Positions 1 to 64,000 of a DNA stretch of 64,000 nucleotides are shown here, one piece after another. Source of the DNA: an uncultured Verrucomicrobiota bacterium. GTDB lineage: Bacteria; Verrucomicrobiota; Verrucomicrobiia; Opitutales; Opitutaceae. The notes beneath the pieces were generated by a model. It saw only the letters and a list, made by a program, of their open reading frames with translations, was not told the DNA's origin and ran no database searches. The stretch's first letter is position 1. Every line of letters begins with the position of its first letter. The translations under genes were made by a program, and so were the position numbers. The stretch lies in assembly GCA_903898675.1 (NCBI GenBank), contig CAIUGM010000040.1, forward strand, positions 62,001-126,000, written 5' to 3'.

Positions 1-1
1 C

Positions 2-2218
2 GCCGCGCCGCTCTCGGCCGGGGAAATCGCGGCGCAATTCCTCAAGATCGGCCGGCAGCTGGTCCTGCAGGTGCACCAGTTTGACGCCTTCGAGGATCCC
101 GCCCTGGAGCTGCGGCTCGAAAGCCAGGCCGGCATCGGCAACCTGGCCACCCTGCTCTTCACCGCCCGGTCCGCCCAGAAACCCTGGGACCAGCCGCTCA
201 CGCTCGGCGAGCTGGCCGCGACGGGGATCGTCCGGCTCGACGGCGAGGGCGACCGGAACGTGCACCTGCAGGTCGCACTGCGCAACGGCAGCTATGAGGG
301 CGGATACAGTGCGCAAAACATCCGGGCCCGGCTCACGGTCCGGGGCTCCCTCGACAAACTGCCCTTCCGGCCGGTCGAGGCGCTGGTGACCGCGGGCGCC
401 CTCGGCGCCGACGAGGAGACGGCGCTGGCTCCCGTGATCCGGGCCGAACTGGCCGGCTGGCCGGAGATTCGCGCCACCGTGGCAACCCAGATCAACGGGG
501 AATTTCTCGCGGCGCAGGTCACCGCCCAGCTCAAGGAGGCGAGCGCCCGGATCCGGGCCCAGGGCCGCGGTTCCCCGGAGTTCATCAACCGCGTGCTCGC
601 CCGGCATACGCCGCGGGCGGCGCCGTATTTCATCTTCGGCGACCCGATCGAATTCACCGCCGAGGCCGTGCTCGGGCGCGGCTGGCAGTTCGAGCGGCTG
701 GCCGCGCGCGTGACCGGCGGCCGGCTGGACTCGCACGGCGTCAAGATCAGCTCCCTGCGCGGCCGCATCGACATCGTCGGCACCAGTTTCCTCGCCCACG
801 ACGCGCGCGTGAACCTCGGCGAAAATTACGGCGAGGGTTCCTACTGGATGGATTTCGCCACACTCGACTACCGCATGCTGCTGAACGGCCGGCTCCGGCC
901 GGTGGAGATCAACGGGTGGTTCCGCGGCGACTGGTGGCGCGACTTCTGGAACGATCACTTCACCTTCCCGACCGGCCTGCCCGAGGCCGACGTGGACGTG
1001 CTCGGCTGCTGGAAGGACCCGGTGCGCACGGAGTACTTCGGCTGGGCCACGGCGCCGGGCGTGCGGGTGCTGGGCGGCGACTTTGAGCAGGCGCACGCGC
1101 TGATCTACCTGCGGCCCAATTTCACCCACGGCCTCGACCTGGGGGCGGAGCGCGCGGGCGGCACTCAGCGCGTGAGCGGCACGTTCAAGCGCCTGACCGA
1201 GGCGGTCTCCCACGAGACCAACCGGCTGGAATTTGACCTCACCTCGAACGTGGAGCCCGCGATCTACAGCAAGATGTCCGCCGGCAAGGCGGACGGCCTG
1301 CTCGGCAGCTTTCAATTTTCCCAGCCGCCGCACGTGCACGCCGCGGGCTCCATCGACGGCAAATGGCCGGCCGCCGCGGGGAATTACACCTTCAACGGCC
1401 GGACGGAGGGCGGATTCCACTACTTCGGTTTCCCAATCGAAAGCGCGCAGGTTTCCGGCGGGGTGACCGGCGATGACGTGCGGCTCGATGACATCGATGT
1501 CGCGGTCGCAGGCGGCCGGGGCCGGGGCAAGGCGTCGATGACGGGGCCGGCCGAGGCCCGCCGCCTGGGTTTCGATGTCTATGTCAACGGCGCGGACCTC
1601 GCCCGCGGCATCCGCGCACTCGAGGAATATCAGGCGACCCGGACCGGCCAGAAGGCCACGTCGGTCGTCGAAAGCAAATTCATGAAGCGCGCCTCCGGCG
1701 GCCGGGTGGACGCCGCACTGTCCGCATCGGGCACCCCCGGCGACCTGGCGACCTTCACCGGCAACGGCAACGCGGCGCTGACCGGCGCCGAGCTGGGCGA
1801 GATCCACCTCTTCGGCCTGCTCTCCCAGGCGCTGAGCGGACTTTCCCTGAACTTCAGTTCCCTGAAGCTCGATGCGGCGCGGACCAGTTTCAAGCTGGAC
1901 GCCGGCCGCCTGGTGTTCCCCGACCTGCGGATCACGGGGCCGAGTGCGGTGATCGATGCGCGCGGCGACTTTGTGTTTGCGACCAGCATGCTGGATTTCA
2001 CCGCCAAGTTCCGGCCCTTCGAGGAGAACCGCAACCTGCTCACCGCGGCGCTCGGCATCGTGATCAAGCCCATCACGAGCATCCTCGAATTGAAACTGAC
2101 CGGCCCGATCAGCAAGCCCGACTGGTCGGTATCCGTCGGCCAGTCCGCGCCCCGCCCTGAGATCACCCCGGCGACGGGCCAGCCCACCCCTCCGGTGGCT
2201 ACGCCGGACCCGAAGTAA
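2..2218 (+). CDS. AsmA-like C-terminal domain protein (5' truncated)
   Basis: The reading frame is open from the left edge of the window, so the true start lies upstream; the first in-frame start inside the window (GTG at 71) is probably internal. The product is a long, beta-rich, repeat-like protein without membrane segments in the visible part. Its C-terminal third (around 1740-2130) has the pattern of the AsmA/TamB-like C-terminal region: a glycine-rich strand series, then a segment ending in LTGPISKPDWSV, followed by a proline-rich tail. Family members are anchored in the inner membrane and span the periplasm, and several are implicated in lipid traffic to the outer membrane. That role here is inference from family resemblance only. 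It is followed by a hairpin element and then an unrelated kinase gene. Confidence 0.75.
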   Translation, partial: AAPLSAGEIAAQFLKIGRQLVLQVHQFDAFEDPALELRLESQAGIGNLATLLFTARSAQKPWDQPLTLGELAATGIVRLDGEGDRNVHLQVALRNGSYEGGYSAQNIRARLTVRGSLDKLPFRPVEALVTAGALGADEETALAPVIRAELAGWPEIRATVATQINGEFLAAQVTAQLKEASARIRAQGRGSPEFINRVLARHTPRAAPYFIFGDPIEFTAEAVLGRGWQFERLAARVTGGRLDSHGVKISSLRGRIDIVGTSFLAHDARVNLGENYGEGSYWMDFATLDYRMLLNGRLRPVEINGWFRGDWWRDFWNDHFTFPTGLPEADVDVLGCWKDPVRTEYFGWATAPGVRVLGGDFEQAHALIYLRPNFTHGLDLGAERAGGTQRVSGTFKRLTEAVSHETNRLEFDLTSNVEPAIYSKMSAGKADGLLGSFQFSQPPHVHAAGSIDGKWPAAAGNYTFNGRTEGGFHYFGFPIESAQVSGGVTGDDVRLDDIDVAVAGGRGRGKASMTGPAEARRLGFDVYVNGADLARGIRALEEYQATRTGQKATSVVESKFMKRASGGRVDAALSASGTPGDLATFTGNGNAALTGAELGEIHLFGLLSQALSGLSLNFSSLKLDAARTSFKLDAGRLVFPDLRITGPSAVIDARGDFVFATSMLDFTAKFRPFEENRNLLTAALGIVIKPITSILELKLTGPISKPDWSVSVGQSAPRPEITPATGQPTPPVATPDPK

Positions 2219-2244
2219 TCAAGGCCGGCTCTTCCCGTTTTTTC

Positions 2245-2317
2245 GTAGGGGCGCAGACTTGCTGCGCCCTTCGAGAGCGGCGTCACGGTCGAGGGCGCAG
2301 CGAGTCTGCGCCCCTAC
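2245..2317. repeat. Nested inverted repeat downstream of the AsmA-like gene
   Basis: Two arms (2245-2274 and 2289-2317) are reverse complements of each other with one substitution and one extra base, separated by 14 bp. Each arm also folds on itself: GGGCGCAG, a 5-nt loop, then CTGCGCCC. This is a REP/BIME-like arrangement rather than a simple terminator; no T-run follows. It could still end the upstream transcript. Confidence 0.75.
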
Positions 2318-2416
2318 CATCGGACGGATTGCCACTTGCCGAGCACCCATAGGTAAAATCCCCTAAATGTGCATTGCCATGGTTATGCCTCCGTCTAACA
2401 ACTAGCGGGCAGCGGC

Positions 2417-6364
<3,948 letters not shown>

Positions 6365-6519
6365 TGCCGTTTCGCCCTGGAATTGTTGAGTGTGGCATCG
6401 GGCTGCCGTACGCTTGGCTCTGGTGGGACGGGACGCCTGCTGCCACCCCGGGAGACCGGAACGGAAATCTAAAATTACTTTAGGATTTTCTCCACTCCCT
6501 GGGCGCGCACACTCCACCC

Positions 6520-7857
6520 ATGCAATTCCTCCGCCGCTTGCTGGTCGCACTGTTCGCCGGTGCCTGCCTTATCACCCTCAACGCCAAAATCACCGCCCTC
6601 GTCGGCGGCCGCCTGATCGACGGTTGGGGTGGCGCCCCCGTCAACAACAGCGTCGTCCTCATCGAGGGCGAGCGCATCAAGGCGGTCGGCACCACCGAGA
6701 CGCTGCCCGTGCCCGCCGGGGCCGAGGTCGTCGACTGCCGCGGCATGTCGCTGCTCCCCGGCCTGTGGGACTGCCACGTCCACACCATGCTGCTCGGTCA
6801 CTCGGACTACGACCACTGGGACAAGGCCTACCCCGCCCGGCTCGAGAAGGAGATCATGCCCGCCGCCGCGCACCAGTTGCTCAACGCCGGCGTCACCAGC
6901 GCCATCGACCTCGGCGCCCCGCTGGAGGCCAGCATCAATGTCCGCAACCGGATCGCCAGGGGCGAGATTCCCGGCCCCACCCTTTATGTTTCCGGCCCCT
7001 TCATCCAGCACGAGCCGTATCCGGGCACCGAGGCCTTCCGCTGGGGCGTGCATGGCGCCGCCGACGCCCGGGCCAAGGTGAAGCAACTCGCCGACGCCGG
7101 CGTCAATGTCGTCAAGCTGATCGACCAGGACCAGATGACGGAGGAGGAAATCGAGGCCGTGGTCACCGAGGCCCATGCGCACAAGCTCCCCGTGATCGCG
7201 CACGCCCACCGCCCCAACGAAATCCGGCTCGGCCTCAAGTACGGGGTCGACCGCTTCGAGCACACCGGCCTCGCGACGGCCCCGGAATACCCGGCCGACA
7301 TCATGCAGCTGATCCAGGAGCGCACCGCCAAGATGTCACTCGGGCCGATGTACTGGTGCCCGACGATCGAGGGTTTCTTCAACTACGAGTACCAGGTCGG
7401 CAACCCGATGCACATTGAGGACACCGGCTGGCAGCTCGACGTCCCCGCCGACATCGTGGCGGACATCCAGGCCTCCCTCCACCACCCCGGCTGGCTCGCC
7501 TACTACCAGATCACGCCGCTCCGCGCCAAGACCAGCGCCGCCAAGTTCGCCCAGTTGCAGAAGACCGGCCTCGTCCTGCTCATCGGCACCGACTCCGGCA
7601 TCCCGATGAAATTCCACAACCAGTCGACCTGGCGCGAACTCGACATCTGGGTCAACCGGCTCGGCGTCGACTCCATGACCGCCATCCGCGCCGCCACCTA
7701 CTGGCCGGCCGTCTCCATGAAGGTCGCCAACGACTACGGCACGGTCTCCGATGGCAAGTATGCCGACATCATCGCCGTGAAGGGCGACGTCCTCCGCTAC
7801 ATCGACCTGCTCCAGCGCGTCGACATCGTCATCAAGCACGGCCAGCGGGTGAAGTGA
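6520..7857 (+). CDS. Secreted amidohydrolase (imidazolonepropionase-like)
   Basis: A 445-aa metal-dependent hydrolase of the amidohydrolase superfamily. Residues 1-22 form a signal peptide (hydrophobic LLVALFAGACLITL). The mature part starts with the small beta domain (GGRLIDGWGG), then has the HxH motif (CHVHTM, His86 and His88), a candidate carboxylated lysine (Lys199 in VVKLID), His228/His230 in AHAHRP, His248 in FEHTG and Asp358 in GTDSG. Together these make a complete metal site. The enzyme probably cleaves a C-N bond in the periplasm; relatives include prolidase-like and imidazolonepropionase-like enzymes, and the substrate cannot be read from sequence. It is a stand-alone gene, convergent with the sulfatase-like gene 52 bp downstream. 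Confidence 0.85.
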   Translation: MQFLRRLLVALFAGACLITLNAKITALVGGRLIDGWGGAPVNNSVVLIEGERIKAVGTTETLPVPAGAEVVDCRGMSLLPGLWDCHVHTMLLGHSDYDHWDKAYPARLEKEIMPAAAHQLLNAGVTSAIDLGAPLEASINVRNRIARGEIPGPTLYVSGPFIQHEPYPGTEAFRWGVHGAADARAKVKQLADAGVNVVKLIDQDQMTEEEIEAVVTEAHAHKLPVIAHAHRPNEIRLGLKYGVDRFEHTGLATAPEYPADIMQLIQERTAKMSLGPMYWCPTIEGFFNYEYQVGNPMHIEDTGWQLDVPADIVADIQASLHHPGWLAYYQITPLRAKTSAAKFAQLQKTGLVLLIGTDSGIPMKFHNQSTWRELDIWVNRLGVDSMTAIRAATYWPAVSMKVANDYGTVSDGKYADIIAVKGDVLRYIDLLQRVDIVIKHGQRVK

Positions 7858-7909
7858 AACGGGGGAATCAGGCCGGCCGATCGGTTCCACCTTCCCTGAG
7901 TCCCACCTT

Positions 7910-9142
7910 TCAAAGCAACCGCGTTAATTCCTCGATCTCCCCTCGCCTCGCCGGATCGCCGGCGAGGTTTTTCATTTCCAACGGATCGCGCTCGAGGTCG
8001 AAATAGAGCCACGGGCTGCCGTCGGCATTTAAGACCAGCTTGTGCTTCGCCGAGCGGAATCCGCGCCAGGCCCGGTCGCACTGCAACGGAATCGCCGTCG
8101 CCACGGGCATGGAGATGGCCGCGCTGTCGCGTTTGTTATGCCACTCCCGGCCCTCCGCCCAGGCGACCGCCATGTGCGGCAGGTCGACGAGGCTCACGGG
8201 ACTCTGGCTGATCGCTCCCTGCTCCTTGCTCCCGGCCTCCTGCTTCTTGCGGATCAGCAGCGGCACGCGCACCGATTCCTCGTACGGCCATGCCTTGCGG
8301 AACACCCCGTGCGCCCCGTGCATGTCGCCGTGCACCGACGTGAAGACCACGATGGTGCCGGTCAGGTCGATTTCCAGCAACAGGCGGCCGATGGCGCGAT
8401 CCGTGGCCTCGATGTGCGCGTAGTAGCCCGCCAGTTCCTCGCGGGCCTTCCGCTCGACGTCCCCGCCGCGGGGCACGTTGGCCGGTAGGATGACTTCCGC
8501 GGGCTTCACCTCGGCGACATGGGGCGCCGGCGCATGGTACGGTGGATGCGGCGACTCCAGGCTGACCATACAGAAGGAAGGCGGCCCGCCTGTTTCTCTC
8601 CTTGCTCCCTGTTCCCTGCTCCATGCTCCGGCTCTTTGGACGACCACGTCCGCCTGGTAACCCTTGAAATGCGTGGGCTTGGGCAGCCGCGTGCCGTGCA
8701 GCCACGGATCATTGAGGAGAAAGCCGCCCTCGAATCCCTCCCACAGCCCGAAACCGCCGCGGTTGGCGGGCGGGACGATCATCTTGGCGTGCGCCTCACC
8801 GACCAACGGCGCCGTGCGGTCCCGCGCCGCGAGGTGCCACTTGCCGAAGTAGGCGGTGGCGTAACCCCGGTCACCCAGCGCGTGAGCGACGGTGCGGGCA
8901 TCCGCCGGCAGCGGATCCCAGTAATCGTTCACGCCGCTCTCCGGCGCCAGCTTGCCGGTCAGCAGGGCGGCCCGGGCCTGCGGGCCGAGCGGATGCGGCG
9001 TCACCGCCTGGGCGTAATTGACCGACTCGGCCGCCAGCCCGTCGAGCCAGGGCGTGCGGGCGTTCCGGTCCCCGGCATAACCCGTGGCCGACGCCCGCCA
9101 TTGGGTCGTGACGATCCAGAGAATATTCGGCCGGCCGGTCAT
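7910..9142 (-). CDS. Sulfatase-fold protein, catalytic residues lost
   Basis: A 410-aa member of the sulfatase/alkaline phosphatase superfamily: N-terminal RPNILWI strand, FGKWHL (Lys101, His103), ESPHPPY and the helix around AHIEATDRAIG are all present. The active site is not. The CxPSR box that carries the formylglycine Cys/Ser reads PLGPQAR (residues 51-57, Gly at the nucleophile position). The metal-binding Asp of the usual TDQ motif is Thr13. FTSDHGD has become FTSVHGD (Val270). No signal peptide is visible. The protein also carries two low-complexity inserts (about residues 168-184 and 298-311) encoded by repeats described separately. It is probably catalytically dead as a sulfatase; a binding role or gene decay are both possible. 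It starts at an ATG and stands alone. Confidence 0.8.
   Translation of the reverse strand: MTGRPNILWIVTTQWRASATGYAGDRNARTPWLDGLAAESVNYAQAVTPHPLGPQARAALLTGKLAPESGVNDYWDPLPADARTVAHALGDRGYATAYFGKWHLAARDRTAPLVGEAHAKMIVPPANRGGFGLWEGFEGGFLLNDPWLHGTRLPKPTHFKGYQADVVVQRAGAWSREQGARRETGGPPSFCMVSLESPHPPYHAPAPHVAEVKPAEVILPANVPRGGDVERKAREELAGYYAHIEATDRAIGRLLLEIDLTGTIVVFTSVHGDMHGAHGVFRKAWPYEESVRVPLLIRKKQEAGSKEQGAISQSPVSLVDLPHMAVAWAEGREWHNKRDSAAISMPVATAIPLQCDRAWRGFRSAKHKLVLNADGSPWLYFDLERDPLEMKNLAGDPARRGEIEELTRLL
8213..8251. repeat. CT-rich repeat inside the sulfatase-like coding region (copy 1)
   Basis: A run of CTCC(C/T)TGCTCC-type units lies in frame within the sulfatase-like gene and encodes a hydrophilic insert (KKQEAGSKEQGA). 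It resembles the copy at 8591-8639 and, more loosely, the GA/CT-rich arms in intergenic regions at 42.8-48.2 kb. Confidence 0.6.
8591..8639. repeat. CT-rich repeat inside the sulfatase-like coding region (copy 2)
   Basis: Repeated CTCC.TGCTCC/GTTCCCTGCTCC units are read in frame as a hydrophilic, arginine/glutamate-rich stretch (SREQGARRETGG). It is the same type of repeat as 8213-8251. Canonical sulfatases have no counterpart I recognise at this point. Confidence 0.6.
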
Positions 9143-9208
9143 GCCCCTTCACAGTGGGCAGGACGGGACGGCAGGCAACCTTCCAGCGGATGAAATCAGT
9201 GGCGCAGC

Positions 9209-10819
9209 TCAGCGCCAGAAGCTGTCGTCACCCTGCTCCGGACCAGTCGGCGCCGGCGCCGGCGCGGCGGCATGAATCGTCTTGGCGCGAACCGTTCGCG
9301 GGGCGACAACCGGGCGGCGTTTGACCGGCTCGGCGACCGGGCGGGCCACGGGACGACCGGCTCCGGTGAAAACATTGAGCTGCTCGACCGCCTCGCGCAG
9401 CTGGGTGGACTGCGCCGAAAGCTCGGTCGCGGCGCTCGCCGATTCCTCGGCCCCGGCGGCATTGGACTGGGTGACCTTGTCCATTTCCGACATGGCCTTG
9501 GTGATCTGCTCGATCCCCTGCGACTGCTCGCCGGAGGACGTGGCGATCTCGGCGACCAGCGAATCCATCTTGCGCACCTGGTCCACAATCTGGTCCAGCA
9601 TGCCGGCGACCTCGACGCTGGTGTTGGCGCCCTCGTTGCTCTTGTTGAGGGCGACCTCGATCTTGTTGGCGGTCTCGCGGGCGGCGGCCGCGGAACGCTG
9701 CGCGAGCGCACGGACCTCCTCGGCGACGACCGCAAAGCCGGCGCCGGCCTCGCCGGCGCGGGCGGCCTCCACGGCGGCATTCAGCGCGAGGATGTTGGTC
9801 TGGAAGGCGATCTCATCGATCGTCTTGATGATCTTGGAAATCTCGGCGCTGGAGGACTTGATGCCGTCCATCGCGGCCGTCATGCGCTGCATGCCCTGGG
9901 TGCCGTTCTCCACGGCGGTCCGCGTCTGGCCGGCGATCTGCTTCGCATTCTGGGCGGCCTCGGCGTTGCGCCGGGTCATGCCCGCCATCTCCTCGAGCGA
10001 GGCGCTGGTCTCCTCCAGCGAGGCGGCCTGCTGGCTGGCGCCGTCGGCCAGCTGCGTGCTCGTCGCGGTGAAGCTGCCGGCCTTGCTGAAAATCTCCACG
10101 GCCGCCTCGGAGAGGGTGCCGGAAATGTTGCCCAAATTGCGGCTGATGCGGAAGGACAGCCACTGGACAAACCCGACGGACAGCAGCGCGAGGCCGGCGA
10201 TGACCGAGCCCAGCACGAGCGTGATCCGGAGGTTGCGGTCCAGGATACCCTGCGTGGCCTCGCCGTTCCGGTTGGATAGATCAAAGACAAAGCGGCTCAG
10301 CGCGGTGAGGGCGGTCTCGATCGCCGCGTAATTTTTCGCCACATCGCCGTCGAGGGTCTTCATCGCCTCCTCAAATTCGTTCGCCTTGAGGGATTTTTGC
10401 AGCCGGGCGATCGACTCGTCGTACGTCTTCAAGGCCGCGGCGATTTTCTCCTGCAGCGCGCGGGCATCGGCGGAATCAAGCCCGCGCGCCAGCTCAGCCG
10501 CGTGCACGTCGATGTCCTTCCGGTAGGCCGCGGCGGCGGCGAGCTTCCTCGCCTGCGTCTCCTCATCCCGCCCGGTGACGTATTCCAGGTTGGCCACGTT
10601 GTACTTGAGCGTGGACTCCTGGAGGCCGGCGAGGGACTCGAGCGCCGGCAGGAGCCGCTCGCTCAACTCGGCACTGCGGGCGGTGCCCGTCTTCGAGAGC
10701 TGGAAGGAGGTCGCCCCCAGCACCACGATGAGGATGGCGAGGAAGACGAACCCCAGCATGACGCCGAGGAAGGCGCCCTTGAGGTTGAGACTAGACTTGC
10801 GGGAAGACGGTCCGGACAT
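9209..10819 (-). CDS. Methyl-accepting chemotaxis protein
   Basis: A 536-aa chemoreceptor. The N-terminal cytoplasmic stub is followed by a membrane segment (about residues 15-40, MLGFVFLAILIVVLGA), a periplasmic four-helix-bundle-type ligand domain of about 155 residues, a second membrane segment and a long coiled-coil signalling domain. The hairpin tip reads DEIAFQTNILALNAAVEAAR, the CheA/CheW-binding motif. The C-terminus is proline/alanine-rich and lacks the pentapeptide methylation tether. I prefer ATG 10819 because the in-frame extension to 10885 has no transmembrane or signal character. It is the last gene of an operon with a phosphate-binding-like protein and a porin, so it may report on the solute those proteins handle; that is inference. 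Confidence 0.88.
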   Translation of the reverse strand: MSGPSSRKSSLNLKGAFLGVMLGFVFLAILIVVLGATSFQLSKTGTARSAELSERLLPALESLAGLQESTLKYNVANLEYVTGRDEETQARKLAAAAAYRKDIDVHAAELARGLDSADARALQEKIAAALKTYDESIARLQKSLKANEFEEAMKTLDGDVAKNYAAIETALTALSRFVFDLSNRNGEATQGILDRNLRITLVLGSVIAGLALLSVGFVQWLSFRISRNLGNISGTLSEAAVEIFSKAGSFTATSTQLADGASQQAASLEETSASLEEMAGMTRRNAEAAQNAKQIAGQTRTAVENGTQGMQRMTAAMDGIKSSSAEISKIIKTIDEIAFQTNILALNAAVEAARAGEAGAGFAVVAEEVRALAQRSAAAARETANKIEVALNKSNEGANTSVEVAGMLDQIVDQVRKMDSLVAEIATSSGEQSQGIEQITKAMSEMDKVTQSNAAGAEESASAATELSAQSTQLREAVEQLNVFTGAGRPVARPVAEPVKRRPVVAPRTVRAKTIHAAAPAPAPTGPEQGDDSFWR

Positions 10820-10896
10820 GAGCAAAAGGATTTCCGGGCCGAGCGGCCCGGAGGTTAAGAGGATGGATTGGGCAGAACGGGACAAAAATGCGCGGC

Positions 10897-11325
10897 TTAC
10901 GGCGCGGGAGTCAGCACCACCACGGAGGTGTCGGCGTTGGCACTGTCGATGAAACCGATGGCACCGGGTGTCTCGGCGACAAACTTCCGCAGATCCTCTT
11001 CCTTCTCGAAGGACTTGGGAGCCGTGCCGCCGCCGGTCATGGCCAGGCGGCGCCAGTGGTTGTTGAAGGCGCTGACGGACATATCGACTGCGCCCTTGAG
11101 GAACTCCTCGGCGACGGGACCGCCCTTGAGGACAGCGAGAGTGATGCGGCCGGCGCCGTCCCAGGCGACCTTCTTCCCAAGAAAGATGGACTTGAGCGAA
11201 GTGGCGTCGATTTTTTCACCTGCAACGTTCTTGTTGCCGATCAGCGACGGGCCCGCGAAAGCCTGCAATGCAGCCAGCAGAACGAACGCAGCACCGCCAA
11301 TTATACGAAAAATACGGGTTTTCAT
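10897..11325 (-). CDS. Small PstS-like periplasmic binding protein
   Basis: A 142-aa secreted protein with a signal peptide (cleavage near AFAG, about residue 25). The mature part follows the pattern of short phosphate-ABC-type substrate-binding domains: an opening with LKSIFLGKK..W.GAGRITL, a middle helix with FNNHWRRLAMTGGG, and a terminal GAIGFIDS motif near the hinge. At about 117 mature residues it is roughly half of a full PstS, so it is a single-domain relative. No ABC permease or ATPase lies next to it. It sits 20 bp downstream of the porin gene and upstream of the chemoreceptor gene on the same strand, which points to solute capture feeding a sensor rather than a transporter. Confidence 0.75.
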   Translation of the reverse strand: MKTRIFRIIGGAAFVLLAALQAFAGPSLIGNKNVAGEKIDATSLKSIFLGKKVAWDGAGRITLAVLKGGPVAEEFLKGAVDMSVSAFNNHWRRLAMTGGGTAPKSFEKEEDLRKFVAETPGAIGFIDSANADTSVVVLTPAP

Positions 11326-11345
11326 GATGGTAGGACTGGCAGGCG

Positions 11346-12551
11346 TTAGAAGCTCAGGGTGGTCTTCACCGCAAAAAGAGTTGAACTCTCCTTCGGCGAA
11401 GGATTCGTCGTGCGCACCGTATCAAACACCTGGTAGGTGCCCTCGATCCGATGGGCCTCGATCTTGAAGAGCACGTGCTCGGTCAGATCGTACCGCAGGC
11501 TCGCCGCCAGATCGTGCTGATAACTGTGGTAGCCATTTGAAGTGTAACGATCCTTCAAGTCACCATAGTAGGCGCCGACTTCAAACTTGTCGTTCAGACG
11601 ACGGGAGGCTGAGACGTACCAAGCTTCCGTGCCGTACTTGCCCTTACTCGCGGGGGCAATCGGGATTTGGAAGTCATAGTCGCCACCGGTAGTCTGGTAC
11701 TCGGCCGCAAACACCCAGCTCTTCCATTGGTATTCGGCGGAGGCCGTATTGTAGGACAAACGGGGAAAATTAAAGTGCAGGTTGACGACCGGATACTGCG
11801 CAAAGGGACCATCCGACGCCAGATTCGTAAAGAACGAGTAGGAATAAACGAAACGCAGGCCGCTGACGGGGGTGTTCCACGTGAGCTGGCCACCGGTGAC
11901 GGACTTGATGTTGATGCTCGCGACGCCCGGAGCCGCATACAGGCCGCCGCTGTCGTTGTAGAATTCCGAGACACCTTTCTGGGGGCTAACGGGGATTTTG
12001 CCGTAGAAGAATTTATAGTCGATCGAACTTTTCGCGACGTTCCAAGACCCATAAATCATGGCCCCATCGAACGAGGCCGAGAAATCGCGGAGAACCGGAC
12101 TGTAAACGGCATTCGGCAGGAACACATAGGGACGGACCACATCAAGATCGAGTGCCTCGCCGTAGAGGCCCTTGGGGTATTTGACGCGGCCGAGCCGGAC
12201 GCCAAACAGTGGGTTGAAGTTATAGTCCAGCTGGGCCCAGTCGAGAATCACCTTGTCTTCACCCAGCGCGCCAAGGCGCTGCGCGAAGGCCTGGGCGCCA
12301 ATCCGCGCGTGGGAACCGAGTGTTGTGGAGACGTTGACCGCCATCTCGCGAAAATCAAAGGTGCCACCCTTGTCCTGGGCCGGATAATTGTTGTCGGAGT
12401 TGTAGAGCCAGCCTTGGCTGAAGAACCCGCCAATCTGGACATTACTGTCCCCGATCGGAACTGCGCCGCGGGCCAGACCGGCGAGCGCGGCTGATAGTAA
12501 AAAGGCGGAGACAGCGCGGCCCCGGCCGAGTGAAGAGCTGATTTTATTCAT
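11346..12551 (-). CDS. Outer-membrane porin-like beta-barrel
   Basis: A 401-aa protein with a signal peptide (cleavage after LAGLARGA, about residue 29). Alternating aromatic/polar strands run throughout, and the C-terminus ends VKTTLSF, a terminal phenylalanine typical of BamA-assembled barrels. Strand pairs such as GVRLGRVKYPKGLYGE resemble phosphate/anion-type porins found beside PstS-like proteins, but specificity cannot be read from sequence. GC content is noticeably lower than in the neighbours, as expected for an aromatic/Asn-rich barrel. It is the first gene of the porin, binding protein, chemoreceptor operon. Confidence 0.8.
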   Translation of the reverse strand: MNKISSSLGRGRAVSAFLLSAALAGLARGAVPIGDSNVQIGGFFSQGWLYNSDNNYPAQDKGGTFDFREMAVNVSTTLGSHARIGAQAFAQRLGALGEDKVILDWAQLDYNFNPLFGVRLGRVKYPKGLYGEALDLDVVRPYVFLPNAVYSPVLRDFSASFDGAMIYGSWNVAKSSIDYKFFYGKIPVSPQKGVSEFYNDSGGLYAAPGVASINIKSVTGGQLTWNTPVSGLRFVYSYSFFTNLASDGPFAQYPVVNLHFNFPRLSYNTASAEYQWKSWVFAAEYQTTGGDYDFQIPIAPASKGKYGTEAWYVSASRRLNDKFEVGAYYGDLKDRYTSNGYHSYQHDLAASLRYDLTEHVLFKIEAHRIEGTYQVFDTVRTTNPSPKESSTLFAVKTTLSF

Positions 12552-12605
12552 ACTCGCCTACTATCGGCAAGCAGGTGTTCTCCCTTAGCAGATTCTCGCC
12601 ATAGC

Positions 12606-12621
12606 AGGCTGCGCGCAGCCT
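12606..12621. promoter_or_regulatory. Perfect 16-bp palindrome upstream of the porin gene
   Basis: AGGCTGCG followed directly by CGCAGCCT, 55 bp upstream of the porin start. It could be an operator or a 5'-UTR hairpin; no regulator gene is adjacent. Confidence 0.35.
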
Positions 12622-12683
12622 TTGTTCATTTAAGCCTAAAGAAGCGGCGGGGCCGTCCGTAGGAAAAGGGTCGTGTCCCGTGG

Positions 12684-12708
12684 AAAAAACGCCGGGGGCG
12701 GTCCCGGG
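12684..12708 (-). terminator. Rho-independent terminator after the ABC permease operon
   Basis: On the minus strand, CCGGG, a 6-nt loop and CCCGG are followed by CG and six T residues. It lies 18 bp beyond the stop of the last permease gene, the expected position for ending the adaptor-ATPase-permease operon. Confidence 0.6.
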
Positions 12709-12725
12709 TTGCACCCTGCCGAGTC

Positions 12726-13970
<1,245 letters not shown>

Positions 13971-13979
13971 GGCGGGATC

Positions 13980-15230
13980 TTATTCGTAGCGGAGGGCCAC
14001 CACCGGATCGAGGCGGGAGGCGCCCCAGGCCGGCGCGAAGCCGGAGACGATGCCGGTGACAATGGAAACCATCATGCTGACCACCACGAGGTCCGGGGAA
14101 AATTCGACGGGAAAATTCGGCGCCCCGGAGCGCACCACGGCAAACAGGCTGTACGCCACGATCATGCCGACGACCCCGCCGATCAGGCAGATGCTGACCG
14201 CCTCGATGAGGAACTGCAGCAGGATGCTCAGCCGCCGCGCGCCGAGCGCCTTGCGGGTGCCGATTTCCTTCGTCCGCTCCTTCACGCTCACGAAGGTGAT
14301 GTTCATGATGCCGATGGCGCCGACGAAGAGTGAAAGCCCGGTGATGAAGAGGCCGGCGAACGCGATGCCCTTCTTGATGGGATCAAGCTGGGCCCGGATC
14401 GCCTCCTGCTCGTTGATCGAGAAATTATCGCGCTCGCCCGGCAGTTGCCCGCGGGCCCGGCGCATGGCCCCGGCCAGCTCTTCCTTGGCCTCGGTCATCC
14501 TCGTCTTGTCGCGCACCTTGACCCGCAGCTCGGCATTCTGCTTCGTGCTGAAATATTTCGAGAAGGCCGCCAGCGGCAGCACCGCCTGGTTGTCGAAGCT
14601 GAACAAGCCGAGGAACTCGCCCTGCTTGGCGAACACCCCGACCACGCGGAACGGATGGCCGTCGATATAGACCGTCTGATCGATGATCGAGCGCGTGGGG
14701 GAAAGGGCGTCGGCCACGTCGCAGCCCAGCACGCACACGGCGGTGCCGGCCGTGGACTCGGAGTCGTTGAACAGCCGGCCCTCCCGGTAGTCGGCGGCGG
14801 ACAGCTTCGCGTAATCCGCGCTGGTGCCGATGGTGTAGACATTGCTCACCCGGGCGTCGCCCACCTTGATGGTGCTGCCGCGGCCGGACACCGGCACGGC
14901 GACCTCGAGGAGGGAATTGGGCGTGTTGCCGATGATCCGGTTGATCTCGTCGGCATTGCGTGTCTTGATCACCGGCCGGTTGGCGTAGTTCCACCAATCC
15001 TCGACCGGGCCCCACGGCCATTTCTGGATGTAGAGGACGTCGTCGCCCAGCAAGGCCAGGCTGTTTTGGAAACCGGTGTCGATGCCGCGGATGGCCGTGC
15101 CCATCAGTGTGACGGCCACGATGCCTATAATGACCCCGAGCGCCGTGAGCAGCGAACGCATCTTGTTCGCGCGGATCTGCGTCCACGCGATGCGGAAGCT
15201 TTCCGTGAACTCATAGAGCAGGCGTTTCAT
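13980..15230 (-). CDS. MacB-like ABC transporter permease (proximal)
   Basis: A 416-aa paralogue of the downstream permease: N-terminal helix with MRSLLTALGVIIGIVAVTLMG, a periplasmic domain of about 230 residues, three C-terminal helices and the coupling loop VKERTKEIGTRKALGARR; it ends DPVVALRYE. The start codon overlaps the stop of the preceding four-helix-bundle gene by one base (TAATG). If that inserted cassette were removed, the permease would follow the ATPase gene within a few bases, which is the usual arrangement. Confidence 0.88.
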   Translation of the reverse strand: MKRLLYEFTESFRIAWTQIRANKMRSLLTALGVIIGIVAVTLMGTAIRGIDTGFQNSLALLGDDVLYIQKWPWGPVEDWWNYANRPVIKTRNADEINRIIGNTPNSLLEVAVPVSGRGSTIKVGDARVSNVYTIGTSADYAKLSAADYREGRLFNDSESTAGTAVCVLGCDVADALSPTRSIIDQTVYIDGHPFRVVGVFAKQGEFLGLFSFDNQAVLPLAAFSKYFSTKQNAELRVKVRDKTRMTEAKEELAGAMRRARGQLPGERDNFSINEQEAIRAQLDPIKKGIAFAGLFITGLSLFVGAIGIMNITFVSVKERTKEIGTRKALGARRLSILLQFLIEAVSICLIGGVVGMIVAYSLFAVVRSGAPNFPVEFSPDLVVVSMMVSIVTGIVSGFAPAWGASRLDPVVALRYE

Positions 15231-15613
15231 TAGGATTTTCGAGTTTGGATTCTCGATTCTCGATTATTGGCCAGGAGCGTTTTGCGGGAAGCGACCATGA
15301 TCGCAGTCAGTTCATCCGCCTCCTTCAGCAGCGGGGAAACCTTATCCGCCGGCATCAAGCCGTGATCGACGGTAAGCTCCATCCAGAAACATGATTCGTC
15401 CGCCTCTTCCTCGACGACCGAATTCTTTGAAATCATCTCCGCTGTGGAACGCGAGCGACAGGCCGCCCGGTAATTGGCCCCGACCGAAGTACCCGATCTT
15501 CCCAGCTGATTGGCGAGGACGCGCCCGGAGCGCGTTTCGGGTAAAGCATCGATCAACTTCAGCACACGCAGTGCAAAAGTCTTCGTCCTTTGCTTGAGGT
15601 CTTTCTCCGTCAT
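15230..15613 (-). CDS. Four-helix bundle protein (S23/Avd-like family)
   Basis: A 127-aa protein of the four-helix bundle family that includes proteins encoded in 23S rRNA intervening sequences and the Avd accessory protein of diversity-generating retroelements. Characteristic features: LANQLGRSGTSVGANYRAA (about 34-52), the acidic helix VVEEEADESCFWMEL (about 68-82), and a final helix with ADELTAIMVASRKTLL. No reverse transcriptase is present nearby. Its last residues (SRIQTRKS) are encoded by one arm of an inverted repeat, and the other arm abuts its start codon, so gene plus arms form a cassette of about 420 bp. The cassette lies exactly between the ATPase gene (stop at 15653) and the permease gene. 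Function unknown; a role as cargo of a small mobile element is inference. Confidence 0.85.
   Translation of the reverse strand: MTEKDLKQRTKTFALRVLKLIDALPETRSGRVLANQLGRSGTSVGANYRAACRSRSTAEMISKNSVVEEEADESCFWMELTVDHGLMPADKVSPLLKEADELTAIMVASRKTLLANNRESRIQTRKS
15235..15266. repeat. Inverted-repeat arm, 3' side of the four-helix-bundle cassette
   Basis: Built from TCGA/GATT units (TTTGGATTCTCGATT core). It is the reverse complement of 15617-15649 with about 29 of 33 positions matching, and it encodes the C-terminal tail of the four-helix-bundle protein. Confidence 0.85.
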
Positions 15614-15616
15614 GGT

Positions 15617-15649
15617 GAAATCGAAAATCGAGAATCCAAAATCGAAAAT
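15617..15649. repeat. Inverted-repeat arm, 5' side of the four-helix-bundle cassette
   Basis: Partner of 15235-15266 (AATCGAGAATCCAAA core). It fits in the 39 bp between the ATPase stop codon and the cassette gene's start. The AT-rich, simple-sequence composition is unlike the surrounding genes. Confidence 0.85.
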
Positions 15650-15652
15650 GTC

Positions 15653-16408
15653 TCAGGCTTGGCGGGCGTCGCTCTCGATCAGGCCGTCGCGCAGGCGGAC
15701 CACGCGGCGGGCGTGGCGGGCGATGTCCTCCTCGTGGGTGACGACGATGATGGTGTTGCCCTGCTCGTAGAGATCCTCGAGGAGCTGCATGATTTCCTCG
15801 CCGGTGCGGCTGTCGAGATTGCCGGTGGGCTCGTCGGCGAGGATGATGGAAGGCCGGTTGACCAGGGCGCGGGCGATGGCGACGCGCTGCCGCTGTCCGC
15901 CGGAAAGCTCGTTGGGCTTGTGCATCATCCGCTCGCCCAGGCCGACGTCGCGCAGGGCCTGCTCGGCGCGCTCGCGGCGGATGCCGGGGGACAGGCCCGC
16001 GTAGATCAGGGGCAGCTCGACATTGGCCAGCGAGGTCGAGCGCGGCAGCAGGTTGAAGGTCTGGAAAACGAAGCCGATCTCGCGGTTGCGGATGTCGGCC
16101 AGCTCGTCGTCCGTCATGGTCGAGACATTCTTGCCGCTGAAGTGGTACTTGCCGCTCGTGGGCGTATCGAGGCAGCCGAGCATGTTCATCAGGGTCGACT
16201 TGCCGCTGCCGGACGGACCCATGATCGCGAGGTATTCATTGCGGCTGACATTCAGGCTGACCCCGCGCAGGGCATGCACGATCTCCTCGCCCATCTTGTA
16301 GAGCTTGGTGACGTTCTCGATCTCGATGACGACCGCCCCGGGCGGGCGATAGTTGCGCGAGATGGCGGCCCGTTCGGCTTGGCCTGGGCTGGCGGAAGGT
16401 GCGGTCAT
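15653..16408 (-). CDS. ABC transporter ATP-binding protein (MacB/LolD type)
   Basis: A 251-aa ATPase: an N-terminal extension of about 28 residues, Walker [10 protein letters not shown] (about 65-73), Q-loop FQTFNLL, signature [15 protein letters not shown], Walker [13 protein letters not shown] and H-loop VVTHEED. This set is typical of the MacB/LolD/FtsE clade that pairs with FtsX-type permeases. The gene lies 20 bp downstream of the MacA-like adaptor. It is separated from its permeases only by the four-helix-bundle cassette. Confidence 0.9.
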
Positions 16409-16428
16409 GGCGGGAATTGCCTCGGGGG

Positions 16429-17808
16429 TTACTTCTTCTCTTCCGGCTTCCCGTGCTCGATCTGGACCTTGGCGCCGTCCTTGAGGATCCGGCTGATGGC
16501 GGCGTAGCTGCCCGAGACCACCTCGTCGCCGGCCTTGATGCCGCTCTTGACCTCGATGTGGGTGTTGTCGGCGATGCCGGTTTCCACCGGGACCATGGCG
16601 ACCGTGTCGCCATGCTTGACGAAGACGACGCGGCGCAGCTGGTCGCGGTTGCGGCGGGCCTCCTGCTTCTCCGCGGCGACCTCGAGATCGTTGCCCGAGC
16701 GCTCCTTGGCCTCCTTGGCCTTCTGCTGCTGAAGTTGCTCGGAGGTCTTGCCGCCGTCGGCCCGGACCGTGACGCTTTGCACGGGAATCGCGACCACGTT
16801 GGTGACCGTCTCCGTCTCGACGTCGACCGTGGCGCTCATGCCGGGACGCAGGGCGCCGTCCGGGTCGGTGATGCGGATCTTGACGAGGAAATTGGTGACT
16901 TCGTCCGACGCGGAGGCGGCCAGCGAGGCCGAGCCGCTGCCGGTGGCCCCGGTGCTGAGCGCGGAGCTGCTGATCTCACGCACCTTGCCCTCAAACTTGC
17001 GGCCGGGGAATGCGTCCACGGTGACGACCGTGTGATCGCCCACCTTGACGTTGACGATATCGTTCTCGTTGACCTTCACCCGCACTTCCATCGCGGTCAG
17101 GTCGGCAATGCGCATGATCTCGGTGCCGGCAAACTGGTTGGTGCCAACGACACGCTCGCCCACCTCGCTCTCCAGGGCACTGATCGTACCATCCATCGGG
17201 GCATAGATGGTCGTCTTGCTCAGGAGGTCGCGGGACTGGCTCAGGTAACCCTCGGTACTGCGGATCTGGGCGATGGAGTTGTCGTAGTTGGCCTGCGCCA
17301 CGTCCAGGGCGGTCTTGGTGACCGAGTAGTCGGAGTCGGAAACGAGTTTCTTCGCGAAAAGATCATCGGCGCGCTTCAAGTCGTCCTGGGCCTTGAGGAG
17401 CTGGGCCTTGCTCTGGACGGAAACCGCCTTGATGCCGACGAGGGCCGCCTCCTGCTGGTCGACCTGGGCCTTGTAGTAGTCGGGCTTGATGCTGACGATC
17501 ATCTCGCCCTTTTTGACCAGACCGCCCTCCTTGATGGGCAGGGCGATGATTTCACCGGCGACCTCGGGCGAAATCTTGACCTCGATCTCGGGCTGGACCT
17601 TGCCGGTCGCGGTCACGAGATGGGTGATCGACTTGGTGACGGCCTTTTCCACCGTCACCATCTGGCCGCGGTCCTTGTTCTTGGAGGAAGCGATGACAAC
17701 CCCGATGACGGCGACGAGCACCAGGGTGGAGAGCACGATGATCATCGTGCGCTTGGATTTCTTTTTCTGGGGCTTGGCCGGGGCCGGTTGGGTGGTGGGG
17801 GCGGACAT
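16429..17808 (-). CDS. MacA-like periplasmic adaptor (HlyD/RND family)
   Basis: A 459-aa membrane-fusion protein. A lysine-rich cytoplasmic N-terminus (KPQKKKSKR) is followed by a signal-anchor helix (about 20-42), the lipoyl half-motif ([19 protein letters not shown]), an alpha-helical hairpin (about 105-190), the second lipoyl half ([19 protein letters not shown]) and beta-barrel and membrane-proximal domains. A charged insertion rich in Lys, Glu and Gln (about 360-395) lies before the last domain. It bridges the inner-membrane permease to a TolC-type outer-membrane channel, none of which is encoded in this operon. First gene of the operon. Confidence 0.88.
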
Positions 17809-18164
17809 AGTGGGACAGTTGTTCGGATAGATTTGGTTGAAAGACCTCAGGTTGGCCAGCGTTTAGCAAACGTCCCCCGCCGCGGGCGTAAAACACAGAG
17901 GGGCCCCGATGGGCCCCCCTGCAACACAACTGATAACTACGAACGAGCGTAGTGCTACAGTGGCCGGGACATTTGAAAATACCTGTGCGACGGAATGGGA
18001 TATTCCCACGACGAAGCACCCCGCGGGAGGGGTGAAGCGGTCAGCGGTGCGGGGCTGGCTGGGCATGGGCGAATAACACCCGATTAAACCCCGAAGTTGC
18101 AGTCAGTTTTGATGAACGGCTGCCTGACCCGGATGAGTGGCGGCGCCGGGCCCCGCCAGCCGCC
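17809..18164. other. 356-bp intergenic region upstream of the adaptor operon
   Basis: No gene is supported here. It holds the presumed promoter of the minus-strand adaptor-ATPase-permease operon, a GC hairpin at 17900-17917 (GGGGCCC, CGAT loop, GGGCCCC) about 90 bp upstream of the adaptor start, and a palindrome at 17996-18008. Base composition is mixed, with an AT-richer patch at about 17925-18000. Confidence 0.5.
17996..18008. promoter_or_regulatory. Operator-like palindrome TGGGATATTCCCA
   Basis: A perfect 13-bp palindrome in the intergenic region about 190 bp upstream of the adaptor gene. Its symmetry and AT centre suit a dimeric regulator site; no regulator gene is adjacent, so this is tentative. 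Confidence 0.3.
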
Positions 18165-18917
18165 TCAGCGGCGGGCGTCGTCACCGGGTCGCTCGCACAC
18201 CAGGGCCGCGCCGACGATGCCGGCATCATTGTACATCTGCGCCGGAATCACCCGGGCGCGGGTCTTCAGGTACTTGAACCACTTCTCGGACTTCTTGCTC
18301 ACGCCGCCACCGATGATGATCAGTTCGGGCGAGAACACCCGTTCCATGACGGCCAGGTAAACATTCACCCGCTTGGCCCATTGCGACCAGGAAAGGTCGA
18401 GGCGCTGACGGACCGCGGCGGAGGCGTACCGCTCGAAGGGTTTGCCACACCACGGCACATGGCCGAGTTCAACCCGGGGAAAGAGTTGGCCGCGGTAGAA
18501 CAGGGCCGAGCCGATGCCGGTGCCAAAAGTCAGCATCAGCACCGAACCCTGTTCGCCCCGCCCGGCGCCGAATTTCATTTCCGCCAGGCCGGCGCAATCC
18601 GCGTCATTGAAGAGCGTGACCTTGCAACCGCTGGCCCGGCTGAAGAGTGCGACCCCGTCCTTGTTCTCCCAATTGGAGCCGAGATTGCCGACCGCCCCGA
18701 TCCTGTTGCCCAGGATGATGCCGGGAAAGCCGATGCCGATCGGCCCGGTCCAGTTGAAGTGGCGGACGATCTCCTTGACGGCCGCAAGGCCCTGCGCGGT
18801 GGGACACGGGGCGTCCACTTCCACACGATGACGCTCCGCCAGCAGCCGGCCGGTCTTGGTTTCCACGGGCGCGCCCTTGAACGCCGACCCACCGATGTCG
18901 ATGCCGAGAACTTTCAT
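18165..18917 (-). CDS. ppgK: Polyphosphate glucokinase (ROK family)
   Basis: A 250-aa ROK-fold sugar kinase. The phosphate-binding loop is GIDIGGSAFKGA (residues 5-16), followed by GFPG, the sugar-binding/catalytic FNDADCAGLAEM segment, the second phosphate motif TFGTGIGSALF, ELGHVPW, and a C-terminal IIIGGGVSKKSEKW helix. The length and the ELGHVPW.GK.FE.YAS pattern match polyphosphate-dependent glucokinases, which phosphorylate glucose with polyP (sometimes also ATP). The zinc-binding CxCGxxGC motif of many ROK proteins is absent, as expected for this group. It lies 65 bp downstream of the SlyD-like gene and may be transcribed with the ABC operon. Confidence 0.85.
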   Translation of the reverse strand: MKVLGIDIGGSAFKGAPVETKTGRLLAERHRVEVDAPCPTAQGLAAVKEIVRHFNWTGPIGIGFPGIILGNRIGAVGNLGSNWENKDGVALFSRASGCKVTLFNDADCAGLAEMKFGAGRGEQGSVLMLTFGTGIGSALFYRGQLFPRVELGHVPWCGKPFERYASAAVRQRLDLSWSQWAKRVNVYLAVMERVFSPELIIIGGGVSKKSEKWFKYLKTRARVIPAQMYNDAGIVGAALVCERPGDDARR

Positions 18918-18982
18918 AATTGGCCCGCCAACGTATGGCGCGGGTGCGCGGTGGCAATCCCATGAATCATACTTTGCCTGAT

Positions 18983-19423
18983 TTATGCCTGGGTCAGCTC
19001 CCCGGCGGTGGCGGACCGTACCGCCACCAACTCGACGTCGAAATGCAGTTCCTGCCCCGCCAGCGGGTGGTTGGCATCGAGGAGGATGTCTTCCCCCTCA
19101 ATGGCCACGACCGTGACCACCGGGGCATGGCGGTCCGGCTCGGTCTGGAACTGCTCCCCCACCCTGATTTCCTGCACCGGCAGCCGGGCGCGGGGTACTT
19201 TCTGGACCAGATCCGGGTCGCGCGGCCCGTACGCCCGCTCCGGCGGCACCACGACAGTAGCCTTTTGTCCCGCCGTCATCTGCAGGAGTTGCGCCTCCAG
19301 GCCCTCGATGATCTGCCCGGCTCCCTCAACGCAGGTCATGGGCGGGGCCCCCACGGAAGTATCGAGGACGCGGCCGCGGTCGTCCTTGAGGGTATAGTGA
19401 AAAGTGAGGTGGCGGGGGTTCAT
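18983..19423 (-). CDS. FKBP-type peptidyl-prolyl isomerase (SlyD-like)
   Basis: A 146-aa cytoplasmic isomerase. The split FKBP domain carries an inserted chaperone (IF) domain: YTLKDDRGRVLDTS at the start, GAGQIIEGLEAQL, AYGPRDPDLVQKVPR, then the IF loop and the closing DANHPLAGQELHFDVELV motif typical of SlyD. The histidine/cysteine-rich metal-binding tail of E. coli SlyD is missing; the C-terminus is short and ends GELTQA. Its ATG overlaps the stop of the large ABC permease by 4 bp, so the two are translationally coupled. Confidence 0.88.
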   Translation of the reverse strand: MNPRHLTFHYTLKDDRGRVLDTSVGAPPMTCVEGAGQIIEGLEAQLLQMTAGQKATVVVPPERAYGPRDPDLVQKVPRARLPVQEIRVGEQFQTEPDRHAPVVTVVAIEGEDILLDANHPLAGQELHFDVELVAVRSATAGELTQA

Positions 19424-21951
19424 GTCTCCTGACGCAGGACTTCGAGCGGCGGATAGTCACAGATGCCGCGATTCGACAGCAAGCCCGTCGTGGCCGTCAT
19501 CAGGCTGACGGCGGCCCACCCGCCGAGCAGCACCCAGCCGGACGGCACCGTCCATTTCACATCGAAGACAAAGTAGGCCAGCCCCCAGTTGGCCCCCACC
19601 GCTAGCACCGCGCCGACCGCCGCCCCGAGGGTCCCGAGGGCGAGGTATTCGGCGAGCATGATGCGGTTCACCTGCGCCTTGGTGGCGCCGAGCGTGCGCA
19701 GCAGCACGCTCTCGCGCACGCGCTGGTGCCGGCCGATCAGGACGGCGCCGGCGAGGACGATCACCCCCGTCACGACGGTGAACAGGGCGAGAAACTCGAC
19801 CACGAACGATGCCTTGGAATAAACACTGTCGATCGCCTGCATGATGATCGCCAGGTCGAGCGCCGAGACATTCGGCAGTTCGCGGACCACGGCCTGCTGC
19901 ACCCGGGCGGATTGCTCCGCCGAGGCCACGCGCAACGCCATCACGTGGAACTTCGGGGCGTCCTCCAGCACGCCCTCCGGGAAGACCACGAAGAAATTCG
20001 GCTGCATCCGGCGCCAGTCCACCTGCCGCAGGCTGCCGACGAAGGTCTTCACCGGCACCCCCTGCACATCGAAGACGATCTCGTCGCCCACCTTGACCTG
20101 CAGGTCGCGCGCCAGGCCCTCCTCGAGGGAGATCGGCACCCGCTCGGCGCCAGTGGCGGCGTGGCCCTCGAATTTGCCCGCGACAATTTTCTCGGTGTCG
20201 CTCAGCGCGCCACGGAAAGTGGAACGGTACTCGCGGCGGAGCGTCCACGCCGGCAGCCGGGAGTGGCCCTCCTTCAAAAGCTCGGCCACGTCCTGCCCCT
20301 TGAGCGAGGTGATGCGCATCGTCACGATGGCGGCCTCCTGCAGCACCGGTGCCCCGTTTTGCGCGAGCAGTTTCGTGAGCGGCTCGACCTGGTCGTCCTG
20401 GATGTCGAAGAGCATCAGGTTCGGCCGGCCCTCGGCGCCCACCACCCGCAGCTGGCCGAGCAGGGTGTCCCGCGACAGGTACAGCGTCATCATCAGGAAA
20501 GTCCCCATGCCCAGCGACACCAGCAGCAGCAGCGTGCGGTTGTTCGGCCGGTGCAGGTTGGCCACGCCCTGGCGCCACGCATAGGGCAGACGGCGCGGGG
20601 TGAACCTCCGGGCCAGCCACGAGATCAGGGCGGCGGTCGCCGCCAGCACCCCGAAGGCCAGGATCAGCGCGGTGCCAAAACCCACGCCCCACTGCCAGCG
20701 GCCGGTCTGCCAGATGGCGAAGGCATAGATCACGGCCCCGATCACCCCGAGCAGCGCGAACTGCGCGCCATCCCGCTTCCGGCTCGAGTCCACGACAAAG
20801 GCGGAGCGCAGGGTCAGGAGCGGCGAGACGCGCCGGACTTCCAGCAGGGGCAGCAGGGCGAACAGCACGCTCACGACCAGGCCCGAGCCCACGCCGCGCA
20901 GGAGGGCCCACCACGAAACGGAAAACTCAAAGGCGAAGGGCAGGAAATCCTTCAGCAAGGCTGGCAGCACCAGCTGCACGGCGAGGCCCAGCAGGGCGCC
21001 GAGGCTGGCGCCGATCAAGCCGAGGCCGACGCCTTGGATCAGGTAAATGGCAAAGCCCGTGCGCGCCGAGGCCCCGAGGCAGCGCAGGACGGCGATGGTC
21101 GGCACCTTCTGCCGGATGTGCGCCTGGATCGCGCTGGCGACCCCGGTGGCGCCAAGGAACAGGGAGGCGAAACCAACCAGGCTGAGGAAGGAGTTCACGT
21201 TGCGGATCGACTGCCCGAGTTCCCGCTTGCGCTCCTCGACCGTGTCAAAGCTCAGCCGCAGATCCTTGAAGCGGTCGCGCATGTCGGCGACAAGTTTCTC
21301 GACGTCCACGGTCTTCGGAAACTTGAAGTACACCCGGTGCCGCGAAATGCTGCCCGCCTTCAACAGGCCCGTCTCGGTCACGGCCGCCAGCGGGATGAAC
21401 ACGCGCGGTGCGAGCGTCGCCACCGCCGCGGTTTCCCCGGGGACTTCCTTGAGGCTGCCGGCGAGGGTGAATTCCGCGCTGCCGAGCTTGATCCTGTCCC
21501 CGGGCTTGAGGCCGAACTGCACCATCAAGGTGTCCTCGAGGACCGCCGTGAACCCGGTGGCCAGCTGGGCGCGGGCCCCGGCGGGCACGGTCACGAAATT
21601 GCCGTAGAACGGAAACCCGCCCGCGAGGGCCCGGACCTGCACGAGGCGCGTCCGGCCGAGCGCGCCCGGCACGACCAGCATGGAGTTGAAGCTCACCTCC
21701 TGGGACTGTTCCCCGCCGAGGCCGCTGACGAATTTCTCGGCGGCACCGTCAAGCTTGGCCCGGGAGGAAACGACCAAGTCGGCGCCGAGGAGGGTCTTGG
21801 TCTGCTCCTCGATGGCCAGCCGGAGATTGTCGCGCAGCGACCCCACCGCGACGAGGGCCGCAACGCCGAGGACAATCGCCAGGGAGAACAGCAGCAACCG
21901 CCGCCGGCTCGCCCGGGTGTCCCGCCAGGCCATTTTTAAGATGAAGTTCAT
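19420..21951 (-). CDS. Large FtsX-type ABC transporter permease (YbbP-like)
   Basis: An 843-aa permease with two FtsX modules: an N-terminal helix (WRDTRASRRRLLLFSLAIVLGVAALVAVGS), a periplasmic domain, three helices (about 255-390), a middle pair of helices, a second periplasmic domain (about 500-710) and three final helices with GATKAQVNRIMLAEY. The length and duplicated layout match YbbP-like permeases that partner with YbbA-type ATPases, often beside an esterase of the TesA family. Here both an ATPase and a TesA-like esterase lie immediately upstream. The ATG at 21951 is preferred because the nine extra residues upstream come from the neighbouring repeat arm. Substrate unknown. Confidence 0.88.
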   Translation of the reverse strand: MNFILKMAWRDTRASRRRLLLFSLAIVLGVAALVAVGSLRDNLRLAIEEQTKTLLGADLVVSSRAKLDGAAEKFVSGLGGEQSQEVSFNSMLVVPGALGRTRLVQVRALAGGFPFYGNFVTVPAGARAQLATGFTAVLEDTLMVQFGLKPGDRIKLGSAEFTLAGSLKEVPGETAAVATLAPRVFIPLAAVTETGLLKAGSISRHRVYFKFPKTVDVEKLVADMRDRFKDLRLSFDTVEERKRELGQSIRNVNSFLSLVGFASLFLGATGVASAIQAHIRQKVPTIAVLRCLGASARTGFAIYLIQGVGLGLIGASLGALLGLAVQLVLPALLKDFLPFAFEFSVSWWALLRGVGSGLVVSVLFALLPLLEVRRVSPLLTLRSAFVVDSSRKRDGAQFALLGVIGAVIYAFAIWQTGRWQWGVGFGTALILAFGVLAATAALISWLARRFTPRRLPYAWRQGVANLHRPNNRTLLLLVSLGMGTFLMMTLYLSRDTLLGQLRVVGAEGRPNLMLFDIQDDQVEPLTKLLAQNGAPVLQEAAIVTMRITSLKGQDVAELLKEGHSRLPAWTLRREYRSTFRGALSDTEKIVAGKFEGHAATGAERVPISLEEGLARDLQVKVGDEIVFDVQGVPVKTFVGSLRQVDWRRMQPNFFVVFPEGVLEDAPKFHVMALRVASAEQSARVQQAVVRELPNVSALDLAIIMQAIDSVYSKASFVVEFLALFTVVTGVIVLAGAVLIGRHQRVRESVLLRTLGATKAQVNRIMLAEYLALGTLGAAVGAVLAVGANWGLAYFVFDVKWTVPSGWVLLGGWAAVSLMTATTGLLSNRGICDYPPLEVLRQET

Positions 21952-21954
21952 GAG

Positions 21955-21984
21955 GGGCCCACGGAATACACGGAACACACGGAA
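21955..21984. repeat. Inverted-repeat arm, 3' side of the GxxExxY cassette
   Basis: A 30-bp arm (GGGCCCACGGAAT start, then CACGGAA-type units) starting 4 bp from the permease start codon. It matches the reverse complement of 22380-22409 at 28 of 30 positions. Confidence 0.9.
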
Positions 21985-21990
21985 AAAAAC

Positions 21991-22368
21991 TCAGAGAACA
22001 AAGCGCTCATGTTCGACTTTGGGGTAATGCCCAAGATTAACCAGCAACGCTACCCTCAGGCCGGTGGCATTAAGATAATTCTGCACTTGGGCACGATGCT
22101 CATCCGTCAAGACCGAGACCGCCTTGAGCTCAACCAATACCTTGTCATAGCATATAAAGTCGGCCTCGTAGGACTTTTTTAAGGTACGGCCCTTGTAGGT
22201 CAGCGAAAGCGGCACCAGCGGTTTTGCCGGGATACCCTGGAGATCAAATTCTATCTCCAGGCTTTCCTGATAGACTGCCTCGAGAAAGCCACAGCCTTTC
22301 TCCTTATAGACTTCAAAGCAGGCCCCAATGATGGCGTAGGTTTCATCTTCATGGATTAATTTATTCAT
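21991..22368 (-). CDS. GxxExxY protein (PD-(D/E)XK nuclease-like fold)
   Basis: A 125-aa protein with the family-defining motif GFLEAVYQESL (GxxExxY, about 28-38), an N-terminal IIGACFEVYKEKG helix, and a nuclease-type core ADFICYDKVLVELKAV (about 69-84) with the D...ExK arrangement of PD-(D/E)XK enzymes, followed by QVQNYLNATG and the closing HERFVL. The family is assigned to the PD-(D/E)XK superfamily; its cellular role is unknown. The gene sits inside an inverted-repeat cassette of 455 bp placed between the ATPase and permease genes of an ABC operon, in the operon's orientation. GC content is clearly below that of its neighbours, which fits recent acquisition. Confidence 0.9.
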   Translation of the reverse strand: MNKLIHEDETYAIIGACFEVYKEKGCGFLEAVYQESLEIEFDLQGIPAKPLVPLSLTYKGRTLKKSYEADFICYDKVLVELKAVSVLTDEHRAQVQNYLNATGLRVALLVNLGHYPKVEHERFVL

Positions 22369-22379
22369 GGGTCGTTCCC

Positions 22380-22409
22380 TTCCGTGTGTTCAGTGTGTTC
22401 CGTGGGCCC
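22380..22409. repeat. Inverted-repeat arm, 5' side of the GxxExxY cassette
   Basis: Partner of 21955-21984 (TTCCGTGTGTTC units ending CGTGGGCCC). It lies between the ATPase stop (22434) and the cassette gene start (22368). A related solo copy is at 45825-45856. Confidence 0.9.
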
Positions 22410-22433
22410 ATTGTAGATTGTTGGTTTGGCTGA

Positions 22434-23120
22434 CTAAGCTTTTTCCTCGGCGACCACCGCGCCGTTGCGCAGGCGGATGATGCGCTGGGTGCGGCGGGCG
22501 AGTTCGAGGTCATGCGTCACGAGCACCAGCGTCGTCCCCCGCTCGCGGTTGAGGCCGAAGATGAGCTCCACCATCGCCTGCGCCGTGTCCCCGTCCAAAT
22601 TGCCGGTGGGTTCGTCACAGAAAAGGATGCGCGGGCGGTTGATGAAGGCGCGGGCCAGCGCCACGCGCTGCTGTTCGCCGCCGGAAAGCTGCGACGGATA
22701 ATGATCGAGCCGGTCGCCCAGGCCGACGCGCTGCAGCAGTTCCGCCGCCGCCGCGGGCGGCACGTTGCCGCCCCGCAATTCGAGGGGCACCAGGACATTC
22801 TCCTGGGCGGTCAGGGTCGGGATGAGCTGGAAATTCTGGAAGACGAACCCGACGCACTCGTTGCGGACCAGGGCGCGCTGGTCCTCGGACAGGGCGCCGA
22901 TCTCGCGGCCGTCGAGGGTCACGGTGCCTTGCGAGGGCTGGTCCAGGCCGGCGCACAGGCCGAGGAGCGTGGTCTTGCCGCTGCCGGACGGGCCGACGAT
23001 GGCGCAGGTGCCACCGGCCTCGATCGCGAAGGACACGTCGTGCAGGACGGTCAGGGCCCCGGCGGCGGTGGCATAAGTCTTGGTCAGGCGCTCGACTTTG
23101 AGGATGGTTTGAACACTCAT
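22434..23120 (-). CDS. ABC transporter ATP-binding protein (YbbA/LolD type)
   Basis: A 228-aa ATPase: Walker A GPSGSGKTT (about 39-47), Q-loop FQNFQLI, signature LSGGEQQRVALARAF, Walker [13 protein letters not shown] and H-loop LVTHD. ATG 23120 (MSVQTILKVERL) gives the normal N-terminus; the longer frame adds eleven residues without homology character. It is divergent from a TesA-like esterase only 17 bp away. This divergent esterase with ATPase and large permease recalls the tesA-ybbA-ybbP arrangement of proteobacteria. Confidence 0.9.
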   Translation of the reverse strand: MSVQTILKVERLTKTYATAAGALTVLHDVSFAIEAGGTCAIVGPSGSGKTTLLGLCAGLDQPSQGTVTLDGREIGALSEDQRALVRNECVGFVFQNFQLIPTLTAQENVLVPLELRGGNVPPAAAAELLQRVGLGDRLDHYPSQLSGGEQQRVALARAFINRPRILFCDEPTGNLDGDTAQAMVELIFGLNRERGTTLVLVTHDLELARRTQRIIRLRNGAVVAEEKA

Positions 23121-23137
23121 TAGGTGATGATCACAAG

Positions 23138-23821
23138 ATGCACGGGATGACACGAAAGCGAGTCAACGCCGGCCAAAGCGCAAGCCAACACCGGCCAGCG
23201 GCCATTTGGCGGGTTGGCTGGCTTTTGGCCGGCCTGCTGTGGCTCGTTCGCCCGGCGCTGGCCGCAGAAACCAAGACCATCGTTTTCTTCGGGGACAGCA
23301 TCACGGCCGGCTACGGGCTCGATTCCCCGGATGCCGCCTACCCGGCCCTAATCCAAAGGAAGCTCGATGCCGCCGGCCTCCCCTGGCGCTGCGTCAACGC
23401 CGGGCTCAGCGGCGAAACCACCGCCGGCGGGCTGCGGCGGCTGGACTGGATCCTGCGTCAGCCGGTGGATATTTTTGTGATCGAACTGGGCGGGAACGAC
23501 GGCTTGCGCGGAATACCGGTCGAGAACTCGCGCTCCAACCTCCAGGCCATGATCGAGCGCATCCACGCCAAGTACCCGCACGTAACCGTGGTGCTGGCCG
23601 GCATGATGCTCCCCACCAACCTGGGGGCGGATTATACGCGCCAGTTTGCCGCCATCTATCCCGCCCTCGCCCAGACCAACCACGTGACCCTGATCCCCTT
23701 TCTCCTCGACGGCGTCGGCGGTGTGACCAGTCTCAATCAAGCCGACAGCATCCACCCCACGGCCGAAGGGCACCAGATTGTCGCCGAGACGGTGTGGCAG
23801 GTCCTCAAGCCCCTGTTATGA
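23138..23821 (+). CDS. TesA-like SGNH esterase / lysophospholipase
   Basis: A 227-aa GDSL/SGNH hydrolase. It has an N-terminal signal peptide or anchor (about 25-43, VGWLLAGLLWLVRPALA), block I FFGDSITAGYG (Ser54), block II GLSGETTAG, block III GGNDGLRG and block V DSIHP (Asp203/His206), a complete catalytic set. Relatives are periplasmic arylesterase/thioesterase/lysophospholipase enzymes (TesA). Another in-frame ATG lies 9 bp downstream (23147); the choice does not affect the signal peptide. The stop overlaps the next start (ATGA). Confidence 0.85.
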   Translation: MHGMTRKRVNAGQSASQHRPAAIWRVGWLLAGLLWLVRPALAAETKTIVFFGDSITAGYGLDSPDAAYPALIQRKLDAAGLPWRCVNAGLSGETTAGGLRRLDWILRQPVDIFVIELGGNDGLRGIPVENSRSNLQAMIERIHAKYPHVTVVLAGMMLPTNLGADYTRQFAAIYPALAQTNHVTLIPFLLDGVGGVTSLNQADSIHPTAEGHQIVAETVWQVLKPLL

Positions 23822-24723
23822 ACCATCCCCGCAAGTTACTCGCGTCCTTTAGCCTGATGGCCGGTGCCGCGGTCGCGCTGGGTGACACCACGCCTGCCTG
23901 GGTGGAAAGCCTGCACCTGACAGCCGCCGCCTCGACCCAGTGGACGGAAAATATCAGCCGCACCTCCTTCGAGCCGACCCGCCAAAACGCCGCCAGCTAC
24001 GATTTGAGCCTGAGCGCTGTGGTGCCCCGCCAACTGGCGCCCGACTGGCTGCTCACCGTCGGGGCCACGGCAGATTACGTCGGGGTGCCGAAGTTCAGCC
24101 TTACGGACAATTTCAATATCGGGCCGCAAGCCGGCCTCCAGCGGAAGTTCGGCCTGGGTCCGCTGGCTCCCGTGCTGCAGTTCAGCACCGCCTACACTTA
24201 TAAAGCCGCCCGCTATGCCCCGGACCGCGGCGGTACGCTGGAGGCCAACCTCCGGCTGAGCAAACGGCTGAGCTCGGCCGTCAAGGTCGGGATCAGCGGA
24301 CAATGGATGAAGCATTCCGCCGAGAGTCATTTGTTCGACATCCAGCAGCGCACGATTTCGGCGGATATTTCCTGGGATATCGACGAGCATTGGCGGCTTT
24401 CCGGCAGCGCCGGTCGCCTGCAGGGCACCTTGGTCGCCAATGCCGCGGACTGGGTTTACTATGGCGTCCTGGGCGGTTCGTTGGGGCCGGTGGTCGCCAA
24501 GTATTACGATGAAATCCCGTGGGAGACAACCGGCCTCTATGGACCCGACTGGATCTCCTACACGGTGGGCGCCCACGCCGACCTGTGGTCGGTGGCACTC
24601 GCCTACGCGGCCACGGACCGCACCACCCTGGAGCTGCGTGACAGCAGCGTGTTCGTCGTGAATGATGTCGGGATCCGCTACCCGACCAATACCGTGGGCC
24701 TCTGCCTGATTCATCGCTTCTGA
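23818..24723 (+). CDS. Putative outer-membrane beta-barrel protein
   Basis: A 301-aa protein with a signal peptide (LLASFSLMAGAAVALG, cleavage about residue 22). Amphipathic strands continue to a C-terminus ending TVGLCLIHRF, the aromatic end typical of outer-membrane barrels. I do not recognise a named family. It starts within the stop codon of the esterase gene (4-bp overlap) and is followed after 7 bp by a cupredoxin gene and then a cyclase gene, all on the same strand. The three-gene set of barrel, cupredoxin and membrane cyclase looks like a functional unit rather than part of the esterase's work. Confidence 0.65.
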   Translation: MNHPRKLLASFSLMAGAAVALGDTTPAWVESLHLTAAASTQWTENISRTSFEPTRQNAASYDLSLSAVVPRQLAPDWLLTVGATADYVGVPKFSLTDNFNIGPQAGLQRKFGLGPLAPVLQFSTAYTYKAARYAPDRGGTLEANLRLSKRLSSAVKVGISGQWMKHSAESHLFDIQQRTISADISWDIDEHWRLSGSAGRLQGTLVANAADWVYYGVLGGSLGPVVAKYYDEIPWETTGLYGPDWISYTVGAHADLWSVALAYAATDRTTLELRDSSVFVVNDVGIRYPTNTVGLCLIHRF

Positions 24724-24730
24724 CCTCGCC

Positions 24731-25375
24731 ATGAAATCACCTTTTATCCTGGGGCTCTGCGTTGCAGCTTTCACCCTCGCCGAAGCCCGGGCGGGCGAGC
24801 TCTCCCTCCTCGTCAAGTCCGCCAAGGGGGAACCCGTGGCCGATGCCGTAGTGTCGCTGACGCCGCTCGATGCGCCCGTCCCCCCACCCGCCGCCACGAC
24901 TCCCGCCGTGATCGCCCAGCAGGATCAGGAGTATACCACCTACGTCACGGTGGTGCAGGCGGGTTCCAAGGTCGTGTTCCCCAACAAGGACACGGTGCAG
25001 CACCACGTCTACTCCCTCTCCAAGGCGAAGAAATTCGAGCTGCCGCTCTACAATCCGGGCCAGGCCGAATCGATCGTCTTTGATGTGTCCGGCGTGGTCA
25101 CCCTGGGCTGCAACATCCACGACTGGATGCTCGCCTACCTGATCGTGGTGCCGACGCCCTATTTCGCGAAGACCGACGGCCTGGGCACGGCCCACGTGAC
25201 CGCCCCCGCCGGCCGCTATAAGCTGGAACTCTGGCATCCCCGCCAATCCACCGCCATCGCCGGCGAGATCGTCCTGGACGACGGCCCGCCCACCACCCGG
25301 GAATTCACCCTCGCCCTCAAGCCCGACCGCCGCATCCGCCGCGGCCCCGATTCCAAGTCTGGCGGCTACCGCTGA
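24731..25375 (+). CDS. Periplasmic cupredoxin-like protein
   Basis: A 214-aa secreted protein (signal peptide 1-21, cleavage near ARA/GE). The central domain has a complete type-1 copper ligand set: His91/His92 in VQHHVYS, Cys127 and His130 in LGCNIHDWM, and Met133. Such proteins are often annotated as methylamine utilization proteins because of similarity to amicyanin-like domains. The ligand loop CxxHxxM is that of small blue copper electron carriers. A proline-rich linker (about 50-60) precedes the copper domain, and a carboxypeptidase-regulatory-like beta domain may follow (about 150-195). Located between a barrel protein and a membrane cyclase. Confidence 0.75.
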   Translation: MKSPFILGLCVAAFTLAEARAGELSLLVKSAKGEPVADAVVSLTPLDAPVPPPAATTPAVIAQQDQEYTTYVTVVQAGSKVVFPNKDTVQHHVYSLSKAKKFELPLYNPGQAESIVFDVSGVVTLGCNIHDWMLAYLIVVPTPYFAKTDGLGTAHVTAPAGRYKLELWHPRQSTAIAGEIVLDDGPPTTREFTLALKPDRRIRRGPDSKSGGYR

Positions 25376-25379
25376 TTCC

Positions 25380-27134
25380 GTGGCCTTCCGCGTCTTTCGC
25401 TTCCGTCGCTTCAGCAGCCAGCTTCTGCTCCTGCTCGCCGGTCTCATCGCCTTGGTGCAGCTGGCGGTTTATGAGCTGGTTTCCAGCGCGAACGAACGCA
25501 ACGCGATCGACCACATCGAACAGAATCTGCAGATCGGTGCCCGTCTGTTTCATCAAAACCTCAATAACCGGATCAACTACCTGACCGGCATCGCGAAGGT
25601 GACCAGCGGCGACTACGCCATCCGCCTGCTGCTCATGCAGAACAAACTGGATCCGCGCACGCTGCGCTCCAACCTGATCAGCTACGCGGAGCGCGCCAAG
25701 GCGCCCAGCCTCACCATCTTCGCCCCGGAGGGTGACATGCTGGCCACCAACGACGAGGTCCTCGGCGCCGAGAATGTCGGCCCCTACCAGTTTCTGATCC
25801 GCAAGGCCACCGACGGCGACATGGAGCAGGCCAGTGACTTCGCCTACCTGAGCGGCAAGCTGCACATTCTCGTGGTCGTGCCGGTCTACGCCCCGTTCCC
25901 CAACGTCGCGGCCTGGTTCGGCATCGCCTACCCGATCGATACCGCCTTCGCCCGGGCCATCAAGAGCACGACCCGGCTCGACGTCACCTTCACCACCGGA
26001 CCGGAAGACGCCCAGGCCCGGGTGCTCTCCACCACGCTGGATCCGAACCTGGCCGAGGCGATGGCCCGGCAGGTGGCCACGCGCGAGGTTTCGAGCAAGA
26101 GCGCGGTCCTCAACCTGGGGGGCGAACCGTACGTCACCCTGATCGAACCGCTGACCCTGCTGGGCGGCGACAATCCCGTGCGCATCGCGCTCCAGCGTTC
26201 GCTCCGGGAGGAACTGGCGCCGTCCCGCGAGTTGGAAAACATCGTGCTGCTCATTTCGCTCACCGCCCTCGCGGTCGCCACGCTGGCCGCCCTGTGGATC
26301 GCCCGCGGCGTCAGCCAGCCCGTGCAGCAACTGGCCGAGCACACCCGGTTGGTGGCGACGGGCGATTATACCCAGCGGATCTCCCTCGATCGCGCGGATG
26401 AACTCGGCCAGCTCGCCACCGCCTTCAACCAGATGACCGCCGGGCTCGCCGATCGCGACCGCGTGCGCGACCTGCTCGGCAAGGTGGTCTCCCCGGAAAT
26501 CGCCACGCAGCTGCTGCAGTCCGAGGTCAAGCTCGGTGGCGAGGAACGCGAGGTCACCATCCTCTTCTGCGATCTGCGCAACTTCACCACGATGAGTGAA
26601 AAACTGCCGGCCACCGAGGTGCTGGCCCTGCTCAACCGGTACCTCGACCGCATGAGCACCATCATCGAGCAGCATGGCGGGGTCATCGACAAGTACATCG
26701 GCGACGCGATCATGGCCCTCTATGGCGCCCCGCTCGCCCAGGCCGACTCGGCCAGCCGCGCCCTCGACACCGCCCGGGTGATGGCGGACGCACTCCATGA
26801 ACTGAACCTGGAACTGACCGCGGAAGGAAAACCGCAGCTGGAATTCGGCATCGGCATCAACACCGCCCTCGTCGTCGCGGGCAACATGGGTTCCCACACG
26901 CGGCTCAACTACACGGTCATTGGCGACGGCGTCAACCTGGCCTCGCGCCTCGAAACCCTGACCAAGGATCCCGCCTACCGCACCGCGGTGATCGTGAGCG
27001 AGGCCACCGCCCGCGCCGCCGGTCAGGAAGCCCGGCTGCGGCCGCTCGGGGAAATCACCGTCAAGGGCAAGACTGAGCCGGTCAGGATCCTGGCGCTGGA
27101 TATCCAGGCGCGGCCGTGGCCGGAGAAGAGCTGA
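25380..27134 (+). CDS. Membrane-bound class III adenylate/guanylate cyclase
   Basis: A 584-aa protein starting at GTG 25380, 4 bp after the cupredoxin stop. Layout: membrane helix (about 12-35), periplasmic CACHE-like sensor (about 36-285), second membrane helix (about 285-308), HAMP (ARGVSQPVQQLAEHTRLVATGDY) and a class III cyclase catalytic domain (about 395-570). The catalytic domain has VTILFCDLRNFT (first metal Asp), DKYIGDAIMALYG (second metal Asp) and the transition-state NLASRLE segment. It should make cAMP (or cGMP) in response to a periplasmic signal. Co-transcription with a cupredoxin suggests copper or redox sensing, but this is inference. Confidence 0.85.
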   Translation: MAFRVFRFRRFSSQLLLLLAGLIALVQLAVYELVSSANERNAIDHIEQNLQIGARLFHQNLNNRINYLTGIAKVTSGDYAIRLLLMQNKLDPRTLRSNLISYAERAKAPSLTIFAPEGDMLATNDEVLGAENVGPYQFLIRKATDGDMEQASDFAYLSGKLHILVVVPVYAPFPNVAAWFGIAYPIDTAFARAIKSTTRLDVTFTTGPEDAQARVLSTTLDPNLAEAMARQVATREVSSKSAVLNLGGEPYVTLIEPLTLLGGDNPVRIALQRSLREELAPSRELENIVLLISLTALAVATLAALWIARGVSQPVQQLAEHTRLVATGDYTQRISLDRADELGQLATAFNQMTAGLADRDRVRDLLGKVVSPEIATQLLQSEVKLGGEEREVTILFCDLRNFTTMSEKLPATEVLALLNRYLDRMSTIIEQHGGVIDKYIGDAIMALYGAPLAQADSASRALDTARVMADALHELNLELTAEGKPQLEFGIGINTALVVAGNMGSHTRLNYTVIGDGVNLASRLETLTKDPAYRTAVIVSEATARAAGQEARLRPLGEITVKGKTEPVRILALDIQARPWPEKS

Positions 27135-27146
27135 TTTAAGAAACGG

Positions 27147-27196
27147 GAAATCGCGGAAAAAGCGTAGCGATTCTAACAGCTTATTTTTCGCGATTC
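27147..27196. terminator. Inverted repeat between convergent genes
   Basis: Arms 27147-27163 (GAAATCGCGGAAAAAGC) and 27179-27196 (complement of the same with small gaps) sit between the cyclase stop and the thioesterase stop. A/T-runs on both strands make a bidirectional terminator plausible, though the arms also resemble the simple-sequence repeat arms seen elsewhere in the window. Confidence 0.5.
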
Positions 27197-27629
27197 ATCC
27201 CTGCCACGCCGACTCCGGGGCTTCGCTCAGCTTAGCCCGCACGTCGGCGGGAATCGGCTGCGCGACCATGCCGCCCTCGGCATTGTCCGTCACGCAGACG
27301 GCGGTCACCTCACCCTGCGCGACCACGGCGGTACCCTTGCGGAATTGAAAAATATACGTGACGGAGCGCGTGGTGAGTTTCTTCACGAAGAGCCTCACCT
27401 CCACCGAATCATTGAACCGCAGCGGCGCCCGGTAGGTGCAGCTGACGTTCACCCGCGGCCAGCCGACCACCTGGCCGGGCACGAACGAGATGAGCGGCAG
27501 GCCCAGGGACCGGTAGAAGGCGGTCTCGCAGCTCTCCATCCAACGGAAAAAATTGGCAAAGTGCATGATGCCGGCCATGTCGGTCTCCGCAAATTCGACC
27601 GTGCGTTGGAGGCTGAACTCGGAGGGCAT
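27195..27629 (-). CDS. Acyl-CoA thioesterase, 4HBT (YbgC-like) family
   Basis: A 144-aa single hot-dog-fold thioesterase. The catalytic segment FAETDMAGIMHFANFFRWMESCE carries Asp17, the active-site residue of the 4-hydroxybenzoyl-CoA thioesterase/YbgC group, at its usual place before the long helix. The strand VNVSCTYRAPLRFNDSVEV follows. ATG 27629 is chosen because it gives the canonical N-terminus and a GGGGG stretch lies upstream; the longer frame adds a glycine-rich stretch. It hydrolyses acyl- or aryl-CoA; the exact substrate is not readable. Single gene, convergent with the cyclase. Confidence 0.85.
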   Translation of the reverse strand: MPSEFSLQRTVEFAETDMAGIMHFANFFRWMESCETAFYRSLGLPLISFVPGQVVGWPRVNVSCTYRAPLRFNDSVEVRLFVKKLTTRSVTYIFQFRKGTAVVAQGEVTAVCVTDNAEGGMVAQPIPADVRAKLSEAPESAWQG

Positions 27630-27734
27630 GGACAGAAGAATTCCCCCGCCCCCGGCGCGTGGCAACGTTCCTTTCACACCGATTTTGCCAGTGTCGGCTT
27701 GAGCCGCGACTTATCATTACTACGCTCCGCGTCC

Positions 27735-28457
27735 ATGAACCTCCTACTCCGTTCCATCGCCGTGGGCTGTTTGCTCACCGCCGTCCAGGTATTCGCCGCC
27801 GACGCCTTCGAGGGCAAGGTGACCCTCACCATCACCAATGAGAAGGGCAAGTCGCAGGACATGAACTACACGATGAAGGGCCAGAAGATGCGCATGGATG
27901 TCAATGCGGAGGGACACCAGGCCGCCACCATCATGGACATGGGCAAGCTGGAGATGATGATTTTGATGCCCGAGCAGCAGATGTACATGGTGATGCCAAT
28001 GAAGCAGGCCGTGGACAAGGCCGTCGCGCATGCGGAGCAGAGCGGCGCGATGTCGGCGGACATCACCCGCACCGGCAAAACGGAGAAGATCCTCGGCTAC
28101 ACGGCCGAGCAGATCCTCGTGACCGACCAGGAGAAGGGCACGGTCACCGAACTGTGGGTCGCCCGCGACCTCGGGACATTTATGGGTATGGGTGGGGGCG
28201 GTGGCGGCCCGATGGGCGGCATGGGTGGCCGGCGCAACTCGGCCGCGGCGGCGAAGTGGGAAGAGGTCCTCAAGGGCGGCGGCGGTTTCCCGCTTCGCGT
28301 GATTTCCCGCAACAGCAGTGGCAAGCAAGTCATGAAGATGGAAGCCACCAAGATCGATGCCAGCTCCCAGCCCGATTCACTCTTTGTTCCCCCGGACGAC
28401 TACAAGAAATTCTCGATGCCCAGCTTCGGCGGCATGAATCCCTTCAAGCAGGGTTGA
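27735..28457 (+). CDS. Secreted DUF4412-like protein
   Basis: A 240-aa protein with a signal peptide (LLRSIAVGCLLTAVQVFAA, cleavage about residue 22). The body begins FEGKVTLTITNEKGK and continues with a methionine-rich central segment (MKGQKMRMD, MDMGKLEMMILMPEQQMYMVMPMK), then a Gly/Met-rich loop (about 155-170) and a C-terminal VPPDDYKKFSMP motif. This is the pattern of DUF4412 periplasmic proteins, whose function is unknown. The striking methionine content could bind copper(I), but that is speculation. Single gene with its own terminator. Confidence 0.7.
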   Translation: MNLLLRSIAVGCLLTAVQVFAADAFEGKVTLTITNEKGKSQDMNYTMKGQKMRMDVNAEGHQAATIMDMGKLEMMILMPEQQMYMVMPMKQAVDKAVAHAEQSGAMSADITRTGKTEKILGYTAEQILVTDQEKGTVTELWVARDLGTFMGMGGGGGGPMGGMGGRRNSAAAAKWEEVLKGGGGFPLRVISRNSSGKQVMKMEATKIDASSQPDSLFVPPDDYKKFSMPSFGGMNPFKQG

Positions 28458-28480
28458 ACCTCGCTTCACTTGCCAAACGC

Positions 28481-28509
28481 AAAGGCCGGGCTTTCGCCCG
28501 GCCTTTTTG
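28481..28509. terminator. Bidirectional rho-independent terminator
   Basis: AAAGGCCGGGC, a TTTC loop and GCCCGGCCTTTTTGT form an 11-bp stem with a T-run on the plus strand and an A-run that serves the minus strand. It lies between the DUF4412 gene and the convergent end of the respiratory operon. Confidence 0.9.
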
Positions 28510-28530
28510 TGTGCGCAGTTCGAAGCCGGC

Positions 28531-29184
28531 TCAGTGGCCGATCTTCAGTAATTCAGCGGCGGTCCAGGGCGCGGTGCGCGCCCCGAGCTCGGCCCGGATG
28601 CGGGAGACCGTCTCGGCCTTCACCTCGGGCGCCTTGTTGCCCCATTCCTGGCGGACGTAGGTCAGTGCGTTGGCAATCTGGTCATCCTTCAGCGCGGCCC
28701 CCAGCGGGGCCATGACGTTGTTGAATTCCTTGCCCTCAACCGTGATCGGCCCGTTGAGGCCGAGCAGGACGATGCGGATGATCCGCTCCTCGTCACCCTG
28801 GGCCCATTCGGAGCCGGCCAGCGGCGGGTAAACCCCCGGGACGCCCAAACCGGTCGCCTGGTGGCAGGTGGCGCAGATGTTGGAGAAAACCTTCTTGCCG
28901 AGCACGGCCGGCGGCACGGCGGTCGCAACCACGGCGCCGGGCTTCTCGCGCTTCGCATGTTCGTTGACCACGAGGGGATCGAAGCGGATCGAATAGTGCG
29001 CGAGGTAAATGGAGCCGAAGAACACAGCCGTGCACATCAGGCCGAGGATGCCCAGCGGCAGGAAGGAATAGCCGTTGGCCTTGTCCGGCTTTTGCTTCTG
29101 CAGCTGCGCATGGACCTGCTGGATGCTGTCATCGCTGGCGCCGCCTTGCTCGAGGTGGAAGTCTTTGTCGGAATTAGCGCTCAT
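28531..29184 (-). CDS. Membrane-anchored monoheme cytochrome c (CcoP-like)
   Basis: A 217-aa protein: a hydrophilic N-terminus, one membrane helix (about 45-70, FLPLGILGLMCTAVFFGSIYLA), and a periplasmic cytochrome c domain with a single CATCH site (heme attachment), GLGVPGVYPPLAG and a Met ligand in NVMAPLG. True cbb3 CcoP has two hemes, so this is a shorter relative or a class I cytochrome c recruited to the operon. ATG 29184 is one base beyond the stop of the CcoO-like gene, implying coupling. It is the last gene of the ActABCDEF operon and is followed by a strong terminator. It probably accepts electrons from the complex on the periplasmic side. Confidence 0.82.
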   Translation of the reverse strand: MSANSDKDFHLEQGGASDDSIQQVHAQLQKQKPDKANGYSFLPLGILGLMCTAVFFGSIYLAHYSIRFDPLVVNEHAKREKPGAVVATAVPPAVLGKKVFSNICATCHQATGLGVPGVYPPLAGSEWAQGDEERIIRIVLLGLNGPITVEGKEFNNVMAPLGAALKDDQIANALTYVRQEWGNKAPEVKAETVSRIRAELGARTAPWTAAELLKIGH

Positions 29185-29185
29185 C

Positions 29186-29854
29186 TTAGTGGGCTCCCTC
29201 CTTGGCGGGTGCGGCCGCAGCATTCAAGTTGCGCTCGGTCGGATAGTCGAAGGGATCCTTCAAGCTCATGAGGTAGGCCACCAGGGCGCGGGCGCGCAGC
29301 GTGGGCACGACCTCGTAACCGGCGCCGGGTGCATACTTGCCCGGCAGGCTGATCGCCTTGTCCGAGGGCTGGCGACCGGCGAGTGGATGAACATCAAAGA
29401 GGAACGTATAGGCCGGCATGTTCGTGCCGGGGGCGACGGAATGCGGGGCGTAGAGCAGCTTGTAGAAATATTCCGCGTCGGCGTAGGGATGCAGCTCCAA
29501 CGAGCCGGTGTTGCGCAGGTCGGGACCCAGGCGGCTTTGGCCGATAAAAACCGTGTTGTCGCGGATGTAGTCGCGGGCGTAGCTGCCCCGCAGACCCCAT
29601 TTGCGCTCGATATCCGAGCCGAAGCCCTCGTGGCGGACCTGCTGAGTGTGGCAGGAGACGCAGCCGAGATCCTGGTAAACCAGGCGGCCCTGGTCCGCGA
29701 CACCCGACAAAGGCTGCGGGTAAAGGACGTCGTCAGTCGGATCCTTGTACTGGCTGAGACTGCCCAGCTGCTGGTGGGCCGTCAGCAGGAGACCGGCCCA
29801 CGAAAGGGCCAGGATCACGAAGGCACCGAGAAAGAGCGCGAGACCGTTTTTCAT
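29186..29854 (-). CDS. CcoO-like membrane-anchored cytochrome c
   Basis: A 222-aa protein resembling subunit II of cbb3 oxidases. It has an N-terminal membrane helix (residues 5-27), the heme site GCVSCHTQQVRHEGFG (about 64-79), the conserved IGQSRLGPDLRNTG stretch and the Met ligand in TNMPAYTFL, which mirrors the CcoO motif MPAYPWL. ATG 29854 overlaps the stop of the CcoN-like gene by 4 bp. Unlike its presumed partner, this subunit keeps all residues needed for heme c. It may carry electrons from the alternative complex III to another cytochrome or to an oxidase encoded elsewhere. Confidence 0.85.
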   Translation of the reverse strand: MKNGLALFLGAFVILALSWAGLLLTAHQQLGSLSQYKDPTDDVLYPQPLSGVADQGRLVYQDLGCVSCHTQQVRHEGFGSDIERKWGLRGSYARDYIRDNTVFIGQSRLGPDLRNTGSLELHPYADAEYFYKLLYAPHSVAPGTNMPAYTFLFDVHPLAGRQPSDKAISLPGKYAPGAGYEVVPTLRARALVAYLMSLKDPFDYPTERNLNAAAAPAKEGAH

Positions 29855-31317
29855 GCGTGTCCCTCCGTGGCGGCCTTCGCCGGATTCGGCAGGCTCAGGT
29901 CCGGGGGCTGGTGGAAGCTCGCCAGGGGCGTGCCCCGCGAATTGAGCGGGCACGCGATCCAGACAAAGTTGATCAGGAAGGCCAGGTGGCCGATCAGCAG
30001 GACAATGAGGCCGATCGAGCGGAACGTGAACCAGAAGGTCAGCACCTTGGTGATGTCGCCAAAGGGCACGGTGGCATCATTCAGCAGGTGACCCTGCTGC
30101 CAGCCGGCCGCGGCCAGACCGGCGGTCAGGAGCACCACGCCGAGCGCGGTGGTGAAGAAGTGCGTCTTGACCAGAATGGTCGAGCGCCACTCCTTGCCCG
30201 TCAGGCGCGGCAAGATGAAATAGGCGGCACCGAACATCGCCGTGGAGAAGCAGGCGTAGAAGATCAGCCAGTCGCGCAGGTCGGTCATCAGCGTGAACTG
30301 CACCACCTGGGCAAACCCGCGCATCGAGAGGGCGAGGTTGAAGGCCGAGGCCAGCACGAAGCCGAGGATGCTGACGAAGATGAAGCGCAACGTGATGCTG
30401 CTTTGCAGGGCACTGTAGCGGCCTGAGAGCGTCCCGAACAAATTCAGGGCAATGACGACCACCGGGACCACGAGCAGGAAGTTGGCGACGGCCCCGAGGG
30501 TGGAAATCCAGACCGGCACCGGCGCCCCGATCAGGCGGCTGCCACCGGCAAAGGCGGTCGTACCCACGAGCCACCAGAAGGCCAGGGCCGCGAGGTAGTA
30601 GTTCGCGATGGGCTTGCCGAGGATCTTGGGCAGAAAATAATAGGCGGCGGCCAGGGCGACCGGAATGAACCACAGGCCGTAGAGACCGTGGACGTACCAG
30701 GCGTTGACAACCGGCTGCAGCACGCCGCGCACCGGGGCCTTGAGGAGCATGATCTGGGCGATGGCGTAGAGCCAAGGGAACCAGAAGGCCGCACCGAAGA
30801 GATACCACTGGGAGGCGTACACGTTCTCCGTGTTGCGGATGCTGAAGGTGGTGACGGCCCAAACACCGATCATCGCGTAGCCCGCGAGCAGGATCAGGGT
30901 CACAAACCGGGGCATCTCCAGCAGCTCAAAGGAGGTGGAGAAGCGGCCGAGGATACCGAGCAAGCCCAGGGTGACACCGATATTCCAGAATTTGGCCGCC
31001 ACGAAAAGCCAGCCGCCGTGGCGCAGGGTCGTCGCGGACAAGCGGGCCATCAGCCAGAGGCCGAACGCGAAGGCCGCATTCATGCCCCAGCCGTAGATCA
31101 GGGCGTTCTGGGCGGCGGGCGCGACGCGGCCGTAGGTGGTCCAGGCGCAGCCGGCGAGAAACGAGGGGGTGTGCAGCTGGATCGAGGCGATCAGCTGCAG
31201 GGCGCCGCCCGCGATGAGCCAGAGAATGGCCGAGCCGAAGAACACGAGCACCGGCCACTTGGCCGAGGCGTCGATCTCCATCTGCTCCGTGCGGGCGTTG
31301 TTATCGGTGGAATTCAT
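29851..31317 (-). CDS. CcoN homologue lacking heme/copper ligands
   Basis: A 488-aa, roughly 12-helix membrane protein clearly related to cbb3 oxidase subunit I: WTTYGR..P..NA (about 59-72), WY.H..G (207-214), YYFLPK and the FGTLSG and PRLTGKE segments align by eye with CcoN. The cofactor residues do not align. The low-spin heme His of PLHTNA is Ala69 (PAAQNA). The copper pair of GPHHLHY is Ser260-Arg261 (AGGSRLI). The heme pair of GHVHAGALGW is Arg348 and Trp350 (LRDWLIF). Only His210 survives. ATG 31317 is used; a TTG lies two codons upstream. Automatic annotation would probably call it cytochrome c oxidase subunit I, but as read it cannot bind heme b, heme b3 or CuB in the known way. A structural scaffold for the downstream cytochromes is an inference. 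Confidence 0.85.
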   Translation of the reverse strand: MNSTDNNARTEQMEIDASAKWPVLVFFGSAILWLIAGGALQLIASIQLHTPSFLAGCAWTTYGRVAPAAQNALIYGWGMNAAFAFGLWLMARLSATTLRHGGWLFVAAKFWNIGVTLGLLGILGRFSTSFELLEMPRFVTLILLAGYAMIGVWAVTTFSIRNTENVYASQWYLFGAAFWFPWLYAIAQIMLLKAPVRGVLQPVVNAWYVHGLYGLWFIPVALAAAYYFLPKILGKPIANYYLAALAFWWLVGTTAFAGGSRLIGAPVPVWISTLGAVANFLLVVPVVVIALNLFGTLSGRYSALQSSITLRFIFVSILGFVLASAFNLALSMRGFAQVVQFTLMTDLRDWLIFYACFSTAMFGAAYFILPRLTGKEWRSTILVKTHFFTTALGVVLLTAGLAAAGWQQGHLLNDATVPFGDITKVLTFWFTFRSIGLIVLLIGHLAFLINFVWIACPLNSRGTPLASFHQPPDLSLPNPAKAATEGHA

Positions 31318-31326
31318 CAGCAAGGG

Positions 31327-31632
31327 TTACTTCTTCGCCTGCTCTTTGACCGTGAGCTCGATGGCGCGATCGATGGGCAAGCGGACGATGCCGGCCTTCC
31401 GGTCCACCCAGCCGTAGCTGGTGGACTCGTCCTGCTCCTTGGTCTTGTGCTCGGCCAGGAGCACCTTGCGGTCGGCGGGAGTCTTGACGCCCTCGATCTT
31501 GTCCACCGTGTAGGCATGCGGGGTGTAGATCTTGGTCGCCAGCCAGCCAAAGGCGGCGAAGCAGAGCAGGACAATGACCGCCGTGAACACGGGAGTACGA
31601 TGCGGGAAGGAGAAGTTGGAGGAATCGCTCAT
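31327..31632 (-). CDS. Small single-helix membrane protein in the act operon
   Basis: A 101-aa protein with one membrane helix (about 15-35, VFTAVIVLLCFAAFGWLATKIY) and a soluble C-terminal half containing YGWVDRKAGIVRLPIDRAIEL. Similar W-V-D...I-P-I-D-R-A-M patterns occur, from memory, in small proteins next to cytochrome c and oxidase genes in several phyla; I cannot name the family with certainty. It starts inside the stop codon of actF (4-bp overlap) and ends 9 bp before the CcoN homologue's start. It is therefore firmly part of the operon and probably an accessory subunit. Confidence 0.7.
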   Translation of the reverse strand: MSDSSNFSFPHRTPVFTAVIVLLCFAAFGWLATKIYTPHAYTVDKIEGVKTPADRKVLLAEHKTKEQDESTSYGWVDRKAGIVRLPIDRAIELTVKEQAKK

Positions 31633-32885
31633 GGCGCGGTGGCTTCGTGGTGCGTGAGGGACTCGACGATGCGCGGGTCGCGGATGGGAATCAGCTTGGC
31701 CGTGGGGAAACTCCGCAGGTAGGCCCAGACGCAGATCCCGCCGACGCCCACCACCGAGGTCAGCACCCAGAGCAGGTTGATGGAAAGGAACGGCAGCGGC
31801 TGGTTCTCCGCGTCCTTCAGGGCCGGGAGGATGTTGTAGCAGAGATCGATCAAAATGATGGTCGCGATCCAGATGCTGATGAACAGCGCCGGGCCCCGTG
31901 TCGACTTGCGGCGGTACGAAAGGAGGAAGAGGAACGGGAAGAAGAAATGCCCGAAGAGGATCAGCATGCCGACGTACACCCAGTCGCCGTGCTCGCGGAT
32001 GTTGTACCAGAAGGTTTCCTCGGGAACGTTGGCGTTCCAGATCAGGAAGTACTGCGAGAAGGTGACGTAGGCCCAGAACACCACGAACGCATAGGCCAGC
32101 GCCATGAGGCAGTGGAACTGGTTCGTGTTATAGATGCCCTTGTAGTCACCCCGGGCGTAGAGCCAGCAGGTGATCATCACGCCGAAGGCCATGGCGGCGC
32201 GCATGCAGTTCGCGAAGAACCAGACGCCGTACATCGTGGAGAACCAGTGGTACTCGAGGCTCTTCATCCAGTAGATCGCCGCAAAGCTGAGCGCCAGGGC
32301 GGTGAGCGGGATACCGAAGGCCGCCGTCTTGCGGTTCATGAAGGTCCACTTCACTTCACCGTCGGAGTCCTGCGCGAAGGAGGCCTTGCGCAGACGGGAG
32401 GAAAGCCAGACCCAGACGATGAAGAAGCCAACCGTCATGCCGGTGAACATCCGCACATTCAGGAAGCTCGCCTTCTTCTGGTAAAGGATGTCGGTCCCGA
32501 CGGTGTGACCGCCGTGGATTTCATGGGACAAGTCCATCCAGGGCCAGACGAGGCCGGGTTTCACCCAGGCCGAGATGAGAAGCGGCAGGAAAAGCACGGC
32601 GAGCCAGAGGAAGGCCGAGGTGCCGTGTTCAAACTGGCGGCGGATGACCGTGGACCAGCCGGCGTCGACGATGTGGTGGATCATCACGAGCAGCAGCATG
32701 CCGATCGAAACGGCGGTCCAGTAGGATATGCCGACCAGATACGAAAGCGCCACGCCCTGATGGTTGTTCGTCAGGAGGAAACCGAGGGCGGTGAGCACCA
32801 GGCCGGCGATGCCGGCGATGAGAAACTTGCCGGCCAGGGCCGCGGTGGACCCGGGGGCGGTCGAGGAGGAAGCGGGCGCGCTCAT
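31629..32885 (-). CDS. actF: Alternative complex III subunit ActF
   Basis: A 418-aa polytopic protein with about ten membrane helices, the second large membrane subunit of alternative complex III (quinol:electron-acceptor oxidoreductase). Its position after actE and its helix pattern (LVMIHHIVDAGWSTVIRRQFEH, FGHFFFPFLFLLSYRRK) match ActF, a distant relative of ActC. The N-terminus is Ala/Ser-rich and cytoplasmic. The last bases overlap the 101-aa gene. It belongs to the quinone-side membrane part; it has no cofactor of its own. Confidence 0.88.
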   Translation of the reverse strand: MSAPASSSTAPGSTAALAGKFLIAGIAGLVLTALGFLLTNNHQGVALSYLVGISYWTAVSIGMLLLVMIHHIVDAGWSTVIRRQFEHGTSAFLWLAVLFLPLLISAWVKPGLVWPWMDLSHEIHGGHTVGTDILYQKKASFLNVRMFTGMTVGFFIVWVWLSSRLRKASFAQDSDGEVKWTFMNRKTAAFGIPLTALALSFAAIYWMKSLEYHWFSTMYGVWFFANCMRAAMAFGVMITCWLYARGDYKGIYNTNQFHCLMALAYAFVVFWAYVTFSQYFLIWNANVPEETFWYNIREHGDWVYVGMLILFGHFFFPFLFLLSYRRKSTRGPALFISIWIATIILIDLCYNILPALKDAENQPLPFLSINLLWVLTSVVGVGGICVWAYLRSFPTAKLIPIRDPRIVESLTHHEATAP

Positions 32886-32886
32886 G

Positions 32887-33567
32887 TTACTTCAGCCCTC
32901 CCCGTTCCGCGAGCGGCACATCGTCGATGCTGGCGTTGTGGGCGCGCTGCAAAGCGCGCACGTAGGCCACGACCGCCCAGCGGTCGTCAGGGGAAAGTTT
33001 GTCCGCGTAGGAAAACATCGTGTTCTTGCCGTGCGTGATGGTGTTGAAGATCTCACCCTCGGCCATCTGGCGGATCCGGTCGTCGTGGTACGAAGGCGTC
33101 GCGAGCATGCCGTAGGACTTGGTGATCCCGTTGCCGTCGCCCAAGGCGCCGTGGCAGGGATAGCAGTAGATCATGTAGCGGTTGCGGCCGCGGCGGACCA
33201 GCGTCTCGGTGACCTCAACCGGAAAACCCCGGGCAAACGTGCCGTCGGCCTTCTTGCCGGCATAGCGGAAATCATCGCCGCGGAGGTAGGCCGGGTCGGC
33301 GAAGGCACCGGTGGTGGAGTCGAAGCCGTGGCCCGGCTCGAGCTCGACGCCGCGACCGCGGCCGTAAGGCACGGTGCCGGCCGGAATCGGCCGGTCGGCG
33401 CGGCCGTCCGCGAAGAACTTGGACTCGGCCTGCGGCTTGTACTTGGCCTGGTGGTCCATGTCCGGGAAGACCTCGATCGGGGGACGCGACGACTTCATGC
33501 CGCGGAAGCCCATGACGGACACCAGGAGCACGACGAGGAAGGCGAGCGTGTAGTAGGCGTAACGCAT
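32887..33567 (-). CDS. actE: Alternative complex III cytochrome c subunit ActE
   Basis: A 226-aa monoheme cytochrome c with an N-terminal hydrophobic anchor (MRYAYYTLAFLVVLLVSVMGF) and one heme site, YCYPCHGALGDG (about 141-152), followed by a C-terminal helix (WAVVAYVRALQRAHN) and a Met-containing loop. In characterised complexes ActE is a periplasmic monoheme subunit that helps pass electrons out of the pentaheme ActA. It lies 1 bp from actD and actF on either side. Confidence 0.9.
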   Translation of the reverse strand: MRYAYYTLAFLVVLLVSVMGFRGMKSSRPPIEVFPDMDHQAKYKPQAESKFFADGRADRPIPAGTVPYGRGRGVELEPGHGFDSTTGAFADPAYLRGDDFRYAGKKADGTFARGFPVEVTETLVRRGRNRYMIYCYPCHGALGDGNGITKSYGMLATPSYHDDRIRQMAEGEIFNTITHGKNTMFSYADKLSPDDRWAVVAYVRALQRAHNASIDDVPLAERGGLK

Positions 33568-33568
33568 C

Positions 33569-34099
33569 TTATTCGTCGATTTCGGCGATATCCTTGCCGC
33601 CAGCCTGCTCGAGCAGGGCGCGGGTCTGGGCCGGGTTGAATTTCGGGTCGTTGGCCTCGATCACAATGTAGAAGCGGTCATCCATGGCGCGGACGAACTG
33701 CGGGGCCTTGAGCACCGGGTGGTAGTGCATCGGCAGCTTGTTCAGGAGGAACATGCCCCCGATCGTCGCGAAGGCCGTGAAGAGAATCGTCAGCTCGTAG
33801 GAGATCGGGAAGGCGAACATCGGGCTGAAGTACGGCTTGCCACCCACGACCAGCGGGTACTCGTAGGCGTTGGCCCACCAGATGAGGGACATGCCGGTGC
33901 AGAAACCCGTGATGCCGCCGGCGAGCGAGAAACGCGGCACCTTGGAGCGGCGGACGCCCATGGCGAAGTCGAGCCCGTGGATCGGGAAGGGCGTGAGGGC
34001 ATCCCACTGCGAATACCCGGCATCCCGCACCTGCTCGCAGGCGTGATAGAGGGCCGGGGTGGTGTCGAAGGCGGCGACGATTCCGTAGTTCTTTTTCAT
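33569..34099 (-). CDS. actD: Alternative complex III subunit ActD (DUF3341)
   Basis: A 176-aa membrane protein of the DUF3341 family: N-terminal YGIVAAFDTTPALYHACEQVRDAGY, a cytoplasmic segment with FPIHGLD, and two membrane helices (about 57-80 and 100-123) before a soluble tail. ActD is a small structural subunit placed beside ActC. Gene order between actC and actE is canonical. Confidence 0.9.
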   Translation of the reverse strand: MKKNYGIVAAFDTTPALYHACEQVRDAGYSQWDALTPFPIHGLDFAMGVRRSKVPRFSLAGGITGFCTGMSLIWWANAYEYPLVVGGKPYFSPMFAFPISYELTILFTAFATIGGMFLLNKLPMHYHPVLKAPQFVRAMDDRFYIVIEANDPKFNPAQTRALLEQAGGKDIAEIDE

Positions 34100-34111
34100 G
34101 GTCGGCCTCCT

Positions 34112-35545
34112 TTAGTGGTGGTCGGCGCCGTGCGGATCGGCGGCGGGGATGACCATCTTGATCTCCGACATCGGCATGATGGGGAGGAAACGGATGAAGA
34201 GCAGGAAGAGGAACGAGAACACGCCGAACGTGCCGAAGAACGTGAAGATCTCGACGATGGACGGCGAATAGTAGCCCCAGCTCGACGGCAGGAAGTCGCG
34301 GGCGAGCGAGGTGACGATGATCACGAAGCGCTCGAACCACATGCCGACGTTGACGAAGATGCAGAGGATCCAGACGAGGGTCGTGTTCTCGCGGACCGAC
34401 TTGAACCAGAAGAACTGCGGGGTGATCACATTGCAGGTGATCATGATCCAGTAGGCCCAGGCGTAGTGGCCGAACGCGCGGTTGATGAACGCGAAGCCCT
34501 CGTAGGGATTCGCGCCATACCACGCGATGAAGAACTCCATCGAGTACGCGTAGCCCACCATCGTGCCGGTCGCGAGGGTGATCTTGCACATGCAATCGAT
34601 GTGGTACTGCGTGATGACATCCTCGAGCCGGTAGATGGCGCGGAGCGGCAGCATGAGGGTGAGCACCATGCCGAAACCGGAGAAGATGGCGCCCGCCACG
34701 AAGTACGGCGGGAAGATCGTCGTGTGCCAGCCCGGGATCAGCGAGACGGCGAAGTCGAACGACACGATGGTGTGCACGGAGAGCACGAGCGGCGTCGCGA
34801 TGCCGGCCAAAATGAGGTAAGCCATCTCATAGTTGCTCCACTGGCGGTTGGAACCGCGCCAGCCCATGGCGAAGAAGCCGTAGATGCGCGCCTTGACGAT
34901 GTTGCCGGTCGACGTGAAACGGTCGCGCAGCGTGCCGAGGTCGGGGATGAGGCCGATGTACCAGAAGAGCACGGAAACCGTCCCGTACGTCGACACGGCG
35001 AAGACGTCCCACTCCAGCGGGGAGCGGAAATTCTGCCAGATACCGTTCGAGTTGGGGAACGGGAACAGGTAGCCAGGCATGACGGCGAACCAGATGCGGC
35101 CGACGTGGAAGACCGGGAAGATGGCGGCGCAGACGACGGCAAAAATCGTCATGGCCTCGGCCGGGCGGTTGATCGACGTGCGCCACTTCTGGCGCAGGAG
35201 GCACAGGATGGCGGAGATGAGCGTGCCGGCGTGGCCGATACCGATCCAGAAGACGAAGTTGACGATGTCCCACGCCCAGTTGACCGGGTTGGCGTGACCC
35301 CACACACCGACGCCGGTGGAGACGAGGTAGATCAGGCCGGAGACCGTGAACGAAGCCACGAAAGCGGCGGCGCCAAAGCACCACCACCACCAAGTCGGGG
35401 TCTTGCCCTCGACGATGCCGCAGATCTTCTCGGTGATCCAATGGAAGTCGCGGTGGTTCTCCACCAGCTCGCGGCGCGGGATCGAAGCCGGCCGGACTTC
35501 GGCCAGAATGGCCGGGGCGGCCTGGTCAGTAGAGTGCGAGGACAT
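34112..35545 (-). CDS. actC: Alternative complex III quinol-oxidising subunit ActC (NrfD/PsrC-like)
   Basis: A 477-aa NrfD/PsrC-type protein with about ten membrane helices. Conserved features include [18 protein letters not shown] (quinone-pocket helix with His) and RSSINRPAE-like [12 protein letters not shown]. ActC oxidises menaquinol or another quinol and hands electrons to the Fe-S subunit ActB. Its stop and start are spaced tightly; the start shares one base with the actB stop (TGATG-type junction). Confidence 0.92.
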
Positions 35546-38500
35546 CAGGCGTGCTCTCCGGGTTCGGCGGCTTCATGGCCCGCGGCGTGCGCCGGGTGGT
35601 TCTTCTTGTTGTACTCGACCCGGCTGAGCGGGAGGGCGGCGTAATCGGGCATGAGCGGATTCGGGTTGCGCAGCTTGCCGAGGTAGGTGGTGCGCGGGCG
35701 AATGTTCAAATAACCGAGGACGGCGTAGTTGCGGTCCTGCGCCTTGGCCTTGGAGACGGCGCTGTCGGCCCGCTTGATGTTGCCGAAGACGATGGCCTCG
35801 ACCGGGCAGACCTGCTGGCAGGCCGTCTTGATCGTGCCGTCGGGCACCTCGACATCGCCGCTGGCGCCGGCCTTGCGGATCTGGGCGATCTTGCCCTGCT
35901 GCACGCGCTGGACGCAGTAGGTGCACTTTTCCATGACACCGCGCATGCGCACGGTGACATCGGGATTCTTCACCAGCTTCACCAGCTCGGGCATCTCGCT
36001 CTGGTGGCCGAGCGGTCCCATGTAGAGGGCATCCGTGGCGCGCTTGTTGAAGTCGAAGAAATTAAACCGGCGGACCTTGTACGGGCAGTTGTTCGCACAA
36101 TACCGCGTGCCGATGCAGCGGTTGTAGGCCATGACGTTGATGCCTTCCTCGTCGTGCACGGTGGCATTGACGGGGCACACGGTCTCGCACGGGGCGAGCT
36201 CGCAGTGCTGGCAGGTCATGGGCTGCATCGAAACCTGGGGATCCTCGGGGAGGATCTTGTTGCCCTCGGCGCCGAAGGCCTCCGCGTCGGCCAGGCCGTC
36301 GGAGTAGTAGCGGTCGAGGCGGATCCACTGCATCTCACGGCCGCGGAGGACCTGGTCCTTGCCGACGATCGGGATGTTGTTCTCCGCCTGGCAGGCGATG
36401 ATGCAGGCGTTGCAGCCGATGCAGGTGTTGAGGTCGATCGACATGCCCCACTGGTGGATGCCGTCGAACTTCGGGGTCTCGTAGAGGGAATTGCCGCGCG
36501 GCGGCGCCGAGGCGAGTTCAGCCAGCGGCCGGCCCTTGTCGGCCCCGAGCACGGCGGGCGTGTGCGACTCCATGCCGATCGTGTCGACAAACTTCGGCGT
36601 CTCGTTGAATTCAGTGAGGTTGGCCTCGCGGATGATGTCGCGGCCTTCCATCGACCAGTGCTCCTGGGTGTTCGCCAGCTTGAAGCGGTCGTCGGTCTTG
36701 CGCAGGGTGGCGCCGGTGGCGAAACCCATCGCGCCGGACGTGCGGACGGCGTAGGCGTCGAAGCCCGTGCCCGTGCCGATGTGCCCGGATTTGGTGCGGC
36801 CGTAGCCGAGCGGGAGGACGATCGTGTAGTTCGCCAGGCCCGGCTGGATGTGCATCGGCCCGCGGACCGTGCGGCCGTTCACGGTCACTTCACCGATAAA
36901 GGCGTTCTCCTTGCCCTGGACAAACTCGGCTTCCTCCCTGCGGGCGACCTGGGGCGTCGAAATCAAACCCAGGATTTTCGTGCTCACCGGCGCGATGCCG
37001 AGTTCCTTGCCCAGCGCCGGGCTGACCAGAATGGCATTGTCCCACGAAATCTTCGTCATGGGGTCGGGGCACTCCTGCAGCCAGCCGTTGTTGGCAAAGC
37101 GCCCGTCGTCCATCTTGTGATCGGTGATGAACCGCACTTCCAGATTGCTGGCGGACAGCGCCGCGGCGGCCGGAGCCGGGGCAAACACCGCGGCCGGCAG
37201 CTCCGCGGCAAAATCGACGGAAACAACCGGGTAGGCCGAACCCTCGAGCAGGCCGTCGTGCAGGAACTTCTCGAAGGCCTTCTGGCCATCGCCGCCGGCC
37301 AATTTGCCGATGGTCGCAAAAACCTGGGTGTAGGCGTCGGCACTCTCCTCCCCGGCCACGCGGGCCAGGAGTTCGACCTCGGTGAGGCCGTTGAAGAGCG
37401 GCATGATCATCGGCTGAACCGGGACGATCGTGCCATCAACCGTGCGGGCATCGCCCCACGATTCCAAATAGTGCGTGGCGCCGATGTGCGTGCCGGCCAG
37501 CGCGGAAGTTTCGTCGTTGTAGTAGCCGAAGCGGATGACCTCGGCCACCGAGCCCAGCAGCTTGCCGAATTCGAGGTCCGCCGGCGCGTTGTACACCGGG
37601 TTGCCGCCGAGCAAAATCAGGGTCTTGACCGCGCCACCCTTGATGGCGGTGGCGAGGGCTGAAATCGTGGACGCCCCGGAGGGCTCAACCGCGACAAAGT
37701 CGACCGTCTGCCCGATGTTGCCGAGCTTCGCGTTGATCGCGTAGGCCAGGACATGGACCGGCATGGGCTGATCCGGACCAGCGACCACGAGGCTGGTCCC
37801 GCGATGTGCCAGGAGATCCTTGGCGCACTCCTCGATCCATTGGTCCTTCTTCGGGAAATCAAGACCCTGCGCGAGGGCCGCATAGGCGTCGGTGGCGAGC
37901 ACCTTGTTCGCCAGGGCGGCCGTGAGCGCCAGGATGTGGCTGCTGGCCAGGCGCAGGCGGTGGTCGGCCATGCTGCCGGTGAGCGAAAAACCGCTTTCCG
38001 CCACATAGAGGCGGTTCATCGGATCCTTCGGGTTCACCACCCGGCGGCCCTTGGCGAATTCACGGGCGTAATAGAGCGAACCGGCCTCGGCGTGGAAGAA
38101 ATCGGCGTCGAGACTGACGATGCGCTCGGCCTTGGCGAAGCGGTAGAGCGGCTTCACGTTTTTGCCGAAAGCCGCCTGGGCGGCCGCGACCGGCGGCTCG
38201 TCCTGCACGGGCTCGTATTCGGCCCAGACCGCCCGCGGGAAAACCTTCTTCAGCTTGGCGACCAGGCGCGCCCGCGTCGGCGAGGCGGATTCGTCCGCGA
38301 GAAACGCCAGCCCCTCGCCGCTGCCGGCATAGGTCTTGTTGAGGCCGGCCAGAATGTCATTCACCTGGGCATTGGTCAGGGCGTTGCCGCCCTTGCTGTG
38401 ACCGGTGGCGCGCTCGGGATCGTAAAGATCGAGCACCGACGCCTGGGCCAGCAGCGTGCTGGCGCCGCCATGCGGGAGATACGTGGGATTGCCCTCGATC

Positions 38501-38868
38501 TTGGTCGGACGACCCTGATGGGTCTCGGCCAGGAGCGGAAGCGCCGACTTGCGCAGCGGCATCGCCGTGGCGAAATAAAGTGGCAGGCCCGGCACCGTGT
38601 ACTCGACGGACTTGCCGTAGGGCAGAATGTTCGATTCCGGGCGGCGGCAGCCGGCCAGCCCGAGTCCGCCCAGGGCGAACGAAGCGGCCATGAGCCGCAT
38701 GAACTGCCGGCGATCGACGCCCTCCATGGAGGAGGCACCCTCGGGGAATTCCCGGGCGATGTGCTCGCGGAAACCCGGGGTCTCGGCCAGCTCGTCAAGG
38801 CTGCGCCAGTACTTCGGTCCGGTCAGCTCGCGTTGCCCGGGGGCGGAATGATCAAATTTGCGTTTCAT
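35545..38868 (-). CDS. actB: Alternative complex III Fe-S/molybdopterin-fold subunit ActB
   Basis: An 1107-aa fusion of a molybdopterin-oxidoreductase-like domain and a ferredoxin-like domain. A twin-arginine motif (DRRQFM, Arg53-Arg54) and a lipobox-like LAGC (Cys74) mark export and probable lipid anchoring. The long middle domain (about 100-740) has the Mo-enzyme fold but, as in known ActB, no visible Mo-ligating residue. The C-terminal domain carries ferredoxin cysteine clusters [35 protein letters not shown] and CTYC...CQQVC, enough for four Fe-S clusters. It wires quinol oxidation in ActC to the hemes of ActA/ActE. One base overlaps actA. Confidence 0.92.
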
Positions 38869-39521
38869 CAGCGATGGCAGCCGGAGCAGCTTTGCGGCGG
38901 TTTGACCTTCCAGTCATGGACGAACTTCTGGGCGTCCGCGAGGCGGCCCTGCTCGGCGAGCGTTTTGGAATCGAGATTGAAGACATCCTGCGGGTCGCGG
39001 ATGAACGTGGCGGGATTGCGGTGGCAATTCAGGCAGAAGCTCATGCTGTGCGACTTGGCGTGATAGACGGCCGTCATCTCGTTGACCTTGCCGTGGCACT
39101 CGACGCAGCTGACGCCGCGGTTCACGTGAACCGAGTGGTTGAAATACACGTAGTCGGGGGCCTGGTGGATCTTCACCCACGGCACCGGATCGCCGGTCTT
39201 GTAGCTCTCGCGGACCACCTCGAGCAGCGGGCTCGTGGTCTTGATCACACTATGGCAGTTCATGCACGTCTGGGCGGCCGGGACGCTGGACGTGGCGGAT
39301 TTCTCGACGGAGGCGTGACAGTAGCGGCAGTCGATCCCGAGCTGACCGGCATGGAGGCTGTGGTCAAACGGCACCGGCTGCACCGGCTGGTAGCCGACGC
39401 GCAGGTAGGCCGGGGTGGCGTAGTACGTGATGCCCGCCGCCGCCACGCCACCCAGCACAAACAGGAAAATGACGATCTGCAGCGGCAGAGCGTTGGCTGA
39501 TTTCGGGAAAATCTTCGACAT
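38868..39521 (-). CDS. actA: Alternative complex III pentaheme cytochrome ActA
   Basis: A 217-aa multiheme cytochrome c. It has an N-terminal membrane anchor (about 12-33, LQIVIFLFVLGGVAAAGITYY) and five CxxCH sites: CRYCH, CMNCH, CVECH, CLNCH and CSGCH, the last near the C-terminus. Five hemes and the single anchor match ActA of alternative complex III. First subunit gene of the operon; a possible short leader gene lies 42 bp upstream. Confidence 0.93.
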   Translation of the reverse strand: MSKIFPKSANALPLQIVIFLFVLGGVAAAGITYYATPAYLRVGYQPVQPVPFDHSLHAGQLGIDCRYCHASVEKSATSSVPAAQTCMNCHSVIKTTSPLLEVVRESYKTGDPVPWVKIHQAPDYVYFNHSVHVNRGVSCVECHGKVNEMTAVYHAKSHSMSFCLNCHRNPATFIRDPQDVFNLDSKTLAEQGRLADAQKFVHDWKVKPPQSCSGCHR

Positions 39522-39987
39522 GGTGGCCGGTGGTGAGGTGCGCGTGGTGCCTTGATCGACCGATCAGCAGCTGCCTTCAGTTCGCGGTACGGCGCGAGGC
39601 TCAGGGCGAACGTTCACCGGTGAAGCCGCCAAAACCGGCGCGCTGGCGGTCGCTTTCGCGAAAAGCGCAGGCACAACCCACACCCCGGCAACCAGGGCAC
39701 CCAGCTTGGCGAAGAATGATTTGCGCGAACAATGCGAACTCACGGTGTGTGTACGGTTCAAATTCGCCCCACAGCAAAGAAGCCATCCCCACAATGTAAA
39801 ACAAAATTTCAAAACCTTGTGCGGCGCCGGCCATTATTAGGACAGGCTGACGTTTTTCCATGGGGCCTAATGCACCGGACCGCCCCAAATAATCCTTCAG
39901 TTTGGGACCGGTCGGCCGCCGCCCTCCCGGCGCAGTCACACCCTGATGCACCGCCGGGGGCGTTTTGCCCGCTTGGAGTGTGTCTGC
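39522..39987. other. 466-bp region upstream of the act operon
   Basis: It contains one possible short gene (39564-39743, listed separately) and the presumed promoter of the 11-kb respiratory operon. The stretch 39730-39870 is AT-richer than its surroundings. The end of the sulfotransferase gene borders it at 39988. I see no clear -35/-10 pair that I would defend. Confidence 0.4.
39564..39743 (-). CDS. Possible short secreted protein upstream of actA
   Basis: From GTG 39743 this frame gives 59 residues: SRKSFFAKLGALVAGVWVVP (a Tat/Sec-like signal region with SRKSF before a hydrophobic core), then a Pro/Val/Arg-rich tail ending in PEPRAVPRTEGSC. The frame extends upstream to ATG 39812 without added sense. 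It lies 42 bp before actA on the same strand. The signal-peptide character and position argue for a real small gene; short length and no visible ribosome site argue against it. Confidence 0.4.
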   Translation of the reverse strand: MSSHCSRKSFFAKLGALVAGVWVVPALFAKATASAPVLAASPVNVRPEPRAVPRTEGSC

Positions 39988-40704
39988 CTACCCCAGCATC
40001 GACAGGTAGTCGGCGTCGTTACTCCCGATCTGGGTCAAAATAAATCCGGCCGCGGACAACACCTTCAAGTAACCCAGGCGGCCGACCATGTTCTTCCAGT
40101 GCTCGCGGCAGCGGGCATAGAGGTTCACGTCCTGCTCATTGAGCTGCAAGATCGCGCGACGGACCGAGCAGTCGAGTTCATAGTTGGCCGACTTTTTCTC
40201 GGGATTGACGTTGTCGCGCCGGGCCGCGGCCGGCGGCAGGCCGAGAATCTTGGTCATGCAAGCGAAGGAAACGTCGAATTCCTCCATGAGGCCGATGAAA
40301 TGGAAGTCTTCCGGCTGCTTGCTCCCGAAAAAATGGCTCATCTCGTTGCGCACCTCGGGCAGCGCCGCATACTCGCCCACGGAAAGTTTCTTGGCGTGCA
40401 ATTCCTGGCAAACCGGATGCTGCCAATCGTGCGCCCGCAGCCGGTGATAATAGGAGGAAACCACGCGCTCGACGGGATCGCGCACCCAGGTGATCAACTT
40501 GGCGTTTGGGAACTTCCCCGTAAGCTGGTCGGTCTGAAAGTGCCCGTGAACGCATTGCGCCGTTGCCGGCACCTCGGCCAGGGGTTGCCCGAAGGCGTCG
40601 GTCACCTGCCAGTAGTGAAGCACGAACCCCTCGCCGTAGTGCTCCTTGAGCACGTTGCGGACGCTGACTCCCCCGGTTTTCGGAATGTGAATGCTCAGAA
40701 TCAT
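39988..40704 (-). CDS. Sulfotransferase family protein
   Basis: A 238-aa PAPS-dependent sulfotransferase-fold protein. The 5'-phosphosulfate loop IPKTGGVSVRN (residues 6-16) and the 3'-phosphate motif WVRDPVERVVSSYYH (about 73-87) are both intact, with His35-region and His55 (VHGHF) as candidate catalytic residues. No signal peptide, so it acts in the cytoplasm, probably on a glycan or lipid precursor. An APS kinase gene that could supply PAPS lies about 7 kb away. Local GC content is lower than in the neighbouring operons, suggesting a separate history. Confidence 0.82.
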   Translation of the reverse strand: MILSIHIPKTGGVSVRNVLKEHYGEGFVLHYWQVTDAFGQPLAEVPATAQCVHGHFQTDQLTGKFPNAKLITWVRDPVERVVSSYYHRLRAHDWQHPVCQELHAKKLSVGEYAALPEVRNEMSHFFGSKQPEDFHFIGLMEEFDVSFACMTKILGLPPAAARRDNVNPEKKSANYELDCSVRRAILQLNEQDVNLYARCREHWKNMVGRLGYLKVLSAAGFILTQIGSNDADYLSMLG

Positions 40705-40797
40705 AGCTGGCGTGAACAGCGGTTGAAAGGTAGCAGAGTTGAAGCCAAGACGTCACGCAATTGTAACGGTTACCGCTATTAAAATGCGTTCATCAAA

Positions 40798-40815
40798 CTA
40801 GGGCGACAACCCTAG
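40798..40815 (-). terminator. Hairpin downstream of the TolC-exporter operon
   Basis: CTAGGG, a 6-nt loop and CCCTAG, followed on the minus strand by TTTG. It lies 52 bp beyond the ATPase stop. The T-run is short, so it may be a weak terminator. Confidence 0.45.
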
Positions 40816-40866
40816 GGCGTCAGGTTCCCGAACGGTCAGTCGCAGCCGGGGCCAGTAAACCTGCCG

Positions 40867-41562
40867 TTACTTCCGGACAAACTCGCCATCCCGCATCGGC
40901 TTCGTCTCGTCGCAGCGCTCGGCGATGTCCGGATTGTGCGTCACCAGCACCACCGCCTGGCCATTTTCCTTGGCCAGCTTGGTCAAAAGATCGAAAACTA
41001 GGGCGGAATTCTTGACGTCCAGGTTGCCCGTGGGCTCGTCGGCCAGAATGATGGACGGCTGGTTGGCCAGCGCCCGGGCGACAGCCACGCGCTGCTGCTC
41101 GCCGCCCGAAAGTTGGGTCGCCAGCCGGTGGGTCTTGTCGCCCAGCCCAACCTCGCCCAGCAGCATCCGGGCGCGGTCCGCCATCTGGCCCTCATCCAGC
41201 CGGCCCAGCTTGCGCATCGGCATCATGACATTGTCGAGCGCCGAGAACTCCTGCATCAGGAAGTGAAACTGGAAGACGAACCCGATGTGCTCGCATCGCG
41301 CCGCGGTCCGGTCGAGGTCGCTGCTGTTCGACATCAGCTGCTCACTGATCCAGATCGACCCGTCATTCGGCTGATCGAGCAATCCCAGCAGGTAGAGCAG
41401 CGTGCTCTTGCCGCAGCCGGAAGGGCCCACGATGGCGGTCACCTGGCCGCGTCTCGCTTCAAAGGACACGCCCCGGAGGACATGCACTCGGCCTTCTCCT
41501 TCACCGAGGTAGCGGTGAAGATTTTCGCACCTCAAAACGATGGAATTAGTATTGGTCGCCAT
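40867..41562 (-). CDS. ABC transporter ATP-binding protein (LolD type)
   Basis: A 231-aa ATPase: Walker A GPSGCGKST (about 43-51), Q-loop FQFHFLM, signature LSGGEQQRVAVARAL, Walker [13 protein letters not shown] and H-loop LVTHNPD. It has the LolD/MacB-type layout that partners with FtsX-like permeases. Last gene of a TolC-adaptor-permease-ATPase operon, 5 bp after the permease stop. Confidence 0.9.
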   Translation of the reverse strand: MATNTNSIVLRCENLHRYLGEGEGRVHVLRGVSFEARRGQVTAIVGPSGCGKSTLLYLLGLLDQPNDGSIWISEQLMSNSSDLDRTAARCEHIGFVFQFHFLMQEFSALDNVMMPMRKLGRLDEGQMADRARMLLGEVGLGDKTHRLATQLSGGEQQRVAVARALANQPSIILADEPTGNLDVKNSALVFDLLTKLAKENGQAVVLVTHNPDIAERCDETKPMRDGEFVRK

Positions 41563-41567
41563 GGTGC

Positions 41568-42830
41568 TTATTGCGACGTGCCACGGATGATGTCACCCGG
41601 CTCGAGGCGGGCGGCGCGGCGGGCGGGAATGATGGCAGCCGTCATGACGACCACCGCTGCGCTGATGGTCGCGACCACATAATGCCAGATCGACCAGTAG
41701 ACTTGGAAAGTGTCAGTGCGGAAGATGCCACGGATCGGGAGTTTCACCATGGAAACGCCGTAGGTCACGCCCGCGCCCAAGGCCCAGCCGCCAATGGTGC
41801 CAAAGAACAGGACGATGGCGCCCAGCCAGATAAAAATCCGCGCGATGTCGCTGCGGGTGTAGCCCATGGAGCGCAGGATCGCGATCTCCTTGGTCTTCTC
41901 GATGACGATCATCGCGAGCGTGTTGAACATACCCAGGCCGGAAATCAGGATGATGGTCGAAACCGTGATGGCGGCGGAGATCTGCAGGGCCCGAAAGGCC
42001 TCCAGCCAGCTTTTCTCGCGCTCCTGCCAGCTCTTCGCGCCGTGGCGCAGCACACTTTCCATCTGGAGGGCGTCCATTGGCGCGCGATCTCGATCAAATA
42101 GCGCCACCTGGATAAATGAAGCCCCGGAAGTCTTCTTCAGCAGGGAACGCGCCTCGCCGAGGTGCATGAAGATGCGCACGCGGTCGATGTCGCTAACGCC
42201 GGTTTCATAGAGGGCTGATACCCGGTAGCGTCGCTGCTCGGTGCCGGCCTGCAGGAGAACCGAGTCCCCCGGCCCCAGTTGCAGGCGGTCGGCCAGCACC
42301 CGGCCGATCAGCAAGCCCTGCGGCGAGGAGCGGAAGTCCTCGAGGCTGCCGGCGCCACGCACGATCTGCGCGGCAAGGTCGGACACCGCGAGGTGGTCCG
42401 CCAGGTTGATGCCATAGACCTTCGCGGAGTCGTTCTTGAAGGAGCTGTCCGCTATCACCGAGCCTTCCACCACGGTGGAAACCCCGGAAACATTGCGGAA
42501 CTTGTGCAGGGCGTCGGTGATGCGCTCGGGGTCCTCCACCCCCTCGATGTACTTGCGGGCGGAACGGTCGGCCGCGACCTCAAACTTGCTCGCATCGGCA
42601 TTGTGGCCGGCGGCGGCCATGGCGAAAATGGTGTCCTGAAACTTGTCCTCGATCCGGATGGCCCCGTTGGTGCCGAGGATGGTCCGGATGAAGAACTGCT
42701 CGAAGCCGCTCGTCTGCGCCTGGGTGACGATGAAGAAGCCGATGCCAAAGATGATGCCCGCCAGGCTCATCAGCATGGAACGCTTGCGAGCCGTCAGGAA
42801 ACGGAGGGCGATGCGAAGATTGTTGGACAA
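41568..42830 (-). CDS. LolC/E-like ABC transporter permease
   Basis: A 420-aa FtsX-type permease: N-terminal IALRFLTARKRSMLMSLAGIIFGIGFFIV, the LolC/E-like opening with Arg/Lys before the first helix; a periplasmic domain (about 45-270); then three helices with the coupling loop IEKTKEIAILRSMGYTRSD. The start appears to be TTG at 42830, because the conserved LRIALRF segment precedes the first ATG (42776). A GA-rich inverted-repeat element begins at the very next base upstream. With the adaptor and TolC genes it should form an envelope-spanning exporter. Confidence 0.87.
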   Translation of the reverse strand: MSNNLRIALRFLTARKRSMLMSLAGIIFGIGFFIVTQAQTSGFEQFFIRTILGTNGAIRIEDKFQDTIFAMAAAGHNADASKFEVAADRSARKYIEGVEDPERITDALHKFRNVSGVSTVVEGSVIADSSFKNDSAKVYGINLADHLAVSDLAAQIVRGAGSLEDFRSSPQGLLIGRVLADRLQLGPGDSVLLQAGTEQRRYRVSALYETGVSDIDRVRIFMHLGEARSLLKKTSGASFIQVALFDRDRAPMDALQMESVLRHGAKSWQEREKSWLEAFRALQISAAITVSTIILISGLGMFNTLAMIVIEKTKEIAILRSMGYTRSDIARIFIWLGAIVLFFGTIGGWALGAGVTYGVSMVKLPIRGIFRTDTFQVYWSIWHYVVATISAAVVVMTAAIIPARRAARLEPGDIIRGTSQ

Positions 42831-43010
42831 GGGAAAATAGGAGAAGGCAGAAGGGACAAAGGAGAAGGGAGGAAGACGGCTTAAAGCGTGAGGCCAGTGG
42901 GAGGAAGTCAGCGGTGGATGGACCGCCGTGGTCAGTAGTGTTGTTTCAATGGTCTGTGATAATTTTTGCAGTCCCTTCTCCCTTCCCCTTTCTCCCTTCT
43001 CCCTTCTCCC
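42831..43010. repeat. Gene-less inverted-repeat element A (GA arm / CT arm)
   Basis: A purine-rich arm (42831-42871, GGAGAAGG units) and a pyrimidine-rich arm (42972-43010, CCCTTCTC units) flank about 100 bp containing GTGGTCAGTAGT-type sequence. It splits the operon between the adaptor and permease genes. Same architecture as elements at 47.0 and 48.0 kb; no open reading frame of note inside. Confidence 0.75.
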
Positions 43011-43024
43011 GCTCTGGGCCGAGC

Positions 43025-44161
43025 CTAGTTCGTCAGCACCTGGGTGCGCACCCGCTCGCCTTCGCGCAAACGGTCCTGCTGCTCGACGACCACCTCATCG
43101 CCTTCCTGTACGCCGGTCAGGATCTCCACCTGGTTGAGGCTGTCGTAGCCCTTCACCACCTTGCGCAATTCCAATTTGCCACCGGTCACGACATAAACGT
43201 ATTCGCCGACCAGCGCGCGGCGCGGGATGATCACCGCGTTGTCGCGCTCGGCGATGATGATGCTCACCTCGCCCGTGAGACCCGGCAGCAGCGTCCGGCC
43301 TTCGGGCAGGCTGATATCAAGAAACACGGTGTAGCGCTGCGTGGCCGGGTCGGCCGACGGCAGGATCTTCGAGATCACGGCATTGTACTGGTCGGCGCCG
43401 AAGGTCAGGAACCTCACGGTCGCCTTCTGGCCCAGCTTGATGGCGGCGAAATTCTCCTCGGTGATCTTGGCCTCAACCGTCCGGTTGATGGCGATGATGC
43501 TGGCGATGGGGGAATTGCTCGCGATGAGATCGCCGACGCGGGCCACGACCTCGGTGACCTGGCCGTCCGACGGGGCCACGATGGTCATCTTCGACTTCTC
43601 GCGCTCCTTCGCGTGCAGGCTGTTCTCCCAGTTGTCGAGGAGGAGCTTGAGGTTCACCTCGTCCAGCGTCATTTTCTGCTGCAGCTGTTCGTGCAGGCGC
43701 TTGGCCTTTTCAAATTCGGCGGCCGGGTAGGCCCCGGCCTTCGTCTGGCGTTCCAGGTTGTCGAGCGTGTCCCGTGAATTCAGGACCTCGGGCCGGAGGA
43801 TGGACCCCAGCTCGACCTTCTTCTTGGCCGCGACGATTTCATTCTTGATGCGCTCGATGTCCAGCTCGACGTCGGCCGTATCGATCTGCACGAGAAAATC
43901 ATTTTTCGCGAACCGCTTGCCGATCTCGAGTTCGCTGGCAATGACGCGGCCGCTGACCTCGCTCTTGAGCTCGATGCCGAACTCGGCCTTCACCTCGATC
44001 GTGCCGGGGACAAAGCGCACCGATTTGCCCTTGGTGGCGGCCATGACCTGGGCCACCGGACGCAGGATGTAGGCTACACCGTAGCCGATCGCCGCGAGGA
44101 CGACGGCCACGATGACCAACCGGATCACCCAATTCGGGGAGGAAGGCTTGGACGTGCTCAT
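43025..44161 (-). CDS. Periplasmic adaptor (HlyD/MacA-like)
   Basis: A 378-aa membrane-fusion protein. A signal-anchor helix (about 11-33, VIRLVIVAVVLAAIGYGVAYIL) is followed by the first lipoyl half (GIELKSEVSGRVIASELEIGK), an alpha-helical hairpin (about 95-190), the second lipoyl half (IVAPSDGQVTEVVARVGD), a beta-barrel domain and a membrane-proximal domain (GLTGEVSIIIAERDNAVIIP). Coupled by a 4-bp overlap to the TolC gene upstream. Confidence 0.88.
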   Translation of the reverse strand: MSTSKPSSPNWVIRLVIVAVVLAAIGYGVAYILRPVAQVMAATKGKSVRFVPGTIEVKAEFGIELKSEVSGRVIASELEIGKRFAKNDFLVQIDTADVELDIERIKNEIVAAKKKVELGSILRPEVLNSRDTLDNLERQTKAGAYPAAEFEKAKRLHEQLQQKMTLDEVNLKLLLDNWENSLHAKEREKSKMTIVAPSDGQVTEVVARVGDLIASNSPIASIIAINRTVEAKITEENFAAIKLGQKATVRFLTFGADQYNAVISKILPSADPATQRYTVFLDISLPEGRTLLPGLTGEVSIIIAERDNAVIIPRRALVGEYVYVVTGGKLELRKVVKGYDSLNQVEILTGVQEGDEVVVEQQDRLREGERVRTQVLTN

Positions 44162-45537
44162 TTGTTTGAGATGTTCACCAGGGCCGGATCTTCCACCAAC
44201 ATGCCGAGGAAATCACCGGTCATCAGCAGAAAGTCTTTCCGGGACGTCCCGGCGCTCAATTGGGTGTCGTACAAGTTGAGCTGGGCCAGCCCGACTTCCG
44301 ACTCGGACCGTACGCCGCGATCGAAATCTTCCTTCACCTGCTTGAGATTGGCCTCACTGGACGAGGAGAACCGGTCGTAGAGGTTCATGTTGCGCGCCGA
44401 GAAATAAAGCTGCTTGACCAGGGTCTGGGCGTCACTTGCCAGGCGCTCGGTCATCTGCCGGTAATCCATCTCCAGTTTCCGATGGGTGGCCAGGGAGATT
44501 CGCACCGCAGATTGCGACGACAGGCCGTCGAAAATATTCCAATTCATGGACAACCCCGCATACTTTGAAGTGACCGAATACTTCACCCCGGTGCCGTAAA
44601 AGTTATTCTGCTCGTCCTGGGCCAGGCCCATGACCGCGCTAATCTTGGGCCGCAGCCCGGTCTTGGTCGTCGCCAGGTTCAGTCTGTCGATTTCGATTTG
44701 GTGGCGCAGAGTGAAAGCCTCGCTGGTGGGCGGGTCCTTCTGGGCCAGGTAACCGGCAAGCAGCTGGGCAATCGGCTCGGGGGCATAGGTGATCGTGGGG
44801 ATGGAGTCCGGGATCGATTCATCGGCAATCGAGGCCAGGCCGGTCAGACGGGCAAAGGACTGCTTGGCTGTCTCGAAATCGAATTCCGTGTGCTCCTGGG
44901 CGATCTGGGCCTGCTCGGCATTCAGGCGGGCCGAGGCAATCTCGGTGCCCGAGATGAAATTCTTGGCAAACCTGTCCTCCTGCTCCTTCAGCCGTGTGTT
45001 GGTGTATTCCAGGAAGTAGCGGTTACGTCTCACCGCGAGTTTTTGCACGATCAAGTGAAGATAGCTGGCCCGGATCTCCTGGACGAGCAACCGGTAGCCC
45101 TCCCTGTACTGGCCCTTCGAGATTGTCTCTTGGATTTGCCCCACCTTGTAGTTGTTACGTTTTTCACCCCAGTAAAATAACGGCTGGGAAAGGATCAGCG
45201 AGTAGGGCGTCTTGGTGACGGTGTATGAATTGCTCGAATTGTTGGGGTTGCCCGGACCGTAGAGATACTTGCTGTCGTCGTTCGATTTATTGTAGCCGTA
45301 GGTGGCGTTGACGTTGGGCAGTAAATTCGACCGCGCTTGTAGTCGCACATTCTCCGCGATTTCAAGATCCAACGCCCGGCTGATCATGCGCGGGGATTGC
45401 TGGACCGAGGCCTTGATGATTTCGTCCAGCTTGGGGAAAAGCTGCTCGGGCAAAACCAAGGTGCTGGCCGCCGGTTCCGTGGCCCAGAGGCTGATTGCTA
45501 AAAATGGCAGCGCCAAAATAATCCTCAATTCTTTCAT
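44158..45537 (-). CDS. TolC-family outer-membrane efflux protein
   Basis: A 459-aa outer-membrane factor with a signal peptide (IILALPFLAISLWA) and two TolC repeats of long coiled-coil helices: ALDLEIAENVRLQARSNLLP-type and LRHQIEIDRLNLATTKTGLRP-type segments, each followed by strands. ATG 45537 gives the signal peptide directly; the in-frame extension to 45582 adds none. First gene of the exporter operon, so the complete TolC-adaptor-permease-ATPase system is encoded together. Substrate unknown. Confidence 0.88.
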   Translation of the reverse strand: MKELRIILALPFLAISLWATEPAASTLVLPEQLFPKLDEIIKASVQQSPRMISRALDLEIAENVRLQARSNLLPNVNATYGYNKSNDDSKYLYGPGNPNNSSNSYTVTKTPYSLILSQPLFYWGEKRNNYKVGQIQETISKGQYREGYRLLVQEIRASYLHLIVQKLAVRRNRYFLEYTNTRLKEQEDRFAKNFISGTEIASARLNAEQAQIAQEHTEFDFETAKQSFARLTGLASIADESIPDSIPTITYAPEPIAQLLAGYLAQKDPPTSEAFTLRHQIEIDRLNLATTKTGLRPKISAVMGLAQDEQNNFYGTGVKYSVTSKYAGLSMNWNIFDGLSSQSAVRISLATHRKLEMDYRQMTERLASDAQTLVKQLYFSARNMNLYDRFSSSSEANLKQVKEDFDRGVRSESEVGLAQLNLYDTQLSAGTSRKDFLLMTGDFLGMLVEDPALVNISNK

Positions 45538-46203
45538 GGGTAGTGGTCTGGACAGGCCGTCGCAAAGCTTGTGCCTTGGCAATCAGGAAATTCCCAACTT
45601 TCTCCCGCAGCCGATGGGGTATTTGCCTCGGAGAATTGTCTTATGCATTCGATTACCACGCGCGGACTTTAAGGATGCGCCGCTTGCAGCGTCGCCCGGC
45701 GTCCCGACGCAAAATCGCCAGGGGTGGTTGCCCCAACCGACCTGCTGATGCCAAAACGCCCTTGATCAGCCTTCGCCAAGACAAAGGCCCGACAAGGGGC
45801 AACGGCCACCATCTACGAAATCTCTTCCGTGTCCTCCGTGTATTCCGTGGGCAACCTTCTGGTTCAGTCCGGAGCCGCATTGGAGCCGGGCGCCAATGTG
45901 GTGCCTGACGAGCGAACGGATCGAACCCGGAATTTTGAACCGCGAAGAACGCGAAGAGTCGCGAAGGATTAATGACCAAATGACCGGCCTCTCCCGCCTC
46001 CCTTCTCCCTTCTCCATTCTGCCTTCTCCCCAGTCCCCCTGCCTTCGGGCGAACGCCCGTTGAAAGTTGAAGGTTGAACGTTGAAAGCCCACCAGTTCAT
46101 CTACCCACCTATCCGGTTTTCACCGTTCCCAATTTCCCGCTTTCAGCTTTCCCATCCTTCCCTTCCCCCTTCTCCCTTCTCCCTTCTCCTTCCTCTCCAA
46201 TCC
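45538..46203. repeat. 666-bp gene-less region made of several repeat motifs (region B)
   Basis: Between divergent genes. In order: an AT-richer stretch (45540-45700) likely holding the tolC promoter; AGGGGTGGTTGCCCC (about 45722-45736), related to 50510-50525; a solo copy of the GxxExxY-cassette arm type (45825-45856, TTCCGTG units); AACCGCGAAGAACGCGAAG (about 45938-45956); CT-rich runs (45990-46030 and 46157-46199); and GTTGAAAGTTGAAGGTTGAA (about 46058-46077). No reading frame here looks like a gene. Confidence 0.65.
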
Positions 46204-47019
46204 ATGCTCCGCCGCCTCCTCCCATTTAGCGCCGACCTCTGGACCCATCGCGAGCTGCTGTGGCAGTTCACCCTGCGCAACGTGGAACTGCGCCACAAGG
46301 GCAGCCATCTCGGTCTGATCTGGTCGGTGCTCAGCCCGCTGCTGATGCTGAGCCTCTACGTGCTGGTTTTCGGCTATATCTTCGGCGGCAGCTTCGGGGT
46401 GGTGCCCCACGAGACCCGGGCCGACTATGCGCTCGGCATCTTCTTCGGCCTGACTCTCTTTCAATTTGTGGCCGAGGTCATGGGCGTTTCGCCGGGCCTG
46501 ATTGTGTCGAATCCCAACTTCGTCAAGAAGGTCGTGTTTCCCCTGGAAATCCTGCCGGCCTCCAGCGTCGGCGGGGCGGTCTTCCACCTCATGATCAGCC
46601 TGGGCCTGGCCCTGCTCAGCCTGGTGCTGTTTGTCGACCGGCCCCTGACCATCGAGTTGCTCTGGCTCCCGGTGATCATCGCCCCGCTGATTTTGCTGTG
46701 CATGGGGATCGCTTGGTTTTTCTCCGCCATCGGGGTCTTTTTCCGCGACCTCGGCCAGGGCATGCAATTCCTCACCATGGCCCTGATGTATTCGAGCGCC
46801 GTGTTTTTCCCCGCCTCCAAGATCATCCACCCGGTCTGGATCTTCCTGCGCTTCAATCCCGTCCTGCTGGCCATCGAGCTCGCGCGCAACACCGCGCTCT
46901 GGGGCCAGCCCGTCAACTACAAGCACCTGGCCTACCTCTACGCCACGGGCCTGGCCGCCTGCTGGCTGGGCCACCTCGCCTTCCGCCGGATGAAGCCGGC
47001 TTTTGCGGATGTGCTCTGA
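46204..47019 (+). CDS. ABC-2 type glycan export permease (Wzm/TagG-like)
   Basis: A 271-aa permease with six membrane helices. An amphipathic N-terminal interface helix (LWQFTLRNVELRHKGSHLGLIWSVLSPLL) is the signature of polysaccharide/polyol-phosphate exporters of the Wzm/TagG/KpsM group. Later segments VSNPNFVKKVVFPLEILP and FLRFNPVLLAIELAR fit the same family. Start ATG 46204 is chosen because upstream in-frame sequence is repeat DNA. Its likely ATPase is the Wzt-like gene at 55255, about 8 kb away on the same strand. Confidence 0.88.
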   Translation: MLRRLLPFSADLWTHRELLWQFTLRNVELRHKGSHLGLIWSVLSPLLMLSLYVLVFGYIFGGSFGVVPHETRADYALGIFFGLTLFQFVAEVMGVSPGLIVSNPNFVKKVVFPLEILPASSVGGAVFHLMISLGLALLSLVLFVDRPLTIELLWLPVIIAPLILLCMGIAWFFSAIGVFFRDLGQGMQFLTMALMYSSAVFFPASKIIHPVWIFLRFNPVLLAIELARNTALWGQPVNYKHLAYLYATGLAACWLGHLAFRRMKPAFADVL

Positions 47020-47375
47020 GGAGGAGGGAGAATGGGGTAAGGAGAAAGGAGACTGGAAAACGGAAAACGGACTACTGACTACAGGACTAGTGACCACTGA
47101 CTTTCAATCATCCACCGCTTGCCGAGCCGACAGGAACACCATCATGTCAGCCATAGGCCCGGCGACGGCTGAAGGCTCAGTGACTACAATAGCTTAGCAC
47201 GAACGCGGGCCCGCTGTTTCCCAATTTCATCTTTCCCGCTTTCCTGAGTTTTTCCGCCTCCTCCCTCACGCCTCAAGCCCCACGCCTTCTCACCTCATAA
47301 TCCCGCCTCCATTCTCCTCCTCCCTTCTCCCTTCACCCTTCTCCCTTCACCCTTCTCCCTTCTCCCCGTTCCCCC
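47020..47375. repeat. Gene-less inverted-repeat element C
   Basis: A GA-rich arm (about 47019-47070) and a CT-rich arm (about 47303-47372) enclose about 230 bp. Inside are ACTACTGACTACAGG/GACCACTGAC-type sequence (47070-47100) and a segment (47117-47182, GCTTGCCGAGCCGAC ... GGCTGAAGGCTCAG) that is repeated in element D at 48137-48190. The right arm runs up to the start codon of the APS kinase gene. No gene supported. Confidence 0.75.
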
Positions 47376-47909
47376 ATGCCTCCCACCCCCGGTCACGTCT
47401 TCTGGATCTTCGGTCTTTCCGGTGCCGGTAAGTCCACCCTCGCCACCGCGCTGATCGAGGACTTGCGCGGCCGGAATATTCCGGTGCTGGCCCTCGACGG
47501 CGACGCCCTGCGCAACGGCCTGTGCACCGGCCTGGGTTTTACCGACGGTGACCGGCGGGAGAATCTCCGCCGGGCCGCCATGGTCGCACAGCTCGGCACC
47601 GCGTCCGGACTCTGTGTCGTCGCCTCCTTCATCACCCCGCTGGAAGCCAACCGCCAATTGGTCCGGGAAATCCTCGGCCCGGAGCATCTCTCGCTCATCC
47701 ACGCGGATTCACCGCTGGAGGTCTGCCGGCAACGCGACGTGAAAGGCCTGTATGCCCGGGCCCAGGCCGGCCAGATCCCCCAGATGACCGGCATGGGCTC
47801 TTCATTTGAGCGGCCGCTCAACCCGGACCTGGTCCTGTCCACCGCCACGGAAGCCCCCGCCGCCTCCGTGCAAAAACTGGTCGACTTCGCCTTGGGCAAG
47901 CTCGGCTGA
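47376..47909 (+). CDS. cysC: Adenylylsulfate (APS) kinase
   Basis: A 177-aa APS kinase: P-loop GLSGAGKST (about 12-20), LDGDALRNGLCTGLGFTDGDRRENLRR (the APS-binding segment), VASFITPL and the lid KGLYARAQAG. It phosphorylates APS to PAPS, the donor for sulfotransferases. No ATP sulfurylase (CysD/CysN or Sat) is encoded here, so APS must come from elsewhere. Its placement in a glycan locus with a sulfotransferase argues for PAPS use in sulfating a surface polymer rather than in assimilation. FTDGDR replaces the more common FSxxDR. Confidence 0.9.
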   Translation: MPPTPGHVFWIFGLSGAGKSTLATALIEDLRGRNIPVLALDGDALRNGLCTGLGFTDGDRRENLRRAAMVAQLGTASGLCVVASFITPLEANRQLVREILGPEHLSLIHADSPLEVCRQRDVKGLYARAQAGQIPQMTGMGSSFERPLNPDLVLSTATEAPAASVQKLVDFALGKLG

Positions 47910-48296
47910 TTTTCTTAACCGCTAATGGACGCTAATTGGCGCCAATGGAGGATTCCGGATTAGGCTACACCGCTTAAGGGAGAAGGGGTCAGGGAGAAGG
48001 CAGAAAGGAAAATGGAGGACGATAGCCAGGAATCTTCTGAATCAGAATTTTGCCCACGGTATACACGGAAAGCCGTTTCCTCCGAATTCTTCCTTCTCCT
48101 TTCTCCCTTCCCCCTTCTTCCCACCTCCCCCCTCCCGCTTGCCGCGCCGACCTGCCAACCATAAGCCCGGTGGAGGTTGAAGGCTTAGCGAAAGTTGGTC
48201 CCTACTCCCTTCTCCCTCCCCCCTTCTCCTCGCTCCCCCGAACAAAGCTCTTGAGCTAAAAGCGTTCCACCTTCCAACTAGGGCCCGATTCACACC
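47910..48296. repeat. Gene-less inverted-repeat element D
   Basis: It starts with TTAACCGCTAATGGACGC (about 47925-47942), then a GA-rich arm (47979-48020), CT-rich runs (48087-48135 and 48203-48235) and between them the GCTTGCCGCGCCGAC ... GAAGGCTTAGCG segment (48137-48190) shared with element C. No gene supported. The last 50 bp before 48297 may carry the promoter and ribosome site of the next gene. Confidence 0.7.
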
Positions 48297-49280
48297 ATGG
48301 CCACGCCTCGCGCATTCATCACCGGCATCACCGGACAGGACGGCTCCTACCTGACCGAGCTCCTGCTGGAAAAGGGCTACGAGGTGCATGGTCTGGTCCA
48401 CCGCCCGGATGCACTGCCCGCGAGCAATATCCGGCACCTCGTCGCCGACGCCACGCTGCTGAACAAGCGCCTGTTCCTGCACAACGGGGCCTTCGAGGAT
48501 GCCACGCACCTGCGCCGCATCATCAGCAAGGCCAAGCCCAACGAATTCTATCACCTCGCCGGCCAATCCAGCCCACGCCTCAGCCTCGAGCTGCCCGAAA
48601 GCACCGTCGACAGCATCGGCATGGCGACCCTGCGCCTGCTGGAGATCCTGCGCGACCTGCCCGAGCCGACCAAGTTTCTCTACGCCTCGAGCAGCGAAGT
48701 CTTCGGCTCCCCGCCGCATTCACCGCAGGACGAGTCGACGCCCCTCAATCCCACGACGCCCTATGGCGCCGCCAAGGCCTTTTCCGAGCACATGGCGCGC
48801 ATCTACCGCATCGCGTACCAACTCCCGACCTGCTCGGCCATCCTCTACAACCACGAATCCCCGCGTCGCAGCAGCGGGTTTGTAACCATCAAGATCGCCC
48901 GGGCCGCCGCCCGGATTAAAAAGGGCCTGCAGCAGCAGCTCGTGCTGGGGAGCCTGACCGGACGGCGCGACTGGGGCTGGGCGCCGGACTACGTGCGCGG
49001 CATGTGGCTGATGCTGCAGGAGAAAAACGTCGACGACTTCGTCCTCGCGACCGGCCAACTGCACAGCGTCGAGGAACTGGTGGACTTTGCCTTCCAAGGC
49101 GTGGGCCTCAACTGGCGCGATTACGTCAAGTTCGACCAGGCCCTGGTCAACAGCAACGAACCCGTGGCCCCTTGCGGCAATCCGGCCAAGGCCCGCGCGG
49201 TACTCGGCTGGGAAAACACCGTGCCGTTCAAGGACATGATCGCCCGGCTCGTGGAATCCGAACTGCAAAAGCTTTCATAG
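48297..49280 (+). CDS. Gmd-like NAD-dependent epimerase/dehydratase
   Basis: A 327-aa extended short-chain dehydrogenase of the GDP-mannose dehydratase group: Rossmann [10 protein letters not shown] (residues 8-17), a YASSSEVFG segment with the catalytic Glu, and TPYGAAKAF (the Tyr-xxx-Lys pair). It is a divergent paralogue of the next gene. It lacks the RRASTxN loop after the first strands (HRPDALPASN instead) that contributes to NADP binding and tetramer contacts in true Gmd. It may therefore be a different GDP-sugar enzyme, for example a reductase or epimerase acting on the Gmd product. That assignment is inference. Confidence 0.8.
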   Translation: MATPRAFITGITGQDGSYLTELLLEKGYEVHGLVHRPDALPASNIRHLVADATLLNKRLFLHNGAFEDATHLRRIISKAKPNEFYHLAGQSSPRLSLELPESTVDSIGMATLRLLEILRDLPEPTKFLYASSSEVFGSPPHSPQDESTPLNPTTPYGAAKAFSEHMARIYRIAYQLPTCSAILYNHESPRRSSGFVTIKIARAAARIKKGLQQQLVLGSLTGRRDWGWAPDYVRGMWLMLQEKNVDDFVLATGQLHSVEELVDFAFQGVGLNWRDYVKFDQALVNSNEPVAPCGNPAKARAVLGWENTVPFKDMIARLVESELQKLS

Positions 49281-49371
49281 AACCTTCCGTGGGCATTCAG
49301 AGTTCGTTCCCACTCCCACGCCTTTCGTAAGTTTGCGGCAACCTTCACCACGACTTTCCAGTCTATAGCAC

Positions 49372-50361
49372 ATGAAAAAAGCCTTCATCACCGGCATCAC
49401 CGGCCAGGACGGATCCTATCTCACCGAACTGCTCCTCGAAAAGGGCTATGAAGTTCACGGCTTGGTCCGCCGCGCGAGCACGATGAACCGGGGCCGCATC
49501 GACCATCTAGCGGCCTACGAACACGGCCCGAACCAACGCCTCTTCCTCCATTACGGCGATCTCGCCGACAGTGTTTCGCTGGTGAAGCTCCTCTACTCGC
49601 TGCAGCCGGATGAAATCTACAATCTCGCGGCCCAGAGCCATGTGCGGGTTAGCTTCGATATTCCCGAGTACACCGCCGACATCACCGGCGTCGGCGCCGC
49701 CCGCATCCTCGAGGCGATCATCGAGTCCGGCATTGGCAAGAAGGTCCGCTATTACCAGGCCTCCTCCTCCGAGATGTTCGGCAAGGTCCAGGAAGTGCCG
49801 CAGCGCGAGACCACGTCGCTCTATCCCCGCTCCCCCTACGGCTGCGCCAAGGTCTTCGCCCACTGGCTGACGATCAACTACCGCGAGTCCTACAATCTTT
49901 TCGCCTGCAGCGGCATTCTCTTCAACCACGAGTCACCCCGCCGCGGCGAGAGCTTCGTCACTCGGAAGATTTCCCTCGCGGCTGCCCGGATCAAGCTGGG
50001 CCTGCAAAAGGAGTTGGTGCTCGGCAACCTCGATTCGAAACGCGACTGGGGTTATGCCAAGGAATACGTCGAGGGCATGTGGCTGATGCTGCAGCAGGAA
50101 AAGCCCGACGACTATGTCCTCGCCACGAACGAGACGCACACGATTGGCGCCTTTCTCGACGCCGCCTTTGGCCGGCTCAACCTGGACTGGCACCAGTACG
50201 TGAAGTTCGACAACCGTTTCCTGCGCCCCGCCGAGGTCGACCTGTTGATCGGCGACTACGCGAAAGCCAAGCAGCACCTCGGCTGGGAGCCCAAGACCCG
50301 GATGAAGGCCCTCGCCGAGCTGATGGTGGACGCGGACCTCGCTGCGCTGAGCAACAAGTAG
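49372..50361 (+). CDS. gmd: GDP-mannose 4,6-dehydratase
   Basis: A 329-aa enzyme with all Gmd hallmarks: [19 protein letters not shown] (N-terminal Rossmann), [14 protein letters not shown] loop, [21 protein letters not shown] (catalytic Ser/Glu) and [12 protein letters not shown] (Tyr-Lys), plus [17 protein letters not shown] and the substrate-binding [10 protein letters not shown]. It converts GDP-mannose to GDP-4-keto-6-deoxymannose, the precursor of GDP-fucose, rhamnose and related deoxysugars for surface glycans. No fcl gene is in the window; the neighbouring paralogue is the obvious candidate for the next step. Confidence 0.92.
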
Positions 50362-50538
50362 CGACAGGCCTCCGCGCCTGCGCCATTGTTCGTATGAATC
50401 CCAGCCGGATTTAACCGCTAATCTGCGCTGATCATCGTTGATTTTCGGAGGTTGCGCTTTTGGAGACGGGACTACCAGTCCCGTGCTGTGCTGAGACATT
50501 ATCGGTAGGGGCGGTTGCCCCAATAGCCCTGCTCAGGC
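50362..50538. repeat. Repeat-rich gap between convergent genes
   Basis: Contains TTAACCGCTAATCTGCGC (about 50411-50428, compare 47925), an 8-bp perfect hairpin ACGGGACT-ACC-AGTCCCGT (50466-50484) that could end either transcript, and AGGGGCGGTTGCCCCAA (about 50511-50527), related to 45722-45738. No gene. Confidence 0.6.
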
Positions 50539-53500
50539 CTACGGCGCGATGCGCCAGTCGGTGGAGATGATTCCGATCGACTGCCAGCTCGCGAAGGCTG
50601 TCCCGTTCATCAACCAGAAGCCCCGGTCGCCGCTCGTTGTGTTCTCCCACAGGATGTCGGTTTTCCCGTCGCCGTTGTAGTCGCCCACCGCTGCGATCCG
50701 CCAGTTGGTTGATACGACACCAACATCCACCCAGCTCGAGAAATTGGTGCCGTTCATCAGCCAGAATCCCCGGTCGCCCGTCGTGGTGTTTTCCCAGACA
50801 ACGTCTGCCTTTCCATCCCCGTTGAAGTCACCCACGGCTGCAATCCGCCAGTCGGTCGTGACCGCCCCGATGTCGACCCAACTCGCAAATGCCGTTCCGT
50901 TCATCAACCAAAAGCCCCGATCACCGGTGCTGGTGTTTTCCCACAGGATATCGGCCTTACCGTCGCCATTGAAATCCGCCGCGCCGGCGATCCGCCAGAC
51001 AGTTGAGACATAGCCCAGGTCCACCCAGCTGGCGAACGTTGTCCCGTTCATCAGCCAGAATCCCCGGTCACCGGTGGTGGTGTTCTCCCACAGGAGATCA
51101 GGCTGCCCGTCACCGTTGAAGTCGGCCGTCGCGGCGATTCGCCAGTCTGTCGTCACCGCGCCGATATCCACCCAACCGGCGTACGCCGTTCCGTTCATCA
51201 GCCAGAAGCCCCGGTCGCCGCTTGTCGTGTTTTGCCAGACGATGTCCGATTGATTGTCGTTGTTGAAGTCATCGGCGGGGATCGCAGTAACCGTGAGCAC
51301 AGCGCCGCTGCTGGTGGTGTGGCCGACGGAATTGGTGACCACCACGGTGTAGGTACCGGCATCAGTGAGTGTCACATGCGCGATGGAATACGTCGCGCCG
51401 GTCGCGCCGGCGATCGTCACGCCGTTTTTCTTCCATTGGTAGGTGAATGGACTCGTGCCTGAGGTGGTGGCGGTGAAGGACACTGCCTGCCCGGTCTCGA
51501 TGGTGGTCGTCTGGGGCTGAGTCGTGAACGTCGGAGCAGCGGGTGTGACCGTCAGCGTGCCGACATTGCTGCGCGTGCTCCCGTAGGCGTTGGTGACGTA
51601 CACCGAGTAGGCGCCGACGTCGGAGGCCTGGACGTTCGTCAGGGTCAGCGTAGGCCCGGTGCCGCCGGGCACCGGCGTGCTGTAGAGCGACCACAGGTAG
51701 GTGAGCGGCCCGGTGCCGCTGACGACGACCGTGAACGACGCCCCCTGCCCCGCCGTGGCCGTGGCTGGCACCGGCTGTGTGGTGACCACCGGCACGAGCC
51801 CGACCGTGAGTGAGGCGGCGTTGCTTGTGACCGTGCCCGCGGTGTTGGTCACGAGACAACGGAACTGATTCCCGGTCATGCTAATGTTCGACACGACCCG
51901 GAAGGCGGCGGTAGTGCAGCCGCTGTATGGCGCGCCGTTACTCAGGTTGCTCCAGTTCGAACCGCCATCGGTCGAGAGCTGCCACTGGTAATGGTAATAA
52001 CCGAAAGTCGCGGGGACCCCGACCGGCACCACGGAGAACGGCACCGAGTTGCCGGAAGCGGCCGTCGCATTGGCTGGCTGGGTGGTCAGCGTCGGCAATG
52101 TTTCGTTCACAACCAGGCCGGCCGCATTGCTGGTCGCCGTGCCGGTGCTGTTGCTGGCCATGCACAAAAACTCGTCACCATCCTGATCGGTGCCCGAGGC
52201 GATCGTCAGGGTCGCAGTGGTTGATCCACTGTAGGCCCCGCCATCCGTCAGGCTGTTCCAAGTGCTCGTGCGCGCCGCTTTCCGGTACCACTGGTAAGTG
52301 AACGACGCCGGGCCGCCCGATGCCGCGACACTGAAACTGACCGGATTGCCCGCGATCACGGTCTGCGGGACCGGCTGGCTGCTGATTACTGTGGAGGTGA
52401 TCGGCCGATGAACCTCGACCGTGAAATGTCCGAACACCTTCTTGCCTCCGGCATCAACGGCCTTCAATGCGAAGAAGTGAACACCGTCGGGCAGTCCGGC
52501 GACCTGCACCGTGCTGCCCGAGACCGTGCAGCTATTAGACGCCGGCACCACCGAGACGATCGGCGCGGGGCCGTCGGGATCCGCCGCCGTGAAATTCACG
52601 ACCGCAGTGCCGTCGGTGGACGTAACATAGGTGTCGGTGACGGTCAGCGTCGGCGTAGTATTGCCATCGAGATCCACCAGCAGGCCGTCCACGCTCGCCC
52701 GGTACTTGGTATCGACCAGAAACGGCGTCTGCGAGCGATAGGCAACGGTGTCGATAACCTCGCCGTTGCAGAACGCGTCGGCGGACTTCTCGACATTGGC
52801 GTAGACGGTGTTCACCTCGGCCAGATCGGGGGCGATGTAGACGAACCCGATCTTGAAGTGTTTTTGTGAAGTCGTGTAGTCCGGTGAACGTGGACCATGC
52901 GCAACCACTATGCCGGCCTGATCGAACGTGTCGTAGGTAGAATAGCCGGCGCTCAGGTCGGGGTTGAAGACCACGTTGTTGAGCACGTAGGCGGTCGGCC
53001 AGGTCTCGCGCACCCCGAGCAGATAAAGGGACTGCTCGGAGAAGACCTCGAAATCATTCACGCGCGTGTTGTCGACCTTGCGGTAACGAAAGCCGTTGAC
53101 GGGATCGCCGTAGAGCTTGTCGACCGTAACGCCGCCATCCGGTGAATAGGATGCGCCCATCTGGCAATCGACCGTGGAGTTGTACAGCCAGTGACCGTCG
53201 CTGAGCGTCGGAGGGGTCAGGGTGTAGAAAGCCCGGGCGCCCCAGGCGTGGCCGAGTTCGTGATCATAGACCGCGAGGACCGGCGCCGTGACGTTGCCGC
53301 CCGGCAGGTTGTAGCGGCAGAAGTCGACGGTCGCAAAGGTGAAGGGCGTCCCCGTATTCCAGGACTCATTGATGCCATTCGCCTTGAACGTCCGGTCGAT
53401 GTAGTTCGGCACATGCGAGTCGCCGGTGTTCGCGATGTAGCAAATCGAGAAATAGTTTCCCGGGCAGTTGGCCAACAGGGTGTCAAAATAGCCGCTCAGC

Positions 53501-53742
53501 CGGGGGAACGTTGGCGCGTTGCCGTAGATATCATTGTACGCGGTCGCCGGCGAAGCCCATGTCACCGTGGGATCGATGATAAAGAGACAATGCTCGGTCT
53601 GATATACAGTCGAACTGATCTGATGCAGCACCGGCGCGGCCTGAATGGCCGGCAGGAGGGCGCACCCAAAAACCAGCCACGGAACGGACCGGAGCAGAAA
53701 AGCCGTGGAAAGGCGAAGCGAGGAAAGCGGGTAACTGATCAC
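50539..53742 (-). CDS. Large secreted HELGH / Ig-like / FG-GAP repeat protein
   Basis: A 1067-aa secreted protein. Signal peptide about 1-36 (cleavage near AIQA/AP). The N-terminal domain (about 37-365) has a zincin-type motif HELGHAWG (His161, Glu162, His165), so it may be a metalloprotease, although the third ligand is not obvious. A domain rich in Asp/Gly follows, then four Ig-like domains (about 455-820), and five near-identical 49-residue FG-GAP/VCBS-like units (about 825-1067) each with RGFWLMNGT and a DFNGDGK calcium loop. It probably acts at the cell surface or outside, binding polymers or partners. No sorting signal is recognised at its end. Convergent with gmd. Confidence 0.8.
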   Translation of the reverse strand: MISYPLSSLRLSTAFLLRSVPWLVFGCALLPAIQAAPVLHQISSTVYQTEHCLFIIDPTVTWASPATAYNDIYGNAPTFPRLSGYFDTLLANCPGNYFSICYIANTGDSHVPNYIDRTFKANGINESWNTGTPFTFATVDFCRYNLPGGNVTAPVLAVYDHELGHAWGARAFYTLTPPTLSDGHWLYNSTVDCQMGASYSPDGGVTVDKLYGDPVNGFRYRKVDNTRVNDFEVFSEQSLYLLGVRETWPTAYVLNNVVFNPDLSAGYSTYDTFDQAGIVVAHGPRSPDYTTSQKHFKIGFVYIAPDLAEVNTVYANVEKSADAFCNGEVIDTVAYRSQTPFLVDTKYRASVDGLLVDLDGNTTPTLTVTDTYVTSTDGTAVVNFTAADPDGPAPIVSVVPASNSCTVSGSTVQVAGLPDGVHFFALKAVDAGGKKVFGHFTVEVHRPITSTVISSQPVPQTVIAGNPVSFSVAASGGPASFTYQWYRKAARTSTWNSLTDGGAYSGSTTATLTIASGTDQDGDEFLCMASNSTGTATSNAAGLVVNETLPTLTTQPANATAASGNSVPFSVVPVGVPATFGYYHYQWQLSTDGGSNWSNLSNGAPYSGCTTAAFRVVSNISMTGNQFRCLVTNTAGTVTSNAASLTVGLVPVVTTQPVPATATAGQGASFTVVVSGTGPLTYLWSLYSTPVPGGTGPTLTLTNVQASDVGAYSVYVTNAYGSTRSNVGTLTVTPAAPTFTTQPQTTTIETGQAVSFTATTSGTSPFTYQWKKNGVTIAGATGATYSIAHVTLTDAGTYTVVVTNSVGHTTSSGAVLTVTAIPADDFNNDNQSDIVWQNTTSGDRGFWLMNGTAYAGWVDIGAVTTDWRIAATADFNGDGQPDLLWENTTTGDRGFWLMNGTTFASWVDLGYVSTVWRIAGAADFNGDGKADILWENTSTGDRGFWLMNGTAFASWVDIGAVTTDWRIAAVGDFNGDGKADVVWENTTTGDRGFWLMNGTNFSSWVDVGVVSTNWRIAAVGDYNGDGKTDILWENTTSGDRGFWLMNGTAFASWQSIGIISTDWRIAP
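50541..51276. repeat. Five tandem 147-bp coding repeats
   Basis: The segment encoding RGFWLMNGT recurs every 147 bp (for example ccgttcat at 50603 and 50750), five times. Each unit encodes 49 residues with a DFNGDGK-type calcium loop. Nucleotide similarity between units is high, so copy number could change by recombination. Confidence 0.85.
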
Positions 53743-53904
53743 AAAGGGTATGCTCGGACAAAGCGCGGCCTACTAAAGCCAACCCCGGGAGTTTACCGCA
53801 AATTGGAAACGATAACACCCAAGGATATAACCCTGTATTCTACTGCTACTGTAATCAGGGCCATTTGGCCCTTGTCGTTGGGGCCAGCACCGATGCGGCG
53901 GCGG
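53743..53904. other. Intergenic gap, AT-richer
   Basis: 162 bp with no gene. It holds the promoter region of the giant secreted protein and a small hairpin (AGGGCC-ATTT-GGCCCT near 53857-53872) that may end the acyltransferase transcript. Clearly less GC-rich than the neighbours. Confidence 0.35.
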
Positions 53905-55023
53905 CTAAGGTGTGATCCCGACCGGAAAATATCGCTTCAGCCCCAAAATCGGCCGCTCGATGAAGCGCCAGGACAGGACCGCAGTCAGGACACTGAGACC
54001 CACGCTGAGGCCGCCGTACTGCCATTGTGAGGTCAGATGGATATACTGGCGGCTGACCAGCCAGAGCAGGATATACCGCATGAAGAAGTGGTAGACATAG
54101 AGGCCATAGCTGATCCGCCCGATGCGCACCATGAGCGGGTGGCCGAGAAATCGCCCCACCGGGCCCTGCGTCCCGCCAACGGCAAAGGCGATCAACCCGG
54201 TGAAGGCCGCCGCCGCCACCGCAAAGTACACAACCCCGAACCAGAGATACCCCTGGTAGTTGGCGTCAAGGTTCAGGACCAACCGCACCGTCGTGAGAAG
54301 CACCCAAAGTATCCCAAAGAACCGGCCGGCCGTGACGAAGCGGTCCATGCCCCCGGCCCGGCGGCCGGATTCATGCCAGGTGAGGGCGAGCCACGCGCCC
54401 AGCCCGAGTGAATCCAGGCAGCCCCACAGGCTGGCGAAGACGAGCTTGTAGGGCGCACCGACCACCGCGAGCGTGAGCTTGTAGGTGAGCGAGAGGAAAA
54501 CCAGGAGCAGGATGACGGAGCGCAACCGCGGCCGGGGCACGAACACGACCATCACCGGCCAGAACAGGTAGAACTGCTCCTCCACGCTGAGCGACCAGAA
54601 GTGCGAGACCGCGCCGAGGTTGTTGGTCGGCGGCAAACCGGGCACGTTGAGCGTATAGGTGGCCAGGCGCAGGAGATGACTGGTGACCGGCTCATAGGCG
54701 ACGAGCACGGCTATCGCGATGGTCAGGTAATAGATGGGAAATATCCGCAGGGCCCGGCGGATATAAAAGGACCGGATCGCCCCGAATCCGTCACGTTCAC
54801 CCGCCCGCTCGATCCGCAGCAATATACCCGTGATCAGAAACCCGCTCAGGCAGAAGAAGAGCACCACGCCCATGTCACCCCAGCCGACGATCTGCTGCAG
54901 TCGGGCCAGGGGAATCAAGTGCCCGATGAAGACCGCCGTGACGGCCAGGGCCCTCAGGCCGTCGAGCTGCGGGTAATAGCTTTCCCCGGGGGTGGCCGGG
55001 GCGGGCGCGATGGTTTCTGGCAT
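53905..55023 (-). CDS. Membrane acyltransferase (OafA/acyltransferase-3 family)
   Basis: A 372-aa polytopic acyltransferase with about ten membrane helices. The opening YYPQLDGLRALAVTAVFIGHL contains the catalytic-type His of the acyltransferase-3 family. FFCLSGFLITGILL and FYIRRALRIFPIYYL follow, as does the SHFWSLSVEEQFYLFWP segment. Such enzymes O-acetylate or otherwise acylate surface polysaccharides. ATG 55023 is preferred; the 14-residue extension begins at a TTG. Divergent from the Wzt-like gene, with 231 bp between them. Confidence 0.87.
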   Translation of the reverse strand: MPETIAPAPATPGESYYPQLDGLRALAVTAVFIGHLIPLARLQQIVGWGDMGVVLFFCLSGFLITGILLRIERAGERDGFGAIRSFYIRRALRIFPIYYLTIAIAVLVAYEPVTSHLLRLATYTLNVPGLPPTNNLGAVSHFWSLSVEEQFYLFWPVMVVFVPRPRLRSVILLLVFLSLTYKLTLAVVGAPYKLVFASLWGCLDSLGLGAWLALTWHESGRRAGGMDRFVTAGRFFGILWVLLTTVRLVLNLDANYQGYLWFGVVYFAVAAAAFTGLIAFAVGGTQGPVGRFLGHPLMVRIGRISYGLYVYHFFMRYILLWLVSRQYIHLTSQWQYGGLSVGLSVLTAVLSWRFIERPILGLKRYFPVGITP

Positions 55024-55254
55024 CAGTTCGGGTGGATCCCGCACCGTCAGGATAACGGGCGGCAAGTGGCGGCGAGCGTGGCAATACCGGGGCGCGAGAG
55101 AAGGAAATAAACCCCGGTTTGGCCACGGGGAAAGGCCTTTACTATCCCCATGGGTCCGCGTTTATAAATCGGCCTTACCAGTGATGTTGCGCCACCCTTT
55201 CCGATCTTCCGACCCACGCTTGCCGAGCACCTTTTGCCCGCAGCCTGATCCGGC
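55024..55254. other. Divergent promoter region of the glycan locus
   Basis: 231 bp between the acyltransferase and Wzt-like genes, with an AT-richer stretch at 55125-55190. It presumably holds both promoters. The CTTGCCGAGCACC at about 55219 also occurs at about 2336; I see nothing else definable. Confidence 0.35.
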
Positions 55255-56688
55255 ATGAGCGAAGACTCCGTTATTTCAGTCCAGGCGGTCAGCAAGGCCT
55301 ACCGCATCTGGGACAGCCCGTCCTCCCGGCTCACCGCGCCGTCCCTGGCCACGATGGGCCAGCTGTTCCCCGGGGAATCCGGTGCACGGCGCTGGCTGGA
55401 AGCGAAGGCCCAGCAGAGTTACCGGGATTTCTGGGCCCTCCGCGACGTCTCCTTTGAGGTCCGCCGGGGCGAAAGCGTCGGCATCATCGGCCGGAACGGC
55501 TCGGGCAAATCCACCCTGCTCCAGATCATCGCCGGCACCCTGCAACCCACGAGTGGAGCCGTGAAAGTACAAGGAAGAGTGGCCGCGCTGCTGGAGCTCG
55601 GCAGCGGTTTCAACCAGGAGTTCACCGGCCGGGAAAACGTCTACCTTAACGGCGCCGTGCTGGGCCTGTCGCGCGCGGAGATCGACCAGCGGTTCGACCA
55701 GATCGCGGCGTTTGCCGACATCGGTGATTTCATCGACCAGCCGGTCAAGACCTACTCGAGCGGCATGTTTGTGCGGCTGGCCTTTGCCGTGCAGACCGCG
55801 GTCGAGCCCCAGGTGTTGATCGTCGACGAGGCCCTGTCGGTCGGCGATGTCTTCTTCCAGCAGCGCTGCTACGAGCGGATGCGCCAGCTGACCGACACCG
55901 GCGTCTGCGTCGTGCTGGCAACCCACGACATGGGCTCGGTCCAGCGCTTCTGCCAGAACACGCTCGTTTTCCGGCGCGGCGCGGTCGCGTTCCAGGGTCC
56001 GTCCGCCCAGGCCACCAAGCTCTACTTCCAAATCGAACAGCAGGAGAAGGTCGCCAGTTTCGCCGCGAAACCGGCCAAGCCGGCCGCCCCGAGCCCGCTG
56101 CCCGCGACTGCGACGACACCCATCATCTCGTGGCCGGCCCAGGAAACGATGCTGCCGCTGCAGGACATCCCGGTGATCGGCAACGGCTGGGCCCGGTGCA
56201 CGGCCGTGGCGGCCTGCAACACCGCCGGCGAAGTCACCGGCCACTTCGCCCAGGGCGAGACCCTCGTGGTCTTCTATGAGTTTGAAATCCTCCAGGACAT
56301 GGAATTCTGCCTCGGCAGCATCACGCTGCGGGACAAGACCACGCAGGCGGTGCATTCCAAGATCACCCTGCAGGACGGCATCCGCGAGCCGGCCCGCGTG
56401 GCCCGCGGCTCCCGGCTCAGGTTCCGGCAGGACACGGTGCTCAACCTGGCCTGCGCGGACTACACCCTGGACGTCTCGCTGGACATGATCGCCGCCGATC
56501 TGCTCGACGAGCCCGGCATCAGCTACGAGGCCTTCATGGCGGCGCAGCTGCGCATCTGCGAACTCCACGCGGTCACCCGGGTTGCCGTGCGCATCCGCGA
56601 GGAGACGAGCCCGTTTCAACTGCTCCATTTTGGCGTGGCCGGGCTGCCCAGCCGTTCCATGATCGAGGTCATCCCACCCGCAATTTGA
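55255..56688 (+). CDS. Glycan export ATP-binding protein (Wzt/TagH-like)
   Basis: A 477-aa ABC ATPase with an N-terminal extension typical of polysaccharide exporters, Walker A GRNGSGKST (about 79-87), ELGSGFNQEFTGRENVYLNG (after the Q-loop), signature YSSGMFVRLAFAV, Walker B VLIVDEALSVGD and H-loop ATHD. The C-terminal 190 residues form a Wzt-type carbohydrate-binding jelly-roll domain (VVFYEFEILQDMEFCLGS...), which recognises the finished, often methylated or otherwise capped, glycan end. Methyltransferases downstream fit a capping role. Its likely permease is at 46204. Confidence 0.9.
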   Translation: MSEDSVISVQAVSKAYRIWDSPSSRLTAPSLATMGQLFPGESGARRWLEAKAQQSYRDFWALRDVSFEVRRGESVGIIGRNGSGKSTLLQIIAGTLQPTSGAVKVQGRVAALLELGSGFNQEFTGRENVYLNGAVLGLSRAEIDQRFDQIAAFADIGDFIDQPVKTYSSGMFVRLAFAVQTAVEPQVLIVDEALSVGDVFFQQRCYERMRQLTDTGVCVVLATHDMGSVQRFCQNTLVFRRGAVAFQGPSAQATKLYFQIEQQEKVASFAAKPAKPAAPSPLPATATTPIISWPAQETMLPLQDIPVIGNGWARCTAVAACNTAGEVTGHFAQGETLVVFYEFEILQDMEFCLGSITLRDKTTQAVHSKITLQDGIREPARVARGSRLRFRQDTVLNLACADYTLDVSLDMIAADLLDEPGISYEAFMAAQLRICELHAVTRVAVRIREETSPFQLLHFGVAGLPSRSMIEVIPPAI

Positions 56689-56691
56689 TTC

Positions 56692-57513
56692 ATGGCTGCG
56701 CTCCTTCCGCCCAATTCCTTCTACGTCGTTTCTTATCCCCGCTCGGGCAACACCTGGCTGATCAACTGCCTCACCATGTTGCTCGACGGCGTGCGCGGTG
56801 AGGCCTACACGCCCTTCAAGCTCTACACCGAGCTCCACGGCAATCCCGACGAGGGCTTTCACTTCTGGTGCGAGCCGCGCCAGCGCACGGACCAGCCGAT
56901 CTGCGTGAAGTCGCACGACGACCTCGCCGCCTTTCGCCGCCGTCATCCCCCGGGACCCGTGGTCTACATCGCCCGGGATGCCCGCGACAGCCTGCTGAGC
57001 TACTATTTTTTCCGGCAGGCCTACGCGAAAGCGGAGGAACTCGAGACCCAACGGATCAACGGCACGGAGGTCCTGATTTCCCGTGGCGCCTCGGAGCCCG
57101 TATTCCGGGCGGATGAATTCTCGGCTTTCCTGCGCGCCGAGGCGCCGGCGTGGGCGGCGCATGTCGCGTCGGCGCGGGCGGACGGCGACCTGTGCTTCCT
57201 CACCTATGAGAAGCTGATGCTCGACTTCGAGGACAGCCTGCGCGGGGCCCTGGCGTGGATCAAGCAACCGGCGGTCCGCTCCTACGAGGAGACGGGGCGG
57301 GTTTACCATTCCGGTTTCGGTGCGGTCTTCGCCGGCAACAACCGGGATTTCTTCCGCCGCGGGCAGATCGGCGATTGGAAAAACTGGTACGACTCCAGCC
57401 ATGCCCGGCTGCTGGACGGACTCATCGGGCCGGACCTGCTCGCCCTCGGCTTCGAATCCGACCCGGCCTGGGCCCAAAACTACGTGCCGGCGGCGAAGGT
57501 ACCTCAGCCATGA
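56692..57513 (+). CDS. Sulfotransferase family protein
   Basis: A 273-aa PAPS-dependent sulfotransferase-fold protein. The 5'-phosphosulfate loop SYPRSGNTWLINCL (about 14-27) and the 3'-phosphate motif YIARDARDSLLSYYFF (about 87-102) are intact; a KSHDD segment (about 69-73) carries a His at the catalytic position, and the C-terminal RRGQIGDWKNW is typical of cytosolic sulfotransferases. It lies 3 bp after the Wzt-like gene and overlaps the next gene by 4 bp. Probably sulfates a sugar of the exported polymer using PAPS made by the APS kinase at 47376. Confidence 0.88.
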   Translation: MAALLPPNSFYVVSYPRSGNTWLINCLTMLLDGVRGEAYTPFKLYTELHGNPDEGFHFWCEPRQRTDQPICVKSHDDLAAFRRRHPPGPVVYIARDARDSLLSYYFFRQAYAKAEELETQRINGTEVLISRGASEPVFRADEFSAFLRAEAPAWAAHVASARADGDLCFLTYEKLMLDFEDSLRGALAWIKQPAVRSYEETGRVYHSGFGAVFAGNNRDFFRRGQIGDWKNWYDSSHARLLDGLIGPDLLALGFESDPAWAQNYVPAAKVPQP

Positions 57514-58283
57514 TGCCACCTGCGGCCGAGGAAAACGGACCGGACGTGGCTTATGTCGGCGACTACGCCAGTTTCGCCGAGGCCCGGGCCTGCTCCCGGG
57601 GTTACGAGGAGGCGGTGATCCTGGAGCGCACCCGCCTGGCGCTGCACAAGGTGGTGCGGGGTGAGGCGGCGTATGAGCGCGATTCCGTGACCTTCGATAC
57701 CCTCGAACTACCCGGACCGCTGTTGGATATCCTGAACCGCAGCGCCGCGGAACACCAAGGCAGGCTCTCCGTCCTGGATTTTGGCGGAGCCCTGGGGAGC
57801 ACTTACTTTCAATGCCGGAGTGCGCTGACCCGTTTCGCGCCGCTGGAATGGAGCGTCGTCGACCTGCCGGCACATGTGGCCTGCGGACAGCGCGAATTCG
57901 CCAACGACATCCTGCGGTTCTACCCTTCCATCGAGTCCTGCCGGCGGGAACGCCGGCCGCAGGTGCTGCTGCTTTCCGGCGTGCTGCAATACCTGCCGGA
58001 GCCCTGGCAATTCCTGCGCGAGGCCGCGACGGGCGACTTCGACTGGATCGTGCTGGACCGGACGCCCTTCATCCCCGCGGAGCGGGACCGGCTCACGGTG
58101 GAGGTCGTCTCACCGCGCATCTATCCCGCCACTTATCCGGCCTGGTTTTTCAGCCGGCCCCGGCTCGCGGACCACCTCCCGCCCGGCTGGGAGATTGTGG
58201 TTGAGTTTGACGCGCTGGACCGGCAACTGCTCGATGGAATCGAGCTCATTTTCAAGGGCCTGGCCCTGCGCCGAAACACATGA
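57510..58283 (+). CDS. Methyltransferase, TIGR04325-like
   Basis: A 257-aa protein. A central Rossmann-type SAM motif ([15 protein letters not shown], about 94-108) is followed by [10 protein letters not shown] and [14 protein letters not shown]. The pattern DYASFAEA....[11 protein letters not shown] near the N-terminus is characteristic of the TIGR04325 group found in capsule and O-antigen loci. It starts within the sulfotransferase stop codon and ends within the start of the next gene (4-bp overlaps on both sides). Substrate presumably a sugar; not readable. Confidence 0.78.
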
Positions 58284-61087
58284 GATATTACTGCACTTAT
58301 TTTGACACGAATTACCTGACCCGCGGACTCGCGCTCCACCAGTCGCTGCTCGCCCACGCGGGTCCCTTCGAGCTGGTCGTGTTGTGCATGGACCAGGAGT
58401 CCGAGACGATCCTGCGCGGTCAGGCCCTACCGAATGTCCGGCTCCTGCCGGTGGCGGAACTGACCGCGAAATACCCCCGGCTGGCCGCCGCGCAGGGCGA
58501 CCGGACCAAGCTGGAATTCTATTTCACCTGCACCGCCTGGCTGATGCGCCACTTGCTCCCCACGGTGCCGGCCGGCGAGTTGCTGACCTACCTGGATGCC
58601 GACCTGTATTTCTTCAGTTCGCCCGAGCCGGTTTACGCCGAGATCGGGACGGCCCCGGTCGCCATCACCCCGCATCGCTTCCCCGCTTCGCTCGCCCACC
58701 TGGAAAAATACGGTCGCTTCAACGTGGGTTGGGTTTCCCTGCGGCATGACGCGACCGGCGAAGCCTGTGCGGCGGATTGGGCGGAAAAATGCGCCGACTG
58801 GTGCTTTAACCTCCTCGAGGCGACGCGCTACGCCGACCAGAAGTATCTCGATACGTGGGCGACCCAGTTTCCCGGTACCGTCAGCCTCCTGCACCCCGGC
58901 GTCAATGTCGCCCCGTGGAACATCAAGGACTGCGCCATCACCGCGGGCAAGACCGGGCCGCAGATCCGGAAGCGGCCGCTCATTTTTTATCATTTCCACG
59001 CGCTGGTCCATCTCGGCCGGCAGCTCTACGACCCCAGCCTGCACAAGTACGATGCCGCGCTGACGCCCGGGCTCCGGAACCAGGTCTACCTCCCGTACCT
59101 GCAGGCATTGCACCAGCACGACCAACCCGGCGGCGAGACCCCGGATGTCGTGCCACCCGCCCAGGCGGATGATCCGCGGAGCAGCCTGGCCCTCACCCAC
59201 CTCCTCGGCGCCCTGCGCGCCTCCGAACTCGACCGGGCCGCCCGGCTGCAGGCGATCGAGTCCAACCACGCCGCCGCGTTGCGCGCGATCGAGGACGCGC
59301 GCGCCGCCACACGCGAGGCCCGCGCCGCCACCAAGCGCAACCTGATCTACCTGCGGGAAGTCGAGCAGGATCGCGACGCGTCTCAGGCGGTGATCAAGGA
59401 AAACCATGTCACGATGCAGAAGATGGTCGATTACCTCGCGGCGGTGGAGAAGGACAGCGCCGACCGGCTGAAGTCCATCCACTATCACCAGGAAAAGCTG
59501 AAGGAGGCCTACTCCGACCTCGAGCGCAACGTCGCCTACCTCAAGACCCTGGAGGCCGAGATCCAGGCGCACCAGCGGGCCGGCGCGGAAAAGGAAGCGC
59601 GCATCGCCGCCCTGAACGAGCAACTCACGGCCCTCGGACAACGCCTGGTCACGCAGCAATCCATCGCGGTCTCCCGGCAGGAATACCAGGAGACACTCGC
59701 CGCCTTTGTCCCGTATGGCCGCCACCTCCGGAAAGTCATCGTGGCAAAGTACCACGAGCGTCTGTTGCCGCACATCGCCTGGCTCTCGTCCATGGGTGCC
59801 ATCGTGGAAGTTTTCGGCAGCCCGGCGGAGCTGGGTGGCAATCACCAGGGATTGATCCGTTTCTGGAGCGAGAGCCTGTGGGAATGGCTGGGCCAGATCG
59901 ACAGTCTCTTCAACGAGCAGGCCTACCTGCGCGCCAATCCCGATGTGGCCGACGCCGTGGCCCAGGGACTCCTGCTCAGCGGCTGGGACCACTACCTCAC
60001 CTTTGGCCAGAGCGAAAGGCGGAGCCCGGGCACCCCGAACTATTGCTCGGGCCTCGCCGACTTTGACGCCGTGGCCTATGATGAGTCGGACCGGTCGGCG
60101 GTGCTGCCGTGCCTCTGCGGGCGGCTGCAACCCCATCACAAGCTTGTGATCACCGGTCACGAACCCGCCGCCGGCTCACTGCCGCCGGACCTGGCCCGCT
60201 CCCACCTCCCGGGCAATACGGTCATTTGTCACCGGCCCCCGCAGGCCTGGCTCGGGCCGCGCCTGCCCACGATCATTCCCGGGGCCCACTGGCCGCGGGT
60301 GCGCCAGCAGGATATTTATCCGGACGCACCGGCCCAGACCGTCGACTGGCCGACGATCACTGTCGTCACGGTCAGCTATAACCAGGCCGCGTTCCTCGAG
60401 GAGACGATCCGCTCCGTCCTCGACCAGAACTACCCCAAGCTCGAGTACATCATCGTCGACGGCGGATCCACCGACGGCTCGGTGGACATCATCAAGAAAT
60501 ACGCCGACCGGCTCGCGTGGTGGGTCAGCGAAAAAGACCGGGGCCAGTCGCACGCGTTGAACAAGGGCTTCGAGCGGGCGACCGGGCGGATCCTCACCTG
60601 GCTGAACAGCGACGACCGGCTCGCGCCGGGCAGCCTGTTCACCGTCGCGCAGACCTTCCTGCTGCACCAAACCGACGTGGTGGTCGGGCGTTGCGCTCGG
60701 GTCATGGACCGCGAACCCGTGCCCTACCACATCCACCGTTGCTATCTGCCGCTGGATATCATCGAGCCGCTGCGGCTGGACCTGCTACTCGACCTGGACT
60801 TCAGCTGGCTGAAGGGAAAGTTCTTCCACCAGCCGGAGGTTTTCTACACCCGGGAAATATTTGACCGCGCCGGCGGGAAACTGCGCGAGGATCTCTATTA
60901 CAGCATGGACTACGACCTCTGGGTGCGCATGGCCCGCGCCGGGGCCCGGATCTTCGCGGTGCCCGAGGTAGTCGCGATCTTCCGCCAGCACAAGGACCAG
61001 AAGACCGGCGGGGAAACCCTGCCCTACCTGCCCGAACTCCGCCAGGTCAACGCCGCGCACCGCGCCGAGCTCGCGGCCTCTTCCTAA
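58280..61087 (+). CDS. Three-part glycosyltransferase (GT8-like, coiled coil, GT2)
   Basis: A 935-aa protein. The N-terminal domain (about 1-280) is a glycogenin/GT8-like transferase with LDADLYFF (Asp106xAsp108). The middle (about 300-480) is a long coiled coil rich in Ala, Arg and Glu. Next comes a short module (about 545-590) with [12 protein letters not shown]...[11 protein letters not shown], a motif also seen in other bacterial surface glycosyltransferases. The C-terminal domain (about 690-930) is a GT2 transferase ([36 protein letters not shown]). Two active domains on one coiled-coil scaffold could set chain length or couple two transfer steps. Starts by 4-bp overlap. Confidence 0.85.
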
Positions 61088-61112
61088 ATTCACCGTTTTC
61101 CGATTTTCCTCC

Positions 61113-62114
61113 ATGCCGCCCGATTCCGCCTCTTTCCAAGCCTGGGTCGATGACCTGCCCAAGTCCCACGGCTGGCTGCAGCTTTCGCCGGAGCGGGCCT
61201 ACGCCCACGCGGAGGACGGCTACGACGCCCAGTACGGGGTTTTCGCGCCCGAGGAAGAGGAGGGCCAGGGTTTGTGCGCCCTGCTCGCCACCCACGGGGT
61301 CGATACCCGCGGGCCCGCCCTGGAAATCGGCTGCGGCACCGGCCGCCTGACCTACGGGCTCGCCCGGCATTATCCCGGCCCGGACTTCCTGATCACCGAT
61401 CCCTCGCCCACTTTCCTGCGACTGACGCAGAAGCTGTTTGAAAGCGCGGGACCCTACCCGGCGCGGCAGCAGTTCGCCGTGCTCAACGCCGACGACCTCG
61501 GCCTGCTGCCGCCGGACATGTTCTCGCTCATCGCCATGCGCTCGACGCTCCACCACATCCTGAAGGTGGAGGAATTCATCGCGGCCTGCGCGCGGACCCT
61601 GCGGCCCGGCGGCGCGCTGCTCATGGGCGCCGAGCCGTGCGAGAGCGGTTATATCCTCATGGCGGCCGTGGCCCAGTCCATCGCGCCGACGCTCGAGGCG
61701 GCCGGCGTGGAGCTGCGCCCGGAGTGGCGGAAGCTGCTCAAGGTGTTCACCGACACCGTCAAGTTTTACTGCCGGCGCGACATCGACAAGACGACCGCCG
61801 AGGACAAGCACCTCTTCCGGGTTGAGGAACTGGGCGAACTCGGCGCGGAGCACGGGCTGCGCCTGCGCTTCTTCCCCAATGCCACTTTTGCCGACTACGC
61901 CCCGCCGCTGCTGCCGGAGTTTGAAAACTTCAGCGTGTTTTTCCTGAACTACCTGCAGTACTGCATGCTGTTCGACCTTGAGTTCCTGAAGCTCATCCGC
62001 CGGCACATGAAGGCGCAGCTCAAGTACCTGGACGATTGCTACCGCAGCCATGTCGGGCCGGTGCTCACCGGGGTGTTCCTGCTGAAGAAAGTGAATGGCA
62101 ATATTTTGACGTGA
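61113..62114 (+). CDS. Class I SAM-dependent methyltransferase
   Basis: A 333-aa methyltransferase: SAM motif I PALEIGCGTGRLTYGLA (about 68-84), FLITDPSPTF, FSLIAMRSTLHHILKVEEF and LRPGGALLMGAEP. The extra C-terminal part (about 190-333) is predicted helical and ends with a hydrophobic stretch. It follows the large glycosyltransferase by 25 bp, and its stop overlaps the next start (TGATG). Probably methylates the glycan or a carrier-bound sugar. Confidence 0.85.
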   Translation: MPPDSASFQAWVDDLPKSHGWLQLSPERAYAHAEDGYDAQYGVFAPEEEEGQGLCALLATHGVDTRGPALEIGCGTGRLTYGLARHYPGPDFLITDPSPTFLRLTQKLFESAGPYPARQQFAVLNADDLGLLPPDMFSLIAMRSTLHHILKVEEFIAACARTLRPGGALLMGAEPCESGYILMAAVAQSIAPTLEAAGVELRPEWRKLLKVFTDTVKFYCRRDIDKTTAEDKHLFRVEELGELGAEHGLRLRFFPNATFADYAPPLLPEFENFSVFFLNYLQYCMLFDLEFLKLIRRHMKAQLKYLDDCYRSHVGPVLTGVFLLKKVNGNILT

Positions 62115-64000
62115 TGAAACCTCCTTCCGCCAGCATCCGGCCTCCCTACCTGCCGAAACGAATCCTCTTCCTCAACGATGTGGGCTTCCAGTACGGCGCG
62201 GGCATCGCGCAGGCGCGGCAAATCCAGTCGCTCCTGACCCTCGGCATCGAGGTCGGCGTCCTCGCCTGGTCGCCGGGCGACATCGACTTCGAGAATGTCA
62301 CCACCCGGCCGGTCGATCCCGAACTCTGGCTGGGCATCCGCTCCGTCAACCACCTCGAGGGCGGCAAGGTCATGGCGGACGGTCCCCTCGTCGCGGGCCT
62401 GCTCCTGGAAGTGGCGCGGTTCAACCCCAACGTCATCATCGTGGGCAATCTCCACGCCGCCCGCTGGCCCTTCGCCCTGCTGCCGGCCCTGCAGGCGACC
62501 GGCTGCAAGGTGATCGCCTTCCTGCATGACGCGTACCTCTTTACCGGCCGCTGCGCCTATCCGGGCAGTTGCTCGCTCTACCTCACCGGCTGCAACGAAA
62601 CCTGCCCCACCGCGCAGGAGTACCCGAGCCTCGAGCCCGACCTGATCGCGGCGGCCTGGCAAACCCGGCGTGATATCTTCAGTGGGCCGAACGGCATCGC
62701 CGTCGTGGCCAACAGCCGCTGGAGCGCGCAGATGTTCCGGACGGCCATGCCGGACTGCCACACCGTGGAAACCGTCGAGCTGGGCGCCGACGAATTCGTC
62801 TTTAAACCGGGGGACAAGACCGCCGCGCGCCAGGCGCTCGGCCTGCCGGATGACAAACCGCTGATCCTGTGTGCCGCGGTCAACTTCCAGGAAAAACGCA
62901 AGGGCAGCGGCTACCTGCGGGAAATCATCGTGGCGCTCAAGGACACCCACAACTTTGCCGCCTTTGGCCACAACACGGGGGAGATCCCCGGGCTGATCGG
63001 CCTCGGCTACCACATCGAGGCGGCCAAGCTCGCCACCATCTACCAGGCCGCCGACCTTTTCCTCGGCACCGCCATGGAGGAAGCCTTCGGGCAGACGGTC
63101 ATGGAGGCGCAGTTGTGCGGCCTGCCCGTCGTGGCCTTCCAGGCGGGCGGCGTGACGGAAATCGTGCGCAGCGAGATCACCGGGAAATTTGTCCGGCCGG
63201 GAGACACGGCCGGCGCGGTGGCCGCCATCCAGACCCTGCTCGCGGACACCCGCTTCCGGCCGGTGGCGGCCCCGTGGGCCCGGCAGTATGCCGTCAGCCG
63301 CTTCTCGCTCTGGGCCCAGGAACATCGCTGGCACGTCTACCTTTCCGGCCGGCTCCAGGCGGGCACCGGGCACAACCCGCCCACGATCGCCTACCCGCTG
63401 GACGTTGCTGACAGCGTCAATGCGCTGGACCGCTACCTGCCCTCGTGGCCGGCGGAAGGCCGCTTTCTCTCCGAGGAACATGCGCAGATTTTTGCCAAGA
63501 CCTCGCAGCTGCCCGGCTGGCAACTGCCCGGCGATTCCTTCAAGCTATTCGAAATGGCCTACCACGCCGGCGACGTGATCATGGAGATCGGCACGTTCGG
63601 GGGACGCTCGGCCACCGTCGAGCTGCGCGGTGCCCTCGCCAACCCGGCGCGGACCGTGAAGCCCCAGTTTTACGGCATCGACATCCTCGACGATTCCATC
63701 ACGCGCACCCGCCAGATCCTCGCGGGCGAGATGCTCGGCGACCATTGCCACCTGTTCCACGGCGTCCTGCAGGATTTCGTGCAGCGCTGGGACATCACGC
63801 CGACCATGGTTTTCCTCGACGGCGACCACACGTACGAGGGCGTGGTCAAGGACCTGGTCACGCTGAGTGCCTACCTGAAACCCGGGACCCCGGTGTTGAT
63901 GCACGACTTCCTCAACACCGACAATGACACGGGAAAGATCGGCGTGAAGCGGGCCGCCCAGGAATGGGAGGCCGCCGGCCACGGCCGGTTCATGGGTTGC
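62114..64000 (+). CDS. Glycosyltransferase (GT4)-methyltransferase fusion (3' truncated)
   Basis: At least 629 residues; the frame runs off the right edge. The first part (about 14-420) is a GT-B glycosyltransferase: KRILFLNDVGFQYGAGIAQA, a cysteine-bearing insert (CSLYLTGCNETCP, about 155-170), VVANSRWSAQMF, FKPGDK and the nucleotide-sugar motif GTAMEEAFGQTVMEAQLCG typical of GT4. The second part (about 470 onward) is a class I methyltransferase of the Methyltransf_24 type: DVIMEIGTFGGRSA, YGIDILDDS and VFLDGDHTYEGVVKDL. The fusion suggests that sugar transfer and methylation are done by one protein. Operon with the genes before it. Confidence 0.83.
   Translation, partial: MKPPSASIRPPYLPKRILFLNDVGFQYGAGIAQARQIQSLLTLGIEVGVLAWSPGDIDFENVTTRPVDPELWLGIRSVNHLEGGKVMADGPLVAGLLLEVARFNPNVIIVGNLHAARWPFALLPALQATGCKVIAFLHDAYLFTGRCAYPGSCSLYLTGCNETCPTAQEYPSLEPDLIAAAWQTRRDIFSGPNGIAVVANSRWSAQMFRTAMPDCHTVETVELGADEFVFKPGDKTAARQALGLPDDKPLILCAAVNFQEKRKGSGYLREIIVALKDTHNFAAFGHNTGEIPGLIGLGYHIEAAKLATIYQAADLFLGTAMEEAFGQTVMEAQLCGLPVVAFQAGGVTEIVRSEITGKFVRPGDTAGAVAAIQTLLADTRFRPVAAPWARQYAVSRFSLWAQEHRWHVYLSGRLQAGTGHNPPTIAYPLDVADSVNALDRYLPSWPAEGRFLSEEHAQIFAKTSQLPGWQLPGDSFKLFEMAYHAGDVIMEIGTFGGRSATVELRGALANPARTVKPQFYGIDILDDSITRTRQILAGEMLGDHCHLFHGVLQDFVQRWDITPTMVFLDGDHTYEGVVKDLVTLSAYLKPGTPVLMHDFLNTDNDTGKIGVKRAAQEWEAAGHGRFMGC

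Follow-up and report, generated by a model that had tools for sequence, protein, structure and literature searches.

The window, by which we mean the whole 64,000-nucleotide stretch of DNA that was analysed, encodes beside alternative complex III (ACIII) a protein with the predicted fold of CcoN, subunit I of the cbb3 oxidases, in which five of the six cofactor histidines and the active-site tyrosine are replaced. It is almost certainly not an oxygen reductase. Our preferred reading, which we hold with some confidence, is that this heme-copper pseudo-oxidase has been kept as a cofactor-free membrane anchor, with its partners CcoO and CcoP forming a bridge from ACIII to an A-type oxidase. The evidence for the non-catalytic part is strong; the bridge part we infer from the observations set out below.

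ACIII is a menaquinol oxidase made up of cytochromes, an iron-sulfur/molybdoenzyme-like protein and NrfD-like membrane subunits. The window holds a complete ActA to ActF set, with ActF assigned by position only, and this set forms a ten-gene run with a cbb3-like module in the order ActABCDEF-small-CcoN-CcoO-CcoP (Table 1). An earlier note, made from the sequence of the window, had described an intact frame coupled by overlap to a CcoO-like gene that keeps its own heme site. Both points hold: the reading frame is open, the stop codon of CcoN and the start codon of CcoO share an ATGA, and the CcoO-like protein retains its CXXCH and distal methionine. The adjoining CcoP-like protein carries a CXXCH as well; its start was set by choice at the methionine of MSANSDK, in a frame open up to 29223. 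ActF found no match in Pfam or NCBIfam. The small protein between ActF and CcoN found none in Pfam; its homologues are seen at this spot within the window's family and in some others. The placement of the gene in an ACIII cluster goes beyond the earlier note.

Table 1. Genes of the ACIII and cbb3-like cluster in the window.
Feature	Position	Strand	Evidence and remarks
CcoP-like monoheme cytochrome c	28531..29184	minus	PF00034 44 bits, PF13442 33 bits; CXXCH and Met
CcoO-like monoheme cytochrome c	29186..29854	minus	FixO PF02433 54 bits; CXXCH and distal Met
Ligand-less CcoN homologue	29851..31317	minus	488 aa from ATG; PF00115 153 bits
CcoN homologue, longer start	TTG 31323 (ORF 29851-31323, open)	minus	490 aa
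Small protein	31327..31632	minus	Sequence shows one hydrophobic stretch; lies between ActF and CcoN
ActF	31629..32885	minus	Position only; same place in relatives
ActE, monoheme cytochrome c subunit	32887..33567	minus	PF13442 47 bits
ActD	33569..34099	minus	PF11821 ActD 216 bits, over the Pfam cut-off
ActC, NrfD-like membrane subunit	34112..35545	minus	PF03916 81 bits
ActB, fused molybdoenzyme-like and iron-sulfur subunit	35545..38868	minus	Fer4 domains; QrcC 168 bits; TIGR04519 over cut-off
ActA, multiheme cytochrome c subunit	38868..39521	minus	PF14522 50 bits; QrcA 88 bits

The fold-level homology to CcoN that the earlier note proposed was borne out by profile, pairwise and structural comparison. 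The cut-off for PF00115 is 34.8 bits, and phmmer aligned residues 28-452 with CcoN of 3mk7 (E 1.7e-25). An AlphaFold2 model (mean pLDDT 91, pTM 0.91) matched CcoN chains over its length: the top-ranked Foldseek matches were cbb3 subunit I chains, and VIA-align superposed the model on 3mk7_D with Z 50.3 and an rmsd of 1.7 Å over 443 aligned residues at 24% identity. The ccoN equivalog model TIGR00780 scored the window protein at 113.6 bits, below its cut-off of 583; the two intact ACIII-linked CcoN proteins tested (235 and 254 bits) also miss that cut-off, so the score does not separate the two states. We rejected an identity as NorB. The heme and FeB ligands of NorB are mostly histidines at positions matching the six scored here, five of which are replaced, and NOR chains rank structurally below the cbb3 chains (Z 43.3).

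Aligned to the ligand-complete CcoN that the same genome also encodes (L002), the six ligand positions of the window protein read A71, H212, S262, R263, R350 and W352, and the active-site tyrosine is T256. We number residues from the TTG start, two higher than in the earlier note, so these are the A69, H210, S260, R261, R348 and W350 on which it had based its claim that five of six histidines are replaced. The claim stands. The replaced positions agree in three alignments, anchored by ligand-complete orthologues in the same gene slot, and an alignment error or a wrong frame was rejected on these grounds. The phmmer alignment places the last two histidines a few columns away, again on non-histidine residues. 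Even the one remaining histidine is asparagine in the three genomes of the nearest genus, g14, and is therefore not a strictly preserved ligand.

We then scored the six positions across the window's class. Of 387 genomes of the phylum that were searched, 116 gave a match; 93 of these belong to the class, the window included, and every one of them was scored at one ACIII-linked locus. All six histidines and the tyrosine are kept in 29 of the 93, and the other 64 keep three or fewer (none in 17, one in 40, two in five, three in two); counts of four or five do not occur among the 93. CcoN is preceded by ActE and ActF genes in every locus but L185, which its contig cuts short (92 of 93), and both ActB and ActC were found in 85. 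Ligand-complete orthologues in the same slot (29/93) are a further point beyond the earlier note. Of the 23 matches outside the class, nine (L084-L092) were fetched; no ACIII gene was found in their stretches, some of them short, and in all nine every ligand covered is intact. When named genomes were searched with ActC, 29 of the best 80 of 582 loci carried such a CcoN, all in Verrucomicrobiota; four of these are intact (L107, L125, L129, L136) and the rest show the loss, three being fragments. For ACIII loci of other phyla among the same best 80, the fetched stretches contained either A-type cox genes or no cox genes; the one exception, from Krumholzibacteriia, has a CcoNO fusion with all ligands present.

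Among the 93 loci the loss is not accompanied by broken genes. Long open CcoN frames are present in 93/93 loci (L185 again cut by its contig), the shortest among the 64 loss loci being 459 aa, and a pseudogene was rejected as an explanation. Instead of the sporadic loss with stop codons that the earlier note had set against its own proposal, the survey thus returned open frames throughout. Stops had been flagged in the first search for G348, G190, G199 and G333; the frames scored there are 474-528 aa long. Outside the 93, the draft record of Chthoniobacter flavus (L114) has CcoN in two frames, and L113 has ActC and CcoN in pieces.

To identify what changed, we took the 145 columns conserved at 95% or more in the full-length intact proteins, 28 in number (the 29 less the truncated L185), and followed them in the 64 loss proteins. 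The least-kept columns are CuB His257 (0), Tyr251 (0) and heme b3 His345 (1, tied with two other columns); His347 is kept in 3, His207 in 10, His258 in 18 and His60 in 24. Seven columns drawn at random were as poorly kept in 2 of 100,000 draws. Several glycine, serine, threonine and methionine columns are altered as well, such as window position 439, where glycine most often becomes tryptophan (34%), and position 323, where threonine becomes leucine (55%). These changes bear on the idea that the protein retains the oxidase proton path as a proton or ion channel devoid of a redox site. The predicted model does keep the oxidase fold, but the active-site tyrosine is lost in 64/64 loss proteins and several serine, threonine and histidine columns of the intact set survive in fewer than a quarter of them, which makes a channel the least probable of the functions we considered.

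Almost as improbable is an enzyme that builds a new metal or heme site from other residues. Residue sets do differ between loss clades while being locally consistent: genus g41 has SESHSFV, and family f10 mostly has HSQK... However, no replacement set is common to different clades, and the window's clade (g1 and g14) has no new conserved histidine: H388 and H446 are kept in 8/8 of its proteins and H51 and H102 in 7/8, and at each of these positions histidine is the commonest residue in intact proteins too.

The CcoN gene is under constraint in the loss groups. By the Nei-Gojobori method, with pairs whose synonymous sites are saturated left out of the ratios, dN/dS is below one in all seven genus-level loss groups (0.12-0.53, highest in g14), compared with 0.01-0.12 in four intact groups. 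ActC, which shows no loss of any kind, is also somewhat higher in loss groups (0.06-0.23 vs 0.03-0.07), so part of the CcoN difference is not about CcoN. These values can be weighed against slow decay, in which the cbb3 module is redundant beside an A-type oxidase and CcoN rides along, helping at most with the assembly of CcoO and CcoP. The elevated ratios fit such decay, as does an A-type oxidase in every one of the 64 loss genomes. Against it, frames stay open in all 64 loss loci, across several families; no loss group reaches a dN/dS of one; 41 of the 145 conserved columns persist in 85% or more of the loss proteins; the predicted model of the window protein has a pLDDT of 91; and gene order is kept. 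We therefore consider slow decay unlikely. The earlier note's description of a conserved, non-catalytic scaffold rather than decay is supported by the same observations and by the CXXCH motifs that the partner cytochromes keep.

How often the ligands were lost depends on which tree is read. On an ACIII tree of ActB, ActC and ActD from the 85 loci holding both ActB and ActC (a quick search with SH-aLRT support only), at least 10 state changes are needed, 8 of them forced by well-supported branches. A smaller tree of 46 loci had given 9 changes, 6 of them forced. On ActB/C/D, placing all loss rows in a single clade is rejected (p-AU 1.4e-60), and so is a single loss clade within family f1 (p-AU 1.7e-6). 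That the loss is not a single event on the ACIII tree is again beyond the earlier note. On CcoN itself three changes suffice and a single loss clade is not rejected (p-AU 0.078), in a test run with no outgroup on 73 of the 93 rows, the truncated L185 and 19 near-copies having been dropped. The CcoN result would suit one ancient ligand-less lineage that spread by replacement among ACIII clusters, a scenario that concerns origin rather than function. We doubt it, given the ActB/C/D tests and the position of G172 (L055), which in an earlier CcoN tree of 77 of 91 rows (13 same-genome repeats and the incomplete L090 left out) forms a strongly supported group with six intact proteins from its own family. 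In addition, the tool warned that long branches meet in the CcoN trees, and gave the same warning on a single row of the ActB/C/D tree. We read the loss as repeated, and allow also for replacement of the module between lineages.

What the loss proteins keep is their cytochrome company. CcoO and CcoP are membrane-anchored cytochromes that dock on CcoN in cbb3 oxidase. A CcoO-like frame with CXXCH is present in 93/93 loci, including 64/64 loss loci, and a CcoP-like frame with CXXCH in 91/93, again including 64/64; none was detected in the intact L061 and L213. The cytochromes were thus retained when the oxidase site was not. The CcoP methionine is kept in 27/27 intact and 63/64 loss proteins. 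Counted by alignment, the distal methionine of CcoO is kept in 29/29 intact and 40/64 loss proteins, 15 of the latter having cysteine.

Other oxidases are available to the loss genomes. Defining an A-type oxidase as a PF00115 protein of at least 400 bits, we found one in 64/64 loss genomes (63 in one piece, G381 in two pieces at contig ends) and in 25/29 intact genomes, a difference with a Fisher p of 0.008 when kinship is ignored. The four genomes without one, G001, G146, G128 and G228, are also the only ones lacking COX2 among the 65 of 93 searched for it. In G001 and G146 the ACIII-linked intact CcoN is the sole PF00115 protein, and searches for COX2 and for bd oxidase (the latter covering 34 of the 93 genomes) found neither, so the intact form there is probably the terminal oxidase. 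Elsewhere in the window's genome are a cbb3 CcoN-CcoO fusion and a caa3 coxA.

Gene order also links the module to the A-type oxidase. Within fetched stretches that reached 3 to 6 kb past CcoN, coxA follows CcoP in 26/64 loss loci. In G187, G190 and G199 ActA-D are absent from the fetched stretch, with ActC on another contig, and ActE-ActF-CcoN-CcoO-CcoP-coxA stand together, an order that links the loss module to ActF at one end and to the A-type oxidase at the other. The intact locus L079 also has coxBA downstream, so adjacency to cox genes is not specific to loss. No coxA was seen in the stretches from the window's family, and the caa3 genes of the window's genome lie about 82 kb from the cluster on the same contig; the electron destination is accordingly taken from other families.

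We propose the following arrangement, in which physical association is read from gene linkage only. In the CcoN of an ACIII-linked cbb3-like oxidase the heme b, heme b3 and CuB ligands would have disappeared, and presumably the hemes with them. The ligand-less protein most likely sits beside ActF and holds the CcoO- and CcoP-like cytochromes; there it would keep two c-type hemes near ActE and so extend the electron exit of ACIII. Electrons would pass from menaquinol through ActB/ActA/ActE to CcoO, then CcoP, and then to a separate A-type (caa3/aa3) oxidase, where the oxygen chemistry would be done. This proposal draws on the predicted fold, the ligand loss, the conserved cluster, the heme motifs of CcoO and CcoP, dN/dS below one and the co-occurrence of A-type oxidases. 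Besides the coxBA of the intact L079 and the lack of coxA in the stretches from the window's family, we counted against the bridge the incomplete retention of the CcoO distal methionine in loss proteins, the frequency of A-type oxidases in intact genomes too, and the higher dN/dS of loss CcoN. The earlier note had offered a new electron-transfer subunit as an alternative to a scaffold. For CcoN itself, with one histidine of six left in the window, that suggestion is a poor fit; it does suit the CcoO/CcoP pair that CcoN presumably carries.

The loss extends to methanotrophs. PF02461, the pMMO subunit family, was found in 5/5 genomes of family f11 tested and in 0/4 others; given also their size of 2.2-2.5 Mb, the five pmoA-bearing genomes very likely belong to verrucomicrobial methanotrophs. 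In the ACIII-linked CcoN, four of them have SESHSFV and the fifth ADAHAQT, with one ligand histidine left in each. The other f11 PF00115 proteins are A-type, B-type or NOR-like by score and length; nine were checked for histidine motifs and three by NCBIfam, and by score, length and motifs no further C-type oxidase was found among the PF00115 proteins of the five genomes. A 467-aa protein of the methanotrophs, putatively NOR by its motif, found no NCBIfam match. We did not count L098, titled Methylacidiphilum sp. Phi, among the methanotrophs: its CcoN shares only 29% identity with the nearest reference, and the title may have been assigned automatically. According to excerpts of PMC8498564, a cbb3-type oxidase adjoining ACIII is listed in nearly all isolated verrucomicrobial methanotrophs. 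Parts of PMC6688271 connect the cbb3 type beside ACIII with the high oxygen affinity of Methylacidiphilum, and a portion of PMC10205796 counts the cbb3 type among the terminal oxidases of these organisms. Judged by their sequences, the f11 ACIII-linked CcoN proteins argue against an oxidase.

Reuse of a once-catalytic subunit has a parallel inside ACIII itself. ActB is a relative of molybdoenzymes that lacks molybdenum, and so likewise resembles a former catalytic subunit reused as structure in the same complex, from a different enzyme family. Direct coupling of ACIII to an oxidase is also familiar: an ACIII-aa3 supercomplex of Flavobacterium johnsoniae was reportedly described by Sun in 2018. 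In the sections of PMC8361435 and PMC8498564 that treat F. johnsoniae, ACIII is coupled directly to the oxidase, with the contact made through oxidase subunit III (PMC8361435), whereas here a cbb3-derived module would stand between the two. The Flavobacteriaceae ACIII loci among the best 80 of 582 had no CcoN in the fetched stretch. Compared with CcoN of 3mk7, a C-type heme-copper oxidase, the window protein is alike in near-full-length fold and in its CcoO- and CcoP-like gene partners, and differs in the replaced histidines and tyrosine and in its linkage to ACIII. The nearest known arrangement, ACIII directly beside cbb3-type genes in verrucomicrobial methanotrophs and Opitutaceae, is treated as a working cbb3 oxidase in the passages concerned of PMC8498564 and PMC6688271, whereas in the five pmoA-bearing genomes tested here CcoN keeps one histidine of six. 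That gene arrangement was already known (PMC8498564, citing Refojo 2010, in the part bearing on it). Searching titles and the beginnings of abstracts, with most subscription journals outside coverage, we found no report of ligand loss in CcoN; what we rate as new is an ACIII-oxidase assembly whose cbb3 subunit became a pseudo-oxidase.

These genes have been taken for cbb3 oxidase genes, and published physiology has been drawn from them, as in parts of PMC6688271 and PMC10205796. If the ligands are gone, some other oxidase has to account for the high oxygen affinity, and ccoN ought not to serve as a marker of microaerobic respiration in this phylum unless the six histidines are checked. More broadly, heme-copper oxidases may repeatedly have given rise to cofactor-free pseudo-oxidases that became permanent ACIII subunits with a cytochrome bridge to an A-type oxidase, the methanotroph 'cbb3' being one that reduces no oxygen; we consider this evenly balanced between true and false. 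The intact and ligand-less forms in the same slot offer a natural series on what an oxidase subunit does in a supercomplex besides catalysis. The retention of the ligand-poor CcoN gene beside ACIII across a large bacterial group probably reflects reuse as a structural bridge, and not decay.

In two genomes (G001 and G146), the ACIII-linked CcoN is ligand-complete, keeping the six cofactor histidines and the active-site tyrosine, and was the sole heme-copper oxidase found in an oxidase search of both; COX2 and bd oxidase were searched for in the pair, and none was found. Both genomes are small (1.3-1.7 Mb). Among the best 80 of 582 ACIII loci, a Krumholzibacteriia locus has a ligand-complete CcoNO fusion preceding ACIII and coxB/coxA after it. 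Three genomes of the window's family (loci L044, L047 and L053) contain a second CcoN-like gene with all ligands kept, in open frames of 550-634 aa and with a CcoO-like neighbour. The stretches fetched around these second genes contain no ACIII genes.

Features of the CcoN loci
Feature	Locus	Position in locus
ACIII-linked ligand-complete CcoN, G001	L054	11953-13431
ACIII-linked ligand-complete CcoN, G146	L217	
CcoNO fusion, Krumholzibacteriia	L132	1144 onward
Ligand-poor CcoN, Chthoniobacter flavus	L114	14613-16092
Second CcoP-like gene, family f10	L072, L073, L075-L077	
Second CcoP-like gene, family f3	L057, L058	

A second CcoP-like cytochrome gene separates ActF from CcoN in 11 of the 15 loci of family f10 and in two of three in f3. 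The draft record of Chthoniobacter flavus spreads its ligand-poor CcoN over two overlapping reading frames; CcoO comes next, then three cytochrome genes and coxA. The ACIII genes are split in G187, G190 and G199 (L069, L192 and L193), with ActC on a different contig, and ActE-ActF still adjoins the ligand-poor CcoNOP and coxA.

Verrucomicrobial methanotrophs are credited with a cbb3 oxidase in the literature (PMC8498564, PMC10205796), whereas in the five pmoA-bearing genomes here (L065, L066, L067, L093 and L201), each with a ligand-poor CcoN, that protein is the only C-type oxidase found.
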